64,000 bases of DNA, from assembly GCF_009617995.1 (NCBI RefSeq), contig NZ_CP044130.1:124001-188000 (forward strand), in the 5' to 3' direction. The translations under genes were made by a program, and so were the position numbers. Position 1 is the stretch's first letter; each line of letters starts with the position of its first letter. Below are positions 1-64,000 of the stretch, piece after piece. A model generated the notes under the pieces. That model was not told the DNA's origin, ran no database searches, and saw only the letters and a list, made by a program, of their open reading frames with translations. Source of the stretch: Halomicrobium sp. LC1Hm. GTDB lineage: Archaea > Halobacteriota > Halobacteria > Halobacteriales > Haloarculaceae.

Positions 1-291
1 TGGGCCGTCCGGCTCTGGGACCGGTCGGTCCGCTGGCGATGCAGGCTCGCCCCCAGTGAGGAGGACGGTCGCACTCGCGCCAGCGGCGAACGCCGCGATC
101 GTGAGTGCGATCGCGCCGCCGGGGCGAAGCGACGGACCCAGCGTCCCGGCCCGCACGGTGGCGTCTCCCATCGCGACCGTGATCGACGGCGGCGTGACGA
201 GGCGGACGGTCAGCGCGACCGTCACGGCCGTCGCGGCGACGAAGGTCCCGGCGGCGACGACCGTTCGTCGGTCGCGGTTCTCGCTGCTCAT
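1..291 (-). CDS. Membrane protein, N-terminal part (runs off the window edge)
   Basis: Only the first 97 codons are inside the window. The ATG at 291 overlaps the TGA of the upstream gene (ATGA), so the two are cotranscribed. The visible part has a basic N-terminus, a hydrophobic segment at about residues 10-32, a short extracellular stretch, and a second hydrophobic segment at about 57-80, followed by a Pro/Glu-rich linker. This two-helix plan resembles the N-terminal half of haloarchaeal membrane-anchored winged-helix regulators, whose DNA-binding part would lie beyond the edge. That identification is inference; no DNA-binding motif is visible here. Confidence 0.6.
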   Translation of the reverse strand, partial: MSSENRDRRTVVAAGTFVAATAVTVALTVRLVTPPSITVAMGDATVRAGTLGPSLRPGGAIALTIAAFAAGASATVLLTGGEPASPADRPVPEPDGP

Positions 292-953
292 CGTCCACGA
301 GGGGACCCACTGGCCCCCTCTCTGAGTCGGACGAACGCGTCGACCGTCTCGTTTTCCAGATCGACGACGACGCTGTACCGCGTCGCTCGTTCGACCGGAT
401 CGACGACCACCAGCGCCCGCCGGTCGCTGACTCGCCGTTCGGTTCGCTCGACGACGACGCCGTCGGATCGCTCCCGCAGGGCGAACGCGGAGTCGTTGGC
501 CGGCGCGAGCTGCGTCCAGGCCGTCTGTGGATCCGCTCCCGCCACTGCGGCGGTGTCGCTTCGGACGGACTCGGGGATCGGTCGGATCGTGTACACCGCG
601 CCGTCCGGCGTGGACTCGTCGGCGAACGCCCCGGTCGTCGTCACGATCTCTTTGGCACGCTCTCGGGTCGCGAGCGAGAGCTCGACCGGCTCACGCGGCG
701 TCGTCGTCACGACGAGAGGACTCCCGCGACCGGAGATCTCGACCCGCTCGACGGTACGCAGATCCGCGACCACTGTCCGGTCGCGCTCGCCGCTCGTTTC
801 GACGAGCTGTCCGTCGTCGATCGCAAACTCGTGTTCCGCGGGTGGCGTGACCGCCGCAGTGACGCCGGTCACGGTCGCGAACAGCGCGATACTGCCGCCG
901 AGGACGCCGAGTGCGAGGACCAACACCACTCGGGACCGCACGACCGTCTTCAT
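288..953 (-). CDS. Membrane-anchored exported protein of unknown function
   Basis: This is a 221-residue protein starting at the ATG at 953; an in-frame start 15 codons upstream would run into the promoter array. It has a short basic N-terminus, one hydrophobic segment (about residues 8-30), and then a soluble domain rich in Val, Thr, Asp and Arg without cysteines, which is probably extracellular. Its stop overlaps the start of the next gene, a two-helix membrane protein, so they form an operon and may act together at the membrane. I do not recognise an enzymatic motif. Upstream lies an array of GAAAC/GTTTC half-sites. Confidence 0.7.
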   Translation of the reverse strand: MKTVVRSRVVLVLALGVLGGSIALFATVTGVTAAVTPPAEHEFAIDDGQLVETSGERDRTVVADLRTVERVEISGRGSPLVVTTTPREPVELSLATRERAKEIVTTTGAFADESTPDGAVYTIRPIPESVRSDTAAVAGADPQTAWTQLAPANDSAFALRERSDGVVVERTERRVSDRRALVVVDPVERATRYSVVVDLENETVDAFVRLREGASGSPRGR

Positions 954-990
954 GTCTTCCGAGACCGAACGTCCTCCCAAGAAGGTGCTG

Positions 991-1059
991 GTTTCCACTA
1001 GTTCGAAACGCCTGAAACGGGGCTGAAACGCGTTTCACGCCTGTTTCACGGCCGTTTCC
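991..1059. promoter_or_regulatory. Array of GAAAC/GTTTC half-sites, 11-bp phased
   Basis: The spacer between the divergent genes starting at 953 (-) and 1246 (+) holds repeated GAAAC or GTTTC pentamers: GTTTC at 991, GAAAC at 1005, 1014 and 1025, and GTTTC at 1032, 1043 and 1054. The pairs 1014/1025 and 1032/1043 are exactly symmetric about position 1030.5, and the steps 1014-1025, 1032-1043 and 1043-1054 are 11 bp, about one helical turn. This looks like a cooperative operator for a dimeric regulator. Confidence 0.5.
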
Positions 1060-1245
1060 AACGGACGCTTACAAGCCCTTTCTGTCAACCCATGGGTGGC
1101 GCGATCGGGTCAGTCCCCTGCCGGCGGCCGTTCCCCGAGACGAACCCCGTCACACGCTCGCCCTTCACGAGCCGCTCGCGGGCTGGTCCGATCGCCACAT
1201 CAACACACATGACACGATCCAGTCCCCGCCAACGGAGTGGTACAG

Positions 1246-2214
1246 ATGCGACGTGAGTACCGGCTTGCAGCCTACGCGCTGGCCGTTTCGGCGCTCCTCC
1301 TGGCCGCCAGTGGCGCGGTCGTCGTCGCCGACGGCAGCGTGGCCGACTCGACAGACGAGTCGCCCGAACCGACGAACGACACCGTCACCTCGTCCGGCAC
1401 CTACACCGACGCCGACACGGAGACCGTCGACGTATCGGTCACCAACACCAGCGCAACGACGTTCTCAGTCAGTGAGGCCGGCCGAACGTGCAGCGGCGCG
1501 CTCCGGGTCGACGATCCGAACCGGACCCGGACCGACGTGCGCGTCGACGGCGTCACCGTCACGCTGATCGAGGCACACGGCGGCGAGGCCTTCGACGAGA
1601 TCGACCGCCAGCGATTCGCGGCGCTGGTCTGGGACGAGTTCTCGACCAGCGCCGGACTCGGCGAGTCCGAGCACGTCGAACTCCGGGTCAACCAGTACTA
1701 CGAGAGCGTCGACCGCGAGGAGCCGACCGACACTGTCGGCGTCCGCGCCAGCCCCGCCGACGGCTGTCTCCCGAGCGTCGCGGGGACGGTCTCGATCGAC
1801 AACGAGTCGGTCGACGTGCGCTCCGCACAGCCGGCGCTCGACGATCTCGACCTGACGGTTACGGACACGATCGGCGTCCTCGACGACGAGGAACGGACGC
1901 TGGTCGAACGACTCGTCGAGAACGACTCACAGGCCAGCTACACCGTCCAGCAGCGGTTCGACGATCCCAGCGCGCTGGCGGCGACCGTCGTCGAAGCGAC
2001 CAACGACGGCGAGGTCGCACTCGAACTCACGGCGTCGTCTTCGGACAGTCCGACCGTCGTGGTCCGGATCGATCTCGAAACCGAGAGCGTCGTCACCGCC
2101 TACACGAAGCTCTCGATCGAGGTCGTCGACGAGACCGATACCGTCGTCGTCGACGGCAACGAGACGGTGACCTTCGAGACGAACGGTACCGCGTCGTCGG
2201 CCAGCGGCGACTGA
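1246..2214 (+). CDS. Secreted acidic protein of unknown function
   Basis: This is a 322-residue protein from the ATG at 1246 (a GTG three codons earlier is possible). Residues about 5-30 form a hydrophobic signal peptide or anchor ending near an Ala-rich stretch; the rest is very acidic and rich in Thr, Ser and Val, as expected for a haloarchaeal extracellular protein. Two cysteines (near residues 80 and 175) could form a disulfide. There is no lipobox or twin-arginine motif and I recognise no family. It is divergent from the membrane protein operon and convergent with the zinc-ribbon gene downstream. Confidence 0.75.
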   Translation: MRREYRLAAYALAVSALLLAASGAVVVADGSVADSTDESPEPTNDTVTSSGTYTDADTETVDVSVTNTSATTFSVSEAGRTCSGALRVDDPNRTRTDVRVDGVTVTLIEAHGGEAFDEIDRQRFAALVWDEFSTSAGLGESEHVELRVNQYYESVDREEPTDTVGVRASPADGCLPSVAGTVSIDNESVDVRSAQPALDDLDLTVTDTIGVLDDEERTLVERLVENDSQASYTVQQRFDDPSALAATVVEATNDGEVALELTASSSDSPTVVVRIDLETESVVTAYTKLSIEVVDETDTVVVDGNETVTFETNGTASSASGD

Positions 2215-2254
2215 CTCCCACACGCCGACGCCTTTTCGTCTCTCCGCCGTAGCG

Positions 2255-2542
2255 CTACGCGGTCGTCTCGGCCCAGAACCGCCGACAGAGCCGTAGCTGG
2301 TCGACGACGCCCCGGACGGAGCGGCCCCACATCGCGGCGACCGGCGCGGCGGTCTCTCCGTCATCGTATCTGGGCTGCGTGAGAACGCTGGTCCGACACT
2401 CGGGGCAGCGATAGCGAATCCGGCGGGCCGTCTCGGAGACGTTCCACTCCCCGGTCGCCGGACTCTGGTGGTCACACTCCGGGCAGTACAGCGTCGATTT
2501 CAGTGGCGTGTCCTCGCCGGTGGCTGATCGCCGTCGCCTCAT
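2255..2542 (-). CDS. Small zinc-ribbon protein
   Basis: This is a 95-residue protein starting at the ATG at 2542 (MRRRRSATGEDTP); the open frame extends 28 codons upstream, but that part is not acidic or conserved-looking. Two CPEC knuckles about 28 residues apart (near residues 19 and 47) form a four-cysteine zinc ribbon, typical of small haloarchaeal nucleic-acid or protein-binding proteins. The C-terminal part has a hydrophobic/basic helix. The partner is unknown. Confidence 0.7.
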   Translation of the reverse strand: MRRRRSATGEDTPLKSTLYCPECDHQSPATGEWNVSETARRIRYRCPECRTSVLTQPRYDDGETAAPVAAMWGRSVRGVVDQLRLCRRFWAETTA

Positions 2543-2709
2543 CAGGAACACACAGTGGTCCGAGGGGTAAACCGTCTCCCATTGTCTGCATCTCTGGTAC
2601 AGGAATCGGCGGGAGAGTGGTAACAAACCGAGAGTCGGGAGCGTCGAACGGCACTCAGACCGTCAGCGCCCCAGCGCCGACGTGATGCCTCACAGTCGCC
2701 TCAATTGCG

Positions 2710-3312
2710 CTATTCGAACTGCTCGACGACCTGCTCGTAGCGCTGGCTGGGTTCTTCCCAGTCGACGACCTCGAAGAAGTTGTCGACGAACTCGCCGCGG
2801 GCCGGCCCGTAGTCGTGGTAGTAGGAGTGTTCCCACACGTCCAGTGCGAGGATGGGGTGGCTCCCCCAGAGTGCGCCCTGGTCGTGCTTGTCGACGACGA
2901 CGTTCCGGAGCTGGTTGCTGAACGAGTCGTACACCAGCAGCGCCCAGCCACCGGCGGCCGAGGCGGCGGCCTCGAACTCGCCTTTCCAGGCCTCGTAGGA
3001 GCCGAAGTCCTCCTCGATCCGGTCGGCCAGCGCGCTCGACGGCTCGTCGCCGCCGGTCGGGCTCATGGACTGCCAGAACAGGTCGTGGAGGACGTGTCCG
3101 GAGCCGTTGTGCGTGACGTTCCGGAGTGCGCCCGACGAGGAGGAGAAGTCGCCCGCCTCGCGGTTCGCTTCGAGCGTCTCCTCGGCGGCGTTCCAGCCGT
3201 TGACGTAGCCCTGATGGTGGGTGTCGTGGTGCCAGGTCAGTACCTGTTCGCTGATGTGTGGTTCGAGTGCGTCGTAGTCGTACGGCAGCGGCGGCAGTTC
3301 GTGTTCGCTCAT
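2710..3312 (-). CDS. sod: Superoxide dismutase (Mn/Fe family)
   Basis: This is a 200-residue cytoplasmic enzyme that converts superoxide to oxygen and hydrogen peroxide. The four metal ligands of the Mn/Fe family are present: His28 in the HHDTHH motif, His76 in HDLFW, and Asp158 and His162 in DVWEHSYY. The length matches the family and the N-terminal LPPLPYDYDALEP signature is canonical. Haloarchaeal members generally use manganese, but the sequence does not by itself prove the metal. It is monocistronic, with its promoter in the short gap before the ATPase gene's 3' end. Confidence 0.97.
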   Translation of the reverse strand: MSEHELPPLPYDYDALEPHISEQVLTWHHDTHHQGYVNGWNAAEETLEANREAGDFSSSSGALRNVTHNGSGHVLHDLFWQSMSPTGGDEPSSALADRIEEDFGSYEAWKGEFEAAASAAGGWALLVYDSFSNQLRNVVVDKHDQGALWGSHPILALDVWEHSYYHDYGPARGEFVDNFFEVVDWEEPSQRYEQVVEQFE

Positions 3313-3385
3313 CGTGCATCCATCGGTACGCTCGAAAGCGACTTCAACGTTCTCTGAACGAGATTTTTGTAGCCGTACTGATCGC

Positions 3386-5743
3386 TCAACCGTCGAAGAA
3401 CCGACCCGGATCGATCCGGGACAGTCGCATCGCGTTCCCGGTCACGCCGAGGCTCATCCCCATGTCACCGACGACGACCGCCAGCGCGACGCTGACCAGT
3501 CCCAGGGGTACTCCGAGCGCCAGCACCGCTTTCACGCCCAGACTCGCCCAGATGTTCTGTCGGATGACGCTGTTTGCTCCGTTCGACAACGCATACAGAT
3601 ACGGGAGCTTCCCGATGTCGTCCCCCATCAGCGCGATGTCGGCCGTTTCGAGAGCGGTGTCGGTCCCCGCAGCCCCCATCGCAACCGCGACGTCGGCGGT
3701 CGCCAGCGCGGGCGCGTCGTTGATCCCGTCGCCGACCATGGCCACCTCGCCGTGACTGGCCTGTAAGGACTCGACGGCGTCGACCTTCTCGTCGGGCAGC
3801 AGCTCGGCGCGGTACTCGTCGACCCCGACGCGCTCGGCGATCGCGCGGGCGGTCCCCTCGTTGTCGCCGGTGAGCATCACGACGTGTTCGACGCCGAGTT
3901 CGTGTAGCCGCTCGACCGCTCGTGAGGCCGCCGGGCGAACCTCGTCGGCGATGGCGACGACGCCGAGCAGTTCGGTGGCCGTGCCGACGAGGACGACCGT
4001 CTTGCCCTCCGCTTCGAACTGCGAGAGCGTGCCGGCTTCGAGGTCGGCACAGTCGTCCCGGTCACACTCCTCGTCGGTCGCCTCGACGACGGTGCCGCCG
4101 TCGGGCCGAGCGTGGGCGTGTGACAGATCGAAGCCCAGCTCCTCGAACAGCGCCGGCTTGCCGGCGTAGTACGTCTCGCCGTCGCTCTCCGCGCGGAGCC
4201 CCTTCCCGGTGAGGCTCTCGAACGTCTCGACGGCGGGTAGCTCGCCGACTGCCGCTTCCCGGGCGCGCTCGCGGATCGCCTCGGCGATGGGGTGCTCGCT
4301 GCGCTGTTCGAGGGCGGCGGCGTACCGGAGCAGCTCCGTCTCGCTCGCCTCGCCGAGGGGAACCACGTCGGTGACGGCGAGTTCGCCCTTCGTGAGCGTC
4401 CCGGTCTTGTCGAGGGCGACGGCGTCGACGCCGCCCATCGCTTCGAGGTGGTTGCCGCCCTTGATGAGGACGCCGTTCTTGGCGGCGCTCGTGATCCCCG
4501 AGACGACGGAGACGGGCGTCGAGATGACGAACGCGCACGGGCACGCGATGACCAGCAGCGTCAGCCCGCGGACGAACCAGGTCTGCCAGCTCCCGACGAA
4601 CGTGTGGCTGAGCCCGGCGACACTGACGGTCGCACCGCCCTCGACGAGCAACGGCGGGAGCGCGGCCGTCAGGATCGCCAGCACGACGATCGTCGGCGTG
4701 TAGTAGCCGGCAAACCGGTCGACGAACTGCTCTTTCTCGGTCTTTTTCTCCTGTGCGCCCTGGACCATCTCGATGATCTGGGAGAGCGTCGATTCCGAGG
4801 CCGACGACGTGGCCTCGAACTCGAAGTACCCCTCCGCGTTGATGCTGCCGGCGTACACCTCGTCGCCGACGTTCTTGTCGACAGGGACGCTCTCGCCGGT
4901 GATCGGCGATTCGTCGACCGCGCTGGTGCCCTCGACGATCGTGCCGTCGAGTGGGATCTTCTCGCCCGGGCGGACGACGACCGTCTCGCCGACGGCCACG
5001 TCCTCGGCGGGCACGGTCTCCTCGTCTCCGTTCCGACGGACGGTCGCCTCGTCGGGGGACAGCTCCATCAGTTCACGCAGCGAGTCCCGCGCCCGATCCA
5101 TCGCGTAGTCTTCGAGGAGCTCTGCGATGCTGAACAGGACCGCGAGCGTCGCAGCCTCCACGAAGTAGCCGATCCCCGTCGCGGCGATGATCGCCGTCCC
5201 CATCAGGAGGTCGATGTCGAGGCTCCTGTTTTTCGCCGAGTAGTAGCCTCCGCGGACGACCGGGTAGCCACTGACGACGATCGCGACGAGGAACAGCCCG
5301 TCGGCGAGATGGATCGGGAACTCGAAGACGCTCCCGAGAGCGACGTTCTGGCCCCCGAGGACGAACTCGAAGAGGAGGCCGAGCGTCACGAACGCGGCTC
5401 CGATCCACGTCTTGACGGCCCGTGAACTCCGCCAGATCTCTGCCGGGGGAGCGACCTCGATTCCCCCGCCGGACGAGTCGCCCGGCTCTCCGCTGACCTC
5501 GTAGCCGGCGCTCTCGATGGCTCCGACGACTTCGGCCTCGCTCGTCTCGGCCGTGTCGATGGTCACGATCGCCGTTCCGGTCGTCGGCTGGAGGGTCGTC
5601 TCACGCACGCCGTCGAGGCGCTGGAGGCTCTTGTCGACCTTCTGTGCGCACGACGGACAGTCCATCTCGGGGACGGTCACCCGGACGGTCGTCTCACCGG
5701 GGTCCTGTCCACCGTCTCCCGCCGTCTCCGATTTGCTCGTCAT
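3386..5743 (-). CDS. P1B-type heavy-metal translocating ATPase
   Basis: This is a 785-residue ATP-driven metal exporter of the cytoplasmic membrane. It begins with a heavy-metal-binding domain containing MDCPSC (Cys29, Cys32), followed by transmembrane helices, the actuator TGES motif, the transmembrane CPC (401-403), the phosphorylated Asp445 in DKTGTLT, and GDGINDAPA in the hinge region. CPC followed by ISTPVS is the pattern of the Zn/Cd/Pb (ZntA/CadA-like) subgroup rather than copper pumps; this assignment is inferred. A Cys- and Asp-rich insertion lies in the nucleotide-binding lobe. The start at 5743 was chosen because the HMA domain follows directly; the 53 codons before it cross a palindromic promoter site. 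The HTH gene just upstream is a probable regulator. Confidence 0.95.
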   Translation of the reverse strand: MTSKSETAGDGGQDPGETTVRVTVPEMDCPSCAQKVDKSLQRLDGVRETTLQPTTGTAIVTIDTAETSEAEVVGAIESAGYEVSGEPGDSSGGGIEVAPPAEIWRSSRAVKTWIGAAFVTLGLLFEFVLGGQNVALGSVFEFPIHLADGLFLVAIVVSGYPVVRGGYYSAKNRSLDIDLLMGTAIIAATGIGYFVEAATLAVLFSIAELLEDYAMDRARDSLRELMELSPDEATVRRNGDEETVPAEDVAVGETVVVRPGEKIPLDGTIVEGTSAVDESPITGESVPVDKNVGDEVYAGSINAEGYFEFEATSSASESTLSQIIEMVQGAQEKKTEKEQFVDRFAGYYTPTIVVLAILTAALPPLLVEGGATVSVAGLSHTFVGSWQTWFVRGLTLLVIACPCAFVISTPVSVVSGITSAAKNGVLIKGGNHLEAMGGVDAVALDKTGTLTKGELAVTDVVPLGEASETELLRYAAALEQRSEHPIAEAIRERAREAAVGELPAVETFESLTGKGLRAESDGETYYAGKPALFEELGFDLSHAHARPDGGTVVEATDEECDRDDCADLEAGTLSQFEAEGKTVVLVGTATELLGVVAIADEVRPAASRAVERLHELGVEHVVMLTGDNEGTARAIAERVGVDEYRAELLPDEKVDAVESLQASHGEVAMVGDGINDAPALATADVAVAMGAAGTDTALETADIALMGDDIGKLPYLYALSNGANSVIRQNIWASLGVKAVLALGVPLGLVSVALAVVVGDMGMSLGVTGNAMRLSRIDPGRFFDG

Positions 5744-5779
5744 TACGTACTCGTTCGGGCCACAGTTCGATAAGCCCTT

Positions 5780-5795
5780 GTTGGAATATTCCAAC
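5780..5795. promoter_or_regulatory. Perfect 16-bp palindrome upstream of the metal ATPase
   Basis: GTTGGAATATTCCAAC is a perfect inverted repeat 37-52 nt upstream of the ATPase ATG. On the minus strand it sits immediately upstream of a CTTATCG TATA-like element, the place where archaeal regulators contact the TFB/TBP region. It is a likely operator for metal-responsive control. Confidence 0.5.
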
Positions 5796-5902
5796 TGCAC
5801 CGTCGGTGCGCTCGCTCGCTGGCTCACGCCGTCGCCCGTCTCCTTTTGGCGCTCCCCGCTCGGCGTCCCGCCCGTCGTCGCAGGCCGACAGCCCGCAATC
5901 AC

Positions 5903-5982
5903 ATACTGCGAGCTGTCAGCGTTTCTCGACGGCCGTCACACGGTGGTGACGCCCGTCGTCGAAGGCTGACAGCCCGCAGTAT
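5903..5982. repeat. 80-bp palindromic repeat element, copy 1
   Basis: This copy has terminal inverted repeats ATACTGCGAGCTGTCAGC and its near-complement ending in GCAGTAT, with an inner palindromic part. It lies between the HTH gene and the ATPase gene and touches the TGA stop of the HTH gene. A partial second copy (the right half only, CAGGCCGACAGCCCGCAAT) precedes it at about 5880-5899. See the copies at 24226, 26403, 30993, 35284, 42546 and 61138. Confidence 0.7.
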
Positions 5983-6725
5983 CAGTCGTAGCTCGCCAGC
6001 TCACCCATCAGCTGCTCGTCGGCCACGTACTGCTTTGCCAGTCGCTCTTCGGCCCGTCGCAGCCGGTAGGTGAGCGTCGACCGCGGCACGTCCAGGTGGG
6101 TGGCGAGTTCGCCCACGTCGACCTCGCGTGGCGATTCGTAGTAGCCGTGTTCGACGGCGGCCCGGAGCGCGGCCTCCTGTTCGGCCGAGAGCGACCCCGA
6201 ACCGCTCGTCTTACCCTCCGTCGACGTTTCTGCCGTCCGGAGCATCTCCGTCCGAGCGCAGTCCCCGACCGCCGCTTCGAGCGCGTCGAAGAAGGTCGTG
6301 ACGTCACCCGCTCCCGAGTGTATGATCCGCCAGGTGTAGTGGCGACTCTCGTGGCGCGTCTCGAAGAGGACGCCGTTGCCGAGGTGGTCGCGCGCGATGT
6401 GGGGCACGGAGTCACAGTCCGGCGTCCGCTCCCAGTTCGAGTAGAACACGAGCGTGTCGTCGTCGTGATCGAGCACCTGCGTCGTCTGGGTCGCGCCACA
6501 GTGGTCGGTCGCCAGACAGTCCGCGTAGTAGTCCGCGTCCAGAAAGGCATTTTCGAGGGCGCTCAGCGCCTCGGGCGATCCGGTGGCGTGGTCGACTCGC
6601 CAGAGCCGATCCGCGGTCGCGTGCAGCGAGAGCGACCGAATCCGGGCCCCGGGGTGGTCGGCGAGCGTGTCGGCCACCCTGTTGCAGCCGGGTTCGTACT
6701 CCAGAGCGAAGACGAGTTCGCGCAT
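5982..6725 (-). CDS. HTH_10 (bacterio-opsin activator type) transcriptional regulator
   Basis: This is a 247-residue protein from the ATG at 6725. The N-terminal two-thirds is a sensor-like domain with several cysteines (EPGCNRV, YYADCLATDHCG, PDCDS, GDCART). The C-terminal about 60 residues are the HTH_10 domain typical of haloarchaeal Bat-like regulators (VDVGELATHLDVPRSTLTYRLRRAEERL). It is codirectional with, and directly upstream of, the metal ATPase gene, separated by a palindromic repeat and a 16-bp palindrome. The cysteines plus the context suggest a thiol-based metal sensor controlling the exporter; this is inference. The longer frame upstream of 6725 is Arg-rich and unlikely to be translated. 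Confidence 0.85.
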   Translation of the reverse strand: MRELVFALEYEPGCNRVADTLADHPGARIRSLSLHATADRLWRVDHATGSPEALSALENAFLDADYYADCLATDHCGATQTTQVLDHDDDTLVFYSNWERTPDCDSVPHIARDHLGNGVLFETRHESRHYTWRIIHSGAGDVTTFFDALEAAVGDCARTEMLRTAETSTEGKTSGSGSLSAEQEAALRAAVEHGYYESPREVDVGELATHLDVPRSTLTYRLRRAEERLAKQYVADEQLMGELASYD

Positions 6726-6908
6726 ACCCTCGCTACGGCTCCCCGTGACTTGACGGCTTCTCTGTGTCACCCTCTCTCGGCGACGCCGCCGGAGACCGGA
6801 CGATTCGCCGATGCCGAGCCGCTTCGGCACAGGTGTCTTTCCCTCACTTCGGGAACTAACACGGGATGACCGTCGCCCGCTCGCGCCGCCGTCCCGAGTA
6901 GCAAACTG

Positions 6909-6924
6909 TTTAGGGCCACCTAAA
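6909..6924. promoter_or_regulatory. TTTAGG-N4-CCTAAA inverted repeat over the TATA box
   Basis: This repeat lies 14-29 nt upstream of the regulator gene's ATG, exactly where the TATA box of a leaderless transcript should be. It resembles the DtxR/IdeR-type iron box (TTAGG...CCTAA). A related site precedes the siderophore transporter gene (7897). Confidence 0.55.
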
Positions 6925-6937
6925 TTATCTGTGCCTT

Positions 6938-7804
6938 ATGACGGCGGCAAACACGGACGAACCGATCGAAAACAGTCACGAACCGGCATTCGGTGACGAC
7001 GCGATCGAGGCGGTGGCGTTCCTGGCCCGCTCGGAGCATCGGCTTCGCGTTCTCGCACTGCTCGACGACGGCGTCCACTCGCGTACCGCGCTCGGCGAGC
7101 ACACGGGCGTCTCGCGTGTCACGCTCAGTCGCATCCTCAACGACCTCGCCGACCGTACGCTGATCGAGCACGATCCGACGGAAAACACGTACGCACTGAC
7201 CGGCTTCGGCGAACTCGTCTACGCGGACTTCGCTCGCCTCCTGGGCACTGTCTCCGTCGGGCAGGCGGTTCCCGACGTCGTCGATCGACTGCCCACGGAG
7301 TGGTTCGACTTCGAGCTTCGGTGTCTCAGCGAGAGCACGCTGGTGGCCCCCGACAGCGACGACCCGCTCGCTGCCGCGAGGGTCGTCGCCAACGCCGTCC
7401 AGGACGCTTCGAGCTTTCACGCGCTGCTCGGGACGTTCATCTCGCTGCCGATGTACACGTTCGAGGACGCAGTTCGATCCGGCGACCCGCCCGACGGTGT
7501 GGTCCTGTTCGACGCGAACCTGACGGAGACGATGGTCGACGACGCCGACCTCCGAAATCGCTGGCGACACATCGAAGCCGAGATCGGTTCGACCGTCTAT
7601 TACACGGTCGACGACCCCGTTCCCTGTAGCATCGACCTCATCGACGGCGACACGGTGTTTCTGACCGTCGACCGCGAACAGCACAGCGGCTTCGACATTC
7701 TTCGCTGTACCCATCCGGCAGTCGTTCGCTGGGCCCGAGAGACGATCGAGAGACAACTGGCGGACGCGACCCCGCTCGATCGGTGTCTCTCTACACGATC
7801 CTGA
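6938..7804 (+). CDS. Winged-helix regulator with FilR1-like C-terminal domain
   Basis: This is a 288-residue protein. Residues about 25-100 form a winged helix-turn-helix (ALGEHTGVSRVTLSRILNDL is the recognition region, with the wing ending at TYALTGFGEL). The rest matches the layout of the haloarchaeal FilR1-domain regulators, with the usual DPLAAARVV...FHALL stretch. It lies just upstream of, and codirectional with, the siderophore ABC transporter operon, and its promoter carries an iron-box-like palindrome. A role in controlling iron uptake is inferred. The start codon at 6938 fits a leaderless transcript. Confidence 0.85.
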   Translation: MTAANTDEPIENSHEPAFGDDAIEAVAFLARSEHRLRVLALLDDGVHSRTALGEHTGVSRVTLSRILNDLADRTLIEHDPTENTYALTGFGELVYADFARLLGTVSVGQAVPDVVDRLPTEWFDFELRCLSESTLVAPDSDDPLAAARVVANAVQDASSFHALLGTFISLPMYTFEDAVRSGDPPDGVVLFDANLTETMVDDADLRNRWRHIEAEIGSTVYYTVDDPVPCSIDLIDGDTVFLTVDREQHSGFDILRCTHPAVVRWARETIERQLADATPLDRCLSTRS

Positions 7805-7896
7805 ACAGCCGCCTGTACACACACCGCTGGCTGTAACACGGCGTGAACATCGTAAACGGGCCCGTTACACCACACGGCGCGAATTACTAATGCTGT

Positions 7897-7910
7897 TTAG
7901 GCACGCCTAA
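7897..7910. promoter_or_regulatory. TTAGGC-AC-GCCTAA inverted repeat (iron-box-like operator)
   Basis: This 14-bp inverted repeat ends 5 nt before the ATG of the substrate-binding protein gene, over the expected transcription start. A TATA-like GAATTACTAA sits just upstream (7881-7890). The pattern fits repression by a DtxR-family regulator when iron is plentiful. Confidence 0.6.
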
Positions 7911-7915
7911 TTCAC

Positions 7916-9100
7916 ATGGTACGCAGACGGCAACTACTCGCAAGTGGTGGCACTCTCATTGGAACAGCTCTCGCCGGTTGTCTCGGCGACACCAGCGGCT
8001 CGGAGGAGCCGACGACCACCACGACCACAGATCGGTCGACGACGACTCGCTCCCGATCGACGGACGGGACGGCGTCGTACACGGTGACGGTCGAACCGAA
8101 CCCATCGTACACGTTCGAAACAGTCCCGGAGACCTACGCGGCGATTCCGAGCGTCTGGATGGACATCGGCATGGCGCTGGGCATCCAGCCGACCGCGACA
8201 GCCAGTCTCGAACGCGCGCCGCTGAAGTACTACGACGCTCTCCCGAACGTCTCCTTCGAGGAAGACGAGGTGGTGAAACTCGCGTCCGACTCCGAATCCG
8301 GCTACGACAAGGAGAACTTCTACGCCGCCGACTGCGACGTTCACCTCATCGACCCGCGGATGCTGAAGTTCTTCGCGAACTGGAACGACTCCGACATCGA
8401 GGAGATCCGGACCGGCGTCGGGCCGTTCCTCGGATCGAGCATTCGGTTCGCGTCTTCTTCCGCCGTCGGCCGCGAGCCGTACTACCGACTCTACGGGGCC
8501 TTCGAGAAGGCCGCGGAGATCTTCCAGCGCCGCGAGCAGTTCGAAGCGTGGCAGTCGTTCCACGCCGACTTCATGTCGACGATCGAGGCGGGCCTCCCAC
8601 CGGAAGCCGACCGGCCGACGGTCGCCGCCATCTGGCGCGGCGTCAGGCCGGACTCCGGCCAGTTCCGTATCGCACCACTGGACCCGCTCCAGAACAACAC
8701 GCTCACCTACCGCCGGCTGGGCATGCGAGACGCCTTCGCCGGCAACGTGCCGGACGGTCCCATCGGGTACGAGGCGCTCCTCGACGCCGATCCGGACTAC
8801 ATCGGCGCTGTCGGTGGGCTCACGTCGCTCACTCACGACGAGTTCGTCGAGACCGTCGTCGAACCGTTCGAGGCCAACTCGAACGGACAGGACCTGACCG
8901 CCGTCCAGGAACGGAACCTCGTCCGGACCGGCGGTCAGTTCATGGGTCCGATCGTCGACCTCTTCTCGACGGAGGCACTCGCCAAGATGGTCTATCCGGA
9001 GTCCTTCGGCGAGTGGCCGGGATCGCCGGACGCAATCGAGCCGTCCGAACAGCTCTTCGACCGGCAGGCTCTCTCGGCGATCATCAACGGGAACTTCTAG
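7916..9100 (+). CDS. Iron(III)-siderophore ABC transporter substrate-binding lipoprotein
   Basis: This 394-residue extracytoplasmic receptor captures ferric-siderophore-type ligands for the permease and ATPase encoded next. The N-terminus has MVRRRQLLASGG (twin-arginine signal) followed by the lipobox LAGC, so the mature protein is probably a lipid-anchored Tat substrate. A Thr/Ser-rich linker then leads to a bilobal TroA/FhuD-type domain. It is the first gene of a three-gene operon (6-nt gap, then a 1-nt overlap). The operator at 7897 suggests induction by iron limitation. The exact ligand cannot be told from the sequence; cobalamin is the main alternative. Confidence 0.9.
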   Translation: MVRRRQLLASGGTLIGTALAGCLGDTSGSEEPTTTTTTDRSTTTRSRSTDGTASYTVTVEPNPSYTFETVPETYAAIPSVWMDIGMALGIQPTATASLERAPLKYYDALPNVSFEEDEVVKLASDSESGYDKENFYAADCDVHLIDPRMLKFFANWNDSDIEEIRTGVGPFLGSSIRFASSSAVGREPYYRLYGAFEKAAEIFQRREQFEAWQSFHADFMSTIEAGLPPEADRPTVAAIWRGVRPDSGQFRIAPLDPLQNNTLTYRRLGMRDAFAGNVPDGPIGYEALLDADPDYIGAVGGLTSLTHDEFVETVVEPFEANSNGQDLTAVQERNLVRTGGQFMGPIVDLFSTEALAKMVYPESFGEWPGSPDAIEPSEQLFDRQALSAIINGNF

Positions 9101-9106
9101 GCATCG

Positions 9107-10219
9107 ATGGCGAAGGGACTCGACGAACTCGCCGAGCGTTCCGCCGTCGGGCGTGACTGGTACGTGACCTCCAAACTCGCCGCACTCGCGCTCTGTAGCC
9201 TGGGGATCCTGCTGCTCGCCACCCTCCTGCAGGTGAGCTTCGGCGCGTATCCGCTGACACTCGGCGAGGCGTGGGCGACCGTCTTCGACCCGGCGATCCT
9301 GCTGAACGGGGACGTCTGGCACGCGTTTCTCCTCGGTGGCGACACCCCGGAGTGGTTCACGCGCCGACAGCTCGTCGTCTGGAACATCCGGCTCCCGCGG
9401 ATCCTCGTCGGCGTCCTCGTCGGTGCGAACCTCGCGGTCTCGGGCGCGATCTTCCAGATCGTCACGCGCAACGAACTCGCCAGCCCCTACATCCTCGGCG
9501 TGAGCGACGGCGCTGGCCTGGTCGTGCTCCTCACGCTGACGGCCTTCTCCGGCTTGCTCCCGCTGTTGCCGGTGTTGGCCGCAGCCGGCGGGGGCGCTGC
9601 GTTCTTGCTCGTCTACGTCATCGCCTGGAAGAACGGGACCAGTCCCGTCCGGCTGGTACTTGCCGGCGTCGTGGTCGGGACCGTCTTCGGGTCCGTCCAG
9701 CGAGCACTGTTTTTCTTCATCGACAATCTCGGTGTCGTCATGTCGGCCCAGACGTGGCTCTCCGGGTCGCTCCTGGGAACCGACTGGGCACAGGTCCGCA
9801 TCGCGCTCCCGTTTACCGTGCTCGCGATGCTCCTGGCCTTCGCCGTGACCCGAGAGCTCGACGTGTTACTGCTTGGCGAAGAGACTGCCGAGTCGCTCGG
9901 CATGCCCGTCGAGAAGGTCCGCTTTGCCGTCGCCGGCATCGCCATCCTCTCGACGGCCGCCGCAATCGCCGTGGCGGGGCTCGTGGGCTTCGTCGGCCTG
10001 ATCGTCCCCCACATGGTTCGCAACATCGTCGGCAGTGATTCCCGACGGCTCCTCGCCGGCTGTCTCTTCCTGGGGCCGACGCTGCTGGTCGGTGCCGACG
10101 TTGGCGCACGTCTCGCCCTGAGCCCGATACAGCTCCCCGTCGGGATCATCACCGGGCTCGTCGGTGGGCCGTACTTCCTCTACCTGATGCGCAAGAAAGA
10201 GAAGTTGGGTGAGGTCTGA
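9107..10219 (+). CDS. FecCD-family ABC transporter permease
   Basis: This 370-residue integral membrane protein is the channel of the siderophore importer. It has about ten hydrophobic helices and the conserved FecCD signatures LRLPRIL-like (here NIRLPRILVGVLVGANLAVSG), ILGVSDGAGL, and the ATPase-coupling region GFVGLIVPHMVRNIVGSDSR near residue 290. It starts 6 nt after the receptor gene and overlaps the ATPase gene by one base (TGATG). A single permease gene implies a homodimer. The N-terminal extension before the first helix is slightly longer than in bacterial FecD. Confidence 0.95.
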   Translation: MAKGLDELAERSAVGRDWYVTSKLAALALCSLGILLLATLLQVSFGAYPLTLGEAWATVFDPAILLNGDVWHAFLLGGDTPEWFTRRQLVVWNIRLPRILVGVLVGANLAVSGAIFQIVTRNELASPYILGVSDGAGLVVLLTLTAFSGLLPLLPVLAAAGGGAAFLLVYVIAWKNGTSPVRLVLAGVVVGTVFGSVQRALFFFIDNLGVVMSAQTWLSGSLLGTDWAQVRIALPFTVLAMLLAFAVTRELDVLLLGEETAESLGMPVEKVRFAVAGIAILSTAAAIAVAGLVGFVGLIVPHMVRNIVGSDSRRLLAGCLFLGPTLLVGADVGARLALSPIQLPVGIITGLVGGPYFLYLMRKKEKLGEV

Positions 10220-11094
10220 TGGCGGGCGATCACCGTTCGCGCAAGTCGGGGACCGACGACCGCACGGACGACGCGACGCCCGACCGAAGCCCGCCGACGA
10301 CGGCGGTCCGTGGGACGGATCTCGTCGTGGCCTACGGCGACACGTCCGACCCGGTCATCGATGGCGAGTCGATCGACATCCCGACCGACGAGGTGACCGC
10401 GCTCATCGGGCCCAACGGCAGCGGGAAGAGCACCCTGTTGAAAGGACTCGCACACAGGCTCGAACCGGACCGCGGGACGGTTCTGCTCGACGGGCGAGCG
10501 GTCGACTCGTTCGGCACGAAGGCGCTGGCTCGGAAACTGGGGCTGCTCTCTCAGGAGAACGTGGCACCCGAGGGGATCTCTGTCGCCGACCTCGTCGAAC
10601 GCGGTCGGTATCCCCACTGTGGCTTTTTCGACTCGCTGTCGGACACGGACCACGCCGCCGTCGACGACGCGATACGGCTGGCCGGCATCGACCACCTCCG
10701 GGAACGGGACGTGGGCAGTCTCAGCGGCGGCCAAGAGCAACTCGTGTGGATCGCGATGGCGCTCGCACAGGACACCGACGTGGTGTTGCTCGACGAACCC
10801 ACGACGTTCCTGGACCCCCACCACCAGCTCGAAGTGATGCAGATCGTCGAGACGCTGCGGGACGAAAGCGACACGACCGTCGTCCTCGTTCTCCACGACA
10901 TCGGGCAGGCGGCCCGCTACGCCGACCACGTCGTGGCGCTCAAAGACGGGGCGGTGTACGCCCGCGGCCCCCCCGAGTCGATCGTGACGCCGGCCCTGCT
11001 CGCCGACGTCTTCGAGATCGAAGCGACGGTCGTCGAGACCGAACACGGCCCTCGGATCGTCCCGCTCGATCCCATTCACGACGACTCCACGTAG
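10219..11094 (+). CDS. Iron-siderophore ABC transporter ATP-binding protein
   Basis: This 291-residue cytoplasmic ATPase energises the importer. The motifs are in order: Walker A GPNGSGKST (about 64-72), Q-loop LLSQENVAPEG, signature LSGGQEQLVWIAMALAQ, Walker B VVLLDEPTTFLD and the H-loop VLHDIGQAARY. It has the FecE/FhuC length plus an acidic/basic N-terminal extension of about 25 residues. It is the last gene of the operon. Confidence 0.95.
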   Translation: MAGDHRSRKSGTDDRTDDATPDRSPPTTAVRGTDLVVAYGDTSDPVIDGESIDIPTDEVTALIGPNGSGKSTLLKGLAHRLEPDRGTVLLDGRAVDSFGTKALARKLGLLSQENVAPEGISVADLVERGRYPHCGFFDSLSDTDHAAVDDAIRLAGIDHLRERDVGSLSGGQEQLVWIAMALAQDTDVVLLDEPTTFLDPHHQLEVMQIVETLRDESDTTVVLVLHDIGQAARYADHVVALKDGAVYARGPPESIVTPALLADVFEIEATVVETEHGPRIVPLDPIHDDST

Positions 11095-11201
11095 GGCGGC
11101 TAGGAGACGACAGCAGAGAGACGAGCGTGCTGTCTTCGTGGACTCAAAGCCGTCTTTGAACCTTCCACAGACCGATGGCGTTCCCACTCTGACACTGTGG
11201 T

Positions 11202-12152
11202 ATGGAACGCAGAGCGTTTCTGACGACGATCGGTGTCGGACTGACGGCGGCTAGTGGCTGTCTCTCTTCTGGGAGTGCGAACTCACAGACGACTGACCCT
11301 TCGACGGACACGACGGAGTCGACCGAGCGTGATCGATTCGAGGCGACACTCGTCGAAGCCGACGAGACTGTCGAACGCACCGTCGGCACGGGCGCCCTCG
11401 AAGAGCGCGGCCGCCGTCGGCCCCACCGCGTCGCGGTCACGAACTCGGGCGACGAGCCCAAACAGGTAACTGTCTCTCTCGAACGGTCGGGTACCACCGT
11501 TCTGGACGAGGTGTTCACACTCCGATCGGCGGCAACAGTCGGCGTCGCGCTCACGGAACTGGGCAGCTACGACCTCACAGTGACCGTGCCAGCAGCCGAC
11601 GCGACGGAGACGATCTCTCTCGGTCCCGATCGCTTTACGTGTAACGTGACGAAAACGTCGATCGGGATACAGGACGGTGGCGCTCTCGACGTACTGTCCA
11701 CGTCCACGCGCATGGCCTGCCCCGGTGTCGTCACCGAACGCGTCTCGGCTGACGCCGTCGCCTCACGTACGCTCGGCGACGATTCGAGCGACGACGACCC
11801 GGAGGAGACGACGCACGGCGTCTCCCTCCGAAACGAATCCGACCAGACCTGGACGGCTCGTCTCCTCGTCGACAGCGACGCCGGGCCCCTGTTCGACGGC
11901 GTGTACACCGTCGCGCCGGGCGGACGTGTCCGGCTCACGCTCGCCGAACGTGGCAGCTACTCCATCTTTTTCGACGTGCTCGAAACCGGTGGGACTGCGA
12001 CCGAACCTGTTCCGTCTTCGTCGTTCGACTGCAACGAGTCCTCGACGCGGGCGACGATCGACGCCGACGGCGAACTGTCCGTGAGTACGATGACGACGCT
12101 CATGGCCTGTCCCGAGCCGACCCCGGATACGACGACGAACTCCTCGTCGTAG
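11202..12152 (+). CDS. Lipoprotein with two tandem copies of a Cys-containing beta domain
   Basis: This is a 316-residue protein. MERRAFLTTIGVGL is a twin-arginine signal and the following ASGC is a lipobox. The mature part contains two repeats of about 115 residues, each with an Ig-like or beta-sandwich feel and each ending in a matching tail: DRFTCN...RMACPG in repeat one and SSFDCN...LMACPE in repeat two. The paired cysteines in each repeat could form a disulfide outside the cell. It follows the siderophore operon by 107 nt and may belong to it or to a separate unit. I recognise no catalytic residues; function unknown. Confidence 0.8.
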   Translation: MERRAFLTTIGVGLTAASGCLSSGSANSQTTDPSTDTTESTERDRFEATLVEADETVERTVGTGALEERGRRRPHRVAVTNSGDEPKQVTVSLERSGTTVLDEVFTLRSAATVGVALTELGSYDLTVTVPAADATETISLGPDRFTCNVTKTSIGIQDGGALDVLSTSTRMACPGVVTERVSADAVASRTLGDDSSDDDPEETTHGVSLRNESDQTWTARLLVDSDAGPLFDGVYTVAPGGRVRLTLAERGSYSIFFDVLETGGTATEPVPSSSFDCNESSTRATIDADGELSVSTMTTLMACPEPTPDTTTNSSS

Positions 12153-12688
12153 TACGACCTGGCCACTCTACGAGCTGTTTTCGCTGTCTGTGGTGTCGCA
12201 GTGCTGTTCGACTCTCGGACACCGTCCGATCGAACCTCCCCACGTCGCCGTGAACGCCCGTTGTCTCAGAGAAGTTCTCCGAGCGTCCCCCTACACCCCG
12301 AAATCGGCGACTCCAGCCTCGGGACCCTCCCCGCCGCTGTCCTGTGGTTTCACTACCCACGCCGTGTTCGAACCGTTGGCCTTTTATAGTCTCCTCTCTC
12401 AAGATTATATCCGTACGAGGGATGACGGACGCCGGGTCGCTGCCCGCTACGTCACCCCGGCTCTCGGCGACTTCGGTCGTCGGCGAGTAGCGAGCGAGCG
12501 TGTTTCCGATCGCCGCCTCGCGGTGGTCGACACGCTCGCAAAGGATGAGGATCTCACCCCTGCGGTCCGCCGTCAAGATGAGATCTGATGTGAGCCCTGA
12601 CGGACCCAACACGATGTAGCTGGGGAGGGATACCCCAGCGTTTGCTTCCGACGGAGTGACACCTTTCCGCCGCTGACTATGTCAGCAC
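12153..12688 (+). promoter_or_regulatory. rRNA operon promoter and leader region (no supported protein gene)
   Basis: This 536-bp stretch precedes 16S. A good TATA-like element CTTTTATAG occurs at about 12381-12389 and a second, ATTATATCC, at about 12404-12412. The leader then carries the 5' arm of the 16S processing stem at 12589-12612 and a GGGGAGGGATACCCC hairpin just before 16S. An open frame of 132 codons lies here, but its composition is not that of a haloarchaeal protein. Confidence 0.5.
12589..12612 (+). other. 16S processing stem, 5' arm
   Basis: TGTGAGCCCTGACGG plus CAACAC in this segment pair with 14244-14266 (GTGTTGAGCCGTCAGGG and CTCACA) across the 16S gene, leaving small bulges. 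Archaeal pre-16S is excised at such stems by the splicing endonuclease. Confidence 0.75.
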
Positions 12689-14161
<1,473 letters not shown>

Positions 14162-14243
14162 ACTGAACGGGACCAGGCCGACGCGCCTGGCCCACCTGCT
14201 GTTACCGTTGGTCGAGCGCGACCAACAATCTGGTCGGAAGACC

Positions 14244-14266
14244 GTGTTGAGCCGTCAGGGCTCACA
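14244..14266 (+). other. 16S processing stem, 3' arm
   Basis: This segment is the reverse complement of 12589-12612 apart from a short bulge. It lies 83 nt after the 16S 3' end in the spacer. Confidence 0.75.
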
Positions 14267-14267
14267 A

Positions 14268-14325
14268 GACCTATCCGAGGCGGATCTCCCTTTCGAGGGA
14301 GGCTGGGTGCAACTCCCAGCGGGTC
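14268..14325 (+). pseudogene. Degenerate tRNA-like cloverleaf in the 16S-23S spacer (tRNA-Ala relic?)
   Basis: Haloarchaeal spacers commonly hold tRNA-Ala(TGC). Here a short cloverleaf-like fold remains: closing stem GACC/GGTC, a mini-arm TCCG/CGGA with a 3-nt loop, an arm CTCCC/GGGAG with a 6-nt loop TTTCGA, and an arm CTGGG/CCCAG with a 7-nt loop TGCAACT followed by CGGGTCC. The last two arms resemble the anticodon and T arms of haloarchaeal tRNA-Ala, but the TGC anticodon is gone, the T-loop is not TTCRANY, and the variable loop is missing. It is therefore not a functional tRNA. Confidence 0.5.
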
Positions 14326-14479
14326 CGTACCTCGTAGCAGTTCCGAACCGAGCCCCTTAAGTGTGGGACGGCGCTCGGATCTGGTACGAAGACCAGTGCA
14401 CTACCCCGTGCAAGCGCGGGTAGGAAGGGTCGATGTACAGACCGGGTCGCACCGGCTGTACTGATGACACCGCGTGTAC

Positions 14480-14526
14480 GTGCGATCCAGGCGTCCACTG
14501 GACTCGTGCAATTTCATCGAGTCACA
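14480..14526 (+). other. 23S processing stem, 5' arm
   Basis: GTGCGATCCAG, CTGGACTCGTGCAA and ATCGAGTCACA in this segment pair in order with 17462-17504 downstream of 23S, interrupted by 7-nt loops (GCGTCCA against GCGTTAG) and a one-sided TTTC bulge. The interruption near the middle is where the splicing-endonuclease bulge-helix-bulge site is expected. Confidence 0.75.
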
Positions 14527-14538
14527 ACCAAATTTGAC

Positions 14539-17455
<2,917 letters not shown>

Positions 17456-17461
17456 TTGCAC

Positions 17462-17504
17462 TGTGACTCGATTTGCACGAGTCCAGGCGTTAGCTGGATC
17501 GCAC
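17462..17504 (+). other. 23S processing stem, 3' arm
   Basis: TGTGACTCGAT, TTGCACGAGTCCAG and CTGGATCGCAC are complementary to the three blocks of the 5' arm at 14480-14526. Confidence 0.75.
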
Positions 17505-17517
17505 GTATTGCGCGGAG

Positions 17518-17558
17518 ACCGAGACTGGTAGTTTCGCGGTTCGATTCCGTGACTCGGC
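17518..17558 (+). pseudogene. tRNA-like mini-fold between 23S and 5S
   Basis: A canonical T arm (CGCGG stem, loop TTCGATT, CCGTG stem; 17535-17551) is flanked by CCGAG (17519-17523) and CTCGG (17553-17557), which can pair as an acceptor. Only 11 nt lie between the 5' acceptor strand and the T arm, so the D and anticodon arms are missing. It may be the remnant of a tRNA gene deleted in the middle, or a processing signal. Confidence 0.35.
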
Positions 17559-17559
17559 G

Positions 17560-17682
17560 TAAAGGCGGCCATAGCGGCAGGGAAACACCCGTACCCATCC
17601 CGAACACGGCGGTTAAGCCTGCCAGCGTTCCGGTGAGTACTGGGGTGTGCGAACCCCTGGGAAAGCCGGTTCGCCGCCTGCT
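17560..17682 (+). rRNA. rrf: 5S ribosomal RNA
   Basis: The segment TAAAGGCGGCCATAGCGGC... CCCGTACCCATCCCGAACACGG... GTTCGCCGCCTGC matches haloarchaeal 5S over its whole length of about 122 nt. The terminal helix AGGCGGC/GCCGCCT pairs. It is the last gene of the operon; no tRNA-Cys follows. Confidence 0.95.
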
Positions 17683-17695
17683 ATTCATACTGCAG

Positions 17696-17727
17696 AGCCC
17701 GCAGCCGTGGTGGCTGTGGGCTTTTTT
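17696..17727 (+). terminator. Hairpin with T-run after 5S
   Basis: AGCCCGCAGCC pairs with GGCTGTGGGCT around a 4-5 nt loop and is followed by TTTTTT. It is placed 14 nt after 5S and is the probable end of the rRNA transcript. The 260 bp after it (17728-17989) contain no gene that I can support. Confidence 0.7.
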
Positions 17728-17989
17728 CATATCGATTGGGGAGCGATGGTGCCCGGTCCCTCCGTCTTCTGAGAGACATCGCTCCGATGGGGGTTGCTCG
17801 TTGCAGTCGTGTGAAGACCATGTCGACGTCTCCGTCCGGATCAGTGATCCTCCTCGCTCGTGACGAGGGCCACCGGGCGCGACAGTGCTTCGACGCATGC
17901 AAAAGCCAGTGGGTCGCTGGTCGCGCGTGCCGTCTCGGTTCGCTTCGCACACCTGCGAGTCCATCGTCGTTCGCTGCGTGGGTCGTGGT

Positions 17990-18136
17990 CTACGAGCTCG
18001 GGCCTCCAGTGACGGTCCAGAACAGACTCTCGATGGACTTGCCGAGGAAGTATCCGACGATGGCCCACAGCACGCCACTCTCGACGCCGTACAACCCGAA
18101 CCCGACAGCACTGTACAGCAGCGCGCACGCGATCAC
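17990..18136 (-). pseudogene. Small membrane protein, C-terminal part (other half at 49996)
   Basis: On the minus strand a hydrophobic reading frame, VIACALLYSAVGFGLYG through WAIVGYFLGKSIESLF, ends at the stop at 17990. It has no proper 5' end: upstream it runs straight into the ABC ATPase fragment on the other strand. Its missing N-terminus (MKQSMIDRPVIACA) is found 31.9 kb away at 49996-50036; joining the two through the shared 14-bp sequence gives an intact protein of 57 residues with two membrane helices. An in-frame ATG at 18142 could still allow translation of a 50-residue version. Confidence 0.7.
18123..18136. repeat. 14-bp inversion breakpoint repeat, left copy
   Basis: GCGCACGCGATCAC here is the exact reverse complement of 50023-50036. 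Two different genes change identity precisely at this sequence. Confidence 0.8.
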
Positions 18137-18701
18137 GAACATCCTCCTGCTGGACGAACCCATGACGGGACTGGACGCCAAGCTCAAGGATCGGCTCCGG
18201 CGCGAGATCGGGAGCCTGCTCGACGAGTTGGGCGTCACCGCGCTGTACGTGACCCACGACCAGGAGGAGGCGATGGCGATGTGTGACCGGATCACGGTGC
18301 TGAACGACGGCCGCCTCGAACAGGTCGGCACGCCTCGCGAGATCTACGAGTCGCCCGCAAACGAGTTCGTCGCCGGATTCGTCGGCTCGGCGAATCTGCT
18401 CGACGCACAGCTGGACGACGGCACGGTCGACCTGGGGTTTACGCGCGCGGTCGCGGACGACACGAGCGGGGACGCGACGGTCGTCGTCCGGCCCGACGAC
18501 ATCGCGGTCGGCAGCGGTTCGATCCCGGTGACGATCCGGGAGTACCAGTATCTCGGTGAGACGACCAGCGCTGTCGGGGAGTTGCCCGACGGACGGCAGT
18601 TGCGCTTGCGCCTGAACGGCACCGCCGAGGAGACGACCGTCGGAACCACGGTTTCGGTTGCGATCGACCCCGACGGCGTCGCTGTCGTCGACACCGCCTG
18701 A
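18123..18701 (+). pseudogene. ABC transporter ATPase, C-terminal half (other half at 50023-50417)
   Basis: The frame starts abruptly at AHAITNILLLDEP (Walker B) and continues through the D-loop, the switch histidine (YVTHDQEEAMAM) and a C-terminal TOBE domain (FVGSANLL, VRPDDI) to the stop at 18701. Walker A, the Q-loop and the signature are absent here. They are present on the minus strand at 50023-50417, ending in GGQQQRVGLARAHAIT. Fusing the halves through the 14-bp repeat restores the frame exactly. The family is the CUT1/iron/sulfate/thiamine group with TOBE. It cannot be functional as it stands. Confidence 0.85.
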
Positions 18702-18720
18702 CCGCGCGCGGACAGCGGTG

Positions 18721-18840
18721 TCAGGGCAGGTAGGTCGCGAGGAAGTTCACGAGCCGATCCAGCCACTCGATTTTCCCGTCGTCCGTCTCGGAGTCTTCCT
18801 CCTCTCGTGTCACGGGCCGAGCGACGCCCGCCTGGGGCAT
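18721..18840 (-). CDS. Possible small protein (39 aa)
   Basis: A short reading frame from the ATG at 18840 encodes a very acidic stretch (TREEEDSETDDGKIE) followed by a hydrophobic amphipathic segment WLDRLVNFLATYLP. Both composition and codon third-position GC look haloarchaeal. It sits between the ABC ATPase fragment and the SDR gene, with a 9-bp inverted repeat 44 nt upstream. No family recognised. Confidence 0.45.
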   Translation of the reverse strand: MPQAGVARPVTREEEDSETDDGKIEWLDRLVNFLATYLP

Positions 18841-18883
18841 ATATTCTGCTGTCGTGAGGGCGGCAGCAGCGGACATTTCAGAT

Positions 18884-18907
18884 TAGCTTAGCAGCTGAGC
18901 TAAGCTA
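18884..18907. promoter_or_regulatory. Inverted repeat TAGCTTAGC-N6-GCTAAGCTA
   Basis: Perfect 9-bp arms are separated by AGCTGA, between the SDR gene's stop (19010) and the 39-aa frame (start 18840). It may be an operator for the small frame or a terminator-like hairpin for the SDR gene; there is no T-run. Confidence 0.4.
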
Positions 18908-19009
18908 TATTCTGGCGAGCCGTCGATCGCGGACGCCCGTTGCTGTACGGCGACGTTACGCCGTCGGAGCGAGGCAGGGCCGCCGTTCTGGGACGCGAGA
19001 ATCCGCCGT

Positions 19010-19759
19010 CTACTGCTGGGTCTCGCCGCCGTCGACCGGGAGGGCGTGGCCGGTGACGAACGACGCCTCGTCGGAGCACAGCCAGACGACGGCGCTCGCC
19101 ACTTCGTCCGGGGAAGCGGCCCGCTCCATCGGGACCTCCTCGACGACCGCGGTGCGTTCCGCCTCGGACATCGACGCCAGCGCGGGCGTCTCGACGATCG
19201 TCGGACAGACCGCGTTGACGTGAACGCCCTCCGTCGCGGTTTCGAGGGCGGCCGTCCGGGTCAGACCGACGACGCCGTGTTTGCTGGCGGCGTACGGTGA
19301 CCGGCCGGGACTGCCACGGAGCCCGGCCTTCGAAGACACGTTGACGATCGCGCCGCCACCGGAGTCCGAGAGTGCGGGAATCTCGTGTTTCATGCCGGCC
19401 CAGACGCCGGTCAGGTTCACGTCGAGGACGCGCTGCCACTCGTCTTCGTCGATCTCCGGGAGCGGGGCCGGCGTGTTCCCGATCGCGGCGTTGTTGACCG
19501 CGTAGTCGAGTCGACCGTACTCGTCGAGCGTGGCCTCGACGAGCGCGGCGATCGAGTCGCTCTCGCTGGTGTCGACCTCGACGAAGGTCGCGTCGCCGTC
19601 GTCGGCTTCGATCTGTTCGACGGTCGCTGGACCGCCCGTCGTGTCGATGTCGGCGACGACGACGGTTGCCCCCTCGGCGGCGAACCGCGTGGCAGTTGCG
19701 CGACCGATCCCCGATCCTGCACCGGTGACGAGTGCGACGGTGTTCTCGAAGTCGTACAT
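19010..19759 (-). CDS. Short-chain dehydrogenase/reductase
   Basis: This is a 249-residue NAD(P)-dependent oxidoreductase of the classical SDR family. The cofactor motif TGAGSGIG is at 12-19, NNAA at 89-92, the catalytic Ser at 142/143, and YAASK with Tyr156 and Lys160. Asp37 after the second strand (VVADID) favours NAD over NADP. The substrate is unknown; related proteins act on sugars, sugar acids and hydroxy acids, and the nearby carbohydrate locus makes this plausible. Its promoter is enclosed by an 8-bp inverted repeat (19762-19792). Confidence 0.93.
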   Translation of the reverse strand: MYDFENTVALVTGAGSGIGRATATRFAAEGATVVVADIDTTGGPATVEQIEADDGDATFVEVDTSESDSIAALVEATLDEYGRLDYAVNNAAIGNTPAPLPEIDEDEWQRVLDVNLTGVWAGMKHEIPALSDSGGGAIVNVSSKAGLRGSPGRSPYAASKHGVVGLTRTAALETATEGVHVNAVCPTIVETPALASMSEAERTAVVEEVPMERAASPDEVASAVVWLCSDEASFVTGHALPVDGGETQQ

Positions 19760-19761
19760 CG

Positions 19762-19792
19762 ACTACTTGTATTGAATATTTAGTCAAGTAGT
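19762..19792. promoter_or_regulatory. Inverted repeat ACTACTTG-N15-CAAGTAGT around a TATA-like core
   Basis: The perfect 8-bp arms begin 3 nt upstream of the SDR start codon and enclose TATTGAATATTTAGT, so a bound dimer would cover the core promoter. Confidence 0.45.
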
Positions 19793-19913
19793 TTCTGGTA
19801 TCGGGCCTCAATGGTGAACACGAGCATTACTGTCGAGTGATTCGCCGTTTTCCGAAGGCGGCAGATATAAGTATTGACTATTTCTTCGTAACGGACGAAG
19901 CCACCCGTCGACA

Positions 19914-20981
19914 ATGACCCACCACCACACCGGTCCGTCCGAGTCCCCCCTCGCGTACTGTCACGAGGCTGTCCAGGGCGTCTCGCGAACGTTCGCACTA
20001 ACGATCGACGCGCTCGACTCGCCGCTGGCCGACCAGATCTGTGTCGGCTACCTGCTCTGTCGGATTCCGGACACGGTCGAGGACGCGAACCACGTCCCGG
20101 CGGCGGCACAGCAGGACCTCCTGGGGACGTATCGCGAGGTCCTCCAGCCCGGTTCGTCGACGTCGATCGAGTCGTTCACTCGGCAGGCCCGAGAGTGGAT
20201 GCCGGCCCAGAATCCCTCACCGGACTGGGAACTCGTCGGGAACGCACCGACCGTGATGGCGGCATTCGAGCAGTTCGACCCACCCACGCGGGAGGCGATG
20301 CTGCCGCCGGTCCGCGAGATGACCACGGGAATGGCCCGGTTCGTCGAGCGGTACGCCGACGAGCCGGGGATTCGCATCCAGACGGGCACCGAGCTACGGA
20401 GCTACTGTCACTACGTCGCGGGCACCGTCGGGACCCTGATCACGAACCTCCTCGCAGAGCAGTCCCTCTCCGAGGCTCGGGAGACGGCGCTGCGGCACAA
20501 CGGCGAACACTTCGGCCGGCTCCTCCAGCTGGTGAACATCGCGAAGGACGTACACGACGACTACGTCGCCGAGAACAACGTGTACCTCCCCGCGGAGTGG
20601 CTGGCCGCCGAGGGAGTGCCACAGGATCGGGTCGTCGACGACGACCTCCGCTCGGAGGCCGTCGCGGTGCTGTCACGGACACTCGACCGGGCACGGCAGC
20701 ACCTCGATCCCGCCCAGTCGTACATCGAGGAGATGCCACTGGGCGGCGGGAACACCGTCGTCGCGTGGGCCGTGCCGTACCTGCTGGCGGTCGGGACGCT
20801 GCGAGAACTGCGCGCGAACCCCGGAGCGGCGTTCGCCGCGGAGGCGGTGAAGGTGTCTCGGAAAGAGGTGCGAACGATCGTGAGCGCGGTGTCGGCGACC
20901 GATCGCCAGCGGCTCGATCTGCTGCGCGAGACGGTTGCTGCGAGCCCGCTCGAAGCGGTCCCCCAGCCACTCTCTCACTGA
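19914..20981 (+). CDS. Squalene/phytoene synthase family protein (squalene synthase-like)
   Basis: This is a 355-residue enzyme that condenses two prenyl diphosphates head to head. The two Asp-rich magnesium-binding motifs are present, DTVED (Asp53, Asp57) and DVHDD (Asp212, Asp216), as well as the substrate-facing YCHYVAGTVG stretch. The spacing and the SRTF start (GVSRTFALTI) resemble squalene synthases more than phytoene synthases. Haloarchaea make squalene and its reduced forms as membrane lipids. It is transcribed alone, with ATATAAG about 50 nt upstream, and is convergent with the TetR gene. Confidence 0.9.
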   Translation: MTHHHTGPSESPLAYCHEAVQGVSRTFALTIDALDSPLADQICVGYLLCRIPDTVEDANHVPAAAQQDLLGTYREVLQPGSSTSIESFTRQAREWMPAQNPSPDWELVGNAPTVMAAFEQFDPPTREAMLPPVREMTTGMARFVERYADEPGIRIQTGTELRSYCHYVAGTVGTLITNLLAEQSLSEARETALRHNGEHFGRLLQLVNIAKDVHDDYVAENNVYLPAEWLAAEGVPQDRVVDDDLRSEAVAVLSRTLDRARQHLDPAQSYIEEMPLGGGNTVVAWAVPYLLAVGTLRELRANPGAAFAAEAVKVSRKEVRTIVSAVSATDRQRLDLLRETVAASPLEAVPQPLSH

Positions 20982-21029
20982 CGGATCGGTGCAGCCGAGC
21001 ACACGACGACGGCCCGAGCGGAGCGGAGT

Positions 21030-21650
21030 TCAGTCGTCGCTGTCGGCGTCCGCCGTCGAGATGCGGGCGACGTGGGCGTCGATCGCTCGCTTCAGCGGTT
21101 CGATGGACGTGTCCGGCTCGTAGACCGTGAGACGGCGGGCACGAGTGCCGACGAGCAGCGAGAGCAGCGCCTCCGCCTCGGCGTCGACGTCGACGTCGAC
21201 GAAGTCGTTCGCCTCGATCCCCCGCCGGAGAATGTCTTCGAGGATGTCCCGCAGCTGTGCTTCGACCTCGACGTATTGCTCGCGCACGGCGTCGTCGTGG
21301 GGCGCGTTCATGCGGAGTTCGAACATCGCCAGCATCAGTCGATGAGGTTCCTCGTCGACCGTCGTCGGGAGGAGGCGATCGACGAGGGCGTCGAGTTCCT
21401 CGCGCGGTGCCGTTCCTCCCTCGGGGAGATTCGCGAGAAAGCCCCCGAGGATGTAGTCGAGAAAGTCGACCAGGAGGTCGTCTCGGCCGTCGTAGTGGTA
21501 GTAGAGCAACGCCTTGCTGCGACCGAACTCGTCGGCGATGCGCTGGATCGTGAGGTCGCTGTAGCCGTGTTCCCTGACGGCCCTGTGGGTGGCTTCCATG
21601 ATGTCCCGCTTGCCGGGCTCCATGTCCTCACCGTAGCCTTCGAAGCTCAT
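21030..21650 (-). CDS. TetR-family transcriptional regulator
   Basis: This is a 206-residue protein from the ATG at 21650 (MSFEGYGEDMEPG); a start 9 codons further in is also possible, and the open frame upstream is not acidic. The N-terminal TetR helix-turn-helix is clear: IMEATHRAVREHGYSDLTIQ, then RIADEFGRSKALLYYHYDGR. The C-terminal ligand/dimer domain is all-helical and acidic. It is divergent from the DUF6498-type membrane protein gene at 21840, its likely target, with a 189-bp shared promoter region. Confidence 0.9.
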   Translation of the reverse strand: MSFEGYGEDMEPGKRDIMEATHRAVREHGYSDLTIQRIADEFGRSKALLYYHYDGRDDLLVDFLDYILGGFLANLPEGGTAPREELDALVDRLLPTTVDEEPHRLMLAMFELRMNAPHDDAVREQYVEVEAQLRDILEDILRRGIEANDFVDVDVDAEAEALLSLLVGTRARRLTVYEPDTSIEPLKRAIDAHVARISTADADSDD

Positions 21651-21839
21651 TGGAGGGATTTGCCCTGCGAGTGGCCTGTTGCTTTTGATTCCGAGAGCAT
21701 TCTTTCGGTCCGCCCCGTGGGCTGGGTTCGAGGGGGCACTCATCGACGACGGTGCCGGCGCGATCGTCGCCCGTTCCCGTGTCGTCGACGCTCTCCCCGG
21801 TCAGTACGCTTATGAGCCACTGTCCGTAACTCCCTGGCG

Positions 21840-23294
21840 ATGCCCTCCACGAGCAGTGAGCGCCTGCCGACAGCGTCGGGGTTCGTGCCGGTCGTCCTCG
21901 CGAATCTGGTGCCGCTGGTCGGCGTCGTCCGACTGGGCTGGGAGCCGGAGACGCTGGTGGTCGTCTACACGCTCGAAGTGCTGTTCGCGTTCCCGATGGC
22001 TGGCGTGAAGGCGCTGTTCGCACAGCAACCGCCACGCACCGACCACGAGGGGTCGACCGTCATCAGCGTCTCGGACGAGCTGACCCGAAAGCGCGGGAGC
22101 GTCACGGTGGTCCCGTGGCTACCGCCAGTCTACCCGCGAAACGTGCCCTTCGCCCTCGCCGTCGGCGGTGTCGCCGCGTGGTTCGGAATGGCCATCGGCG
22201 TCGTAGTCAGTAGGCCGATCCCGGTGGCGGCAGTCGTCAGCCAGCCGGAGGTCCTGTTGAGCGTCGGCACGCTGGTCGTCGGCCAGACCGTCGAGACCTG
22301 GCGGGACTTGCGGGACGGACACCACGAGACGACCACGCCGTACGCCGTGATCGAGACGCCGGCCCGACAGGCGTTTTTCCTGGTGTTCGTCCTGTTCGTC
22401 GTCCCGGTGACTGCCGTGGCCGGCACGGCTGCGACGCTCGGCGTGTTCGTCGTCGTCAAGCTCCTCGTGGAGTGGTCGGGCTATCGGGCGACCCACGGCG
22501 ACGGCGGGCGACTCACCGGGTGGCTCTCCGGACCCGACGAGTCGGGCCGTGCGCCAGCGGTCGACGACGTGCCCGCGGGCGAACCGGACGCGCGCGTTCG
22601 GACGGACGGCCGCGCGGTGCTGTCCACCGGCGCACTCCAGGCGCTGAGTGAGCGTGCGCCCGTCTACGCGACGTCCTTCGTCATCGTCTGGCTCTTCTCG
22701 CTCGTGATCCTCGGCGGGGAGGAGCCGTCCCGAGAAGTCGCGCTCGGCTCCGGTCTCGTCCTGGTCTGTCTGTTCGTCGCACTCCTGGCGGCGCGTGTCG
22801 GGACGTTCTACCTCAGGTACGGGACGCTCGAATACCGTCGGTACGACGACCGACTCGTCGCGTACGACAGCCTGCTCGACGAGCCCCAGTGGTGGGCCTC
22901 GATCGGGTCGCTGCGCGACGCCGAGGTCGTGTCCGATCGGCTCCCCGACCGGCTGCTGGGGACGCGCACGATCTCGCTGGCAGCGGGCTGGGGCGACGAT
23001 CCGCGGCGCTCGCTCGGACCCGTCGCCGACGCCGAGGCCCTCGTGACGGCGTTCGACCTGCATGTCAGAACGACGGCACTCGCGCCCATCGACCGGCGCG
23101 TGGCCGCCGTCGTCGCGGGCTGTGTCGGCGTGGTCGTCCTCGCCCCAGTGATCGTCGTGCTCGTGCCGGCGCTGTCCTCGTCGACGGCGCTGCTGTACGG
23201 GGTGTTCGTGCTGCCGTTCGCCACCCTCCCGCTGCGGGGCCTCTGGAAGCGAGCGTATCCGGAGGAGAGCACAGCGGCCGAGAGCGACGTGTAG
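21840..23294 (+). CDS. DUF6498-type multi-pass membrane protein with C-terminal PH-like part
   Basis: This is a 484-residue integral membrane protein. About six hydrophobic segments are visible: residues 13-32, 38-57, 100-125, 175-205, 275-295 and 300-320. It then has a soluble part with YGTLEYRRYDDRLVAYDSLL, which resembles a bacterial PH-like fold, and two final helices. The first third matches the pattern of DUF6498 proteins (GWEPETLVVVYTLEVLFAF). Function unknown. It is divergent from the TetR gene. Confidence 0.8.
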   Translation: MPSTSSERLPTASGFVPVVLANLVPLVGVVRLGWEPETLVVVYTLEVLFAFPMAGVKALFAQQPPRTDHEGSTVISVSDELTRKRGSVTVVPWLPPVYPRNVPFALAVGGVAAWFGMAIGVVVSRPIPVAAVVSQPEVLLSVGTLVVGQTVETWRDLRDGHHETTTPYAVIETPARQAFFLVFVLFVVPVTAVAGTAATLGVFVVVKLLVEWSGYRATHGDGGRLTGWLSGPDESGRAPAVDDVPAGEPDARVRTDGRAVLSTGALQALSERAPVYATSFVIVWLFSLVILGGEEPSREVALGSGLVLVCLFVALLAARVGTFYLRYGTLEYRRYDDRLVAYDSLLDEPQWWASIGSLRDAEVVSDRLPDRLLGTRTISLAAGWGDDPRRSLGPVADAEALVTAFDLHVRTTALAPIDRRVAAVVAGCVGVVVLAPVIVVLVPALSSSTALLYGVFVLPFATLPLRGLWKRAYPEESTAAESDV

Positions 23295-23304
23295 CGACAG
23301 CGGT

Positions 23305-23535
23305 GTGACTCGACCGGCTCGCCGCGTCGTGGCGGCGAAGCGATACGGCGCGACGATTCATCTCCTGTCCGTGGTCGATGCGCGCGAGGACCACACCGTC
23401 GGCGACGAGAGTCAGCACGCGGCACACGAGGTGCTCGTGGGGTACGCCGACGAGCGCCCGACGCCCTTCGAAGACGTGCTGATCCCGACCGACGGCAGCG
23501 ACGCCGCGAACGCGGCGGTCGATCCCCGTGATAAC
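23305..23535 (+). pseudogene. Universal stress protein remnant
   Basis: The frame contains RVVAAKRYGATIHLLSVVDARED, the second strand of a UspA domain, and then about 40 residues later PFEDVLIPTDGSDAANAAVD, the first strand of another UspA domain, after which the similarity stops. There is no start codon and most of both domains is missing. It is a decayed tandem UspA gene; an intact tandem one lies 800 bp downstream. Confidence 0.6.
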
Positions 23536-23680
23536 CGCCAGACAGACAGAGAACAGCGATGGATAGCAACTGTTTCGTTGTTTCTAACCACATACTAGAG
23601 GTATTCTGTACAGATAGTGGTGTTTGGAGCTGTATGATCGAGTTTTTCGTTCGATCCCTCCCTTTGTTCTCAGGTCGTCG

Positions 23681-24115
23681 TTAGACTTCCGTCCGTCCGG
23701 TCAGTTCGTCGGGAACGAGCCGGTAGAACTCGAACGACACTTCTCGGAGCGGTCGGTCGAAGATGTCCACCAGCGGGATGTCGACGTGTTCGAGCCCTTC
23801 CAGCGTCTCGATCTCGATGCCCTCGCGCTCGACGTCTTCGAGTCTGCCGCGGGCGACGACGCTCTGCCAGCCCCCGGACTCCTCTCGATACGTGACGAAC
23901 GACGCCGGCCGGTCGTCGAGGTCGCCTTTCGTGGTGTCGACGCCCACGGCCAGTCGGAAGTAGAACGTACTGGCCGCCGCGTCGTACCCGTACGACACCG
24001 GGATCGAGTGCGGTGGCTCGTCCCCGGCAGCGAGCGAGAGGACGCCCGTCCCGCCGCTGTCGAGGATCTCGTCGCGCTCCGCGGCCGACATATTGACCGG
24101 GGTCTTTTTCGACAT
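23681..24115 (-). CDS. Pyridoxamine 5'-phosphate oxidase family protein
   Basis: This is a 144-residue protein with the small split-barrel flavin-binding fold. It begins MSKKTPVNMSAAERDEIL and shows the usual haloarchaeal pattern GVLSLAAGDEPPHSIPVSYGYD, then FVTYREESGGWQSVVARGRL. Such proteins bind FMN or F420/heme; the specific reaction is unknown. The much longer open frame upstream of 24115 is a composition artefact. Confidence 0.9.
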   Translation of the reverse strand: MSKKTPVNMSAAERDEILDSGGTGVLSLAAGDEPPHSIPVSYGYDAAASTFYFRLAVGVDTTKGDLDDRPASFVTYREESGGWQSVVARGRLEDVEREGIEIETLEGLEHVDIPLVDIFDRPLREVSFEFYRLVPDELTGRTEV

Positions 24116-24225
24116 AGTTGACAGGATGGCGGGGAACACAATAAGTCCACTGTCGGTGGGGAGTCGCCGTCGCATACGACGAGCGCCGAGCAATGGGTCG
24201 CCACAGCGGGATCGGACCAGAGCCC

Positions 24226-24303
24226 TACTGTCGGCTGTCCATCTGCGAACGATTTCCCACCCCTGGGTGGTGAGTATCGCCGCGAAGTGACAGCCAACAG
24301 TAT
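24226..24303. repeat. Palindromic repeat element, copy 2 (supplies a TATA box)
   Basis: Left end TACTGTCGGCTGTCC, right end GTGACAGCCAACAGTAT, inner hairpin around CACCCCTGGGTGG. The last bases CAGTAT continue into AAACC to make TATAAA at 24301-24306, exactly 27 nt before the ATG of the stress protein gene at 24330. Confidence 0.75.
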
Positions 24304-24329
24304 AAACCCCAGCGGAGCGAATAGTCGGT

Positions 24330-25235
24330 ATGAGCCCAGCGATCGATTCGATTCTCGTGCCGACCGACGGGAGCGAGGGAGCCACAGTCGGCGCACAGCG
24401 CGGGATCGACCTGGCGGCGACGGCCGACGCGGACGTACACGTGCTGTCAGTGGTCGACACCCGCGAGATCGAGCCGTCGCTGTCGCGGTTCGGTGGCAAG
24501 GACCGTTCAGACCGAGAACAGCTGTTCGAAGACGAGGCCAGGCGTGCGGTCGATAGCGTCACCGGGCTCGCACAGACACACCTCTCGGGTCGAGTCACCG
24601 GAACGGTCGAACGAGGGGTGCCGTTCCAGGCGATCAACGAGTACGTCGAGGGACACGACATCGACGTGATCGCGATGGGGACCCACGGACGGACCGGTCT
24701 CCAGCGACTCCTGCTTGGCAGCGTCGCCGAGAAGGTCCTTCGGACCGCGAACGTTCCGGTCGTTGCAGTCCCGTCCACCGTCGACGAGATCGAGCCCGGC
24801 GAGGGAACCTACGAGAACGTCCTGCTGCCGACGGACAACAGCGACGGCGCGTCGGTCGCGATCGACTGGGGGATGACGCTGGCGACGCTGTACGGTGCGA
24901 TGGTATACACCATCTACTCGGTCGATACGAGCCTGTTGGCCGGCTCCGAGAGAGCGAGCGAGATCCACGGAGCGCTGGAACAGGTCGGTCGAGACGCGCT
25001 CGATGCGGTCCGACGGCGTGCTCGGGCGACCGGCGTCAGCGTCGCGGGCAACGTTGGGAGCGGACCGGCCGCGCGCGTGATCCTCGCCGAGAGCGGCGAC
25101 CACGACATCGATCTGATCGTGATGGGGACCCACGGCCGCTCCGGTATCGACCGGTATCTCATCGGCAGCGTGACCGAGACAGTCGTTCGCAACGCCGACG
25201 TGCCGGTCTGCTGTGTCCCGATGACGGAGCTGTGA
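24330..25235 (+). CDS. Tandem universal stress protein (two UspA domains)
   Basis: This 301-residue cytoplasmic protein is made of two UspA domains, 1-148 and 152-301. Each begins with a strand-loop ([20 protein letters not shown]) and each ends with the ATP-binding motif G-x2-G-x9-[17 protein letters not shown] and [15 protein letters not shown]. It is probably an ATP-binding stress factor. The promoter TATAAA is formed at the border of a palindromic repeat. Confidence 0.93.
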
Positions 25236-25281
25236 GCCCGCCGAGAACTATTTACCGTTCCGTCGGCTACGAGCGGTCACG

Positions 25282-25890
25282 ATGATGGCGACGACCCACG
25301 CGCTCTGGGGGATGGCGGTCGCGTTACCGGTCCTGGCGGGGGAGCCGACACTCGCGCCGGTGGCCTTCGGAGCGGGACTCGTGGGTGGCCTGCTCCCTGA
25401 CCTCGATCTCTACGCCGGCCACCGGAAGACGTTGCACTATCCGGTGTACGCGCCGCTGGCCGCCGTCCCGGCGGTCGCACTCGCGATCGCCACGCCCTCG
25501 ACGGTGACGGTCGGGGTCGCCGTGGGCCTCACCGCGATGGCGCTCCACGCCGTCACCGACGCCGCGGGCGGTGGGCTCGAACTCCGGCCGTGGCTCGCCG
25601 ACTCGGACCGGGCCGTCTACAGCCACTACCACGGCCGCTGGATCCGTCCCCGGCGGTGGGTCCGCTACGACGGTGCCCCCGAGGATCTCGCCGTCGCCGG
25701 CATCGCGACCGTGTCACTCGCCGCGGTCGCCGGCAGTGCCGTCACCGCGGTCGCCGTCGCGTTGCTGGCGGTCTCGGCCGTGTACGTCCTGGTGCGCAAG
25801 CCGCTGGCGACGCTGGCCGAGCGCCTCGTCGGCCTGCTCCCGACACCCGTCGTGTCGTACGTCCCCGAACGCTACCGCGAGAGTCGGTAG
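25282..25890 (+). CDS. DUF457/YdjM-type membrane-bound metal-dependent hydrolase
   Basis: This is a 202-residue membrane protein with hydrophobic segments and the conserved polar motifs of the family: THALWG at the N-terminus, GGLLPDLDLYAGHRKTLHYP in the middle, and a further ALHAVTDAAGGG. The Asp/His residues probably bind a metal. A CTATTTACC TATA box about 30 nt upstream suggests a leaderless transcript. The physiological substrate of the family is unclear. Confidence 0.87.
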   Translation: MMATTHALWGMAVALPVLAGEPTLAPVAFGAGLVGGLLPDLDLYAGHRKTLHYPVYAPLAAVPAVALAIATPSTVTVGVAVGLTAMALHAVTDAAGGGLELRPWLADSDRAVYSHYHGRWIRPRRWVRYDGAPEDLAVAGIATVSLAAVAGSAVTAVAVALLAVSAVYVLVRKPLATLAERLVGLLPTPVVSYVPERYRESR

Positions 25891-25949
25891 TCCCTGCGAT
25901 CGGGAACGATGCCACCGATTTATCTGACTGCTGGGCGAACACCGCGGTG

Positions 25950-26402
25950 ATGTACGACCGAATCCTCCTCCCGACGGACATGAGCCCCGGTGTCGACCGG
26001 GCGATCGAGCACGCGATCGACGCCGCCGAGCGGTACGACGCCGCCCTCCACGTGCTGTACGTCGTCGACGCCGACGCCTACAGCTCCTACCCCGGCGACG
26101 AGTACGTCCACGAGTTCGAGGGACTGGAACACGCGCTCGAAGAGGCCGGCCGCGACGCGGTCGAAGCGATCACCGCCACGGCGGCCGACGCCGGGATCGA
26201 CACGGTGAGCGAGATCCGCCACGGCGTCCCACACGAGGAGATCCTCGCGTACGGCGACGAGGCCGACATCGACCTGACTGTCGTCGGGTCGAAGAACCGA
26301 GCCGGCGAGTACCGTCGGTTGCTCGGCAGCGTCGCAGAGCGGGTCGCTCGACTGTCGGAACGGCCCGTGACGGTCGTGAAGACGCCGGTCGAATCGTCCT
26401 GA
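25950..26402 (+). CDS. Universal stress protein (single UspA domain)
   Basis: This is a 150-residue protein from the ATG at 25950, with TTTATC 27 nt upstream. UspA fold: RILLPTDMSPGVDRAIEHA at the start, and GSKNRAGEYRRLLGSVAERV near the end as the nucleotide-binding loop, with a Lys-Asn replacing the usual Thr-His-Gly, so ATP binding is less certain. Its stop codon abuts a palindromic repeat. Confidence 0.92.
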   Translation: MYDRILLPTDMSPGVDRAIEHAIDAAERYDAALHVLYVVDADAYSSYPGDEYVHEFEGLEHALEEAGRDAVEAITATAADAGIDTVSEIRHGVPHEEILAYGDEADIDLTVVGSKNRAGEYRRLLGSVAERVARLSERPVTVVKTPVESS

Positions 26403-26478
26403 GACTGCCGGCCGTCACTGTTGCAAGATGTGCGACCACGGGGTCCAAAATTCGTGACAGACGTACAGCCGGCAGTAT
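26403..26478. repeat. Palindromic repeat element, copy 3
   Basis: It begins directly after the TGA of the preceding stress protein gene with GACTGCCGGCCGTCAC and ends in ACGTACAGCCGGCAGTAT. The inner part is GACCACGGGGTC. Confidence 0.7.
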
Positions 26479-26553
26479 GAGCACGTCGACGACCACACGG
26501 CGGTGGCACGCGACACCGCTATGTGTGTCGACCGAGCAGTACGACCACGAACG

Positions 26554-27111
26554 ATGCCACCGGACGAACGAGCGATCGAGCGGACCATCAGATACGGGTT
26601 AGTTGCGGTGTTCGTCCTGGGGCTTCGTCGGCGCGACCCCGGCACGGTCGTCAACGCCGCCGTCGGCGTGGTCGGCACCTATCTGACCGAGTTCGTCGAG
26701 CGAACGTGTGGCGTGACACTACAGCCGTGGCACCACCTGTACGTCGACACCGCGATGATCACTCACGCCGTGGGAATGCTGGGGCCCTACGACGACATCC
26801 AGTGGTGGGACCACGTTACCCACACCCACTCGGCGACGATTCTCGGCGGGGCCGTCTTCGCGATCTGTCGGCGGACGGGCCGCGATCCCGGTCCGAGAGT
26901 CGTCGCCGCCGTCGCCTGTGGCGGCCTGCTGTGGGAACTCGTCGAGTACGCCATCCACGTCGGAGCCGATCAGATCGGCGTCGAGCCGATCCTCGTGAAC
27001 TACGGCAAGCGCGATACGCTGCTCGATCTGCTGTTCGACCTCGTCGGCGCAGCGCTCGTCCTCGCACTCGGTGATCGCGTTCTCGGGGATCTGGCGACGA
27101 CGGACGCCTAA
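26554..27111 (+). CDS. Small multi-pass membrane protein of unknown function
   Basis: This is a 185-residue protein from the ATG at 26554 (a GTG 17 codons upstream lies just after a repeat element). Four or five hydrophobic segments alternate with conserved-looking polar motifs: WDHVTHTHSATILGG in the centre and LLWELVEYAIHVGADQIG, then LLDLLFDLVGAAL at the end. The His- and Asp-rich centre resembles DUF2238-like membrane proteins, an uncertain match. Confidence 0.75.
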   Translation: MPPDERAIERTIRYGLVAVFVLGLRRRDPGTVVNAAVGVVGTYLTEFVERTCGVTLQPWHHLYVDTAMITHAVGMLGPYDDIQWWDHVTHTHSATILGGAVFAICRRTGRDPGPRVVAAVACGGLLWELVEYAIHVGADQIGVEPILVNYGKRDTLLDLLFDLVGAALVLALGDRVLGDLATTDA

Positions 27112-27957
27112 CGAGTCAGAAAAAGTGGGAGAAAACGGCGATCTGTCGAGAGAGTGCGTGCAGACACGACTCGAAAGTGACATTTGGCTGGTGAGAATCT
27201 CGGAGGCGGCGACGGACGGCACGTGTTTGGGCATATTTCGTATTGGGCGACAGTATCGAGTGTCTGTACAACATCAGTGGTGGTCACCGAGCCATACAAG
27301 ACAGAGCCCGTGCAAAGACGAACTGCATCCTGTACTAGGAAAGCGAACGAATGACCATCGAGCATCGCTCGACGAACAGTGACCGATACCGGACGACAGC
27401 ACGCTAGTCCAACAATGCTGGATCATAGTAGGAAAAGAACGAACACCGGAGTCGCCGAGATAGCGGGGCAACGTCCCGCACTGATCGTCACCGGCCGACG
27501 GTTTGCTTTACACACTTAGTACTGTAAAGCTCTGCGGCGGGTGACCGACAGCACGGATGAGCGAGGACACTGGGCAGGGTGTGATCCCGTCGAGAGCGTC
27601 CCGCAGCGGCAGACTCGACGACGGCAGCTAGCTGGACGAGATTTGTGTATGCACAATAGTATCCAGAGATATAGACCATTATTCTCTATAAGATAATATT
27701 GGTCGTGCTTTACTGTACACAGTTTGCCAACACAGACCCTGTCCGGAGTTCGTCGAGGCGAAGCCGCCGTAATGTGACCTCTCGCGCACACACAGACGTT
27801 TTCGAGCTTTATTGGACGTTCGTATTGCATTGCTGGACAGATCGTGTGGGACGGCGTCGGCTTCGCCGTGGATCGACGCTCGTTGGACGGTCGACCGTGC
27901 TGTCGTACGGCAGCTTGCCAGTTGATGCGGCGAGGCGCTGGACGACTCGATGTCGGA
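27112..27957. other. 846-bp stretch without a supported gene
   Basis: The GC content is lower than in the neighbours and the short open frames have non-haloarchaeal composition. It contains a hairpin GCTTTACA-N10-TGTAAAGC (27505-27530). About 200 bp further on, GTGCTTTACTGTACACAGTTTGCC (27695-27718) repeats parts of it in inverse orientation. A related hairpin is present at 49611-49630. It may be the remains of a small mobile element. Confidence 0.5.
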
Positions 27958-28725
27958 CTACGTGTACGTGATGTTGAGTTCGATGACGTTGGCGACGCTC
28001 TTGAGCTTCGCGGGGAGTTCAGAGCGGAAGCGATCCCCCTGAAGCCGGCTCGTCGGCCCGGAGACGCTGATCGCGCCCTCGACGACGTCGTCGTTGTTCA
28101 CGATCGGGACGGCGACACACCGCAGGCCCTTGACGCGGGCCTCGTCGTCGAAGGCGACGCCCTCCGTTCGAACGCGTTTCAGGCGCTCGAACAGTTCGTC
28201 GCGTTCGGTGATCGTGTTCTCGGTCATCTCCGGGAGACCGTGTTGCTCGATGATCTCGTCGACGCGGTCCTCGGGGAGGTGCGCGAGGATCGCGTTGCCC
28301 AGTGCCGTGCTGTGGAGGTTGACCCGCTGGCCGACGTAGGAGTCGGTCTTGACGGCGTCGGGTCCGTGATCGCGGTGGATGTAGATCCCCTTGCCGTTCT
28401 CCTCGACGAGGAGGTTCGCCATCTCGCCGGTCTCCTCGGCCAGGTCGGTCACTTCGTCCCGGGCGATGTCGTAGATCTGCTCTCTGTGCCGGGCCTTGCC
28501 CCCGAGCGCGAGGTGTTTGAGGCTGAGCCGGTAGGTGCTGCCCTCCTTGACGACGTAGCCGTCCCCCTCCAGCGTGCTCAGGTAGTTGTGGATGCTGCTC
28601 TTCGAGAGCGAGAAGGCGTCGGTCAGCTCCATCAGACTCGCCTCGTTGCGGCGGCGCAACTCTTCGAGGATCTGGAAGGCCGTTTGCACTGACTGTATCT
28701 CGCCGGAGTTGTTCCGTTGGGGCAT
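27958..28725 (-). CDS. IclR-family transcriptional regulator
   Basis: This is a 255-residue protein starting at the ATG at 28725. Its winged helix domain is at residues about 8-70 (TAFQILEELRRRNEASLMEL, then AFSLSKSSIHNYLSTLEGDGYV), and its C-terminal IclR effector domain is at about 80-255 (LHSTALGNAILAHLPEDRV, CVAVPIVNNDDVVEGAISVSGP). The family usually senses small organic acids or sugars. It is divergent from the aldo/keto reductase gene and stands at the edge of the carbohydrate locus, so it is the best candidate for the locus regulator; this is inference from context. Confidence 0.94.
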   Translation of the reverse strand: MPQRNNSGEIQSVQTAFQILEELRRRNEASLMELTDAFSLSKSSIHNYLSTLEGDGYVVKEGSTYRLSLKHLALGGKARHREQIYDIARDEVTDLAEETGEMANLLVEENGKGIYIHRDHGPDAVKTDSYVGQRVNLHSTALGNAILAHLPEDRVDEIIEQHGLPEMTENTITERDELFERLKRVRTEGVAFDDEARVKGLRCVAVPIVNNDDVVEGAISVSGPTSRLQGDRFRSELPAKLKSVANVIELNITYT

Positions 28726-28898
28726 CGTTGTCGTCTTTCCCGTGTGTGATAATAAAGCTACTCCACCAATACTGAACGCCGGTCGCCGATGTCCGAACGG
28801 CCGGTGGGCCGTCTCCTCGAAAATCCGCCGCCAGCAGCGTGACACCGCCGGTCCGGGCTTCCAAAGAGGCTAAATGAGTGGGGCCTAATCGACCAGAT

Positions 28899-29702
28899 AT
28901 GCGTCAGATGCCAGCGATTGGACTCGGGACGTGGCAAAACACCGACCCGGACACCTGTCGAGAGAGCGTCCGGCTCGCGCTCGAAGCGGGTTACCACCAC
29001 GTCGACACCGCACAGTACTACGACAACGAAACGCTCGTCGGAGAGGGCATCGCCGAGGCCGACGTGCCCCGAGAGGAGGTGTTCGTGGCGACGAAGGTCC
29101 ACGCCGAGAAGTTCGGACTCGCCTACGAGGAAGTGATCGAGGGACTGGCGGACAGCCTCGACCGCCTCGGACTCGACTCGCTGGACCTGCTGTACGTCCA
29201 CTGGCCGGTGGGCAACTACGATCCCGCGGAGACGATGCCGGCGTTCGACGAACTCCGAGAACGGGGACTGATCGACCACGTCGGCCTGAGCAACTTCTCG
29301 GTCGAGCTCCTCGACGAGGCGCTTGCAGAACTCTCCGCCCCGCTGTTTGCCCACCAGGTCGAGATGCACCCGCTGCTCCAGCAGGACGAACTGCTGGCCC
29401 ACGCGCGCGAACACGACTACAACCTCGTGGCCTACTCGCCGCTGGCACGCGGGAACGTCTTCGAACTGCCCGAACTCCAGTCGATCGCGGAGAAACACGG
29501 CGTCAGTGAGGCACAGGTCAGTCTCGCCTGGCTCCAGTCCAAAGACGTGGTGACGCCGATCCCAAAGGCGTCGAGCGAGCCGCACATCCGCGACAACCTC
29601 GCGTCACGCGAACTCGAACTCGACGAGGAAGACATCGAGGCGATCGAGGCGATCGACCGGACCGAGCGGTTCGTCGAGCGCGACGGCGCGCCGTGGCTCT
29701 GA
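28899..29702 (+). CDS. Aldo/keto reductase
   Basis: This is a 267-residue NADPH-dependent reductase of the AKR fold. The catalytic tetrad is visible: Asp36, Tyr41, Lys66 and His101 (in VHWPVGNYD). The C-terminal cofactor region TPIPKASSEPHIRDNL is typical. The ATG at 28899 was chosen over an upstream in-frame GTG because the fold begins at once. In this context it may reduce a keto-sugar or keto-uronate. Confidence 0.93.
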   Translation: MRQMPAIGLGTWQNTDPDTCRESVRLALEAGYHHVDTAQYYDNETLVGEGIAEADVPREEVFVATKVHAEKFGLAYEEVIEGLADSLDRLGLDSLDLLYVHWPVGNYDPAETMPAFDELRERGLIDHVGLSNFSVELLDEALAELSAPLFAHQVEMHPLLQQDELLAHAREHDYNLVAYSPLARGNVFELPELQSIAEKHGVSEAQVSLAWLQSKDVVTPIPKASSEPHIRDNLASRELELDEEDIEAIEAIDRTERFVERDGAPWL

Positions 29703-29761
29703 GACCGGCGACCGTCCAGTCGTTCGCGACCTCGATCTCGAAGCAGTGACCGCGGACAGTC

Positions 29762-30859
29762 TCACCAGGACGTGATCGTCACGTCACGCAGCGGACGGTC
29801 GAGTGGAACGTCGACGACGCCCCCGGTGTAGTGTGAGACGTAGAAGCCGACGATCATCTCCAGCGATCGCACGGCCTCCGCGCCGGGCGAGTAGTTCTCC
29901 GACTCGCCAGCGAGGAGGTCCTGCACGTGGGCGGCGGCGTTGGCGAAGGAGTTCTTGTAGTCGTCGTCCCAGGTCCACTCGCCGTCGATGCTGTCCAGCG
30001 GCGTCTCGACGTGTTCGCCGTCTTCGAGTCGCCAGTAGCGCCACTCGCCGTCGTCGTTGTTGAGATAGAGTTTCCCCTCGGTGCCGACGAAGTTCAGCGT
30101 CATCGAGGAGATGTCGCGCGGGATCGTGCAGTCGACCGTCACGAAGGTCCCGTCCTCCATGACCACGTAGCCGCCGCCACCGGCGTCGTCGACCGTCTCG
30201 TCGACGTCGAGCGAGTCGACGGCCTCGTTTTCGCCGGTGATGTAGCCGTTGACCTCCCGTGGCACCGTATCGAGCAGGAAGACGAGCGTGTCGAGGACGT
30301 GTGTCGAGTTGCGCATCAACTCCATGCGGTACTGGGTGCTGACCGACCGGACGTCGCCCAGAATGTTCTCGTGTTGGATGAGATAACGGAGCCGCTGGAG
30401 CTTCTCGGTGAACCGGAACGAGTGGTTGACGACCAGTTCCGTCCCCGTCTCCGCGCAGGTGTCGACCATCTCCTGGGCCCGAGACACGTCGGAGGCGATC
30501 GGCTTCTCACACCAGATCACGTCCGGGTCCGCGGACGATCGCGCGGCGTCGATCGCGTGGCCGTCGTGGAGATACGACGGCGTACAGATCGAGACCACGT
30601 CGAGGTCTTCGCTCGCGAGCATCGTCTCGTGGTCCAGATAGCGGCCACTGTCGGGGATGTCCCACGCGTCGCCGAACGTGTCGAGTTTCTCGCTGTCGAC
30701 GTCCGCGACGGCGACGAGTTCGATCTCCGAGGTACTGGCGTAGCCGCCAGCGTGGCTGGCGTCGATCTTTTCGTTTCCGATGGCCTCCTCGTCGTGCATC
30801 CCGAGGATGCCCATGCCGGCGATACCGCCCGTTCCGATGATCGCTGCGTTGTAGCTCAT
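29762..30859 (-). CDS. Gfo/Idh/MocA-family oxidoreductase
   Basis: This is a 365-residue NAD(P)-dependent sugar dehydrogenase-like protein. The N-terminal Rossmann motif GTGGIAG is at 9-15, the EKP motif with its catalytic Lys at 118-120, and the C-terminal alpha/beta domain carries STHVLDTLVFLL and FVGTEGKLYL. Substrates of the family are sugars, inositols and sugar acids. It is divergent from the DUF2264 gene, with a palindromic repeat in the intergenic region. Confidence 0.92.
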   Translation of the reverse strand: MSYNAAIIGTGGIAGMGILGMHDEEAIGNEKIDASHAGGYASTSEIELVAVADVDSEKLDTFGDAWDIPDSGRYLDHETMLASEDLDVVSICTPSYLHDGHAIDAARSSADPDVIWCEKPIASDVSRAQEMVDTCAETGTELVVNHSFRFTEKLQRLRYLIQHENILGDVRSVSTQYRMELMRNSTHVLDTLVFLLDTVPREVNGYITGENEAVDSLDVDETVDDAGGGGYVVMEDGTFVTVDCTIPRDISSMTLNFVGTEGKLYLNNDDGEWRYWRLEDGEHVETPLDSIDGEWTWDDDYKNSFANAAAHVQDLLAGESENYSPGAEAVRSLEMIVGFYVSHYTGGVVDVPLDRPLRDVTITSW

Positions 30860-30992
30860 AGTGGTCTGTGGTTCTGCGTCGTCGAGTCAAGCCGGATGGC
30901 TGGAGCCACTGCTCGACTGACCCATGCGAACCTCTTTCGACAGCGCTATTTATAAATCCTTGAGTTCCACACCGACCGAAGGCACGGAGGCC

Positions 30993-31068
30993 GTACTGTT
31001 GGCTGTCACTTCGTGACGATATTCGCCACCTCGGTGCGGCGAAATCGGCCACGGACGGCCGGCAGTGT
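30993..31068. repeat. Palindromic repeat element, copy 4
   Basis: Left end GTACTGTTGGCTGTCACTTCG, written here as GTACTGTTGGC then TGTCACTTCG, right end GGACGGCCGGCAGTGT, with inner hairpin TTCGCCACC/GGCGAA. It lies between two divergent genes (30859 and 31144). Confidence 0.7.
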
Positions 31069-31143
31069 CGGGCATCGCCCCGAACTACGACGTGTCGGGC
31101 GACGAGCCACAACATACATTGTCCACAGCGCGGTTGGGGTGGT

Positions 31144-32979
31144 ATGGGAAATCCAGTCACGGAGAACCCACTGGCGACGCGGTCGGACGTACAGCGGGCG
31201 GTGCGACAGCTCGTCGCACCGCTGGAACCACACCACAGTCCCGGCGGGGCGCTCGTTCGCGTCGGCGCGGCCGGCGCGTCGTTCCCGAACCACGAAGCGG
31301 GGATCGAGGGGTACGCTCGCTCGCTGTGGGGTATCGCCACGCTCGCGGCCGGCGGCGGCGAGTTCGACGGGTGGGAGCGGTATCGGGCGGGACTGGTCAA
31401 CGGGACGGACCCGGAGCACCCGGAGTACTGGGGCACGATCGCTGACGGGCGACAGAAGGTCGTCGAGGGCTCCTGTCTGGGGATGGCGCTCGGGCTCGTC
31501 CCAGAACAGCTCTGGGAGCCACTCGACGAGGCCGAACGCGAGCGAGTGCAGACGTGGCTGACGGCGGCCAACGGCGAGTGGATCCCGGACAACAACTGGC
31601 GGTTCTTCCGGGTGCTAGCAAACGTCGGGCTGTCGTCGGTCGAGGCCCCGTTCGACCGCCAGCAGGTCGCGACCGATCTGGACCGTCTCGAAACCTTCGC
31701 GCTCGACGACGGCTGGTACGCCGACGGTCCGGACGCCCCGGTCGACTACTACTGTGCGTGGACGATGCACGTCGAGGGGCTCCTCTACGCCTGGCTGGCC
31801 GAGGACGATCCCGAGCGCGCGGCCCGGTTCAGACGGCGAGCCATCGAGTTCGCCAGCGAGTACCGCCACCTGTTCGAGCCCAGCGGGCGCGCGGTCCCCT
31901 ACGGCCGGAGCCTCACCTACCGATTCGCTCAGGCCGCGTTCTGGGGCGCGCTCGCACTCGTCGGTCGAGACGCCGACCTCCCGTGGGGCGAGATCAGGGG
32001 GCTGTGGCTCCGGAACCTCCGGTGGTGGTTCGACCAGCCGATCTTCGCCGCCGACGGGACGCTGACCGTCGGCTACCGGTACCCCTCACAGAAGATGACC
32101 GAGCGGTACAACTCCCCGTCATCGCCGTACTGGGCGTTTCGGGCGTTCCTGCCCCTGATCGTCGACGCGGACCACCCCTTCTGGACGGCCGACGAGCGGC
32201 CCCTGCCCGAACTCGACCGGCAGCGACCGATCGAGGCGGCGGACCTGCTCGTCCGGCGCGAGCCGGACCACGTCGTCGCGTTCACCGGCGGCACCGCCGC
32301 GCCCCGCTACCGGAACAAGTACGACAAGTTCGCCTACTCCAGTCACTTCGGGTTCGGCGTCGACGACGGGATCGCCGGGCTCGACGCCTGTGGCATCGAC
32401 AGCACGCTCGTGGTCAGTACGGACGGCGAGCACTTCCGCGGACGGACAGCGGCCCTCGACGGCAGCGTCGACGACGGCGTCGCAGCGTCGACGTGGGACC
32501 CGTTCGACGACGTGACAGTCAGCACGAAGGTGCTCCCGGTCGGGCCGTGGCACGTCCGGATCCACCAGCTCGAAGCCGCGCGGGCGATCGAGACCGCGGA
32601 AGGCGGCTTCGCGCTGCCGACGACCGAGGAACGGTACGCCGACGACGTGCGAGAGACGACCGAGGGGCAGATGGCGGCAGTGTCGTTCGAGGACTTCAGC
32701 GGCCTCCGGGCCGTCGGCGGCGGGGACCGCTGTGAGCCGGCGGTGACGACACCGGTCCCAAACACGAACGTTCAGCACCCCCGTACCGCGGTCCCGGTCC
32801 TGTCGCGCTCCTTCGAGCCCGGCAGTTACCGGTTCGCGACGGCCGTCCTCGGCGTGCCGGGGACAGCCAGCCCGACGGCGTGGACCGAACCGCCGACCGT
32901 CGAGTGGACCTGGTCGGGGGCCACCATTGGCGACGGCGAGGGAGAGACGAGACAGACAGTCAGCCTCGAACAGCAGTAG
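31144..32979 (+). CDS. DUF2264 domain protein
   Basis: This is a 611-residue, apparently cytoplasmic protein without a signal peptide. The first about 370 residues are an alpha/alpha-barrel-like DUF2264 domain (YARSLWGIATLAAGGGEFDG, DNNWRFFRVLANVGL, SLTYRFAQAAFWGALAL). The rest is a beta-rich C-terminal domain. DUF2264 proteins are found in polysaccharide utilisation loci and resemble glycoside hydrolases or lyases, but I know of no settled reaction. It is convergent with the LarA-like gene, 9 nt apart. Confidence 0.88.
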   Translation: MGNPVTENPLATRSDVQRAVRQLVAPLEPHHSPGGALVRVGAAGASFPNHEAGIEGYARSLWGIATLAAGGGEFDGWERYRAGLVNGTDPEHPEYWGTIADGRQKVVEGSCLGMALGLVPEQLWEPLDEAERERVQTWLTAANGEWIPDNNWRFFRVLANVGLSSVEAPFDRQQVATDLDRLETFALDDGWYADGPDAPVDYYCAWTMHVEGLLYAWLAEDDPERAARFRRRAIEFASEYRHLFEPSGRAVPYGRSLTYRFAQAAFWGALALVGRDADLPWGEIRGLWLRNLRWWFDQPIFAADGTLTVGYRYPSQKMTERYNSPSSPYWAFRAFLPLIVDADHPFWTADERPLPELDRQRPIEAADLLVRREPDHVVAFTGGTAAPRYRNKYDKFAYSSHFGFGVDDGIAGLDACGIDSTLVVSTDGEHFRGRTAALDGSVDDGVAASTWDPFDDVTVSTKVLPVGPWHVRIHQLEAARAIETAEGGFALPTTEERYADDVRETTEGQMAAVSFEDFSGLRAVGGGDRCEPAVTTPVPNTNVQHPRTAVPVLSRSFEPGSYRFATAVLGVPGTASPTAWTEPPTVEWTWSGATIGDGEGETRQTVSLEQQ

Positions 32980-32988
32980 CAGCGATCG

Positions 32989-34326
32989 TCAGTCCGCCAG
33001 CGAGGCGCTGAACGTGCCGTCGTCGAACTCGATCGGCGTCGCTTCCTCGACGACCCGGAGGTCCTCGCGCTGGCGTGCTTCCTCGATCAGGGCCTCGGAG
33101 GCGAAGAAGCGAGCGAGGTGCATGGTGTCACGCGCCCGGACCACGCGAACGGTCTCGGGATCGACGACGCCGATGGTCGACAGCGCCGCGACGAGACCGG
33201 CCCTGTCGCTCTCGACGACCGGCGGGAGACGGACGCCGCGGACGGTGCTGGCGGTGAGCGCGTTGATCAGGGTCGTCTCGGCGTCCAGCTCGGCGACCAC
33301 GTCCTCGTGGATCAGGTCCGCCGAACCGACGCCCATCGCGTTGCCGTGGGTCGCCGCCGTCAGCCCGCGGGTGTAGATGCGCTTGATCGTCGGCTCCTCG
33401 GGAGCCGGCTCGTTGATCGCGAAGGTCCGTCGACCGATGACGTTCGTGTCGAGGCCCTGGCCGCTCACGTCCTTGCCCTGTTCGTCGAACACGACGACGT
33501 CGAGCTCCGAGAAGGGCAGCGTCGGCATGATGTCGTAGGCCCGTTCGAGCAGTTCCCGCTCGCGGTCGAGGAAGCCACTCGGCGGGACGCCCTCGATCAG
33601 CGTCGTCTCGTCGTGCTGGTCTTCTAGCAGGGCGATCCCGCCCACGACCGGCAACGCGTCGAGCAGCTGCCCGGCGATCTCCGGGATCATGTTGCGGAAC
33701 GACCAGTCGACGGCCCACTCGTGGGCGATCTTCGCGCCGCGTTGCTTGCCCATCCCGATGACGAGCATCTTCGAGAGCCCGCTCTCGACTGCCCCGTCGA
33801 AGTCGGTGTGGGGCTTGACGCGGTTGATCGGGACGATGGCGTCGGCCTCGGCGGCGTGGGCGTCGGCGACGACCGGCACGTCCCGCTCGGGCGTTCGACC
33901 CACCTCGACCACGTCCATGCTGGACCGGATCTCACAGCCGATGGCCGACTCCGTGACGCCCAGTTCCGCGAGCATCTCGGCCTGTCCCTCGCCGGTCGCG
34001 CCGCCGTGGCTCCCCATCGCCGGGAAGACGAACGGCTCGTACCCCCTGTCTTCGAGGGCCGAGACGGCCGCTGCGACGATCGCGGGGACGTTCGCGATGC
34101 CCCGGCTCCCGACGCCGAGCGCGATCTCGCCGCCCGCGGGCACGTCGTCGAGTTCGAGGGCGTCGACGGCGCGCTCGACGTGAGCGTCGATCTCTGCGGC
34201 GGGGATCGGATCTGTCTCCCAGACCTGTTCGACGACACCGAGTTTCGGGAGGTCGAGGTCGCCACACGCGTCGACGATCGTCGCCTCCGGCACGGAGAGT
34301 TCGCTGGCGCTTTGGTTTCGCTCCAT
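32989..34326 (-). CDS. LarA-like (DUF2088) protein
   Basis: This is a 445-residue protein from the ATG at 34326. The N-terminal domain has the glycine-rich region FPAMGSHGGATGEGQ, equivalent to the LarA phosphate/NPN loop, and KPHTDFDGAVESGLSKMLVIGMGKQRGA in the middle. LarA enzymes racemise or epimerise 2-hydroxy acids with a nickel-pincer cofactor; many homologs act on sugar acids. The His residues needed for nickel in true LarA cannot be assigned securely here. It shares a 105-bp divergent promoter region with the FAH hydrolase gene. Confidence 0.82.
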   Translation of the reverse strand: MERNQSASELSVPEATIVDACGDLDLPKLGVVEQVWETDPIPAAEIDAHVERAVDALELDDVPAGGEIALGVGSRGIANVPAIVAAAVSALEDRGYEPFVFPAMGSHGGATGEGQAEMLAELGVTESAIGCEIRSSMDVVEVGRTPERDVPVVADAHAAEADAIVPINRVKPHTDFDGAVESGLSKMLVIGMGKQRGAKIAHEWAVDWSFRNMIPEIAGQLLDALPVVGGIALLEDQHDETTLIEGVPPSGFLDRERELLERAYDIMPTLPFSELDVVVFDEQGKDVSGQGLDTNVIGRRTFAINEPAPEEPTIKRIYTRGLTAATHGNAMGVGSADLIHEDVVAELDAETTLINALTASTVRGVRLPPVVESDRAGLVAALSTIGVVDPETVRVVRARDTMHLARFFASEALIEEARQREDLRVVEEATPIEFDDGTFSASLAD

Positions 34327-34431
34327 GCGCTCACTGTGTGGCGAGCGCGTCATAAACGTGGCTGATACCGCCGGTCGGTGGGTGTCGACAGATCTCAAGA
34401 TTTAAGGGTCGAACTGCCGCCTATCGAACTG

Positions 34432-35283
34432 ATGCGCTTCGTTCGATACACCGACGGAACGACCCCAGCGTGGGGTCTGGAACGCGAACAGACGATTCAC
34501 GCACTGTCGGATCTCCCCTGGGGAGAGCCGTCACTGAACGACCTCGCGAACCCCAGCTACCGATCACACGTCGCGGCCCGCATCGAGAACGGGGCGTCGA
34601 CGCAGCTCGACCCCACGGCGGTGTCGCTGCTCGCGCCGGTGCCACAGCCGGGCAAGATCGTCTGCTGTGGCCTCAACTACCACGATCACGCCCAGGAGCA
34701 AGACGAGACCGTGCCGGACAGCCCGATGCTGTTCGGGAAGGCCCCGACCGCCGTCACCAACCCGGCAGACCCGATCGTTCACCCCGATCCCGAGGGGCCA
34801 GCCCAGGTCGACTACGAGGTCGAACTGGCCGTCGTCGTCGGTGACACGATCTCCTCGGTCGACGAGGCCGACGCCTACGACCACATCGCCGGCTACACCG
34901 TGCTCAACGACGTGAGCGAGCGAACGGCCCAGAACGAAGACGGGCAGTTCTTCCGGGGCAAGAGCTACGACACGTTCGCGCCGATAGGGCCGCGACTGGT
35001 CACCGGCGACGACATCGACCCGAACGCCCTCGACGTGGAGTTGCGCGTCGACGGCGAGAGAAAGCAGTCCTCGAACACCGAGCAGTTCATCTTCGACGTG
35101 GGCGAGCTCGTCGCCTACATCAGCGAGGCCATGACGCTGCGACCCGGCGACGTGATCTCGACGGGGACGCCCGGCGGCGTCGGCATCTTCCGCGATCCGG
35201 TCGAGGTGCTGGAACCGGGCCAGACGGTCGAGGCAGAGATCGAAGGCATCGGAACGCTTCGGAATCCGGTCGTCGGCCGATAG
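34432..35283 (+). CDS. Fumarylacetoacetate hydrolase family protein
   Basis: This is a 283-residue enzyme from the ATG at 34432; an ATTTAAG TATA box 27 nt upstream supports leaderless expression. The metal-binding Glu129, Glu131 and Asp160 and the active-site region CCGLNYHDHAQE are intact. The family cleaves C-C bonds of acylpyruvates or dehydrates 3-deoxy-sugar acids. Beside uronate-processing enzymes it may act on a keto-deoxy acid; this is inference. Confidence 0.92.
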   Translation: MRFVRYTDGTTPAWGLEREQTIHALSDLPWGEPSLNDLANPSYRSHVAARIENGASTQLDPTAVSLLAPVPQPGKIVCCGLNYHDHAQEQDETVPDSPMLFGKAPTAVTNPADPIVHPDPEGPAQVDYEVELAVVVGDTISSVDEADAYDHIAGYTVLNDVSERTAQNEDGQFFRGKSYDTFAPIGPRLVTGDDIDPNALDVELRVDGERKQSSNTEQFIFDVGELVAYISEAMTLRPGDVISTGTPGGVGIFRDPVEVLEPGQTVEAEIEGIGTLRNPVVGR

Positions 35284-35337
35284 CTGCGGTCGCGACCGCG
35301 GCGGCGACTCTCGTCACGAACTGACAGCCAACAGTAT
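35284..35337. repeat. Palindromic repeat element, truncated copy 5
   Basis: Right end TGACAGCCAACAGTAT and the inner part (CGCGACCGCGGCGGCGAC) are present, but the second terminal arm is missing, cut by the stop codon of the FAH gene. The outer end abuts the TGA of the glycerate kinase gene. Confidence 0.6.
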
Positions 35338-36668
35338 CAGGCGCGGTCGGGAACCACGAGGACCACGACGTCGTTGACGTTCGTTCCCGTGGGGCCGGTC
35401 CGGATCGTCGCGTCCGCCTCGCTCAGGAACCGTCCCGCGTCGTTGGTCGCGAGCGCCTCGCGGGCGGCCGCCCGATCCGTGACCGTCTCGGCGTCGACGA
35501 GCGCGCCAGCGACCGCCGAACTCCCGTCCTCGCCGTCGCTGTCGACGGCGGCGACGACCGTCTCACCGGTCAGTTCGATCCCGGCCGACAGCGCGAGTTC
35601 CTGGTTGGGACCGCCGGTCCCGCCCTCGCCGGTGATCGAGACGGTACACTCCCCGCCAGCCAGCACGACTGCCGGCGGTTCGACCGGGTCGCCCGTGGCG
35701 GCGATCTCCTCGGCGACGGCCAGCAGGGTCGTGCCGGCCTCGCGGGCCTCGCCGCGCAGGCGCGAAGTCACCACGAGCGGCGTGTACCCCGCCTCGCGTG
35801 CGACATCGCGGGCCGCGTCGAGCGCCAGTGCGTTGTCTCCGACCAGGTGTGTCCGGACGCGCTCGGCCGACAGCCCACCGGTGGTCGGCGTTTCCGGTCG
35901 CCGACCCGCGTCCCCGGCCGCGAGGTGCGCGGTGACGGCCTCCGGCGGCGTAACGTCGTACCGTTCGAGCACGGCCAGCGCGTCGCCGTACGTCGTCTCG
36001 TCCGGAACAGTCGGCCCACTGCCGATGGCCGACAGGTCGTTGCCGACGACGTCAGAGAGGACGAGCGTGGCGACGGTGGCCGGCGCGGCCGCCGCTGCGA
36101 GGCGGCCCCCCTTGCTCTCCGAGAGGTGTTTGCGGACCGCGTTGATCTCGTCGATGGGCGCGCCGCTGTCGAGCAGCAGCGCCGTCGTCTCGCGGAGTTC
36201 CGTCAGCGAGAGGTCGCCGGCCGGAGCCGTCAGGAGTGCGCTCGTCCCGCCGGTGACGACCGGGACCACGAGCGTCTCGGCGTCGGCCTCGGCCACCAGT
36301 GCCAGCAGTTCGGCCGTGGCCCGGACGTTGCGCTCGGACGGGAGGGGGTGGTCGCCGGTGACACACCGGACGCGGTCGCTCTCGGTCGGGTGTTTGGTCA
36401 CGACCAGTCCGTCGGTAACGTGGTCGCCGAGGATCGATTCCAGCGCGGTGACGACGCCGCTGGCGGCTTTCCCGCCCCCGACGACGAACACGTCGCGGTA
36501 CGCGGTGAGGTCGTACTCGGTGCCGGCGATCGACAGCGTCTCGTCCGAGACGGTGACGTTCGCCCGGATCGCCGCTTCGGGTGCCGCGGCGGCGACGGCG
36601 CGTTCGAGACAGTCGAGTGCGAGGGCGTGAGTCGGACTGCGCTCCAGTGTCGCTCGGTTCTCGATCAT
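35337..36668 (-). CDS. Glycerate 2-kinase (DUF4147/MOFRL family)
   Basis: This is a 443-residue enzyme that phosphorylates glycerate. The N-terminal DUF4147 domain has VVGGGKAASGVVTALE, the DHPLPSERNV loop and VLSDVVGNDLSAIGSGPT. The C-terminal MOFRL domain has LAGGECTVSITGEGGTGGPN then QELAL. In haloarchaea 2-phosphoglycerate feeds lower glycolysis, so it can link uronate or hydroxypyruvate breakdown to central metabolism. Confidence 0.92.
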   Translation of the reverse strand: MIENRATLERSPTHALALDCLERAVAAAAPEAAIRANVTVSDETLSIAGTEYDLTAYRDVFVVGGGKAASGVVTALESILGDHVTDGLVVTKHPTESDRVRCVTGDHPLPSERNVRATAELLALVAEADAETLVVPVVTGGTSALLTAPAGDLSLTELRETTALLLDSGAPIDEINAVRKHLSESKGGRLAAAAAPATVATLVLSDVVGNDLSAIGSGPTVPDETTYGDALAVLERYDVTPPEAVTAHLAAGDAGRRPETPTTGGLSAERVRTHLVGDNALALDAARDVAREAGYTPLVVTSRLRGEAREAGTTLLAVAEEIAATGDPVEPPAVVLAGGECTVSITGEGGTGGPNQELALSAGIELTGETVVAAVDSDGEDGSSAVAGALVDAETVTDRAAAREALATNDAGRFLSEADATIRTGPTGTNVNDVVVLVVPDRA

Positions 36669-36769
36669 GGCTCACCGTGCGTGCTCCGACCCAAAAGAGT
36701 GTGTGTTCGAGGCTGACCGATCAGTCGAGAGGAGACAGTACGGGACGGGCCGTCCCAGACCCGCCGCAG

Positions 36770-37972
36770 TTACCAGAACCGGTCGTGGTGTTCGGTCGCC
36801 CGGACGAGCGCCTCGACGTAGAAGTAGTCTCCCCAGATGCAACACTCGCCGTAGTCGCCGTCCGACGGGTGGTACGCTCCGTCGGTCAACAGCCCGTTGG
36901 ACGCCTCGCCCGCGGTGTAGTGCTCGGTGAGACTGGCCAGCGTCGCCAGCGAGGCGTTGCGGTAGGCCGGGACACGCTCGTCGCCACTGGGGAGCTGTCG
37001 GGAGAGTTCGTCCAGCCCGCAAGCGGCGACGGCGGCGGCCGAGCTGTCGCGGATCGCCGGGTCCGTCGGGGCGTCGAAGTCCCACAGTGGGACGTGGTCG
37101 TCCTCGACGTGTGAGAGGTAGTAGTTCGCGACCTTGGCCGAGAGCCCCGCGTAGGCACCGGTATCGAGGTAGTCGGCGGCGACCGCGTAGCCGTAGATCG
37201 CCCACGTCTGGCCCCGCGACCAGCAGGAGTCGTCGTCGTACCCCTGGGCCGTCTCACCACCCAGAGCCGTCCCGTCCTCGACGTCACACCGGAACGTGTG
37301 AAACGTCGAGGCGTCCGGGCGGACGACGTGGGCGGCGTTCGTGCGGGCGTGAGAGGCCGCGATAGCTCGGTACCGCGGGTCGTCCGTAACCTCGCTGGCC
37401 CAGAACAGCAGCGGGAGGTTCATCATCGTGTCGACGATCATCCGCCCGCGGTTCTCGTCGTCTTCGTCGTCCATGCTCCCCCACGCCTGGAGGAGACCGG
37501 GCGTCTGCCAGTAGCGGTCGGTGAGCAGGTCGGCCCCGCGGAGCGCGATCGATCGGTACCGCTCCTCGTCGGTCAGCCGGTAGCCGGCGACCGCCGACAG
37601 CGTGTACAGAAAGCCCAGATCGTGCGTCTCGACGAGGCCGTCGTCGAGGCGGTGCGCGAACGTCTCCAGTTGTGCCTCGGCGGCGTCTCTGAACCGCCGC
37701 TGGCCGGTCACGTCGTAGGCGACCCAGCACAGTCCGGTCCAGAAGGCGGTCGTCCACCCGTCGGTGTTGTCGGTCGACCCGTAGAGGAGGTCGTCGCTCG
37801 AAGCCGTCGGGAACCGGTCGTAGTACCGATCGAGGTTCTCGCCGATCCGCTTGATCGCGGCCGTCAACGCCTGTTCTAGCTGTTCCTGGCTTCGCTCTGG
37901 CTGGTCGAAGTAGCGGTCGGGAAGCGCCGGTTCGGACACTGCAGCCGCGAGCGCCTGAGGACTTCGGCTCAT
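36770..37972 (-). CDS. GH88 unsaturated glucuronyl hydrolase
   Basis: This 400-residue cytoplasmic enzyme hydrates and cleaves the unsaturated uronic acid left at the non-reducing end by polysaccharide lyases. Both catalytic aspartates of the family are present: Asp118 in THDLGF and Asp181 in IVDTMMNLPLLFWA. The alpha/alpha-barrel motifs GWTTAFWTGLCWVAYD and WSRGQTWAIYGYA are typical. It works directly with the PL8 lyase encoded in the same locus. A GTG five codons upstream is a weaker start. The promoter contains ACAATA-N4-TATTGT. Confidence 0.95.
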   Translation of the reverse strand: MSRSPQALAAAVSEPALPDRYFDQPERSQEQLEQALTAAIKRIGENLDRYYDRFPTASSDDLLYGSTDNTDGWTTAFWTGLCWVAYDVTGQRRFRDAAEAQLETFAHRLDDGLVETHDLGFLYTLSAVAGYRLTDEERYRSIALRGADLLTDRYWQTPGLLQAWGSMDDEDDENRGRMIVDTMMNLPLLFWASEVTDDPRYRAIAASHARTNAAHVVRPDASTFHTFRCDVEDGTALGGETAQGYDDDSCWSRGQTWAIYGYAVAADYLDTGAYAGLSAKVANYYLSHVEDDHVPLWDFDAPTDPAIRDSSAAAVAACGLDELSRQLPSGDERVPAYRNASLATLASLTEHYTAGEASNGLLTDGAYHPSDGDYGECCIWGDYFYVEALVRATEHHDRFW

Positions 37973-37996
37973 TCGGTTCGAACTCACTCCAGACGG

Positions 37997-38012
37997 ACAA
38001 TAAACCTATTGT
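37997..38012. promoter_or_regulatory. Inverted repeat ACAATA-N4-TATTGT at the GH88 promoter
   Basis: It lies 25-40 nt upstream of the GH88 ATG, overlapping the expected TATA position. A second inverted repeat lies 30 bp away at the divergent transporter promoter. Confidence 0.4.
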
Positions 38013-38041
38013 CGAAACCTGGCGGGGGTGTGCCATCCGAA

Positions 38042-38066
38042 AACTATATGTATAAACGTCATAGTT
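38042..38066. promoter_or_regulatory. AACTAT-N13-ATAGTT around TATAAA at the sugar transporter promoter
   Basis: Six-bp arms enclose TATATGTATAAACG, 16-40 nt upstream of the receptor gene's ATG; a bound dimer would block the core promoter. Confidence 0.4.
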
Positions 38067-38081
38067 ATTCCCACGTCCGCA

Positions 38082-39452
38082 ATGACAGACCAGAATGCGA
38101 GCAGCGATCGGCGACAGCTACTGAAGGCGCTCGGCACGCTCAGTATCGCAGGTATGGCTGGCTGTATCAGCCAAAGCGGCTCCGACGGGGACGGCTCGGG
38201 CGAGAGCGGAGACGGCTCCACCGACGAGTCCGAGGGCAGCTCCACGGAGGGCGGGGAGGCCACGCCGGTACCGATGGCCGATTCGTTCAGTTTCTGGGAG
38301 CTGAGCAAGACGTGGGGGCCACACATCGAGCGCTACGAGTCCGAGACCGACGCGACGGTCGAACACACGAACATGGGCCCGGACGAACTGCTCGACAACC
38401 TCCAGACGCGACTGCTCTCGGGGACCGGTGCGCCCGACGCCGCGATGGTCGAGTACACCTCGCTCAAGCAGGTCGCAAAGACCGGCGGGCTGCGTGACGT
38501 CTCCGACTGGATCGACGAGGCCGACATCCGCGACGACTTCACGTCGGGGATCTGGGAGGTCGTCAGCGACGGCGACGCGGTGTACGAAGTCCCCTACGAC
38601 ATCGGACCGGCGACGCTGTTCTACCGCAAGGACATCTGGGACGAGCACGGGCTCGACGACGACATCGAGACCTACGACGAGTTCATCGCGGAGGGCAAGA
38701 AGCTCCCGGACGACGTGTCGCTGCTGTCGCTTCCGGGCAACAGCCTCTCGGTGTTCTGGCGGATGATGTACCGCCAGCTCGGCGGCGTCGAGTTCGACGA
38801 GGAAGGCCGACTCGCGTTTGACAACGACAAAGCGGTGCAGGCGATGGCCCAGCTCCAGGAGCTGGCCGACGCCGGCATCACGGACGACACCGCGAGCTGG
38901 AGCCAGCAGTGGTTCGCCGGCTTCAACGAGGGGACCCTCACGGCCTACCTCTCGGGGGCGTGGTTCAGCGGGACGCTGATGTCCTCGATGGACGAGGCGG
39001 CGGGCGACTGGCGGGGCATGAAGATCCCGGCCCTGGAGTCGGGCGGGACCCGTGCGAGCAACATCGGCGGCTCCGGCGTCTGCTTCCCGGCCCAGAACGA
39101 CGAGGCAACGGCACGCCGGGCCTTCGACTTCGTCGTCAACACGACGACCAGCGTCGAGGAGATGGCGAACCTGTTCGCCGAAGAGGGCAACATCAGCGCG
39201 TACATGCCCGCGTGGGACGACGAGGCCTTCGAGAACCCCCGCGAGTTCTTCGGCGGGCAGGCGCTCGGTTCGCTGTGGACCGACATCGCCGACGACATTC
39301 CGCCGTACCGCTACACGCTCGACTCGCCGAAGATCATGAACCTGCTCAACCCGCTCCTGCAGGAGGTCGTCTACGGTGACCTCGATCCCGAGTCGGCACT
39401 GGAGGAGTGGGTCACCCAGTCCGCCAACGAGACCGGGCGTGAAGTCGCCTAA
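38082..39452 (+). CDS. Sugar ABC transporter substrate-binding lipoprotein
   Basis: This 456-residue receptor is for the importer encoded downstream. The N-terminus has SSDRRQLLKALGTLSIAG (twin-arginine) and the lipobox GMAGC, so it is probably exported by Tat and lipid-anchored. After a Ser/Asp/Glu-rich linker comes a bilobal family-1 (MalE/UgpB-like) domain. It is the first gene of a four-gene operon, with 1- to 6-nt gaps. It is divergent from GH88, which suggests that the ligand is an oligosaccharide containing unsaturated uronate. Confidence 0.94.
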   Translation: MTDQNASSDRRQLLKALGTLSIAGMAGCISQSGSDGDGSGESGDGSTDESEGSSTEGGEATPVPMADSFSFWELSKTWGPHIERYESETDATVEHTNMGPDELLDNLQTRLLSGTGAPDAAMVEYTSLKQVAKTGGLRDVSDWIDEADIRDDFTSGIWEVVSDGDAVYEVPYDIGPATLFYRKDIWDEHGLDDDIETYDEFIAEGKKLPDDVSLLSLPGNSLSVFWRMMYRQLGGVEFDEEGRLAFDNDKAVQAMAQLQELADAGITDDTASWSQQWFAGFNEGTLTAYLSGAWFSGTLMSSMDEAAGDWRGMKIPALESGGTRASNIGGSGVCFPAQNDEATARRAFDFVVNTTTSVEEMANLFAEEGNISAYMPAWDDEAFENPREFFGGQALGSLWTDIADDIPPYRYTLDSPKIMNLLNPLLQEVVYGDLDPESALEEWVTQSANETGREVA

Positions 39453-39453
39453 C

Positions 39454-40431
39454 ATGAGCCGCCAGCTGCTCGTTCCGCTGCTCGATCAGGTTCGATTCAA
39501 GCGCGAGCAGTTGAAAGACCGACTCCCGACGCTGCCTGGAACGCCGCTGTTGTTCTTGAGTCCGTTCTTCCTGCTGTTCGGCGTGTTCCTCGCGATTCCG
39601 GTGTTCTACACCTTCTACCTGTCTTTCTTCACGTTCCAGGGCGTCTCGACGGAGGCGCTGTTCGCCATCGACATCGGGGCGTACCAGATCATGATTCCCG
39701 AGATGGCGAACCTCCAGTACGTCGGTCTGGACAACTATCGACGCCTGCTCACCGACAGCGTGTTCTACCAGTCGCTGTTGAACACGGCGATCATCTTCGT
39801 CGTGCAGGTGCCCCTGATGGTCGCGCTGGCACTCGGGCTCGCGCTCGTGTTGAACGCCGCCTACACCAGGTACAAGGGCATCTTCAGGAGTCTCCTGTTG
39901 CTCCCGGTGTCGGCGAACACGGTCGCGTACTCCGCCGTGTTCATCGTGATCGCGGCGGAAGGCGGGATCGCCGACATCGCGCTCGGAGCCGTGGGGATCA
40001 GTCCGATCGACTGGCTCAGCGACGGGTTCTGGGCGCGGAACCTCGTGGCGTTCATGTCGGTGTGGCGCTGGACGGGGTACAACATGATCATCATCCTCGC
40101 CGGGCTACAGACGATCTCGCCGTCGCTGTACGAGGCCGCGGAGATCGGCGGCGCGACGAAGATCCAGAAGTTCCGCCACATCACGCTGCCACAGCTGAAA
40201 CCGATCATGCTGTTCGTCTTCGTGACGACGACGATCGGCGTCTTCAAGAAGTTCGCCGAGCCGATGATCGTCATCAGCTCCGGGGGCCCGATCAACGAGA
40301 CGCGAACGATCGTCTACTACATCTGGCAGGTCGCGTTCCAGAACCTCGAACTGGGCTACGGGAGCGCACTGACCGTCGCCCTCGTGGCGATCATCATGAC
40401 CCTGTCGCTCATCCAATTCAAGGTGTCCTAA
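39454..40431 (+). CDS. Sugar ABC transporter permease (MalF-like)
   Basis: This 325-residue inner-membrane protein starts 1 nt after the receptor stop codon. Six helices are visible. The coupling loop EAAEIGGATKIQKFRHITLPQLKP matches the EAA motif of CUT1 permeases. It forms a heterodimer with the next gene product. Confidence 0.94.
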   Translation: MSRQLLVPLLDQVRFKREQLKDRLPTLPGTPLLFLSPFFLLFGVFLAIPVFYTFYLSFFTFQGVSTEALFAIDIGAYQIMIPEMANLQYVGLDNYRRLLTDSVFYQSLLNTAIIFVVQVPLMVALALGLALVLNAAYTRYKGIFRSLLLLPVSANTVAYSAVFIVIAAEGGIADIALGAVGISPIDWLSDGFWARNLVAFMSVWRWTGYNMIIILAGLQTISPSLYEAAEIGGATKIQKFRHITLPQLKPIMLFVFVTTTIGVFKKFAEPMIVISSGGPINETRTIVYYIWQVAFQNLELGYGSALTVALVAIIMTLSLIQFKVS

Positions 40432-40432
40432 G

Positions 40433-41284
40433 ATGCACGAAAAACTCGAAAAGGAGGCGCTGTGGCAGTTCGGTGGCTACGGGTTCCTCATCGCCGTCAC
40501 GATGGTGATGATGTTCCCCATCTACTGGGTCGTCGTCGCCTCGACGCTGCCACAGTCGGCGATCTTCGCCGGTGGTGCCGGTGAACTGCCGCGGCTGATT
40601 CCGGGGTCGAACTTCCTGGCGAACGCCGAGGCACTCGCCGCCCGTCCGGAAGTCGACTTCTACCGGAGCATGCTCAACAGTCTCGTGATCGCGGTCGTCT
40701 ACACGGGCCTGGCGCTGCTGTTCTGTTCGATGGGCGGCTTCGCGCTGGCGAAGTACGACTTCAAGTACAAGCGGGCGCTGTTCATGGGGATTCTGGGAAC
40801 GCTGTTGCTCCCGACGAATCTGCTGGTGATCCCGCTGTTCCTGCTCGTCTCGAACATGGGTCTGTCGAACAGCTACTGGGCCGTGATCCTCCCGTGGGCC
40901 GCGTATCCGCTGGGGATCTTCTTCATGAAACAGGCGATGCAGTCGATCCCGGACTCGCTGCTCGAAGCCGCACGGATGGACGGCGCGTCGGAGTTTCAGC
41001 TGTACTACCGCGTCGTGCTCCCGTCGATGAAGTCGTCGCTCGCCGCGCTGGCGGTGATCCTGTTTCTCTTCCAGTGGAACCTCTTCCTGTGGCCCCTCGT
41101 GGTGTTGCGCGAAGGGAAGTACACCATCCCGGTGGCCATCTCGAAGATCATGAGCAACGACATGATCGCGTACGACCAGTTGATGGTCGCGTCCGCGATG
41201 GCGATCGTCCCGATGTTCGTGGTGTTCATCCTGCTACAGCGCCACTTCGTAAACGGTATACTCGGCGGAGCAGTCAAGGAGTGA
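40433..41284 (+). CDS. Sugar ABC transporter permease (MalG-like)
   Basis: This is a 283-residue inner-membrane protein with six helices. The EAA motif is LLEAARMDGASEFQLYYRVVLPSMK, given in pieces: LLEAARMDGAS, EFQLYYRVVLP. It starts 1 nt after the partner permease and ends 6 nt before the ATPase gene. Confidence 0.94.
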   Translation: MHEKLEKEALWQFGGYGFLIAVTMVMMFPIYWVVVASTLPQSAIFAGGAGELPRLIPGSNFLANAEALAARPEVDFYRSMLNSLVIAVVYTGLALLFCSMGGFALAKYDFKYKRALFMGILGTLLLPTNLLVIPLFLLVSNMGLSNSYWAVILPWAAYPLGIFFMKQAMQSIPDSLLEAARMDGASEFQLYYRVVLPSMKSSLAALAVILFLFQWNLFLWPLVVLREGKYTIPVAISKIMSNDMIAYDQLMVASAMAIVPMFVVFILLQRHFVNGILGGAVKE

Positions 41285-41290
41285 TACACG

Positions 41291-42412
41291 ATGACAGCAA
41301 TAACTCTCGATGGATTGACGAAGAGCTACGACGCGACTGACATGGACGACATCCCCGACAACGAGATCGTCGCTGTCGAGGACGTCGACCTCGACATCGA
41401 GGACGGCGAGTTCCTCGTCTTCGTCGGCCCGTCGGGCTGTGGGAAGTCGACGACGCTGCGATGTATCGCCGGCCTCGAAGACGCGACCGGCGGAGAGATC
41501 CGGTTCGGTGAGACGGTCGTCAACGACCTCCGGCCGCGGGACCGCGACGTGGCGATGGTGTTCCAGAACTACGCGCTGTACCCCCACATGACGGTCCGGA
41601 AGAACATCAGCTTCGGTCTGCGCCTCTCCTCGACGCTGACGACGCCGGAGATCGACAGTCGGGTCACCGACGTGGCCGAGATGATGGGGATCGAGGACCT
41701 CCTCTCGAAGACGCCTGACGAGCTCTCGGGCGGGCAACAGCAACGCGTCGCGCTCGGGCGCTCGATCGTTCGCGAACCCGGTATCTTCCTGATGGACGAA
41801 CCGCTCTCGAACCTCGACGCGAAGCTCCGGGCGGAGATGCGCACCGAGATCCAGGAGCTCCAGAACGACCTCGGCGTGACGACGGTGTACGTCACCCACG
41901 ACCAGACCGAGGCGATGGCGATGGGCGATCGGATCGCCGTGCTGAACGACGGCCTCCTCCAGCAGGTCGCACCGCCCGAAGAGCTCTATCGGAGTCCCGC
42001 AAACGAGTTCGTCGCCGGCTTCATCGGGAGCCCGAGCATCAACTTCTTCGACGTGAGCGTCGACGGACAGACGCTGACCGACCCGAGTGGCTTCAGCTAC
42101 GAACTCGAAGCCCACAGCGTCGAGGACGACACCGCCCGCCTCGGGATCCGTCCGGAAGACCTGACGATCGAAGAGGGCGGCGACGACATGACCGTCACCG
42201 TCGTCGAGAAGATGGGCAACGAGAACTTCATCTACGGCACCGTCGGCGACACGGAGGTCGTCGCCCGGACCGAGGTGACCGTTCGCCCGGAGCCCGGCCA
42301 GCGGGTCGGTCTCTCCTTCGCCGAGTCGGCGATGTACCTCTTCGAGAGCGAAACCGGCGCGGCGATCAAGACCAAGACCGACGAGATCGAACCGCAGGCG
42401 GCGCAGTTCTAA
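41291..42412 (+). CDS. Sugar ABC transporter ATP-binding protein (MalK/UgpC-like)
   Basis: This 373-residue cytoplasmic ATPase has Walker A VGPSGCGKST, Q-loop VFQNYALYPHMTV, signature LSGGQQQRVALGRS, Walker B IFLMDEPLSNLD and the switch YVTHDQTEAMAM, followed by a TOBE domain from about residue 240. It is last in the importer operon. Unlike the broken ABC ATPase at 18.1/50.0 kb, all motifs are intact. Confidence 0.95.
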   Translation: MTAITLDGLTKSYDATDMDDIPDNEIVAVEDVDLDIEDGEFLVFVGPSGCGKSTTLRCIAGLEDATGGEIRFGETVVNDLRPRDRDVAMVFQNYALYPHMTVRKNISFGLRLSSTLTTPEIDSRVTDVAEMMGIEDLLSKTPDELSGGQQQRVALGRSIVREPGIFLMDEPLSNLDAKLRAEMRTEIQELQNDLGVTTVYVTHDQTEAMAMGDRIAVLNDGLLQQVAPPEELYRSPANEFVAGFIGSPSINFFDVSVDGQTLTDPSGFSYELEAHSVEDDTARLGIRPEDLTIEEGGDDMTVTVVEKMGNENFIYGTVGDTEVVARTEVTVRPEPGQRVGLSFAESAMYLFESETGAAIKTKTDEIEPQAAQF

Positions 42413-42545
42413 ACCGTCGCCGCTCGCATTCTCTTTCGGCGTCGGCGTGTCACGCCCAGAGAGATCGACCAGAGACGGAGCGTACTGTGGCGCGTTCGAG
42501 GCGACGGCGAGTGGAAAACGAGAGGAGACGGCGTGCGTATCGCTC

Positions 42546-42625
42546 ATACTGCCGGCTGTCACTTCGTGACGATCTTCGGCCACCCCGGGGTGGCGAAATC
42601 GTTCACAGACGTACAGCCGGTCGTA

Positions 42626-42626
<1 letters not shown>
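42546..42626. repeat. Palindromic repeat element, copy 6
   Basis: Left end ATACTGCCGGCTGTCAC, right end ACGTACAGCCGGTCGTAT, inner hairpin GCCACCCCGGGGTGGC. It is placed between the convergent ABC ATPase and beta-galactosidase genes, touching the TGA of the latter. Confidence 0.75.
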
Positions 42627-45910
<3,284 letters not shown>

Positions 45911-45956
45911 TCAGTCAGTAGCGGTGGGGAAACGGCACTCGACGAACGAGGGGCAG

Positions 45957-47885
45957 ATGTCTGACGGCTGGTCGCGCCGCTCGGTACTCAAGTCCAGTCT
46001 GGGACTCTCGCTGGCCGGTGTCTCGCTGTCTGGCACGACCGAGACGGTGACCGGAGCGAGCGAGTACGAGACGCTCAGACAGCGGTGGGCACAGTTGCTC
46101 ACCGGTGGCGACTTCGACGCGACACAGTTCGAGTATCAGGATCCGCTGGCCGAACTGGACGAGACGGCACAGGACCACTGGGAGACGATGGACACCAGCG
46201 CCGACCGTGATCGGCTCTGGTCCGATCTCCCGATCCCGGCGTCGTCCAGCGCGAGCGCGAGCGAGAGCAACATCACCGACAGCTACGGCCGCCTCCAGGA
46301 GATGGCCATGGCCTACGCCACGAACGGGAGTTCACTGGAGGACGATAGCGCGCTCGTGGCAGACATCGTCGACGGACTCGACTTCCTCTACGATCGGGTC
46401 TACAACGAGGACCAGTCCCAGTTTGGCAACTGGTGGCACTGGGAGATCGGCTCGCCGATGCGTCTCGTCAGTGTCTGTGCGCTGGTCGGCGACGAGCTGT
46501 CCTCGACACAGGAGACGAACTACACGAACGCCGTCGGCGCTCACACCGGAACGCCCTACGAGTACACGGAGTACGACGTGACGAGTGGCGGTGCCAACCG
46601 CGTCGACATGTGTATCATCACCGCGCTCCGTGGCGCGATCTCGGGGACGGACTCGACGATCGCTCTCGCCCGAGACTGCATCGAAGAGAGCGATATCTTC
46701 CAGTACAACACCAGCGGCGGCGGGAACGGCCTCTACCGCGACGGGTCGTACGTCTACCACAAAGAGATACCCTATATCGGGTCGTACGGTGCGATCCTGC
46801 TCGAAGGGCTCGGTGAACTGTTCACCGTCCTCGACGGGACGACCTGGGAGATCACGGACGTCGACCACGACGTGATCTACGACGCCGTCGGTGACGCGGT
46901 CGCCCCGTTCATGTACAGAGGGCTGATGATGGACGCGGTCAGCGGCCGGTCGATCTCGCGGGCCGACCAGACCGACCACGTACGCGGCCACGGCATCACC
47001 GCGACCGTCCTTCGGCTGGCGAACACCGCACCGGAACCCTACGCCAGCGAGTTCCGGTCACTCGCCAAGGGCTGGATCGAGAACGACACGTGGGACAGTT
47101 TCCTGAGCGATGCAGACGTGCCCGACATCGCGAACGCGACGGCAGTCCTCGACGATTCGACGATCAGTGCCGCCGACGAACCGGTCCGACACGACGTGTT
47201 CCACAACATGGACCGGGTCGTACACAACCGCTCTGAGTGGGCCTACACGATCAGCATGTGCTCGGAGCGGATCGCACGCTACGAGGCGATCAACGAGGAG
47301 AACCTCCGTGGCTGGTACACCGGTGCCGGGATGACCCAGCTGTACAACGACGACCTCGGCCACTACACCGACGGCTACTGGCCGACCGTCGACCCCTACC
47401 GGCTCCCCGGAACGACCGTCGACACCCGCGAGCGGTCCACTCTCGACGGCACTCACCACCCACGACCGTCGACACAGTGGGTCGGCGGCGCGTCGGTCGA
47501 CGAGTTCGGGATCGCCGGAATGGAGTTCGACGCCGAGGGTGCATCACTCACCGGCAAGAAGTCATGGCTGCACCTCGACGATACCGTCGTCGCACTCGGT
47601 GCCGACATCACCAGCTCCGACGGCCGCCCGATCGAGACCACCGTCGAGAACCGGAATCTCCACACGGACGGAAGCGAGACGCTCACCGTCGACGACACCG
47701 AGAAGTCCACGACACCGGACTGGTCCGAGACGCTCACCGACGTGTCCTGGGCGCACCTCGACGGCGTCGGTGGCTACCTGTTCCCGAACCAGCCGACCCT
47801 CGAAGCCAAGCGCGAGGAACGCACCGGTTCCTGGCAGGAGATCAACGCGGGCGGACCGAGCGAGTCGCTGACCCGCGAGTACTAG
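45957..47885 (+). CDS. Polysaccharide lyase family 8 (hyaluronan/chondroitin/xanthan lyase-like), ended early by TAG
   Basis: The gene starts at the ATG at 45957 with WSRRSVLKSSLGLSLAG, a Tat signal. The alpha/alpha-toroid domain carries the aromatic patch NWWHWE (158-163), the catalytic Asn214 (GGANRVD), and His268 and Tyr277 (YHKEIPYIGSY), followed by SGRSISR. Elimination leaves a 4,5-unsaturated uronic acid, the GH88 substrate. Codon 643 is TAG, yet the same frame continues with TLWLDHGVDPSAETYAYALLPG, a conserved PL8 strand, for a further 488 codons. It is therefore a truncated lyase, a pseudogene, or a gene read through; exported by Tat if made. Confidence 0.85.
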   Translation: MSDGWSRRSVLKSSLGLSLAGVSLSGTTETVTGASEYETLRQRWAQLLTGGDFDATQFEYQDPLAELDETAQDHWETMDTSADRDRLWSDLPIPASSSASASESNITDSYGRLQEMAMAYATNGSSLEDDSALVADIVDGLDFLYDRVYNEDQSQFGNWWHWEIGSPMRLVSVCALVGDELSSTQETNYTNAVGAHTGTPYEYTEYDVTSGGANRVDMCIITALRGAISGTDSTIALARDCIEESDIFQYNTSGGGNGLYRDGSYVYHKEIPYIGSYGAILLEGLGELFTVLDGTTWEITDVDHDVIYDAVGDAVAPFMYRGLMMDAVSGRSISRADQTDHVRGHGITATVLRLANTAPEPYASEFRSLAKGWIENDTWDSFLSDADVPDIANATAVLDDSTISAADEPVRHDVFHNMDRVVHNRSEWAYTISMCSERIARYEAINEENLRGWYTGAGMTQLYNDDLGHYTDGYWPTVDPYRLPGTTVDTRERSTLDGTHHPRPSTQWVGGASVDEFGIAGMEFDAEGASLTGKKSWLHLDDTVVALGADITSSDGRPIETTVENRNLHTDGSETLTVDDTEKSTTPDWSETLTDVSWAHLDGVGGYLFPNQPTLEAKREERTGSWQEINAGGPSESLTREY

Positions 47886-49352
47886 ACCCTCTGGCTCGAC
47901 CACGGTGTCGATCCCAGCGCCGAGACGTACGCGTACGCACTGCTCCCGGGCCACACTGCGTCCGAGACGCGACAGCGGAGTCAGGAGCCCGGCTTCGAGA
48001 TCGTCGCCAACGACGCCACGGTCCAGGCCGTCACGGTGCCACGCCTGGGGTTGACAGCCGCCAACTTCTGGAGTAGCGGTTCGATCACGGTCCCCGGCTC
48101 CGAGCGGACGCTCTCGGTGAGCGGCCCGGCAGCCGTCGTCGTCAGACACCGCAACGACGAACTCGTGATCGGCGTCGCCGACCCCTCCCGAACACAGGAG
48201 ACGGTCACCGTCGAGTACGAGCACTACACGGACGGAATCGTCAGTACAGACTCGGCGGTCGGCGTCACGCAGTTCCGGCCAGGTGTCACGATGGAGGTCG
48301 CCGTCGGCGGCACTCGCGGTGCGACTCACTCGGCGACCTTCGACGCTCCCGTCACGGAGCTCTCACCGCGTGCAGACACGTTCGTCCGGGACGGGTCGTA
48401 CTCCGGTGACAACTACGGTTCGTGGTCCTCGTTGGTCGTCAAAGGCGGTCCGACGGGTTACAGCAGAGAGTCGTATCTCGCGTTCGACCTGGCGTCAGTC
48501 GCGGGCGAGGTACAGGAGGCCGTGCTCGACGTGTACGGCGCGGTCACCGACGACAACGGCGGAGCGTCCGTCGACTGTACGGTCGCCGCCGTCGACGACG
48601 ACAGCTGGACGGAGGACGGACTCACCTGGGACACGAAACCCGATCTGGGCTCGTCGCTGGGCTCTCTGACCGTCACGCGGGAACGGCGCTGGTGGCGCGA
48701 AGACGTGACCGAGTTCGTACAGACAGCGGCCAGCGGTGACGGTATCGCCAGCGTCGCACTCCGGCAACCGAACGACGAGCGCTACGCCAGCTTCGACAGC
48801 CGGGAGGCAGACGAGAACCCGCCGTCGCTGCGCGTCACGACCAGTCGCCCCGACACGACGGCGCTCACCCCGACGGCCGACACGTTCGTCCGGGACGGGT
48901 CGTACTCCGGTGACAACTACGGATCGTGGTCGTCGCTGGTCGTCAAGAACGCGGCGACCGACTACAGTCGACAGGGGTATCTCACCTTCGACCTGAGCGC
49001 GCTGTCGGGTTCGATCGACGAGGCCGTGCTCTACCTCTACGGCGCGGTCACCGACGACAGCGGCGGAGATGCCGTCGACTGTGCAATCAACGCCGTCGGC
49101 GACGACAGCTGGACGGAGAGCGGACTCACCTGGGACACGAAACCCGATCTGGGCTCGGCACTCGGTTCGGTGACCGTCACCCGGACGCCGCAGTGGTGGA
49201 CCGTCGACGTGACCGAGTTCGTCCAATCGGAGGCCGGCGGCGATGGCGTCGTCAGTCTGGCCGTCCAGCAGCCACAGAGCGGCCTGTACACCGACTTCAA
49301 CAGCCGAGACGCCGACGAGAAGGTGCCGACGCTTCGGGTACAGACCTCGTAG
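47886..49352 (+). pseudogene. C-terminal part of the PL8 lyase with two DNRLRE/CBM96-like modules
   Basis: This is the same frame as the lyase, after the TAG at 47883. First come the remaining PL8 beta domains (TLWLDHG... VQAVTVPRLGLTAANFW). Then two modules of 168 residues, each beginning with TFVRDGSYSGDNYGSWSSLV and ending with SLRVTTS or TLRVQTS, are of the DNRLRE type found as carbohydrate-binding domains in secreted enzymes. It has no start codon of its own near the TAG (first ATG at 48036), so independent translation is doubtful. Confidence 0.75.
48377..49349 (+). repeat. Two tandem 504-bp coding repeats (DNRLRE modules)
   Basis: The DNA at 48377-48440 and 48881-48944 is nearly identical (the run CACGTTCGTCCGGGACGGGT and more), as are segments near 48597 and 49101. 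The offset is 504 bp, 168 codons. The central parts are more diverged, indicating duplication followed by local gene conversion or selection. Confidence 0.75.
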
Positions 49353-49995
49353 CCGGACACCGAACTCTTTCATCACAGTTGGAGACTGTTCGAGCCGCCG
49401 ACAGCGTGACCAGACCGACGACAGCCGTCGAGAGTCAGTACGTGTGCAGATATGACGACTACAGTCCAGTATCGCTAAAGCGTTCGCTGCGAGAACCGGA
49501 TCTATGCCAGAAAAACGCGAGAGAACAACTCATGATGAGGAGAAGTCTGTCTATAGTGTATAGGATTCTGTATTAGCGGATTTAGTGGCGTATTAGACCA
49601 GCGGTTTGCGTTACAGCACTAAAGCTGTAATGTCGTCGGGTCATCCCGTACCTCGTCCAGTCGATCGGAGAACGACCGTCGATCGACGACCCGAGCTGAC
49701 TCCCCGAATCGGCCGTATCTGTGATGATTCTAGAGGGATTTTCTCCCATATATAACATATATCTGCCATACTATTCTCGTATATCAAATATAACCACGCT
49801 ACTGCGAGTCTTCAGCTACAATCACGTATTTTCGCCCTCTTTATCCGAAATATAGATGTATCTTTGGCTTGCTTGGCGTCAGGTCTGCCTTTCAAACCAT
49901 CAGGTGGCCACACATAGCTCTGAGCGACGGTCGGTGTCGCCACCGGCGAATCGGTTCGGGAGAACGCTCCCGGTCGTCGGACAACAGCGATCCGC
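49353..49995. other. 643-bp AT-richer stretch without a supported gene
   Basis: There is no reading frame of haloarchaeal composition. It contains the hairpin TTACAGC-N6-GCTGTAA (49611-49630), preceded by GGTTTGC as at 27500. The last 130 bp are strongly AT-rich. It borders the right inversion breakpoint. Confidence 0.5.
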
Positions 49996-50036
49996 ATGAA
50001 GCAATCGATGATCGACCGGCCGGTGATCGCGTGCGC
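49996..50036 (+). pseudogene. Small membrane protein, N-terminal fragment (other half at 17990-18136)
   Basis: ATG at 49996 opens MKQSMIDRPVIACA and then runs, at the 14-bp repeat, into the antisense of an ABC ATPase fragment. Joined to LLYSAVGFGLYG and onward at 18122-17990 it gives an intact 57-residue membrane protein. Confidence 0.65.
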
Positions 50037-50417
50037 ACGCGCCAGGCCGACCCGCTGTTGTTGCCCGCCCGAGAGGGTCTCGGGCGCTCTGTCGGCGAGT
50101 TCGGCGATGTCGAGTAGCTCCACAGCTCTGTGGCGCGGTCCCGTCGCTCGGCCTTCTCGACGCCCTGCATCTTCGGACCGAACGCGACGTTCGCGAGGAC
50201 GCTCATGTTGTCGAACAGCGCGTACGACTGGAACACGAGCCCGACGTTTCGCCGCTCTGGGGGGACGTGGGTCACGTCCTCGTCGGCGAATCGGACCCGG
50301 CCGGCCGTCGGCGTCTCGAAGCCGGCGATCGTCCGCAGCGTCGTCGTCTTGCCACAGCCCGACGGCCCGACGACGCCGAGGATCTCGCCCTCGGCGACGG
50401 TCAGATCGACTGTCTCG
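50023..50417 (-). pseudogene. ABC transporter ATPase, N-terminal half (other half at 18123-18701)
   Basis: On the minus strand: TVAEGEILGVVGPSGCGKTT (Walker A), FETPTAGRVRF, RRNVGLVFQSYALF (Q-loop), RRDRATEL, then after a frameshift VELLDIAELADRAPETLSGG and QQQRVGLARAHAIT (signature), where the similarity stops at the 14-bp repeat. Two further lesions: one base is missing near 50124 between RATEL and VELL, and the first about 20 residues are missing because the frame emerges directly from the 3' end of proA without a start codon. The gene was therefore decaying in several ways. Confidence 0.8.
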
Positions 50418-51749
50418 CTACTCGTCGGCGAGACGCCCGGGCGTCCACTCGCCGTCGAAGTCTTCGTGGGTGAAGGCCCTGGCGTCGTCGCCCGCGTAGG
50501 TGGCCACGAGCTGGCCGTCGCCTTCGAGGTAGTACTTGTAGGTCGTCAGCCCGGCCAGGCCGACCGGGCCGCGAGCGTGGATCTTCCCCGTCGAGATGCC
50601 GACCTCCGCGCCGAGGCCGTAGCGGTAGCCGTCGGCGAAGCGAGTCGAGGCGTTGTGGAAGACGCTCGCGGCGTCGATGCCGGTCATGAACAGCTCGGCG
50701 GTCTCGGCGTCCTCGGTGACGATCGACTCGGTGTGTTTCGAGCCGTGAGCGTTGACGTGCTCGACGGCCTGGTACACGTCCGAGACGACCTTGATCGACA
50801 GTTCGAGGTCGCCGTACTCGCTGTCCCAGTCGTCGTCGGTCGCCTCGCCCACGTCGACGATCTCGCGGGTCGCCTCGTCACCGCGGAGCTCGACGCCGGC
50901 CGCCTCGTAGCGCTCGACGATGGCCGGCAGGAACGTCGCTGCGACGCTGTCGTCGACCAGCAGCGTCTCGACGGCGTTACAGACCGCCGGGTACTGGACC
51001 TTGGCGTCGAAGGCGATCTCTTCGGCCTGTTCGAGGTTTGCGGCCTCGTCGACGTAGACGTGACAGATCCCTTCGGTGTGGCCCAGCACGGGGATCTGGG
51101 TGTTGTTCTGGATGTAGGAGACGAACTCCGAGGAGCCACGGGGCATCAGCAGGTCCACCTTGTCGTCCATCTCCAGCAGCGCGTCGACTTCCTCGTGGGC
51201 TTCGATGAGCTGGACCCAGCCGTCTGGCAGTTCGGCGGTCGCCTCGCGGATGAGTTCATAGAGGACGCGGTTGGACTCGCTGGCCTCGCTGCCGCCCTTG
51301 AGGATGACGGCGTTGCCGGACTTGAGCGCGAGGGCGGCGATCTGGACCAGCGCGTCTGGCCGCGACTCGAAGATGGTGCCGACGACGCCGATCGGCACGG
51401 CGACCTTGTACAGTTCGAGGTCCGCGTCCAGTTCTCGGGCCGCGAGCGTCTCGCCGAGGGGATCGTCCTGTTGGGCGACGCTCTCGACCATCTCGGCGAT
51501 GCTCTCAAGTTTCGCGTCGTCGAGCTTCAGGCGATCGACGAGTGCCTGGGTGTACTCGCCGCGTTCGAGCATGGCCTCTGCCTCCTGTACGTCGGTCGCG
51601 TTGGCTTCACGGATCTCTCTCTCGTGGTCGCGAATGGCGTCGGCGATCGACTCCAGCGCCGCGTCGCGGGTCGCCTCGTCGACGTTTGCCAGCCGCAGTG
51701 CGGCGTGCTGTGCGTCGGTCACCTGGGATTCGGTGTCGTACTCAGTCAT
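50418..51749 (-). CDS. proA: Gamma-glutamyl phosphate reductase (glutamate-5-semialdehyde dehydrogenase)
   Basis: This is the second enzyme of proline synthesis, 443 residues: NADPH-dependent reduction of glutamyl-5-phosphate to the semialdehyde. Aldehyde-dehydrogenase fold; the catalytic Cys lies in [14 protein letters not shown]; also [13 protein letters not shown] and [20 protein letters not shown]. It overlaps proB by 8 nt, completing the order proC-proB-proA. Directly after its stop codon lies the truncated ABC ATPase, so its 3' flank has been rearranged, but the protein looks complete. Confidence 0.97.
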
Positions 51750-52590
51750 CTGTGGCTCCGTTTATCGGGACGAATAGCGTGCCCACCGATTTGGCAGTAG
51801 CGATCCGTTCCAGCACGTCGCGGTCCGCCGAGCCGGCGATGATCGCCGGTGTGCCGTGTTCGCTCACGTCGCGCGCGCCCTCGACTTTCGTCTGGATGCC
51901 GCCGAACTCGGCGGTGGTGCTGTCGTCGACGAGCGACTGGACGGCGTCGTAGTTCGTGCCGACGGCCTCGATCAGCTCCGCGTCGTCGTCGTCTTTCGGG
52001 TTGCCCGTGTAGACGCCGCCGACGTCGGTCAGGGTCACCAGCAGGTCGACGTTGACGCCGATGGCCACCGACGCCGAGAGCATGTCGTTGTCGCCGATCT
52101 GGATCTCCTCGGTCGCGATCGCGTCGTTCTCGTTGATGATCGGCACGATCCCCCAGTCGAACAGGGTCTCGATGGTGTTGCGGACGTTCGTGAACCGTTC
52201 GGGGTTGGACAGATCGTGCTCGGTCAGCAGGATCTGTGCGACCGTCTGGTCGTAGCGGTCGAAGCTCTGGGTGTAGTGGCGCATCAGGTGGCTCTGTCCG
52301 ACCGTCGAGAGGGCCTGGCTCTCCTCGACGGTCTCGGTCTCCTCGTCGATCAGCCCCTTGCCCGCACCGACCGCGCCCGACGAGACCAGCAGCACGTCTT
52401 TCCCCCGCTTCCGGAGGTCCATGATGTCGCTGACCAGCTTGTCGAGCTTCACGCGATCGAGCTGGGAGTCGTCGTCGGTCAGCGAGTTCGTCCCCGCCTT
52501 GACGATCACGCGCTGGGCGTCGGCGGCCTGCTCGCGGGCCCGCTCGACGGTCGCCTCGTCGACGGTCGCGATCGCCGACTGCTCACTCAT
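51742..52590 (-). CDS. proB: Glutamate 5-kinase
   Basis: This is the first enzyme of proline synthesis, 282 residues: ATP-dependent phosphorylation of glutamate. Amino-acid-kinase fold with [36 protein letters not shown] and the nucleotide loop [19 protein letters not shown]. It lacks the C-terminal PUA domain found in the E. coli enzyme, as usual in archaea. It overlaps both neighbours by 8 nt, so it is translationally coupled. Confidence 0.97.
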
Positions 52591-53359
52591 CGTCGAACGC
52601 CTCGGCGAGTTCTCGGGACCGCTGCTCGGCGGCTTCGACGGCCTCGACGACGGCCGTGTCGGCGTCGCTGTCCCACAGGACCTCCATCCCCTCGATGGTC
52701 GTCCCGTTGGGCGAGCAGACGGCGTCGATGAGCTCGGAGACGCTCCGGTCGTCTCGGAGGACCGTCTCGGCTGCGCCCTTGAACGTCTGGGCCGCCAGCG
52801 TCTCGGCCTGCTCGGGGTCGAGGCCGCCGTCGATGCCGGCCTCCTTCATCGCGTCGATGAGGTAGAAGGCGAAGGCCGGGCCGCTGCCGTTGACTGCCGT
52901 CGACACGTCCATCAGTTCTTCGTCGATCTCGACGAACTCGCCGACCGCGTCCAGCAGTTCCCGCACGTCGTCGTCGATCCCCGCTCGGGTGGCCGCCGCG
53001 GCCATGTCGCCGGTCTCGGCCGCCAGGTTCGGCATGATCCGGACGACCGTCGCGTCGGTCTCCTCGGCGACGAACGACCGCGGGACGCCCGCCGCGATGG
53101 TGAGAAGCGACTGGTCCGGTCGGAGATCGAGATCAGCGAGGACTGCCGAGACTGCCTTCGGTTTGACTGCCAACACGACGATCGCTGCCTCTCTGGCCGC
53201 GTCGATGTCGTCGGTCGTCTCGTCGGCGTCGTCGGCGACTGACGCCAGCGCCTCGGGATCGAGGTCGATCGCTGTCACTTCGTAGGCTCCGGTCTGGGCG
53301 AGCCCCTTCACGAAGGCCCCACCCATGTTGCCACAGCCGATAACGCTCACGTGTGTCAT
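52583..53359 (-). CDS. proC: Pyrroline-5-carboxylate reductase
   Basis: This is the last enzyme of proline synthesis, 258 residues, from the ATG at 53359 (the longer frame upstream lacks the fold). The Rossmann motif [10 protein letters not shown] is at 6-15; VLAVKP is near 72; the C-terminal proline/substrate region is [19 protein letters not shown]. It is the first gene of the proC-proB-proA operon. Confidence 0.97.
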
Positions 53360-53449
53360 CCTATCTCCACAGGGGAGACTGAGGTACATACCAACTACGG
53401 CTTCGTCCGAGCAGCGCGACGCTGCCCGGTCGATCACACGCTACCTGGC

Positions 53450-53803
53450 TCACGCGGTGTACTGTTCGACGAGCGACCGTAGCTCGTCTTCGCCCTGGAC
53501 GCCGACGATCTCTTCGACCTGCTCGCCGTCGGCAAAGAGGACGAGCGTGGGCACGCCGCGGACGCCGTAGGCCGTCGCGAGCTGCTGGTTCTCGTCGACG
53601 TCGACTTTCGCCACGGCGGCGTCCGTCTCGGCCGCGAGGGCCTCGACGACCGGTTCGAGCATCTGGCAGGGGCCACACCAGTCGGCGTAGAAGTCCGCCA
53701 GGACGACGTCGTAGTCTGCGACTGCGTCGTTCAGCTCGGACTGTCCGTCGACGTGTACTGGCTCCGTCGGCGCGCTGGCATCCGTTTCGATATCGGTTGT
53801 CAT
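53450..53803 (-). CDS. trxA: Thioredoxin
   Basis: This is a 117-residue cytoplasmic thiol-disulfide oxidoreductase. The active site WCGPC has Cys43 and Cys46, the cis-Pro is in GVRGVPTLVLFADG. An N-terminal extension of about 20 acidic residues precedes the fold. The ATG at 53803 has TTAA 27 nt upstream, and the 23-bp GTYTTG-N11-CAATAC dyad lies directly before that TATA box. Confidence 0.95.
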   Translation of the reverse strand: MTTDIETDASAPTEPVHVDGQSELNDAVADYDVVLADFYADWCGPCQMLEPVVEALAAETDAAVAKVDVDENQQLATAYGVRGVPTLVLFADGEQVEEIVGVQGEDELRSLVEQYTA

Positions 53804-53835
53804 CACTCCATCGTAGGTGGCTCTCGTAGTTAAGA

Positions 53836-53858
53836 GTTTTGGACGTACCAAACAATAC
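53836..53858 (-). promoter_or_regulatory. Redox/sulfur dyad site 1: GTTTTG-N11-CAATAC
   Basis: It lies 33-55 nt upstream of the thioredoxin start codon and just upstream of its TATA element. The same dyad with the same 11-nt spacing is found at 56114, 58238 and 60916. Confidence 0.65.
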
Positions 53859-54006
53859 TGCTGGCAGGCCCAGTCAGCCGACGACGGGCTGTCGCACTCT
53901 CTCCGGCACGTGCGACTCGGGAGCACGAATCCGGTGAAAATCCACAGCAGGCAGTCTCAGCGGGAGGGGCGTCGCGTGGCGGGGTCGGGGCTGTCGAACC
54001 GGGGGC

Positions 54007-54411
54007 TCAGCCCTCGACCGACGGCGCTGTCGCGTCGCGATCTTCGTACTTCGTCTCGAACTCCTGGATGAGCTGGCCCATCTTCGCGTACCAGTCGTTG
54101 AGGAGCCGCTGCATGTCGTCCGCGATGTTCGCGGGGTCGGTCGGTCTGTAGACGTGGTAGTAGCCTCCTTGGTCGTAGTTGACCTGTTCTTTCTGGATGA
54201 ATCCGGACTGGAGGAGCCGCTGTACGGCCCGGTACGCGGTCGAGCGTTCACGGTCGACGGCGTCTGCGATCTCGTCGACGGTGAGCGCGTCCTCGGTGTC
54301 GACGAGCGACTGGAAGACCTCTCGATCGAGCTGTTTGAGTCCGTGGAAACACTCCAGAAGCCCCTCACACTCCATGTCCCGCTGAAGCTGTTCAGACATC
54401 GAATCTGGCAT
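54007..54411 (-). CDS. TrmB-like winged-helix transcriptional regulator
   Basis: This is a 134-residue protein from the ATG at 54411; GTTAAAAG 30 nt upstream is its TATA box. The central winged helix is VFQSLVDTEDALTVDEIADA then RERSTAYRAVQRLLQSGFIQ. The N-terminal part has CEGLLECFHGLKQLD with two cysteines, Cys14 and Cys20 (counted from 54411), possible redox sensors. The C-terminal helix is a dimerisation coiled coil. Its position in the island and a degenerate dyad in its own promoter make it the prime candidate to bind the GTYTTG-N11-CAATAC sites; this is inference. Confidence 0.87.
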   Translation of the reverse strand: MPDSMSEQLQRDMECEGLLECFHGLKQLDREVFQSLVDTEDALTVDEIADAVDRERSTAYRAVQRLLQSGFIQKEQVNYDQGGYYHVYRPTDPANIADDMQRLLNDWYAKMGQLIQEFETKYEDRDATAPSVEG

Positions 54412-54447
54412 CGGTATCGAGTACACGTACGGCCTACCGCGTTAAAA

Positions 54448-54470
54448 GACTTGTGTGCGAATTCCACAAT
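54448..54470 (-). promoter_or_regulatory. Degenerate dyad GACTTG-N11-CACAAT at the regulator promoter
   Basis: It is in the same position relative to the TATA box as in the thioredoxin promoter and with the same 11-nt spacing, but both half-sites deviate from the consensus. Confidence 0.3.
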
Positions 54471-54610
54471 GCCGCACGAACTCCTGCCGGCAGATCGACG
54501 GCGTGAGCCAGTGGCGGACACCGTGGCTCGTCCGGCTGCCGATCTTGTCTCTTTCGCGAACTATCACCCGGCGGACGGGACCCTTCAGTCTGCACGACGG
54601 CCGGCAGGAA

Positions 54611-55729
54611 TCAGGTCCACTCCGGTTCGAGCGCGTCGAGCAGGCTGTCGATCTCGCTGCGGGTGTTGACCGCGTGGACCGACGCGCGGACTGCGTTCGG
54701 TGTCGGCAGAGCGCGAACGACGATCCCTCGCGAGGCGAGGCGATCGACCGTCGCCTCGGGGTCGTCGACGTCGATCGTGACGAGTCCCGACTCCGGTTCC
54801 GCCGGACTGTGGAGTCGTTCGTTCGGGACACCGTCGGTCAACTGCCCGGCCAACTCCTGAATCTGGCTCTCGATGCGGCCGACGCCCACCTCCTCGATCA
54901 CGTCGATCGCCTCGGCCAGCGCGACGTGTGGCGCGGGGTTCGACGAGCCGACCTCGAATCGCCCCGCGCCGGGTACGAACTCGTATGGATCTGCCGTCGG
55001 TGTCTCGACGCTTCGGTAGCCGACTGTCGCGGGCCTGAGCGATTCTGCCGACGCCCGGTCGACGTAGAGGAAACCACCGCCCCACAGCCCAAGCAGCCAC
55101 TTGTGACCGGCCGCCGCGACGGCGTCTGCGCCCCACTGGGCGACGTTCATCGGGAGCTGACCCGGCACCTGTACGGCGTCGACGAGCGCGAACGCGCCGG
55201 CCTCGTGGGTGATCTCGACGAGGTCCGCGACGGGCAGGCGAGTGCCGTGCGTCCACGTCACGGCACTGAAACACGCGAGTCGCGCGCCGTCGACGGCCGC
55301 GGCGAAGGCGTCGCGGTCGACCCGTCCGTCCTCGGTCTCGACGACGCGAACCTCGACGCCTTCCCGTTCCAGGCGTTGCCACGGGAGCGTCCCGGCCGGA
55401 TGTTCGAGATCGGTCCGAACGACCACGTCACCGGGCTGCCAGTCGATCGCGTTCGCGACGGCGTTGATGCCGGCAGTCGTACTCTCCGTGAGCGCGATCT
55501 CGGGGGGCGCTGCACCGACGAAGTCGGCGACCCGCTCTCGGGTCCGGTCGTAGGCGTCGAACGCCACGTCGTACGGATCGTTTCGAGCGCTCGTCTCGTA
55601 CTCGTGTCTCCGGACGAACTCGTCGGCCGCTTCGACGACGTACCGCGGACTCGGCCCGTGAGCGCCGAAGTTCAGGTAGATGTCCTCGTGCAGGGCGGGC
55701 GTGTCGGCGCGAAGTTCTCTGGGATTCAT
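54611..55729 (-). CDS. PLP-dependent aminotransferase class V
   Basis: This is a 372-residue enzyme of the NifS/SufS/isopenicillin-N-epimerase fold. The PLP lysine is in AAGHKWLLGLWGGGF, with the cofactor Asp in FALVDAVQVPG and the TESTTAGINAVANAI loop. A conserved active-site Cys of cysteine desulfurases is not obvious in the C-terminal region, so it may be an aminotransferase or epimerase rather than a sulfur donor. It lies 15 nt after the second thioredoxin gene in the same operon, which ties it to thiol metabolism. Confidence 0.9.
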   Translation of the reverse strand: MNPRELRADTPALHEDIYLNFGAHGPSPRYVVEAADEFVRRHEYETSARNDPYDVAFDAYDRTRERVADFVGAAPPEIALTESTTAGINAVANAIDWQPGDVVVRTDLEHPAGTLPWQRLEREGVEVRVVETEDGRVDRDAFAAAVDGARLACFSAVTWTHGTRLPVADLVEITHEAGAFALVDAVQVPGQLPMNVAQWGADAVAAAGHKWLLGLWGGGFLYVDRASAESLRPATVGYRSVETPTADPYEFVPGAGRFEVGSSNPAPHVALAEAIDVIEEVGVGRIESQIQELAGQLTDGVPNERLHSPAEPESGLVTIDVDDPEATVDRLASRGIVVRALPTPNAVRASVHAVNTRSEIDSLLDALEPEWT

Positions 55730-55744
55730 GTCGTTTTCGATGAA

Positions 55745-56083
55745 TCAGTCGCTATACCGGGCGATCAGGTCGCGAAGTGACTGTTCGCTCTGGCCGCCAC
55801 GAAGCTGTTTCACCGGCTGCCCGTCGGCGAACAGGACGAACGTGGGTGTGCTCTGGGCACCGAACTCGATCGCGGTTTCGAGGTTCGATTCGATGTCGAT
55901 CGTCAGGATCGTCGCATCAGTGTCGTTCGCGAGTGCTTCCAGAACCGGCTTCATTCGCTTGCAGGTGCCACACCACTCCGTGTAGAATTCCGCGAGCGCG
56001 ACGCTACTGTCTCCGAGGACCGTGGCGATGTCGTCATCACCGAGTGAAACCACGCTGTCCGTCTCCGCTGTCTGTGTCGACAT
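55745..56083 (-). CDS. Thioredoxin (WCGTC variant)
   Basis: This is a 112-residue thioredoxin fold. The active site is WCGTC (Cys38, Cys41) instead of WCGPC, which usually changes the redox potential. The cis-Pro is in AQSTPTFVLFADG. TATA element TTTAAT 27 nt upstream, preceded directly by the dyad at 56114. The aminotransferase gene follows 15 nt downstream. Confidence 0.93.
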   Translation of the reverse strand: MSTQTAETDSVVSLGDDDIATVLGDSSVALAEFYTEWCGTCKRMKPVLEALANDTDATILTIDIESNLETAIEFGAQSTPTFVLFADGQPVKQLRGGQSEQSLRDLIARYSD

Positions 56084-56113
56084 TACCGGATACTACGCGC
56101 TGGCTGTTTAATA

Positions 56114-56136
56114 GTCTTGGGCTAACTATACAATAC
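56114..56136 (-). promoter_or_regulatory. Redox/sulfur dyad site 2: GTCTTG-N11-CAATAC
   Basis: It lies 31-53 nt upstream of the second thioredoxin gene, just before its TATA element; same arrangement as site 1. Confidence 0.65.
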
Positions 56137-56190
56137 AATTGCGCGCGGTCCCCCTCTCGCCGGTGCCAAGAGCGACCGCATCGGTGCTCT

Positions 56191-56817
56191 CTAGCGTGAC
56201 TCTCCGGTGGCGTGTTCGCGACCGATCGCGCCTGCAAGCGCCAACAGGTAGCCCAGTCCGTACTGGACATCCGGATCGCGCAGCCCGCGAAGCAATCCGA
56301 GGAGACCGACGCGTTCAGCCGGTTCTCGTTCCGCGCTACCGACACTCTCCAGTAGCGTCTCGATTCCGTCACGAGTATCGTTGTCCGCGGCCGTCTGTGC
56401 GACCTCGCCGAGCCCGGTGCCGGTGGCGGCCAGCGATTTGACCATCTCGTCGTCGAGCGCCGCGGTCGCCAGTGATCCGACCTCCGCCAGTTCCGCCAGT
56501 TCGTCGAGCGTTCCGCTCTCTTGCAGCGCGAGCAGGGTTTCGAGCGCGTCCTGTAGCTCGTCGCCGTTGTCGCCGACGGTCTCGGCCAGCGCGACGGTCT
56601 CGTCGGTCGCGAGCCCGTCTGCGGACTCGACGAGCGTCGATCCCGTCGACGAGAGCTCCCGTACCATCTCGTCGTCGAGGGCGCTCTCACCGAGCGAGAG
56701 CACGTCGAGCAGTTCGTTGACGGCGTCGAGACGTGCCACGAACTCGGCGACTGCCTCTGGATTTTCCTCGATCGCTGCTTCGAGGTCGGGTTGCTCAGTG
56801 GCGCGCTCCCCGGACAT
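56191..56817 (-). CDS. DUF1641 protein (SQR partner)
   Basis: This is a 208-residue acidic helical protein from the ATG at 56817, 2 nt after the SQR stop codon. DUF1641 proteins are found next to sulfide:quinone oxidoreductase or formate dehydrogenase genes. An internal duplication is visible: SALDDEMVRELSSTG in the first half and AALDDEMVKSLAATG about 75 residues later. The C-terminus GLLRGLRDPDVQYGLGYLLA is the most family-like part. It may be a membrane-peripheral partner of the flavoprotein. Confidence 0.88.
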   Translation of the reverse strand: MSGERATEQPDLEAAIEENPEAVAEFVARLDAVNELLDVLSLGESALDDEMVRELSSTGSTLVESADGLATDETVALAETVGDNGDELQDALETLLALQESGTLDELAELAEVGSLATAALDDEMVKSLAATGTGLGEVAQTAADNDTRDGIETLLESVGSAEREPAERVGLLGLLRGLRDPDVQYGLGYLLALAGAIGREHATGESR

Positions 56818-56819
56818 CG

Positions 56820-57965
56820 TCAGAGCAACCCCCGTGCGGTGAGCCAGTACGCCTCGTTGTACGCTAGCTTCGACCAGTGGAGCTTCTCCGACGGCGGTGC
56901 GGGCGCGGGCGGCGTCTCGTAGTCGAACTCGACGAACGACGCCGCGTCCATCCCCGTTTCGATGAAACACAGCGTCTTGCCGTCGTAGGTCGCCGTCGCC
57001 GGCCGACCGCGGATCTCGCTTGCGAGGCGCTGGCCGACGACGCCGGCCTGGTAGTGGGCGACGCTGCCCGCGTTCGGGACGCCGGTGTCGGCGGTGTCGC
57101 CGAGCGCGTAGACGTTCTCGGCGGCCTCGGCTTCCAGCGTGTGCTTGTCCACGTCGACCCAGCCGTCGTCGCCCAGCCCCGCCTCCTCGATGAGGTCGAC
57201 GCCGGCGTGGGGCGGGATCGTCACGAGGAGGTCGTAGTCGAGTTCGGTCCCCTCCATGGACGTGATCGTCTCCGCCTCCGGGTCGACCGACTCGGCGTTG
57301 AAGAACGTCTCGACGTCGATGTCCCGTTCTTCCATGATCGGACGGGCCCACTCGGCGATGTGGGGATTGCCGTGGACGCGCTGGATCGGATACGTGTACG
57401 TGATCTCGACATCCTCGCGGAGGCCCCGCTCGCGGAGCCAGTCGTCGGCCATGAAGACGAACTCCAGCGGTGCCGCCGGGCACATGTGGGGCGTCCCGAC
57501 GACGCTCAACACGAGCCTGCCCTCGGTCAGCGACAGCAGTTCGTCGCGCAGATCGACCGCGCCGGACTCGCTGTAGTAGTCGTGGCCGCCGTCGGCGAGC
57601 CCCGGAATCTCCTCCGGTACGAGCGTCGATCCCGTCGCGAGGACGAGGTGGTCGTACTCGATGGTGTCGTCGCCTTCCATGCTCTCCAGGCGCTCGGCGT
57701 CGGTGTCGATCTCGGTCACGCGATCGATCCGGATGTCGACCCGGTCGTCGACGAGGTCTTCGAGCGGCCGCCGGCCGTCGTCGGGCTCGCGCTGGCCGAA
57801 TGGGACGTACAGCCAGACCGGCTTGTAGACGTGGTCGGCGTCGTCGTTGATCAGTGTGATCCGCACGTCTCCAGCGTCGAGTTCGGGTTCGAGGCGGTCG
57901 GCGAGATCGTTCGCGAGGACGGACCCACCGGTCCCGCCGCCGACGATGACGACGTGCTCGGTCAT
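56820..57965 (-). CDS. sqr: Sulfide:quinone oxidoreductase-like flavoprotein
   Basis: This is a 381-residue FAD protein that oxidises sulfide (or a related sulfur compound) and passes electrons to the quinone pool. The dinucleotide-binding motif VGGGTGGSVLAN is at 8-19, and LVLATGSTLVPEEIPG and VYALGDTADTG are typical. Two cysteines are well placed for the redox disulfide: Cys162 (HMCPAAP) and Cys333 (TLCFIETG). The C-terminal region is amphipathic, for membrane contact. The start overlaps the TusA stop (ATGA). Confidence 0.87.
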   Translation of the reverse strand: MTEHVVIVGGGTGGSVLANDLADRLEPELDAGDVRITLINDDADHVYKPVWLYVPFGQREPDDGRRPLEDLVDDRVDIRIDRVTEIDTDAERLESMEGDDTIEYDHLVLATGSTLVPEEIPGLADGGHDYYSESGAVDLRDELLSLTEGRLVLSVVGTPHMCPAAPLEFVFMADDWLRERGLREDVEITYTYPIQRVHGNPHIAEWARPIMEERDIDVETFFNAESVDPEAETITSMEGTELDYDLLVTIPPHAGVDLIEEAGLGDDGWVDVDKHTLEAEAAENVYALGDTADTGVPNAGSVAHYQAGVVGQRLASEIRGRPATATYDGKTLCFIETGMDAASFVEFDYETPPAPAPPSEKLHWSKLAYNEAYWLTARGLL

Positions 57966-58198
57966 GCTTTCTCCACGTAGAACTCGTGGTGGTCGTCCAG
58001 TTCTTCGACGGCGCGCAGTTCGTTGCCGGCTTCCTCGGCCCACTCGGGAACGTCGGACAGTGACTGCTCGTTGTCGCTCAGCAGGCGGACCACCTCGCCG
58101 GAGTCGGCGCTCCGAATGGCTCCGATGAGGTCCATCAGTGGGCCGGGGCAGGCTGCGCCCCTGGCGTCGACGGTTTCGTCGGGTTCCATGTCGGTCAT
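57962..58198 (-). CDS. tusA: TusA-family sulfurtransferase
   Basis: This is a 78-residue small sulfur carrier. The family signature DARGAACPGPLMDL with active Cys17 is intact; persulfide sulfur is carried on this residue. It is the first gene of a tusA-sqr-DUF1641 operon, with 4-nt overlap to sqr. It could accept sulfur from persulfides produced by SQR. An alternative start is three codons further in. Confidence 0.95.
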   Translation of the reverse strand: MTDMEPDETVDARGAACPGPLMDLIGAIRSADSGEVVRLLSDNEQSLSDVPEWAEEAGNELRAVEELDDHHEFYVEKA

Positions 58199-58237
58199 AG
58201 ATCGCTCACAGGTAATCGTTAGGTCTCGACCGTATTA

Positions 58238-58260
58238 GTATTGCACACCAATTCCAAGAC
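58238..58260 (+). promoter_or_regulatory. Redox/sulfur dyad site 3: GTATTG-N11-CAAGAC
   Basis: It lies 40-62 nt upstream of the tusA start. Read on the minus strand it is GTCTTG-N11-CAATAC, i.e. the same dyad in inverse orientation, compatible with a symmetric operator. Confidence 0.6.
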
Positions 58261-58331
58261 TCTGGGAATCCAAAGTTCGGACGGACCCATCATGAGGAAG
58301 TCCGGCGACAACGTGGTCGCGCTGTCAACTG

Positions 58332-59582
58332 TCACTCGTTGGTCTGGGAGTGCCACGTCGCCGGCAGCTGCGTGTAGACGACCGCGTTGTCGACGAGCAC
58401 GTCGACGGGCACGTACTCGTCGGGCGCGTGGACCGTGTCTGTGCCGAGCGCGAACTCGACGGTCGGAATGCCCGCGTGTCGGAGTTTCTTGGCGTCGCCA
58501 CCGCCCGTCGCACTCCGTCGAAAGATCCGCGTTTCCGTCACGTCCGCCGCCGTCGACGCCACCGCTTCGACGAGCGGGCTGTCGGGTGCCTCGGCGGTGC
58601 CGACGCTCCAGGAGACGTCGGCGATCGTGATACCGTCGCAGCCGGCGACACACTCCCGAATGCCCGCCAGTACGTCGGGCGTGTGGACGCCCGCCGTCAG
58701 CCGCACGTCGATCTCGGCGCGGGCGGACTGTGGGACGCTGTTTATCGCGTCACCGCCCTCCAGGACGCCGAGATTGATCGAGGGGTACCAGAACAGTTCC
58801 CGAGCGACGCCTTCGCCCATCGAGGGGGCGTAGTACTCGACGGACTCTTCGACGATGGCTGCCACGTCCGGATCGATTTCGAGGCGTTGGGTTCCGAACC
58901 GCTCGCGCACGGTCTCGACGGCCTCGTAGAGCCGCTCGATTGCGTTGACGCCGACGACTGGCCGGGAGCCGTGGGCACCCTCGCCCGCTGCTTCGAGCGT
59001 CAGCCAGATGCTCCCTCGATCTGCGACCGTGACGGAGTGGCGGCCTTCCGCACAGGTCGGTTCGCCGATCACGCAGGCGTCGGCGTCAAGCATCTCTGCG
59101 TCCAGTAGCGCAGGCAGTCCGGCATCGCCGCCGACTTCCTCGTCGCTCACGAAAGCGAACTGGAGGTCGACGGGCGGGGTCGTGTCGGTGGTCACGAACG
59201 CCTGTATCGTGAACAGCATCGACGCCACGGCACCCTTCATGTCGGTCGCACCGCGGCCGTAGACCCGATCGTCGGCGCGTTCGCCGAGTGGGTCCCGCGT
59301 CCACGCGTCGGCGTCGAACGGGACCGTATCGAGGTGGCCGTTGTACAGCAGCGTGCGGTCGGACTCGCCCGGAACTTCGACGAGCAGATTCGGTTTCGCT
59401 GGATCGACCGCGAACCGCTCGCTGTCGACCGAAAGGGGGTCGAGGAACCGCTCGATCTCGGCGACGATCTCGCGCGTGTCGCCGGGCGGGTTCGACGTGT
59501 CGGCCGCGAGCAGATCGAGGGCGATCTCGCTCAGCTCCTCGCGATGTGCCCGAACGAACGTCGCGGGTGTCGTGTCGGTCAT
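58332..59582 (-). CDS. M20-family deacylase (ArgE/DapE type)
   Basis: This is a 416-residue dinuclear zinc peptidase/deacylase. The metal ligands are visible: His in YNGHLDTVPFD, Asp in RGATDMKGAVA, Glu pair in SDEEVGGDAG, the following Glu/Asp in VIGEPTC, and the last His in LGTDTVHAPDEYV. The substrate of such proteins (N-acyl amino acids, dipeptides) cannot be predicted. An inverted repeat TGTGGT-C-ACCACA lies just before the start. It does not obviously belong to the sulfur genes. Confidence 0.92.
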   Translation of the reverse strand: MTDTTPATFVRAHREELSEIALDLLAADTSNPPGDTREIVAEIERFLDPLSVDSERFAVDPAKPNLLVEVPGESDRTLLYNGHLDTVPFDADAWTRDPLGERADDRVYGRGATDMKGAVASMLFTIQAFVTTDTTPPVDLQFAFVSDEEVGGDAGLPALLDAEMLDADACVIGEPTCAEGRHSVTVADRGSIWLTLEAAGEGAHGSRPVVGVNAIERLYEAVETVRERFGTQRLEIDPDVAAIVEESVEYYAPSMGEGVARELFWYPSINLGVLEGGDAINSVPQSARAEIDVRLTAGVHTPDVLAGIRECVAGCDGITIADVSWSVGTAEAPDSPLVEAVASTAADVTETRIFRRSATGGGDAKKLRHAGIPTVEFALGTDTVHAPDEYVPVDVLVDNAVVYTQLPATWHSQTNE

Positions 59583-59616
59583 GTGTCTGTCTTGGTGTGG
59601 TCACCACAAAAACCGG

Positions 59617-60675
59617 CTAGTCGGCTGTCGACGTCTGCTGACGACGTGTCACGCGCAGTGACGACAGCGCCGTATAGAGGATCGCCACGGCGACGACGAC
59701 CGCCGCGCCGACGACGAGCACCAGTCCGAGCAGTTCGAGCGTCGGGCTCCCGACGTAGGACCCGATCTCGCCGACGCCGACGGCAACGGCACCGACCAGC
59801 AACATGCCGCCGAAGTAGATCTTGATGCCGTCGGCGTCGACGACGGCGGTCGCGGCGGAGCCGATACGCGCACCGAGTGCGCTCCCGAACAGCAGCGGTG
59901 CGACGATACCGAGGTCGACGCCGCCACCCTGTCCGTAGAGGTAACTCCCGAGACCGCCGGAGAAGACGATCTCGAAGAGGTCCGTCCCGACGGCGACGGG
60001 CACGGGAACACCGATCGCGTAGATCATCGCCGGCATCCGGATGAATCCGCCACCGACGCCGAGAAAGCCCGACAGGAGGCCGGTCGCGAAGGCGACGGCC
60101 GTGATGACCCACGCGGACACGCGGATGTCGCCTCGGAGCGTCACCATCGGCGGAATCCGAACGGTTCGTTGAATCGTTTTTGCGACGTCGGGGATCTCGT
60201 ACTCGCTGAGGTCCTTGTCAGCAGCCTCGTGATCGATGCTATCCCCGCCGTCACCGCCCAGGGCGTCACGGGTCACCATCGCCCCGACGCCGCCAAGCAA
60301 GACGACGTACGCGACGCTGATGATCCCACCAGCCAGTCCCAGCGATTCGAGGTAGTAGACGCTGGCGCGCCCGGCCTCGATACCGATGGTCGTGCCGGTA
60401 ATCATGATCACGCCCAGCTTGTAGTCGACCTGCCCGAGATCGTGGTGCTTCAGGGTCGCGATGACGGCCGTCCCGAAGACGAACGCCATCCCGCTCCCGA
60501 CTGCGACGGGCGCAGGGTAATCGAGCATCAGCAGAGCGGGGGTGACGAGGAACGACCCGCCCATGCCGAAGAATCCGAACAGGACGCCCACGACGAGGCC
60601 GAATCCGACGAACAGCGCGAGCATTTCGGGGCTCGTCCCCAGGATCCCGGACCCGCCGAGCAGGCTATCGAGCAT
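59617..60675 (-). CDS. TauE/SafE-family sulfite/sulfonate exporter
   Basis: This is a 352-residue membrane protein with about nine helices and the family's two glycine-rich repeats GFFGMGGSFLVTPAL and GFLGVGGGFIRMPAM. It is a probable exporter of sulfite or a similar anion. The ATG at 60675 overlaps the stop of the small upstream gene (ATGCTCGATAG), implying coupling. Between the two halves there is an acidic cytoplasmic loop with DSIDHEAADKDLSEYEIPDV. Confidence 0.92.
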   Translation of the reverse strand: MLDSLLGGSGILGTSPEMLALFVGFGLVVGVLFGFFGMGGSFLVTPALLMLDYPAPVAVGSGMAFVFGTAVIATLKHHDLGQVDYKLGVIMITGTTIGIEAGRASVYYLESLGLAGGIISVAYVVLLGGVGAMVTRDALGGDGGDSIDHEAADKDLSEYEIPDVAKTIQRTVRIPPMVTLRGDIRVSAWVITAVAFATGLLSGFLGVGGGFIRMPAMIYAIGVPVPVAVGTDLFEIVFSGGLGSYLYGQGGGVDLGIVAPLLFGSALGARIGSAATAVVDADGIKIYFGGMLLVGAVAVGVGEIGSYVGSPTLELLGLVLVVGAAVVVAVAILYTALSSLRVTRRQQTSTAD

Positions 60676-60886
60676 TCGTCTCACCCCCCACGAGGAGCTT
60701 CATCAGATACGGTCCGAAGAGCCGTTCGAGACTCCCATAGCCCACGTACAGCACGATCGCCTCCAAGAGGATCGTGCCGATGAGCACTGCCGTTTCGGGG
60801 TCCCACGTGGGTATCTCTAGTCCAGCCATCGATTCTCCCTCTGACGTTCGACCGCGGAAATTCGTTGTTGGCACATTTCTGCTCAC
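60665..60886 (-). CDS. Small membrane protein upstream of TauE
   Basis: This is a single-helix protein ending in SLERLFGPYLMKLLVGGETNAR. The start is either the GTG at 60886 (73 residues; TATAAC lies 27 nt upstream, a leaderless arrangement) or the ATG at 60829 (54 residues, MAGLEIPTWDPETAVLIG). The hydrophobic segment is TAVLIGTILLEAIVLYVGYG. Such mini-proteins commonly precede TauE genes in haloarchaea and may be a subunit of the exporter. The dyad site at 60916 controls it. Confidence 0.75.
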   Translation of the reverse strand: MSRNVPTTNFRGRTSEGESMAGLEIPTWDPETAVLIGTILLEAIVLYVGYGSLERLFGPYLMKLLVGGETNAR

Positions 60887-60915
60887 CTCCCTCTATCCGG
60901 TTCGTCCCTATAACG

Positions 60916-60938
60916 GTTTTGGGAATACTATACAATAC
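60916..60938 (-). promoter_or_regulatory. Redox/sulfur dyad site 4: GTTTTG-N11-CAATAC
   Basis: It lies directly upstream of the TATAAC box of the small-protein/TauE operon, identical in half-sites to site 1. Confidence 0.65.
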
Positions 60939-61137
60939 TATATTCGAGTAACCTTCGCTGGAGTACCGATAACGTATAGAGAACGTATCCCCCTCTCGGC
61001 GGCGTTCCAAGCGCAGTTCGTCGCCTGGACTGTGGCTGTCGCTGTCACACGTTGGAGTGCTCGACCGAGAGCTATCGTAACAATTGAAACGATTGACACA
61101 CCGATCGCACTGCTGTCTCGGGTGTGCATTGACTTTC

Positions 61138-61217
61138 ATACTGCCGGCTGTACGTCTGTGAAGAATTTCGCGACCACGGGGTCGCGAATATCTTGAAACA
61201 GTGACAGCCGGCAGTAT
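61138..61217. repeat. Palindromic repeat element, copy 7
   Basis: Left end ATACTGCCGGCTGTACG, right end AGTGACAGCCGGCAGTAT, inner hairpin TTTCGCGACC/GGGTCGCGAA. It lies in the 384-bp gap between the TauE operon and the PiT gene; the rest of the gap holds no gene that I can support. Confidence 0.75.
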
Positions 61218-61270
61218 CAATGGCTACTATACTGGGGTGTCTGTCACCGAGGGATATTGTGTCGGCCCTG

Positions 61271-62446
61271 CTACAGCAGCAGGTCCGCGGCGGCGTACGC
61301 GAGCACGAACGAGAGGCCGAACGACCCTGCCCACGCTCCCACAGTCACGAGTATCTTCCGTGCGTCGACCGCGTCGCGTCCGCCGACGGCGGCACCGCTT
61401 CCGATGATGGCGCTGACGACGATCTCGTTGAACGACACCGGAACGCCCAGCAGGACGGCCAGTTGTGCGATCAGGAACGACGGCACGAGTGCCGAAATGG
61501 AGCGTCGCGGTCCCAGCGAGGAGTAGTCCTGTGCCAGCGACTTGATCATTCGAGGCGCGCCCGTCCACGACCCGGCGAGCATCCCCAGCCCGCCGCCGAC
61601 GAGCACGGTCATCGTCGACACCATCCCGATCTCGTCGAGCAGGGGCAGCAACGGCCCGACGGCGAGGCCGACCTGACTCCCGCCCGCGGAGAAGGCGACG
61701 AGTGAGCCCAGCGCGAGCAGTACGCGCCGCAGGCCGCCGCGTTCGTCACGGCGAATGTCCCACCGGACGACGGCGGCGACGGCCAGCGCGACGACGCCGG
61801 TCACGACGAGCCCCGACGCGAGGCCGTCCACTGCCAGCACGCGTTGCCCGAGCCCGCGGACCGTCCCCGACGTGGTCCCCTCGCCGAGGAAGCTGAACTC
61901 GACGTTCGCGAGGACGGCACCGACGAGACCGGCGAGGGCCGGGATGCTGTCCCGCTCGGGAACGTCGGGACGGGGCAAGACGCTGGCGATGACGAACGCG
62001 ATGCCGCCGCCGATGACAGGCGTCAACACCCAGACGGCGGCGATCTGCTGGTACTTCGCCCAGACCGGCGTCCCGCCCAGCGCGAGGCCGACGCCGATGA
62101 CGGCACCCGTCACGGTGAACGCGGTCGCGATCGGATACCCCGTCGTGATCCCGACCGCCATCAGCCCCGCGCCCAGTACGAGCACGAGGATGACGCCGGC
62201 GACGGGCAGACTGATGCCGCCCACGAGACCGCTCCCGACCGCTTCCGAGACGCTCCCGCCCTGTGTGACCGCCCCTGCGAACCCGAAGATGCCGACCAGA
62301 AAGGCGGCCCGCATCGTCCCGATGGCGTTCGCGCCGACGGCCGGTGCGAAAGGGGTCGCGCCGCTCGATCCGGCACCGATGACCCACGCCATGAACAGGC
62401 TGGCGAGCGCTGCACCGACGAAGAGAGCGATGAGGGCGGGATCCAT
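61271..62446 (-). CDS. PiT-family anion transporter (phosphate or sulfate)
   Basis: This is a 391-residue membrane protein with about ten helices. The PiT signature GANAIGT occurs near the N-terminus (PAVGANAIGTMRAA) and its inverted repeat near the C-terminus (WTGAPRMIKSLAQ; GVPVSFNEIVVSAIIGSG). The PiT family includes phosphate carriers and the sulfate/thiosulfate permease CysP. Surrounded by sulfur genes it may carry a sulfur oxyanion; this is inference. It is followed upstream in the transcript by a YeeE gene with an 8-nt gap. Confidence 0.9.
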   Translation of the reverse strand: MDPALIALFVGAALASLFMAWVIGAGSSGATPFAPAVGANAIGTMRAAFLVGIFGFAGAVTQGGSVSEAVGSGLVGGISLPVAGVILVLVLGAGLMAVGITTGYPIATAFTVTGAVIGVGLALGGTPVWAKYQQIAAVWVLTPVIGGGIAFVIASVLPRPDVPERDSIPALAGLVGAVLANVEFSFLGEGTTSGTVRGLGQRVLAVDGLASGLVVTGVVALAVAAVVRWDIRRDERGGLRRVLLALGSLVAFSAGGSQVGLAVGPLLPLLDEIGMVSTMTVLVGGGLGMLAGSWTGAPRMIKSLAQDYSSLGPRRSISALVPSFLIAQLAVLLGVPVSFNEIVVSAIIGSGAAVGGRDAVDARKILVTVGAWAGSFGLSFVLAYAAADLLL

Positions 62447-62454
62447 GGAACTGG

Positions 62455-62916
62455 TCAGTCCGCGCCCGTTACGGCGGTGTCACGTGCCTGGCTGCGGCTC
62501 CGCCAGTATCCCTGAGCGTACGCGCCCAGGAACATCCCGGCCAGCGCCCAGAGGATCGTGACGTTGCCGACGCCCAGGCTCGCGTACGCGGCACCCGGAC
62601 AGATGCCCGAAAGCCCCCAGCCGACGCCGAAGATGGCACCCCCGACCAGGACGTTCCGATCGAACGGCTTCAGGCGACGCTCGTAGCGGTCACCCGTCAG
62701 GGGTGCCGCGTCCCGAATCCGGGGCAGCAGGGCGAACGCGATCCCGGAGACGATAGCGGCCCCGAACATCACGAACGGGAGGCCGAGGTCGTCGAACTGG
62801 AGGAAGTTCAGCACGACCTCCGGTCGCGCCATGTGGCTGAACCCGAGCCCGAAGCCGAACACGATGCCGCCGACGAAGATCAGCGGCTTGAACAGCGGGT
62901 GGCGGTCGTCGCTCAC
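62455..62916 (-). CDS. YeeE/YedE family membrane protein (second of a pair)
   Basis: This is a 153-residue protein with four hydrophobic helices. The conserved Cys is in GWGLSGICPGAAYASLGVGN. The start taken is the GTG at 62916 (VSDDRHPLFKPL), because codons before it lie in a short direct repeat of low-complexity composition. It pairs with the YeeE protein encoded at 63116; together they would form the two halves of a full-length YeeE thiosulfate/sulfur importer. Confidence 0.87.
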   Translation of the reverse strand: MSDDRHPLFKPLIFVGGIVFGFGLGFSHMARPEVVLNFLQFDDLGLPFVMFGAAIVSGIAFALLPRIRDAAPLTGDRYERRLKPFDRNVLVGGAIFGVGWGLSGICPGAAYASLGVGNVTILWALAGMFLGAYAQGYWRSRSQARDTAVTGAD

Positions 62917-63016
62917 GTGTCGCTCCCTCCGTTCGCTCCCGTTCGCGTCTGCCGAGGCCTCTCGCTGGTCGGCCTCGCTGCCCACGTGTCGCTCCCTCCG
63001 TTCGCTCCCGTTCGCG
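62914..63016. repeat. Direct repeat of 34 bp, period 69 bp, between the YeeE genes
   Basis: CACGTGTCGCTCCCTCCGTT and the next 14 bases are repeated exactly at 62914-62947 and 62983-63016. The repeat contains the GTG start codon of the downstream YeeE gene, so one copy is a duplicated start region. The remaining spacer up to 63115 (about 100 bp) has no gene. Confidence 0.75.
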
Positions 63017-63115
63017 CATTCCGAGACCCTCGCTGCTCACGGCTCACAGTCGTTCGCCGCTCGCTCTTCGAGGCGCGAACGTAGTGAGCACCTCGCACCG
63101 CTCGCGTCTCGCGCA

Positions 63116-63673
63116 TCACGGGCTCACCCCCAGCGCTGCGACGACCTGGGCGGTCCCGATGGCGACGGTCAGGAACGTCACCACGCCGACCAGCGACGTC
63201 TTCGACGCCGAGCCGACGCCGCAGACGCCGTGCCCGGACGTACAGCCCTTGCCGATTCGGGTGCCGATTCCGACGAGGATGCCGCCGAGGAACAGCCGCC
63301 ACGGCTGCACCTCTGTCATCCAGAGCGTCACCCCGGCGACCTCGTACAGCTGGCCGGTCGTCCCGGGTTCGTACAGCGAGCTCGTGACCAGCCCGGACTG
63401 GACGGTCGCCGCGAACGCCAGCCCGCCGAGGATGATGCCCAGCGTGAACACCACGCGCCAGTCCCGTGAGCCGACGTACCGCTGGAACCGCGACTGGTCG
63501 GAGACGTACGACAGCGTCGACTCCAGGAACGTACTCGCCCCGGCTGGGATACCCGTCCCGATGTAAATCAGAACGGTGCCGAGCCCGACGAGCAGTCCGC
63601 CGACGGCGTAGCGGCTGATCCCGTTGGGAAACAGCTCGGCGGTCACCTGAAGCGCGAGTGGATCAGTCACCAT
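63116..63673 (-). CDS. YeeE/YedE family membrane protein (thiosulfate/sulfur transport)
   Basis: This is a 185-residue protein with five hydrophobic segments. The family motif GTRIGKGCTSGHGVCGVGS carries two conserved cysteines thought to hand sulfur through the membrane in the thiosulfate importer TsuA. The start is the ATG at 63673, 8 nt after the stop of the MBL-fold gene, so the same operon. Confidence 0.92.
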   Translation of the reverse strand: MVTDPLALQVTAELFPNGISRYAVGGLLVGLGTVLIYIGTGIPAGASTFLESTLSYVSDQSRFQRYVGSRDWRVVFTLGIILGGLAFAATVQSGLVTSSLYEPGTTGQLYEVAGVTLWMTEVQPWRLFLGGILVGIGTRIGKGCTSGHGVCGVGSASKTSLVGVVTFLTVAIGTAQVVAALGVSP

Positions 63674-63681
63674 CGCCCGCC

Positions 63682-64000
63682 TCAGTCATCCGCCAGCGAG
63701 CCCTGGCTGGCGGCGCAGTTGTTCGGGCCGAGTTCGAGCGTGAACGCCTCCTCGTCGTCGACGGCGTTCTGTCCGAGGTTCGTCGCGATGATCTCTTCGT
63801 AGTTGGCCGGACGGGGCGGCATGTCCGAGAGGATCAGGTCGACGAAGTCGTCCTCGTCCATCGTGAGCGCGTCCATCTCGGCGACGAGCTCGCCGATGGG
63901 CGCGGTGTAGGTGCCGTCGTCGGCGGGCTCGGCGGCGTCGCTGAAGTGCGCGCCCCCGATTAGCGTGTCGTCGGGCAGCGTCAGCACGCGCTCCTGCAGG
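63682..64000 (-). CDS. MBL-fold persulfide dioxygenase-like protein, C-terminal part (runs off the window)
   Basis: The last 105 residues are in the window. LPDDTLIGGAHFSD contains the final metal-binding His of the metallo-beta-lactamase core, and LILSDMPPRPANYEEIIATN is the characteristic C-terminal stretch of ETHE1/persulfide-dioxygenase-type and glyoxalase-II-like haloarchaeal proteins. It would oxidise persulfide sulfur to sulfite, which TauE could export. First visible gene of the YeeE operon. Confidence 0.8.
   Translation of the reverse strand, partial: LQERVLTLPDDTLIGGAHFSDAAEPADDGTYTAPIGELVAEMDALTMDEDDFVDLILSDMPPRPANYEEIIATNLGQNAVDDEEAFTLELGPNNCAASQGSLADD

Follow-up and report, generated by a model that had tools for sequence, protein, structure and literature searches.

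In the haloarchaeon Halomicrobium sp. LC1Hm, a plasmid gene for a secreted polysaccharide lyase of family PL8 is interrupted by an in-frame TAG codon, which we consider, with good confidence, to be a recent nonsense mutation. The window in which it was found is a stretch of 64,000 nucleotides on the smaller of the two replicons of this genome (3,105,114 + 223,917 bp). In the proposed course of events, a C-to-T change would have turned a glutamine codon, CAG, into TAG in an intact lyase that had been under purifying selection. Translation would then end after 642 residues, giving a product that keeps the catalytic residues but is cut short within the super-sandwich domain, whose last strands are missing along with the C-terminal domain and the two CBM96 modules. 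The strain would thereby be deprived of the initial step, outside the cell, of a uronic-acid polysaccharide locus whose other genes are intact. The mutation is an ordinary broken gene and nothing unusual in kind. The features concerned are collected in Table 1.

Table 1. The interrupted lyase gene and its neighbours (positions in the window).
Feature	Position	Strand	Remarks
GH88 unsaturated glucuronyl hydrolase-like gene	36773..37972	-	the only GH88 gene of the genome; intact
Sugar ABC transporter: solute-binding protein, two permeases, ATPase	38082..42409	+	intact
GH2 beta-galactosidase/glucuronidase-type hydrolase	42629..45727	-	divergent from the lyase gene; intact
PL8 lyase gene, open part	45957..47882	+	gives 642 aa if the TAG terminates
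In-frame TAG	47883..47885	+	CAG (Gln643) in H. mukohataei and H. katesii
Remainder, untranslated if the TAG terminates	47886..49352	+	last super-sandwich strands, Lyase_8_C, two CBM96, stop TAG

The reading frame begins with the ATG at 45957 and closes with the TAG at 49350-49352. Its single interruption, the TAG at 47883-47885, leaves 642 codons before it and 488 after it. An earlier sequence-only reading had placed an in-frame amber codon here, with LTREY before it and TLWLDHGVDPSAETYAYALLPG after it, and had seen no frameshift; coordinates and frame are correct, and both full-length orthologs align gap-free. Upstream of the stop the Pfam profiles identify Lyase_8_N (the alpha domain) and then Lyase_8 (profile positions 1-229 of 254), and in the 488 residues downstream they identify Lyase_8_C and two CBM96 modules. 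When the TAG is read through, the Lyase_8 match spans the stop and reaches profile position 253 of 254, and Lyase_8_N, Lyase_8 and Lyase_8_C follow in order, each above its Pfam cut-off. The residues before the stop include a Tat-type (twin-arginine) signal, SRRSVLK, which together with the Pfam domains bears out the description of the gene as one for a secreted PL8 lyase with two binding modules. That a truncated product would be without the remaining part of the beta domain and without either carbohydrate-binding module was also correctly foreseen. Chance can be set aside, because in the orthologs a single protein comprises the two halves. The two CBM96 modules (48372-48842 and 48876-49349) share about 78% DNA identity and represent a duplication within the gene that the relatives have too.

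The closest relatives of the gene are those on plasmid pHmuk01 of H. mukohataei (HMUK_RS15630, WP_012807407) and in H. katesii, with 95.8% and 96.1% DNA identity, respectively, no indels, the same domain order and about 97% protein identity to both. The pHmuk01 gene also has the same GH88, ABC transporter and GH2 neighbours. Both orthologs differ from the window in having CAG at codon 643, and both encode the full length of 1131 aa. With a sense codon opposite it in both close orthologs, the stop is most simply explained as the derived state, reached in the window lineage by one C-to-T transition. Residue 643 itself varies: homologs have Q, L or V there, and xanthan lyase has E. Its neighbours Tyr642 and Thr644 are invariant in a five-sequence alignment.

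Before the stop, the window branch has 7 nonsynonymous codon changes against 35 synonymous ones; after it, the figures are 14 and 38. The relatives' own branches, with 8/13 and 6/10 after the stop position, show constraint no stronger than that of the window. By a simple binomial bound, the unconstrained share of the window branch is at most 2-13%, depending on the background ratio that is assumed. Relaxed constraint after the stop, expected only of an old pseudogene, was not seen on the window branch, in agreement with the earlier remark that no decay is visible past the stop. Because the substitutions show no such decay, the stop would be either very recent or a base-calling error. The sequence-only reading had offered a recent change, a sequencing error and read-through; the first has become the best supported, the second is less likely, and the third is contradicted by the results given below. 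A window-specific Glu-to-Lys change lies at codon 269 (46761-46763), immediately after the presumed catalytic His268.

If the assembly or the base calling were in error, the lyase of the strain would be intact, with a sense codon at this place. The features that mark a young mutation are also those of such an error: a single base is involved, the downstream codons show no decay, and both relatives have a sense codon. A lone C-to-T change is, however, also common among real nonsense changes, and among 112 orthologs of annotated pHmuk01 genes on the window's plasmid no other than the lyase contains an internal stop; the few genes matched only in part seem to be rearranged, divergent or incomplete. 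No internal stop was confirmed in a chromosomal sample of 200 kb set against its H. mukohataei counterpart; two candidates with stops in mid-ORF were rejected as start-extension artefacts, reading as upstream extensions of the ORFs. A greedy comparison of ORFs, run on chromosome and plasmid, gave many false internal stops, mostly from antisense ORFs; after a filter for codon composition, most of the remaining cases other than PL8 lay close to the beginning of the ORF, whose start codon had probably been placed too far upstream. Since the assembly thus looks clean, a real mutation is favoured, and we regard an error at this base as unlikely. A real stop might still leave a functional shortened lyase, secreted and active in its 642-aa form without the C-terminal beta part and the binding modules. 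N214, H268, Y277, R331 and R335, which match the known catalytic positions of PL8 enzymes, are invariant in the homolog alignment, present in the window and all located upstream of the stop. The strong constraint before the stop (7 to 35 on the window branch) also fits a shortened enzyme, but the time before the mutation fully accounts for it. Moreover, all PL8 homologs compared, including those of solved structure, run through the interrupted strand into the C-terminal beta domain. The 642-aa product is probably misfolded, unstable or inactive, because the stop falls within the super-sandwich domain and not at a domain border; an active short form is accordingly given little credence. Back-up by another copy was rejected, as the interrupted gene is the only PL8 gene in the whole genome.

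Decoding of the TAG by a suppressor tRNA, as pyrrolysine or by programmed read-through would allow the full-length enzyme to be made, and the frame after the stop is indeed open and constrained. The search for suppressor tRNAs or pylS that had been suggested earlier was run, and it yielded neither a tRNA with a CUA anticodon nor PylS above the cut-off. A whole-genome search with PylS_Cterm gave two weak matches only, far below the curated cut-off, and PylS_Cterm matches, one of them above the cut-off, were also obtained in 13 of 14 control genomes. Pyrrolysine was rejected on these grounds, the matches being below the cut-off and similarly weak ones occurring in nearly all controls. No CUA anticodon is present among the 44 tRNAs detected, of which ARAGORN typed 42. 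The other two were read by eye: one is an intron-containing tRNA-Arg(UCU) and the other is without a CTA triplet, and with both accounted for a suppressor tRNA was likewise rejected. A tRNA-like sequence at 1309440-1309539 of chromosome C1 (Rfam score 43 bits) contains a 41-nt insert, has the loop ACTCCAGCAC and was not called by ARAGORN.

The machinery of termination is also ordinary. The gene for aRF1 is complete in the genome, and in filtered samples TAG is the terminator of 24 of the 91 ORFs from the plasmid and of 31 of the 112 from the chromosome (~26-28%). Because TAG ends about a quarter of genes, general decoding of this codon would damage many proteins. The in-frame TAG is not conserved as pyrrolysine or suppression would have it, the relatives carrying CAG, and no known RNA element was found around the stop. 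Read-through as a function is therefore not supported, and decoding in any of these forms seems more doubtful than an active short form. Low basal misreading by tRNA-Gln may still occur and would insert the ancestral residue. That near-cognate glutamine misreading of UAG provides a useful amount of full-length lyase, the haloarchaeon tolerating an amber codon in a secreted enzyme, is the most improbable proposal considered here.

A recent nonsense mutation in the lyase has a bearing on published growth experiments. The PL8 gene of Halomicrobium sp. LC1Hm is located on plasmid pLC1Hm-01, and neither hyaluronate nor chondroitin allowed the strain to grow; from this failure and the domain architecture, another specificity was inferred for the PL8 enzymes of Halomicrobium (PMC13260240). 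The interruption of the PL8 gene may be a sufficient and simpler reason for the growth failure than a different specificity. The negative result of this 2026 paper would then have come from a strain in which the sole PL8 gene is interrupted, and it would say nothing on the specificity of the intact enzymes of H. mukohataei and H. katesii, which remain candidate glycosaminoglycan lyases. The general interest of the mutation is low, and its practical use lies in the interpretation of this negative growth test. A 'hyaluronate lyase' of LC1Hm, QGA84466, has been cited with a DNRLRE/CBM96 domain (PMC9971899). This entry may be the full-length protein, or the downstream fragment only, and is a possible counter-sign to a broken lyase.

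To judge from the gene content, the surroundings of the lyase look like a locus for a uronic-acid polysaccharide that has lost its extracellular lyase. Comparable enzymes include the glycosaminoglycan lyases of the H-hyl isolates and a putative PL8 protein of Haloarcula marina YSSS71, which likewise have a PL8 subfamily 1-like catalytic module and are plasmid-borne; in the H-hyl isolates the lyase gene is near GH88 and transporter genes, as in the window (PMC13260240). The Har. marina protein is about 40% identical to the window lyase and differs in its C-terminal modules. At 804-823 aa, the H-hyl enzymes are the shorter ones, and hyaluronate supports the growth of their strains (PMC13260240). 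By sequence, the closest solved structures are those of Bacillus xanthan lyase (PDB 2e24, 1j0m, 1x1h) and a Streptomyces PL8 enzyme (2wco), and the alignment to them spans the whole catalytic region. The arginine of xanthan lyase that was changed between 2e22 and 2e24, taken as Arg612 and presumably in contact with the pyruvylated mannose, falls opposite a gap in the Halomicrobium protein, and for this reason xanthan need not be the substrate.

The plasmid also differs from pHmuk01 in gene content and arrangement. At 75% identity, 58 of the 170 annotated pHmuk01 genes are without a counterpart on the window's plasmid, among them genes for siderophore synthesis and ribonucleotide reductase. The number of GH18 (chitinase) genes, by contrast, is equal in the three Halomicrobium genomes and does not set the strain apart. 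The segment 18123-50036 of the window (~31.9 kb) is inverted relative to pHmuk01, which H. katesii matches around the lyase-side junction. The two junctions, 18123-18134 and 50025-50036, have GCGCACGCGATCAC in common in opposite orientation. Through the inversion, an ABC transporter ATPase gene orthologous to HMUK_RS16380 is broken up, with parts at 18123-18701 and at 50025-50409, and the remainder of its operon (pHmuk01 198339-201459) is absent near 50400. The interrupted lyase gene lies 0.7 kb from the right junction of the inversion.
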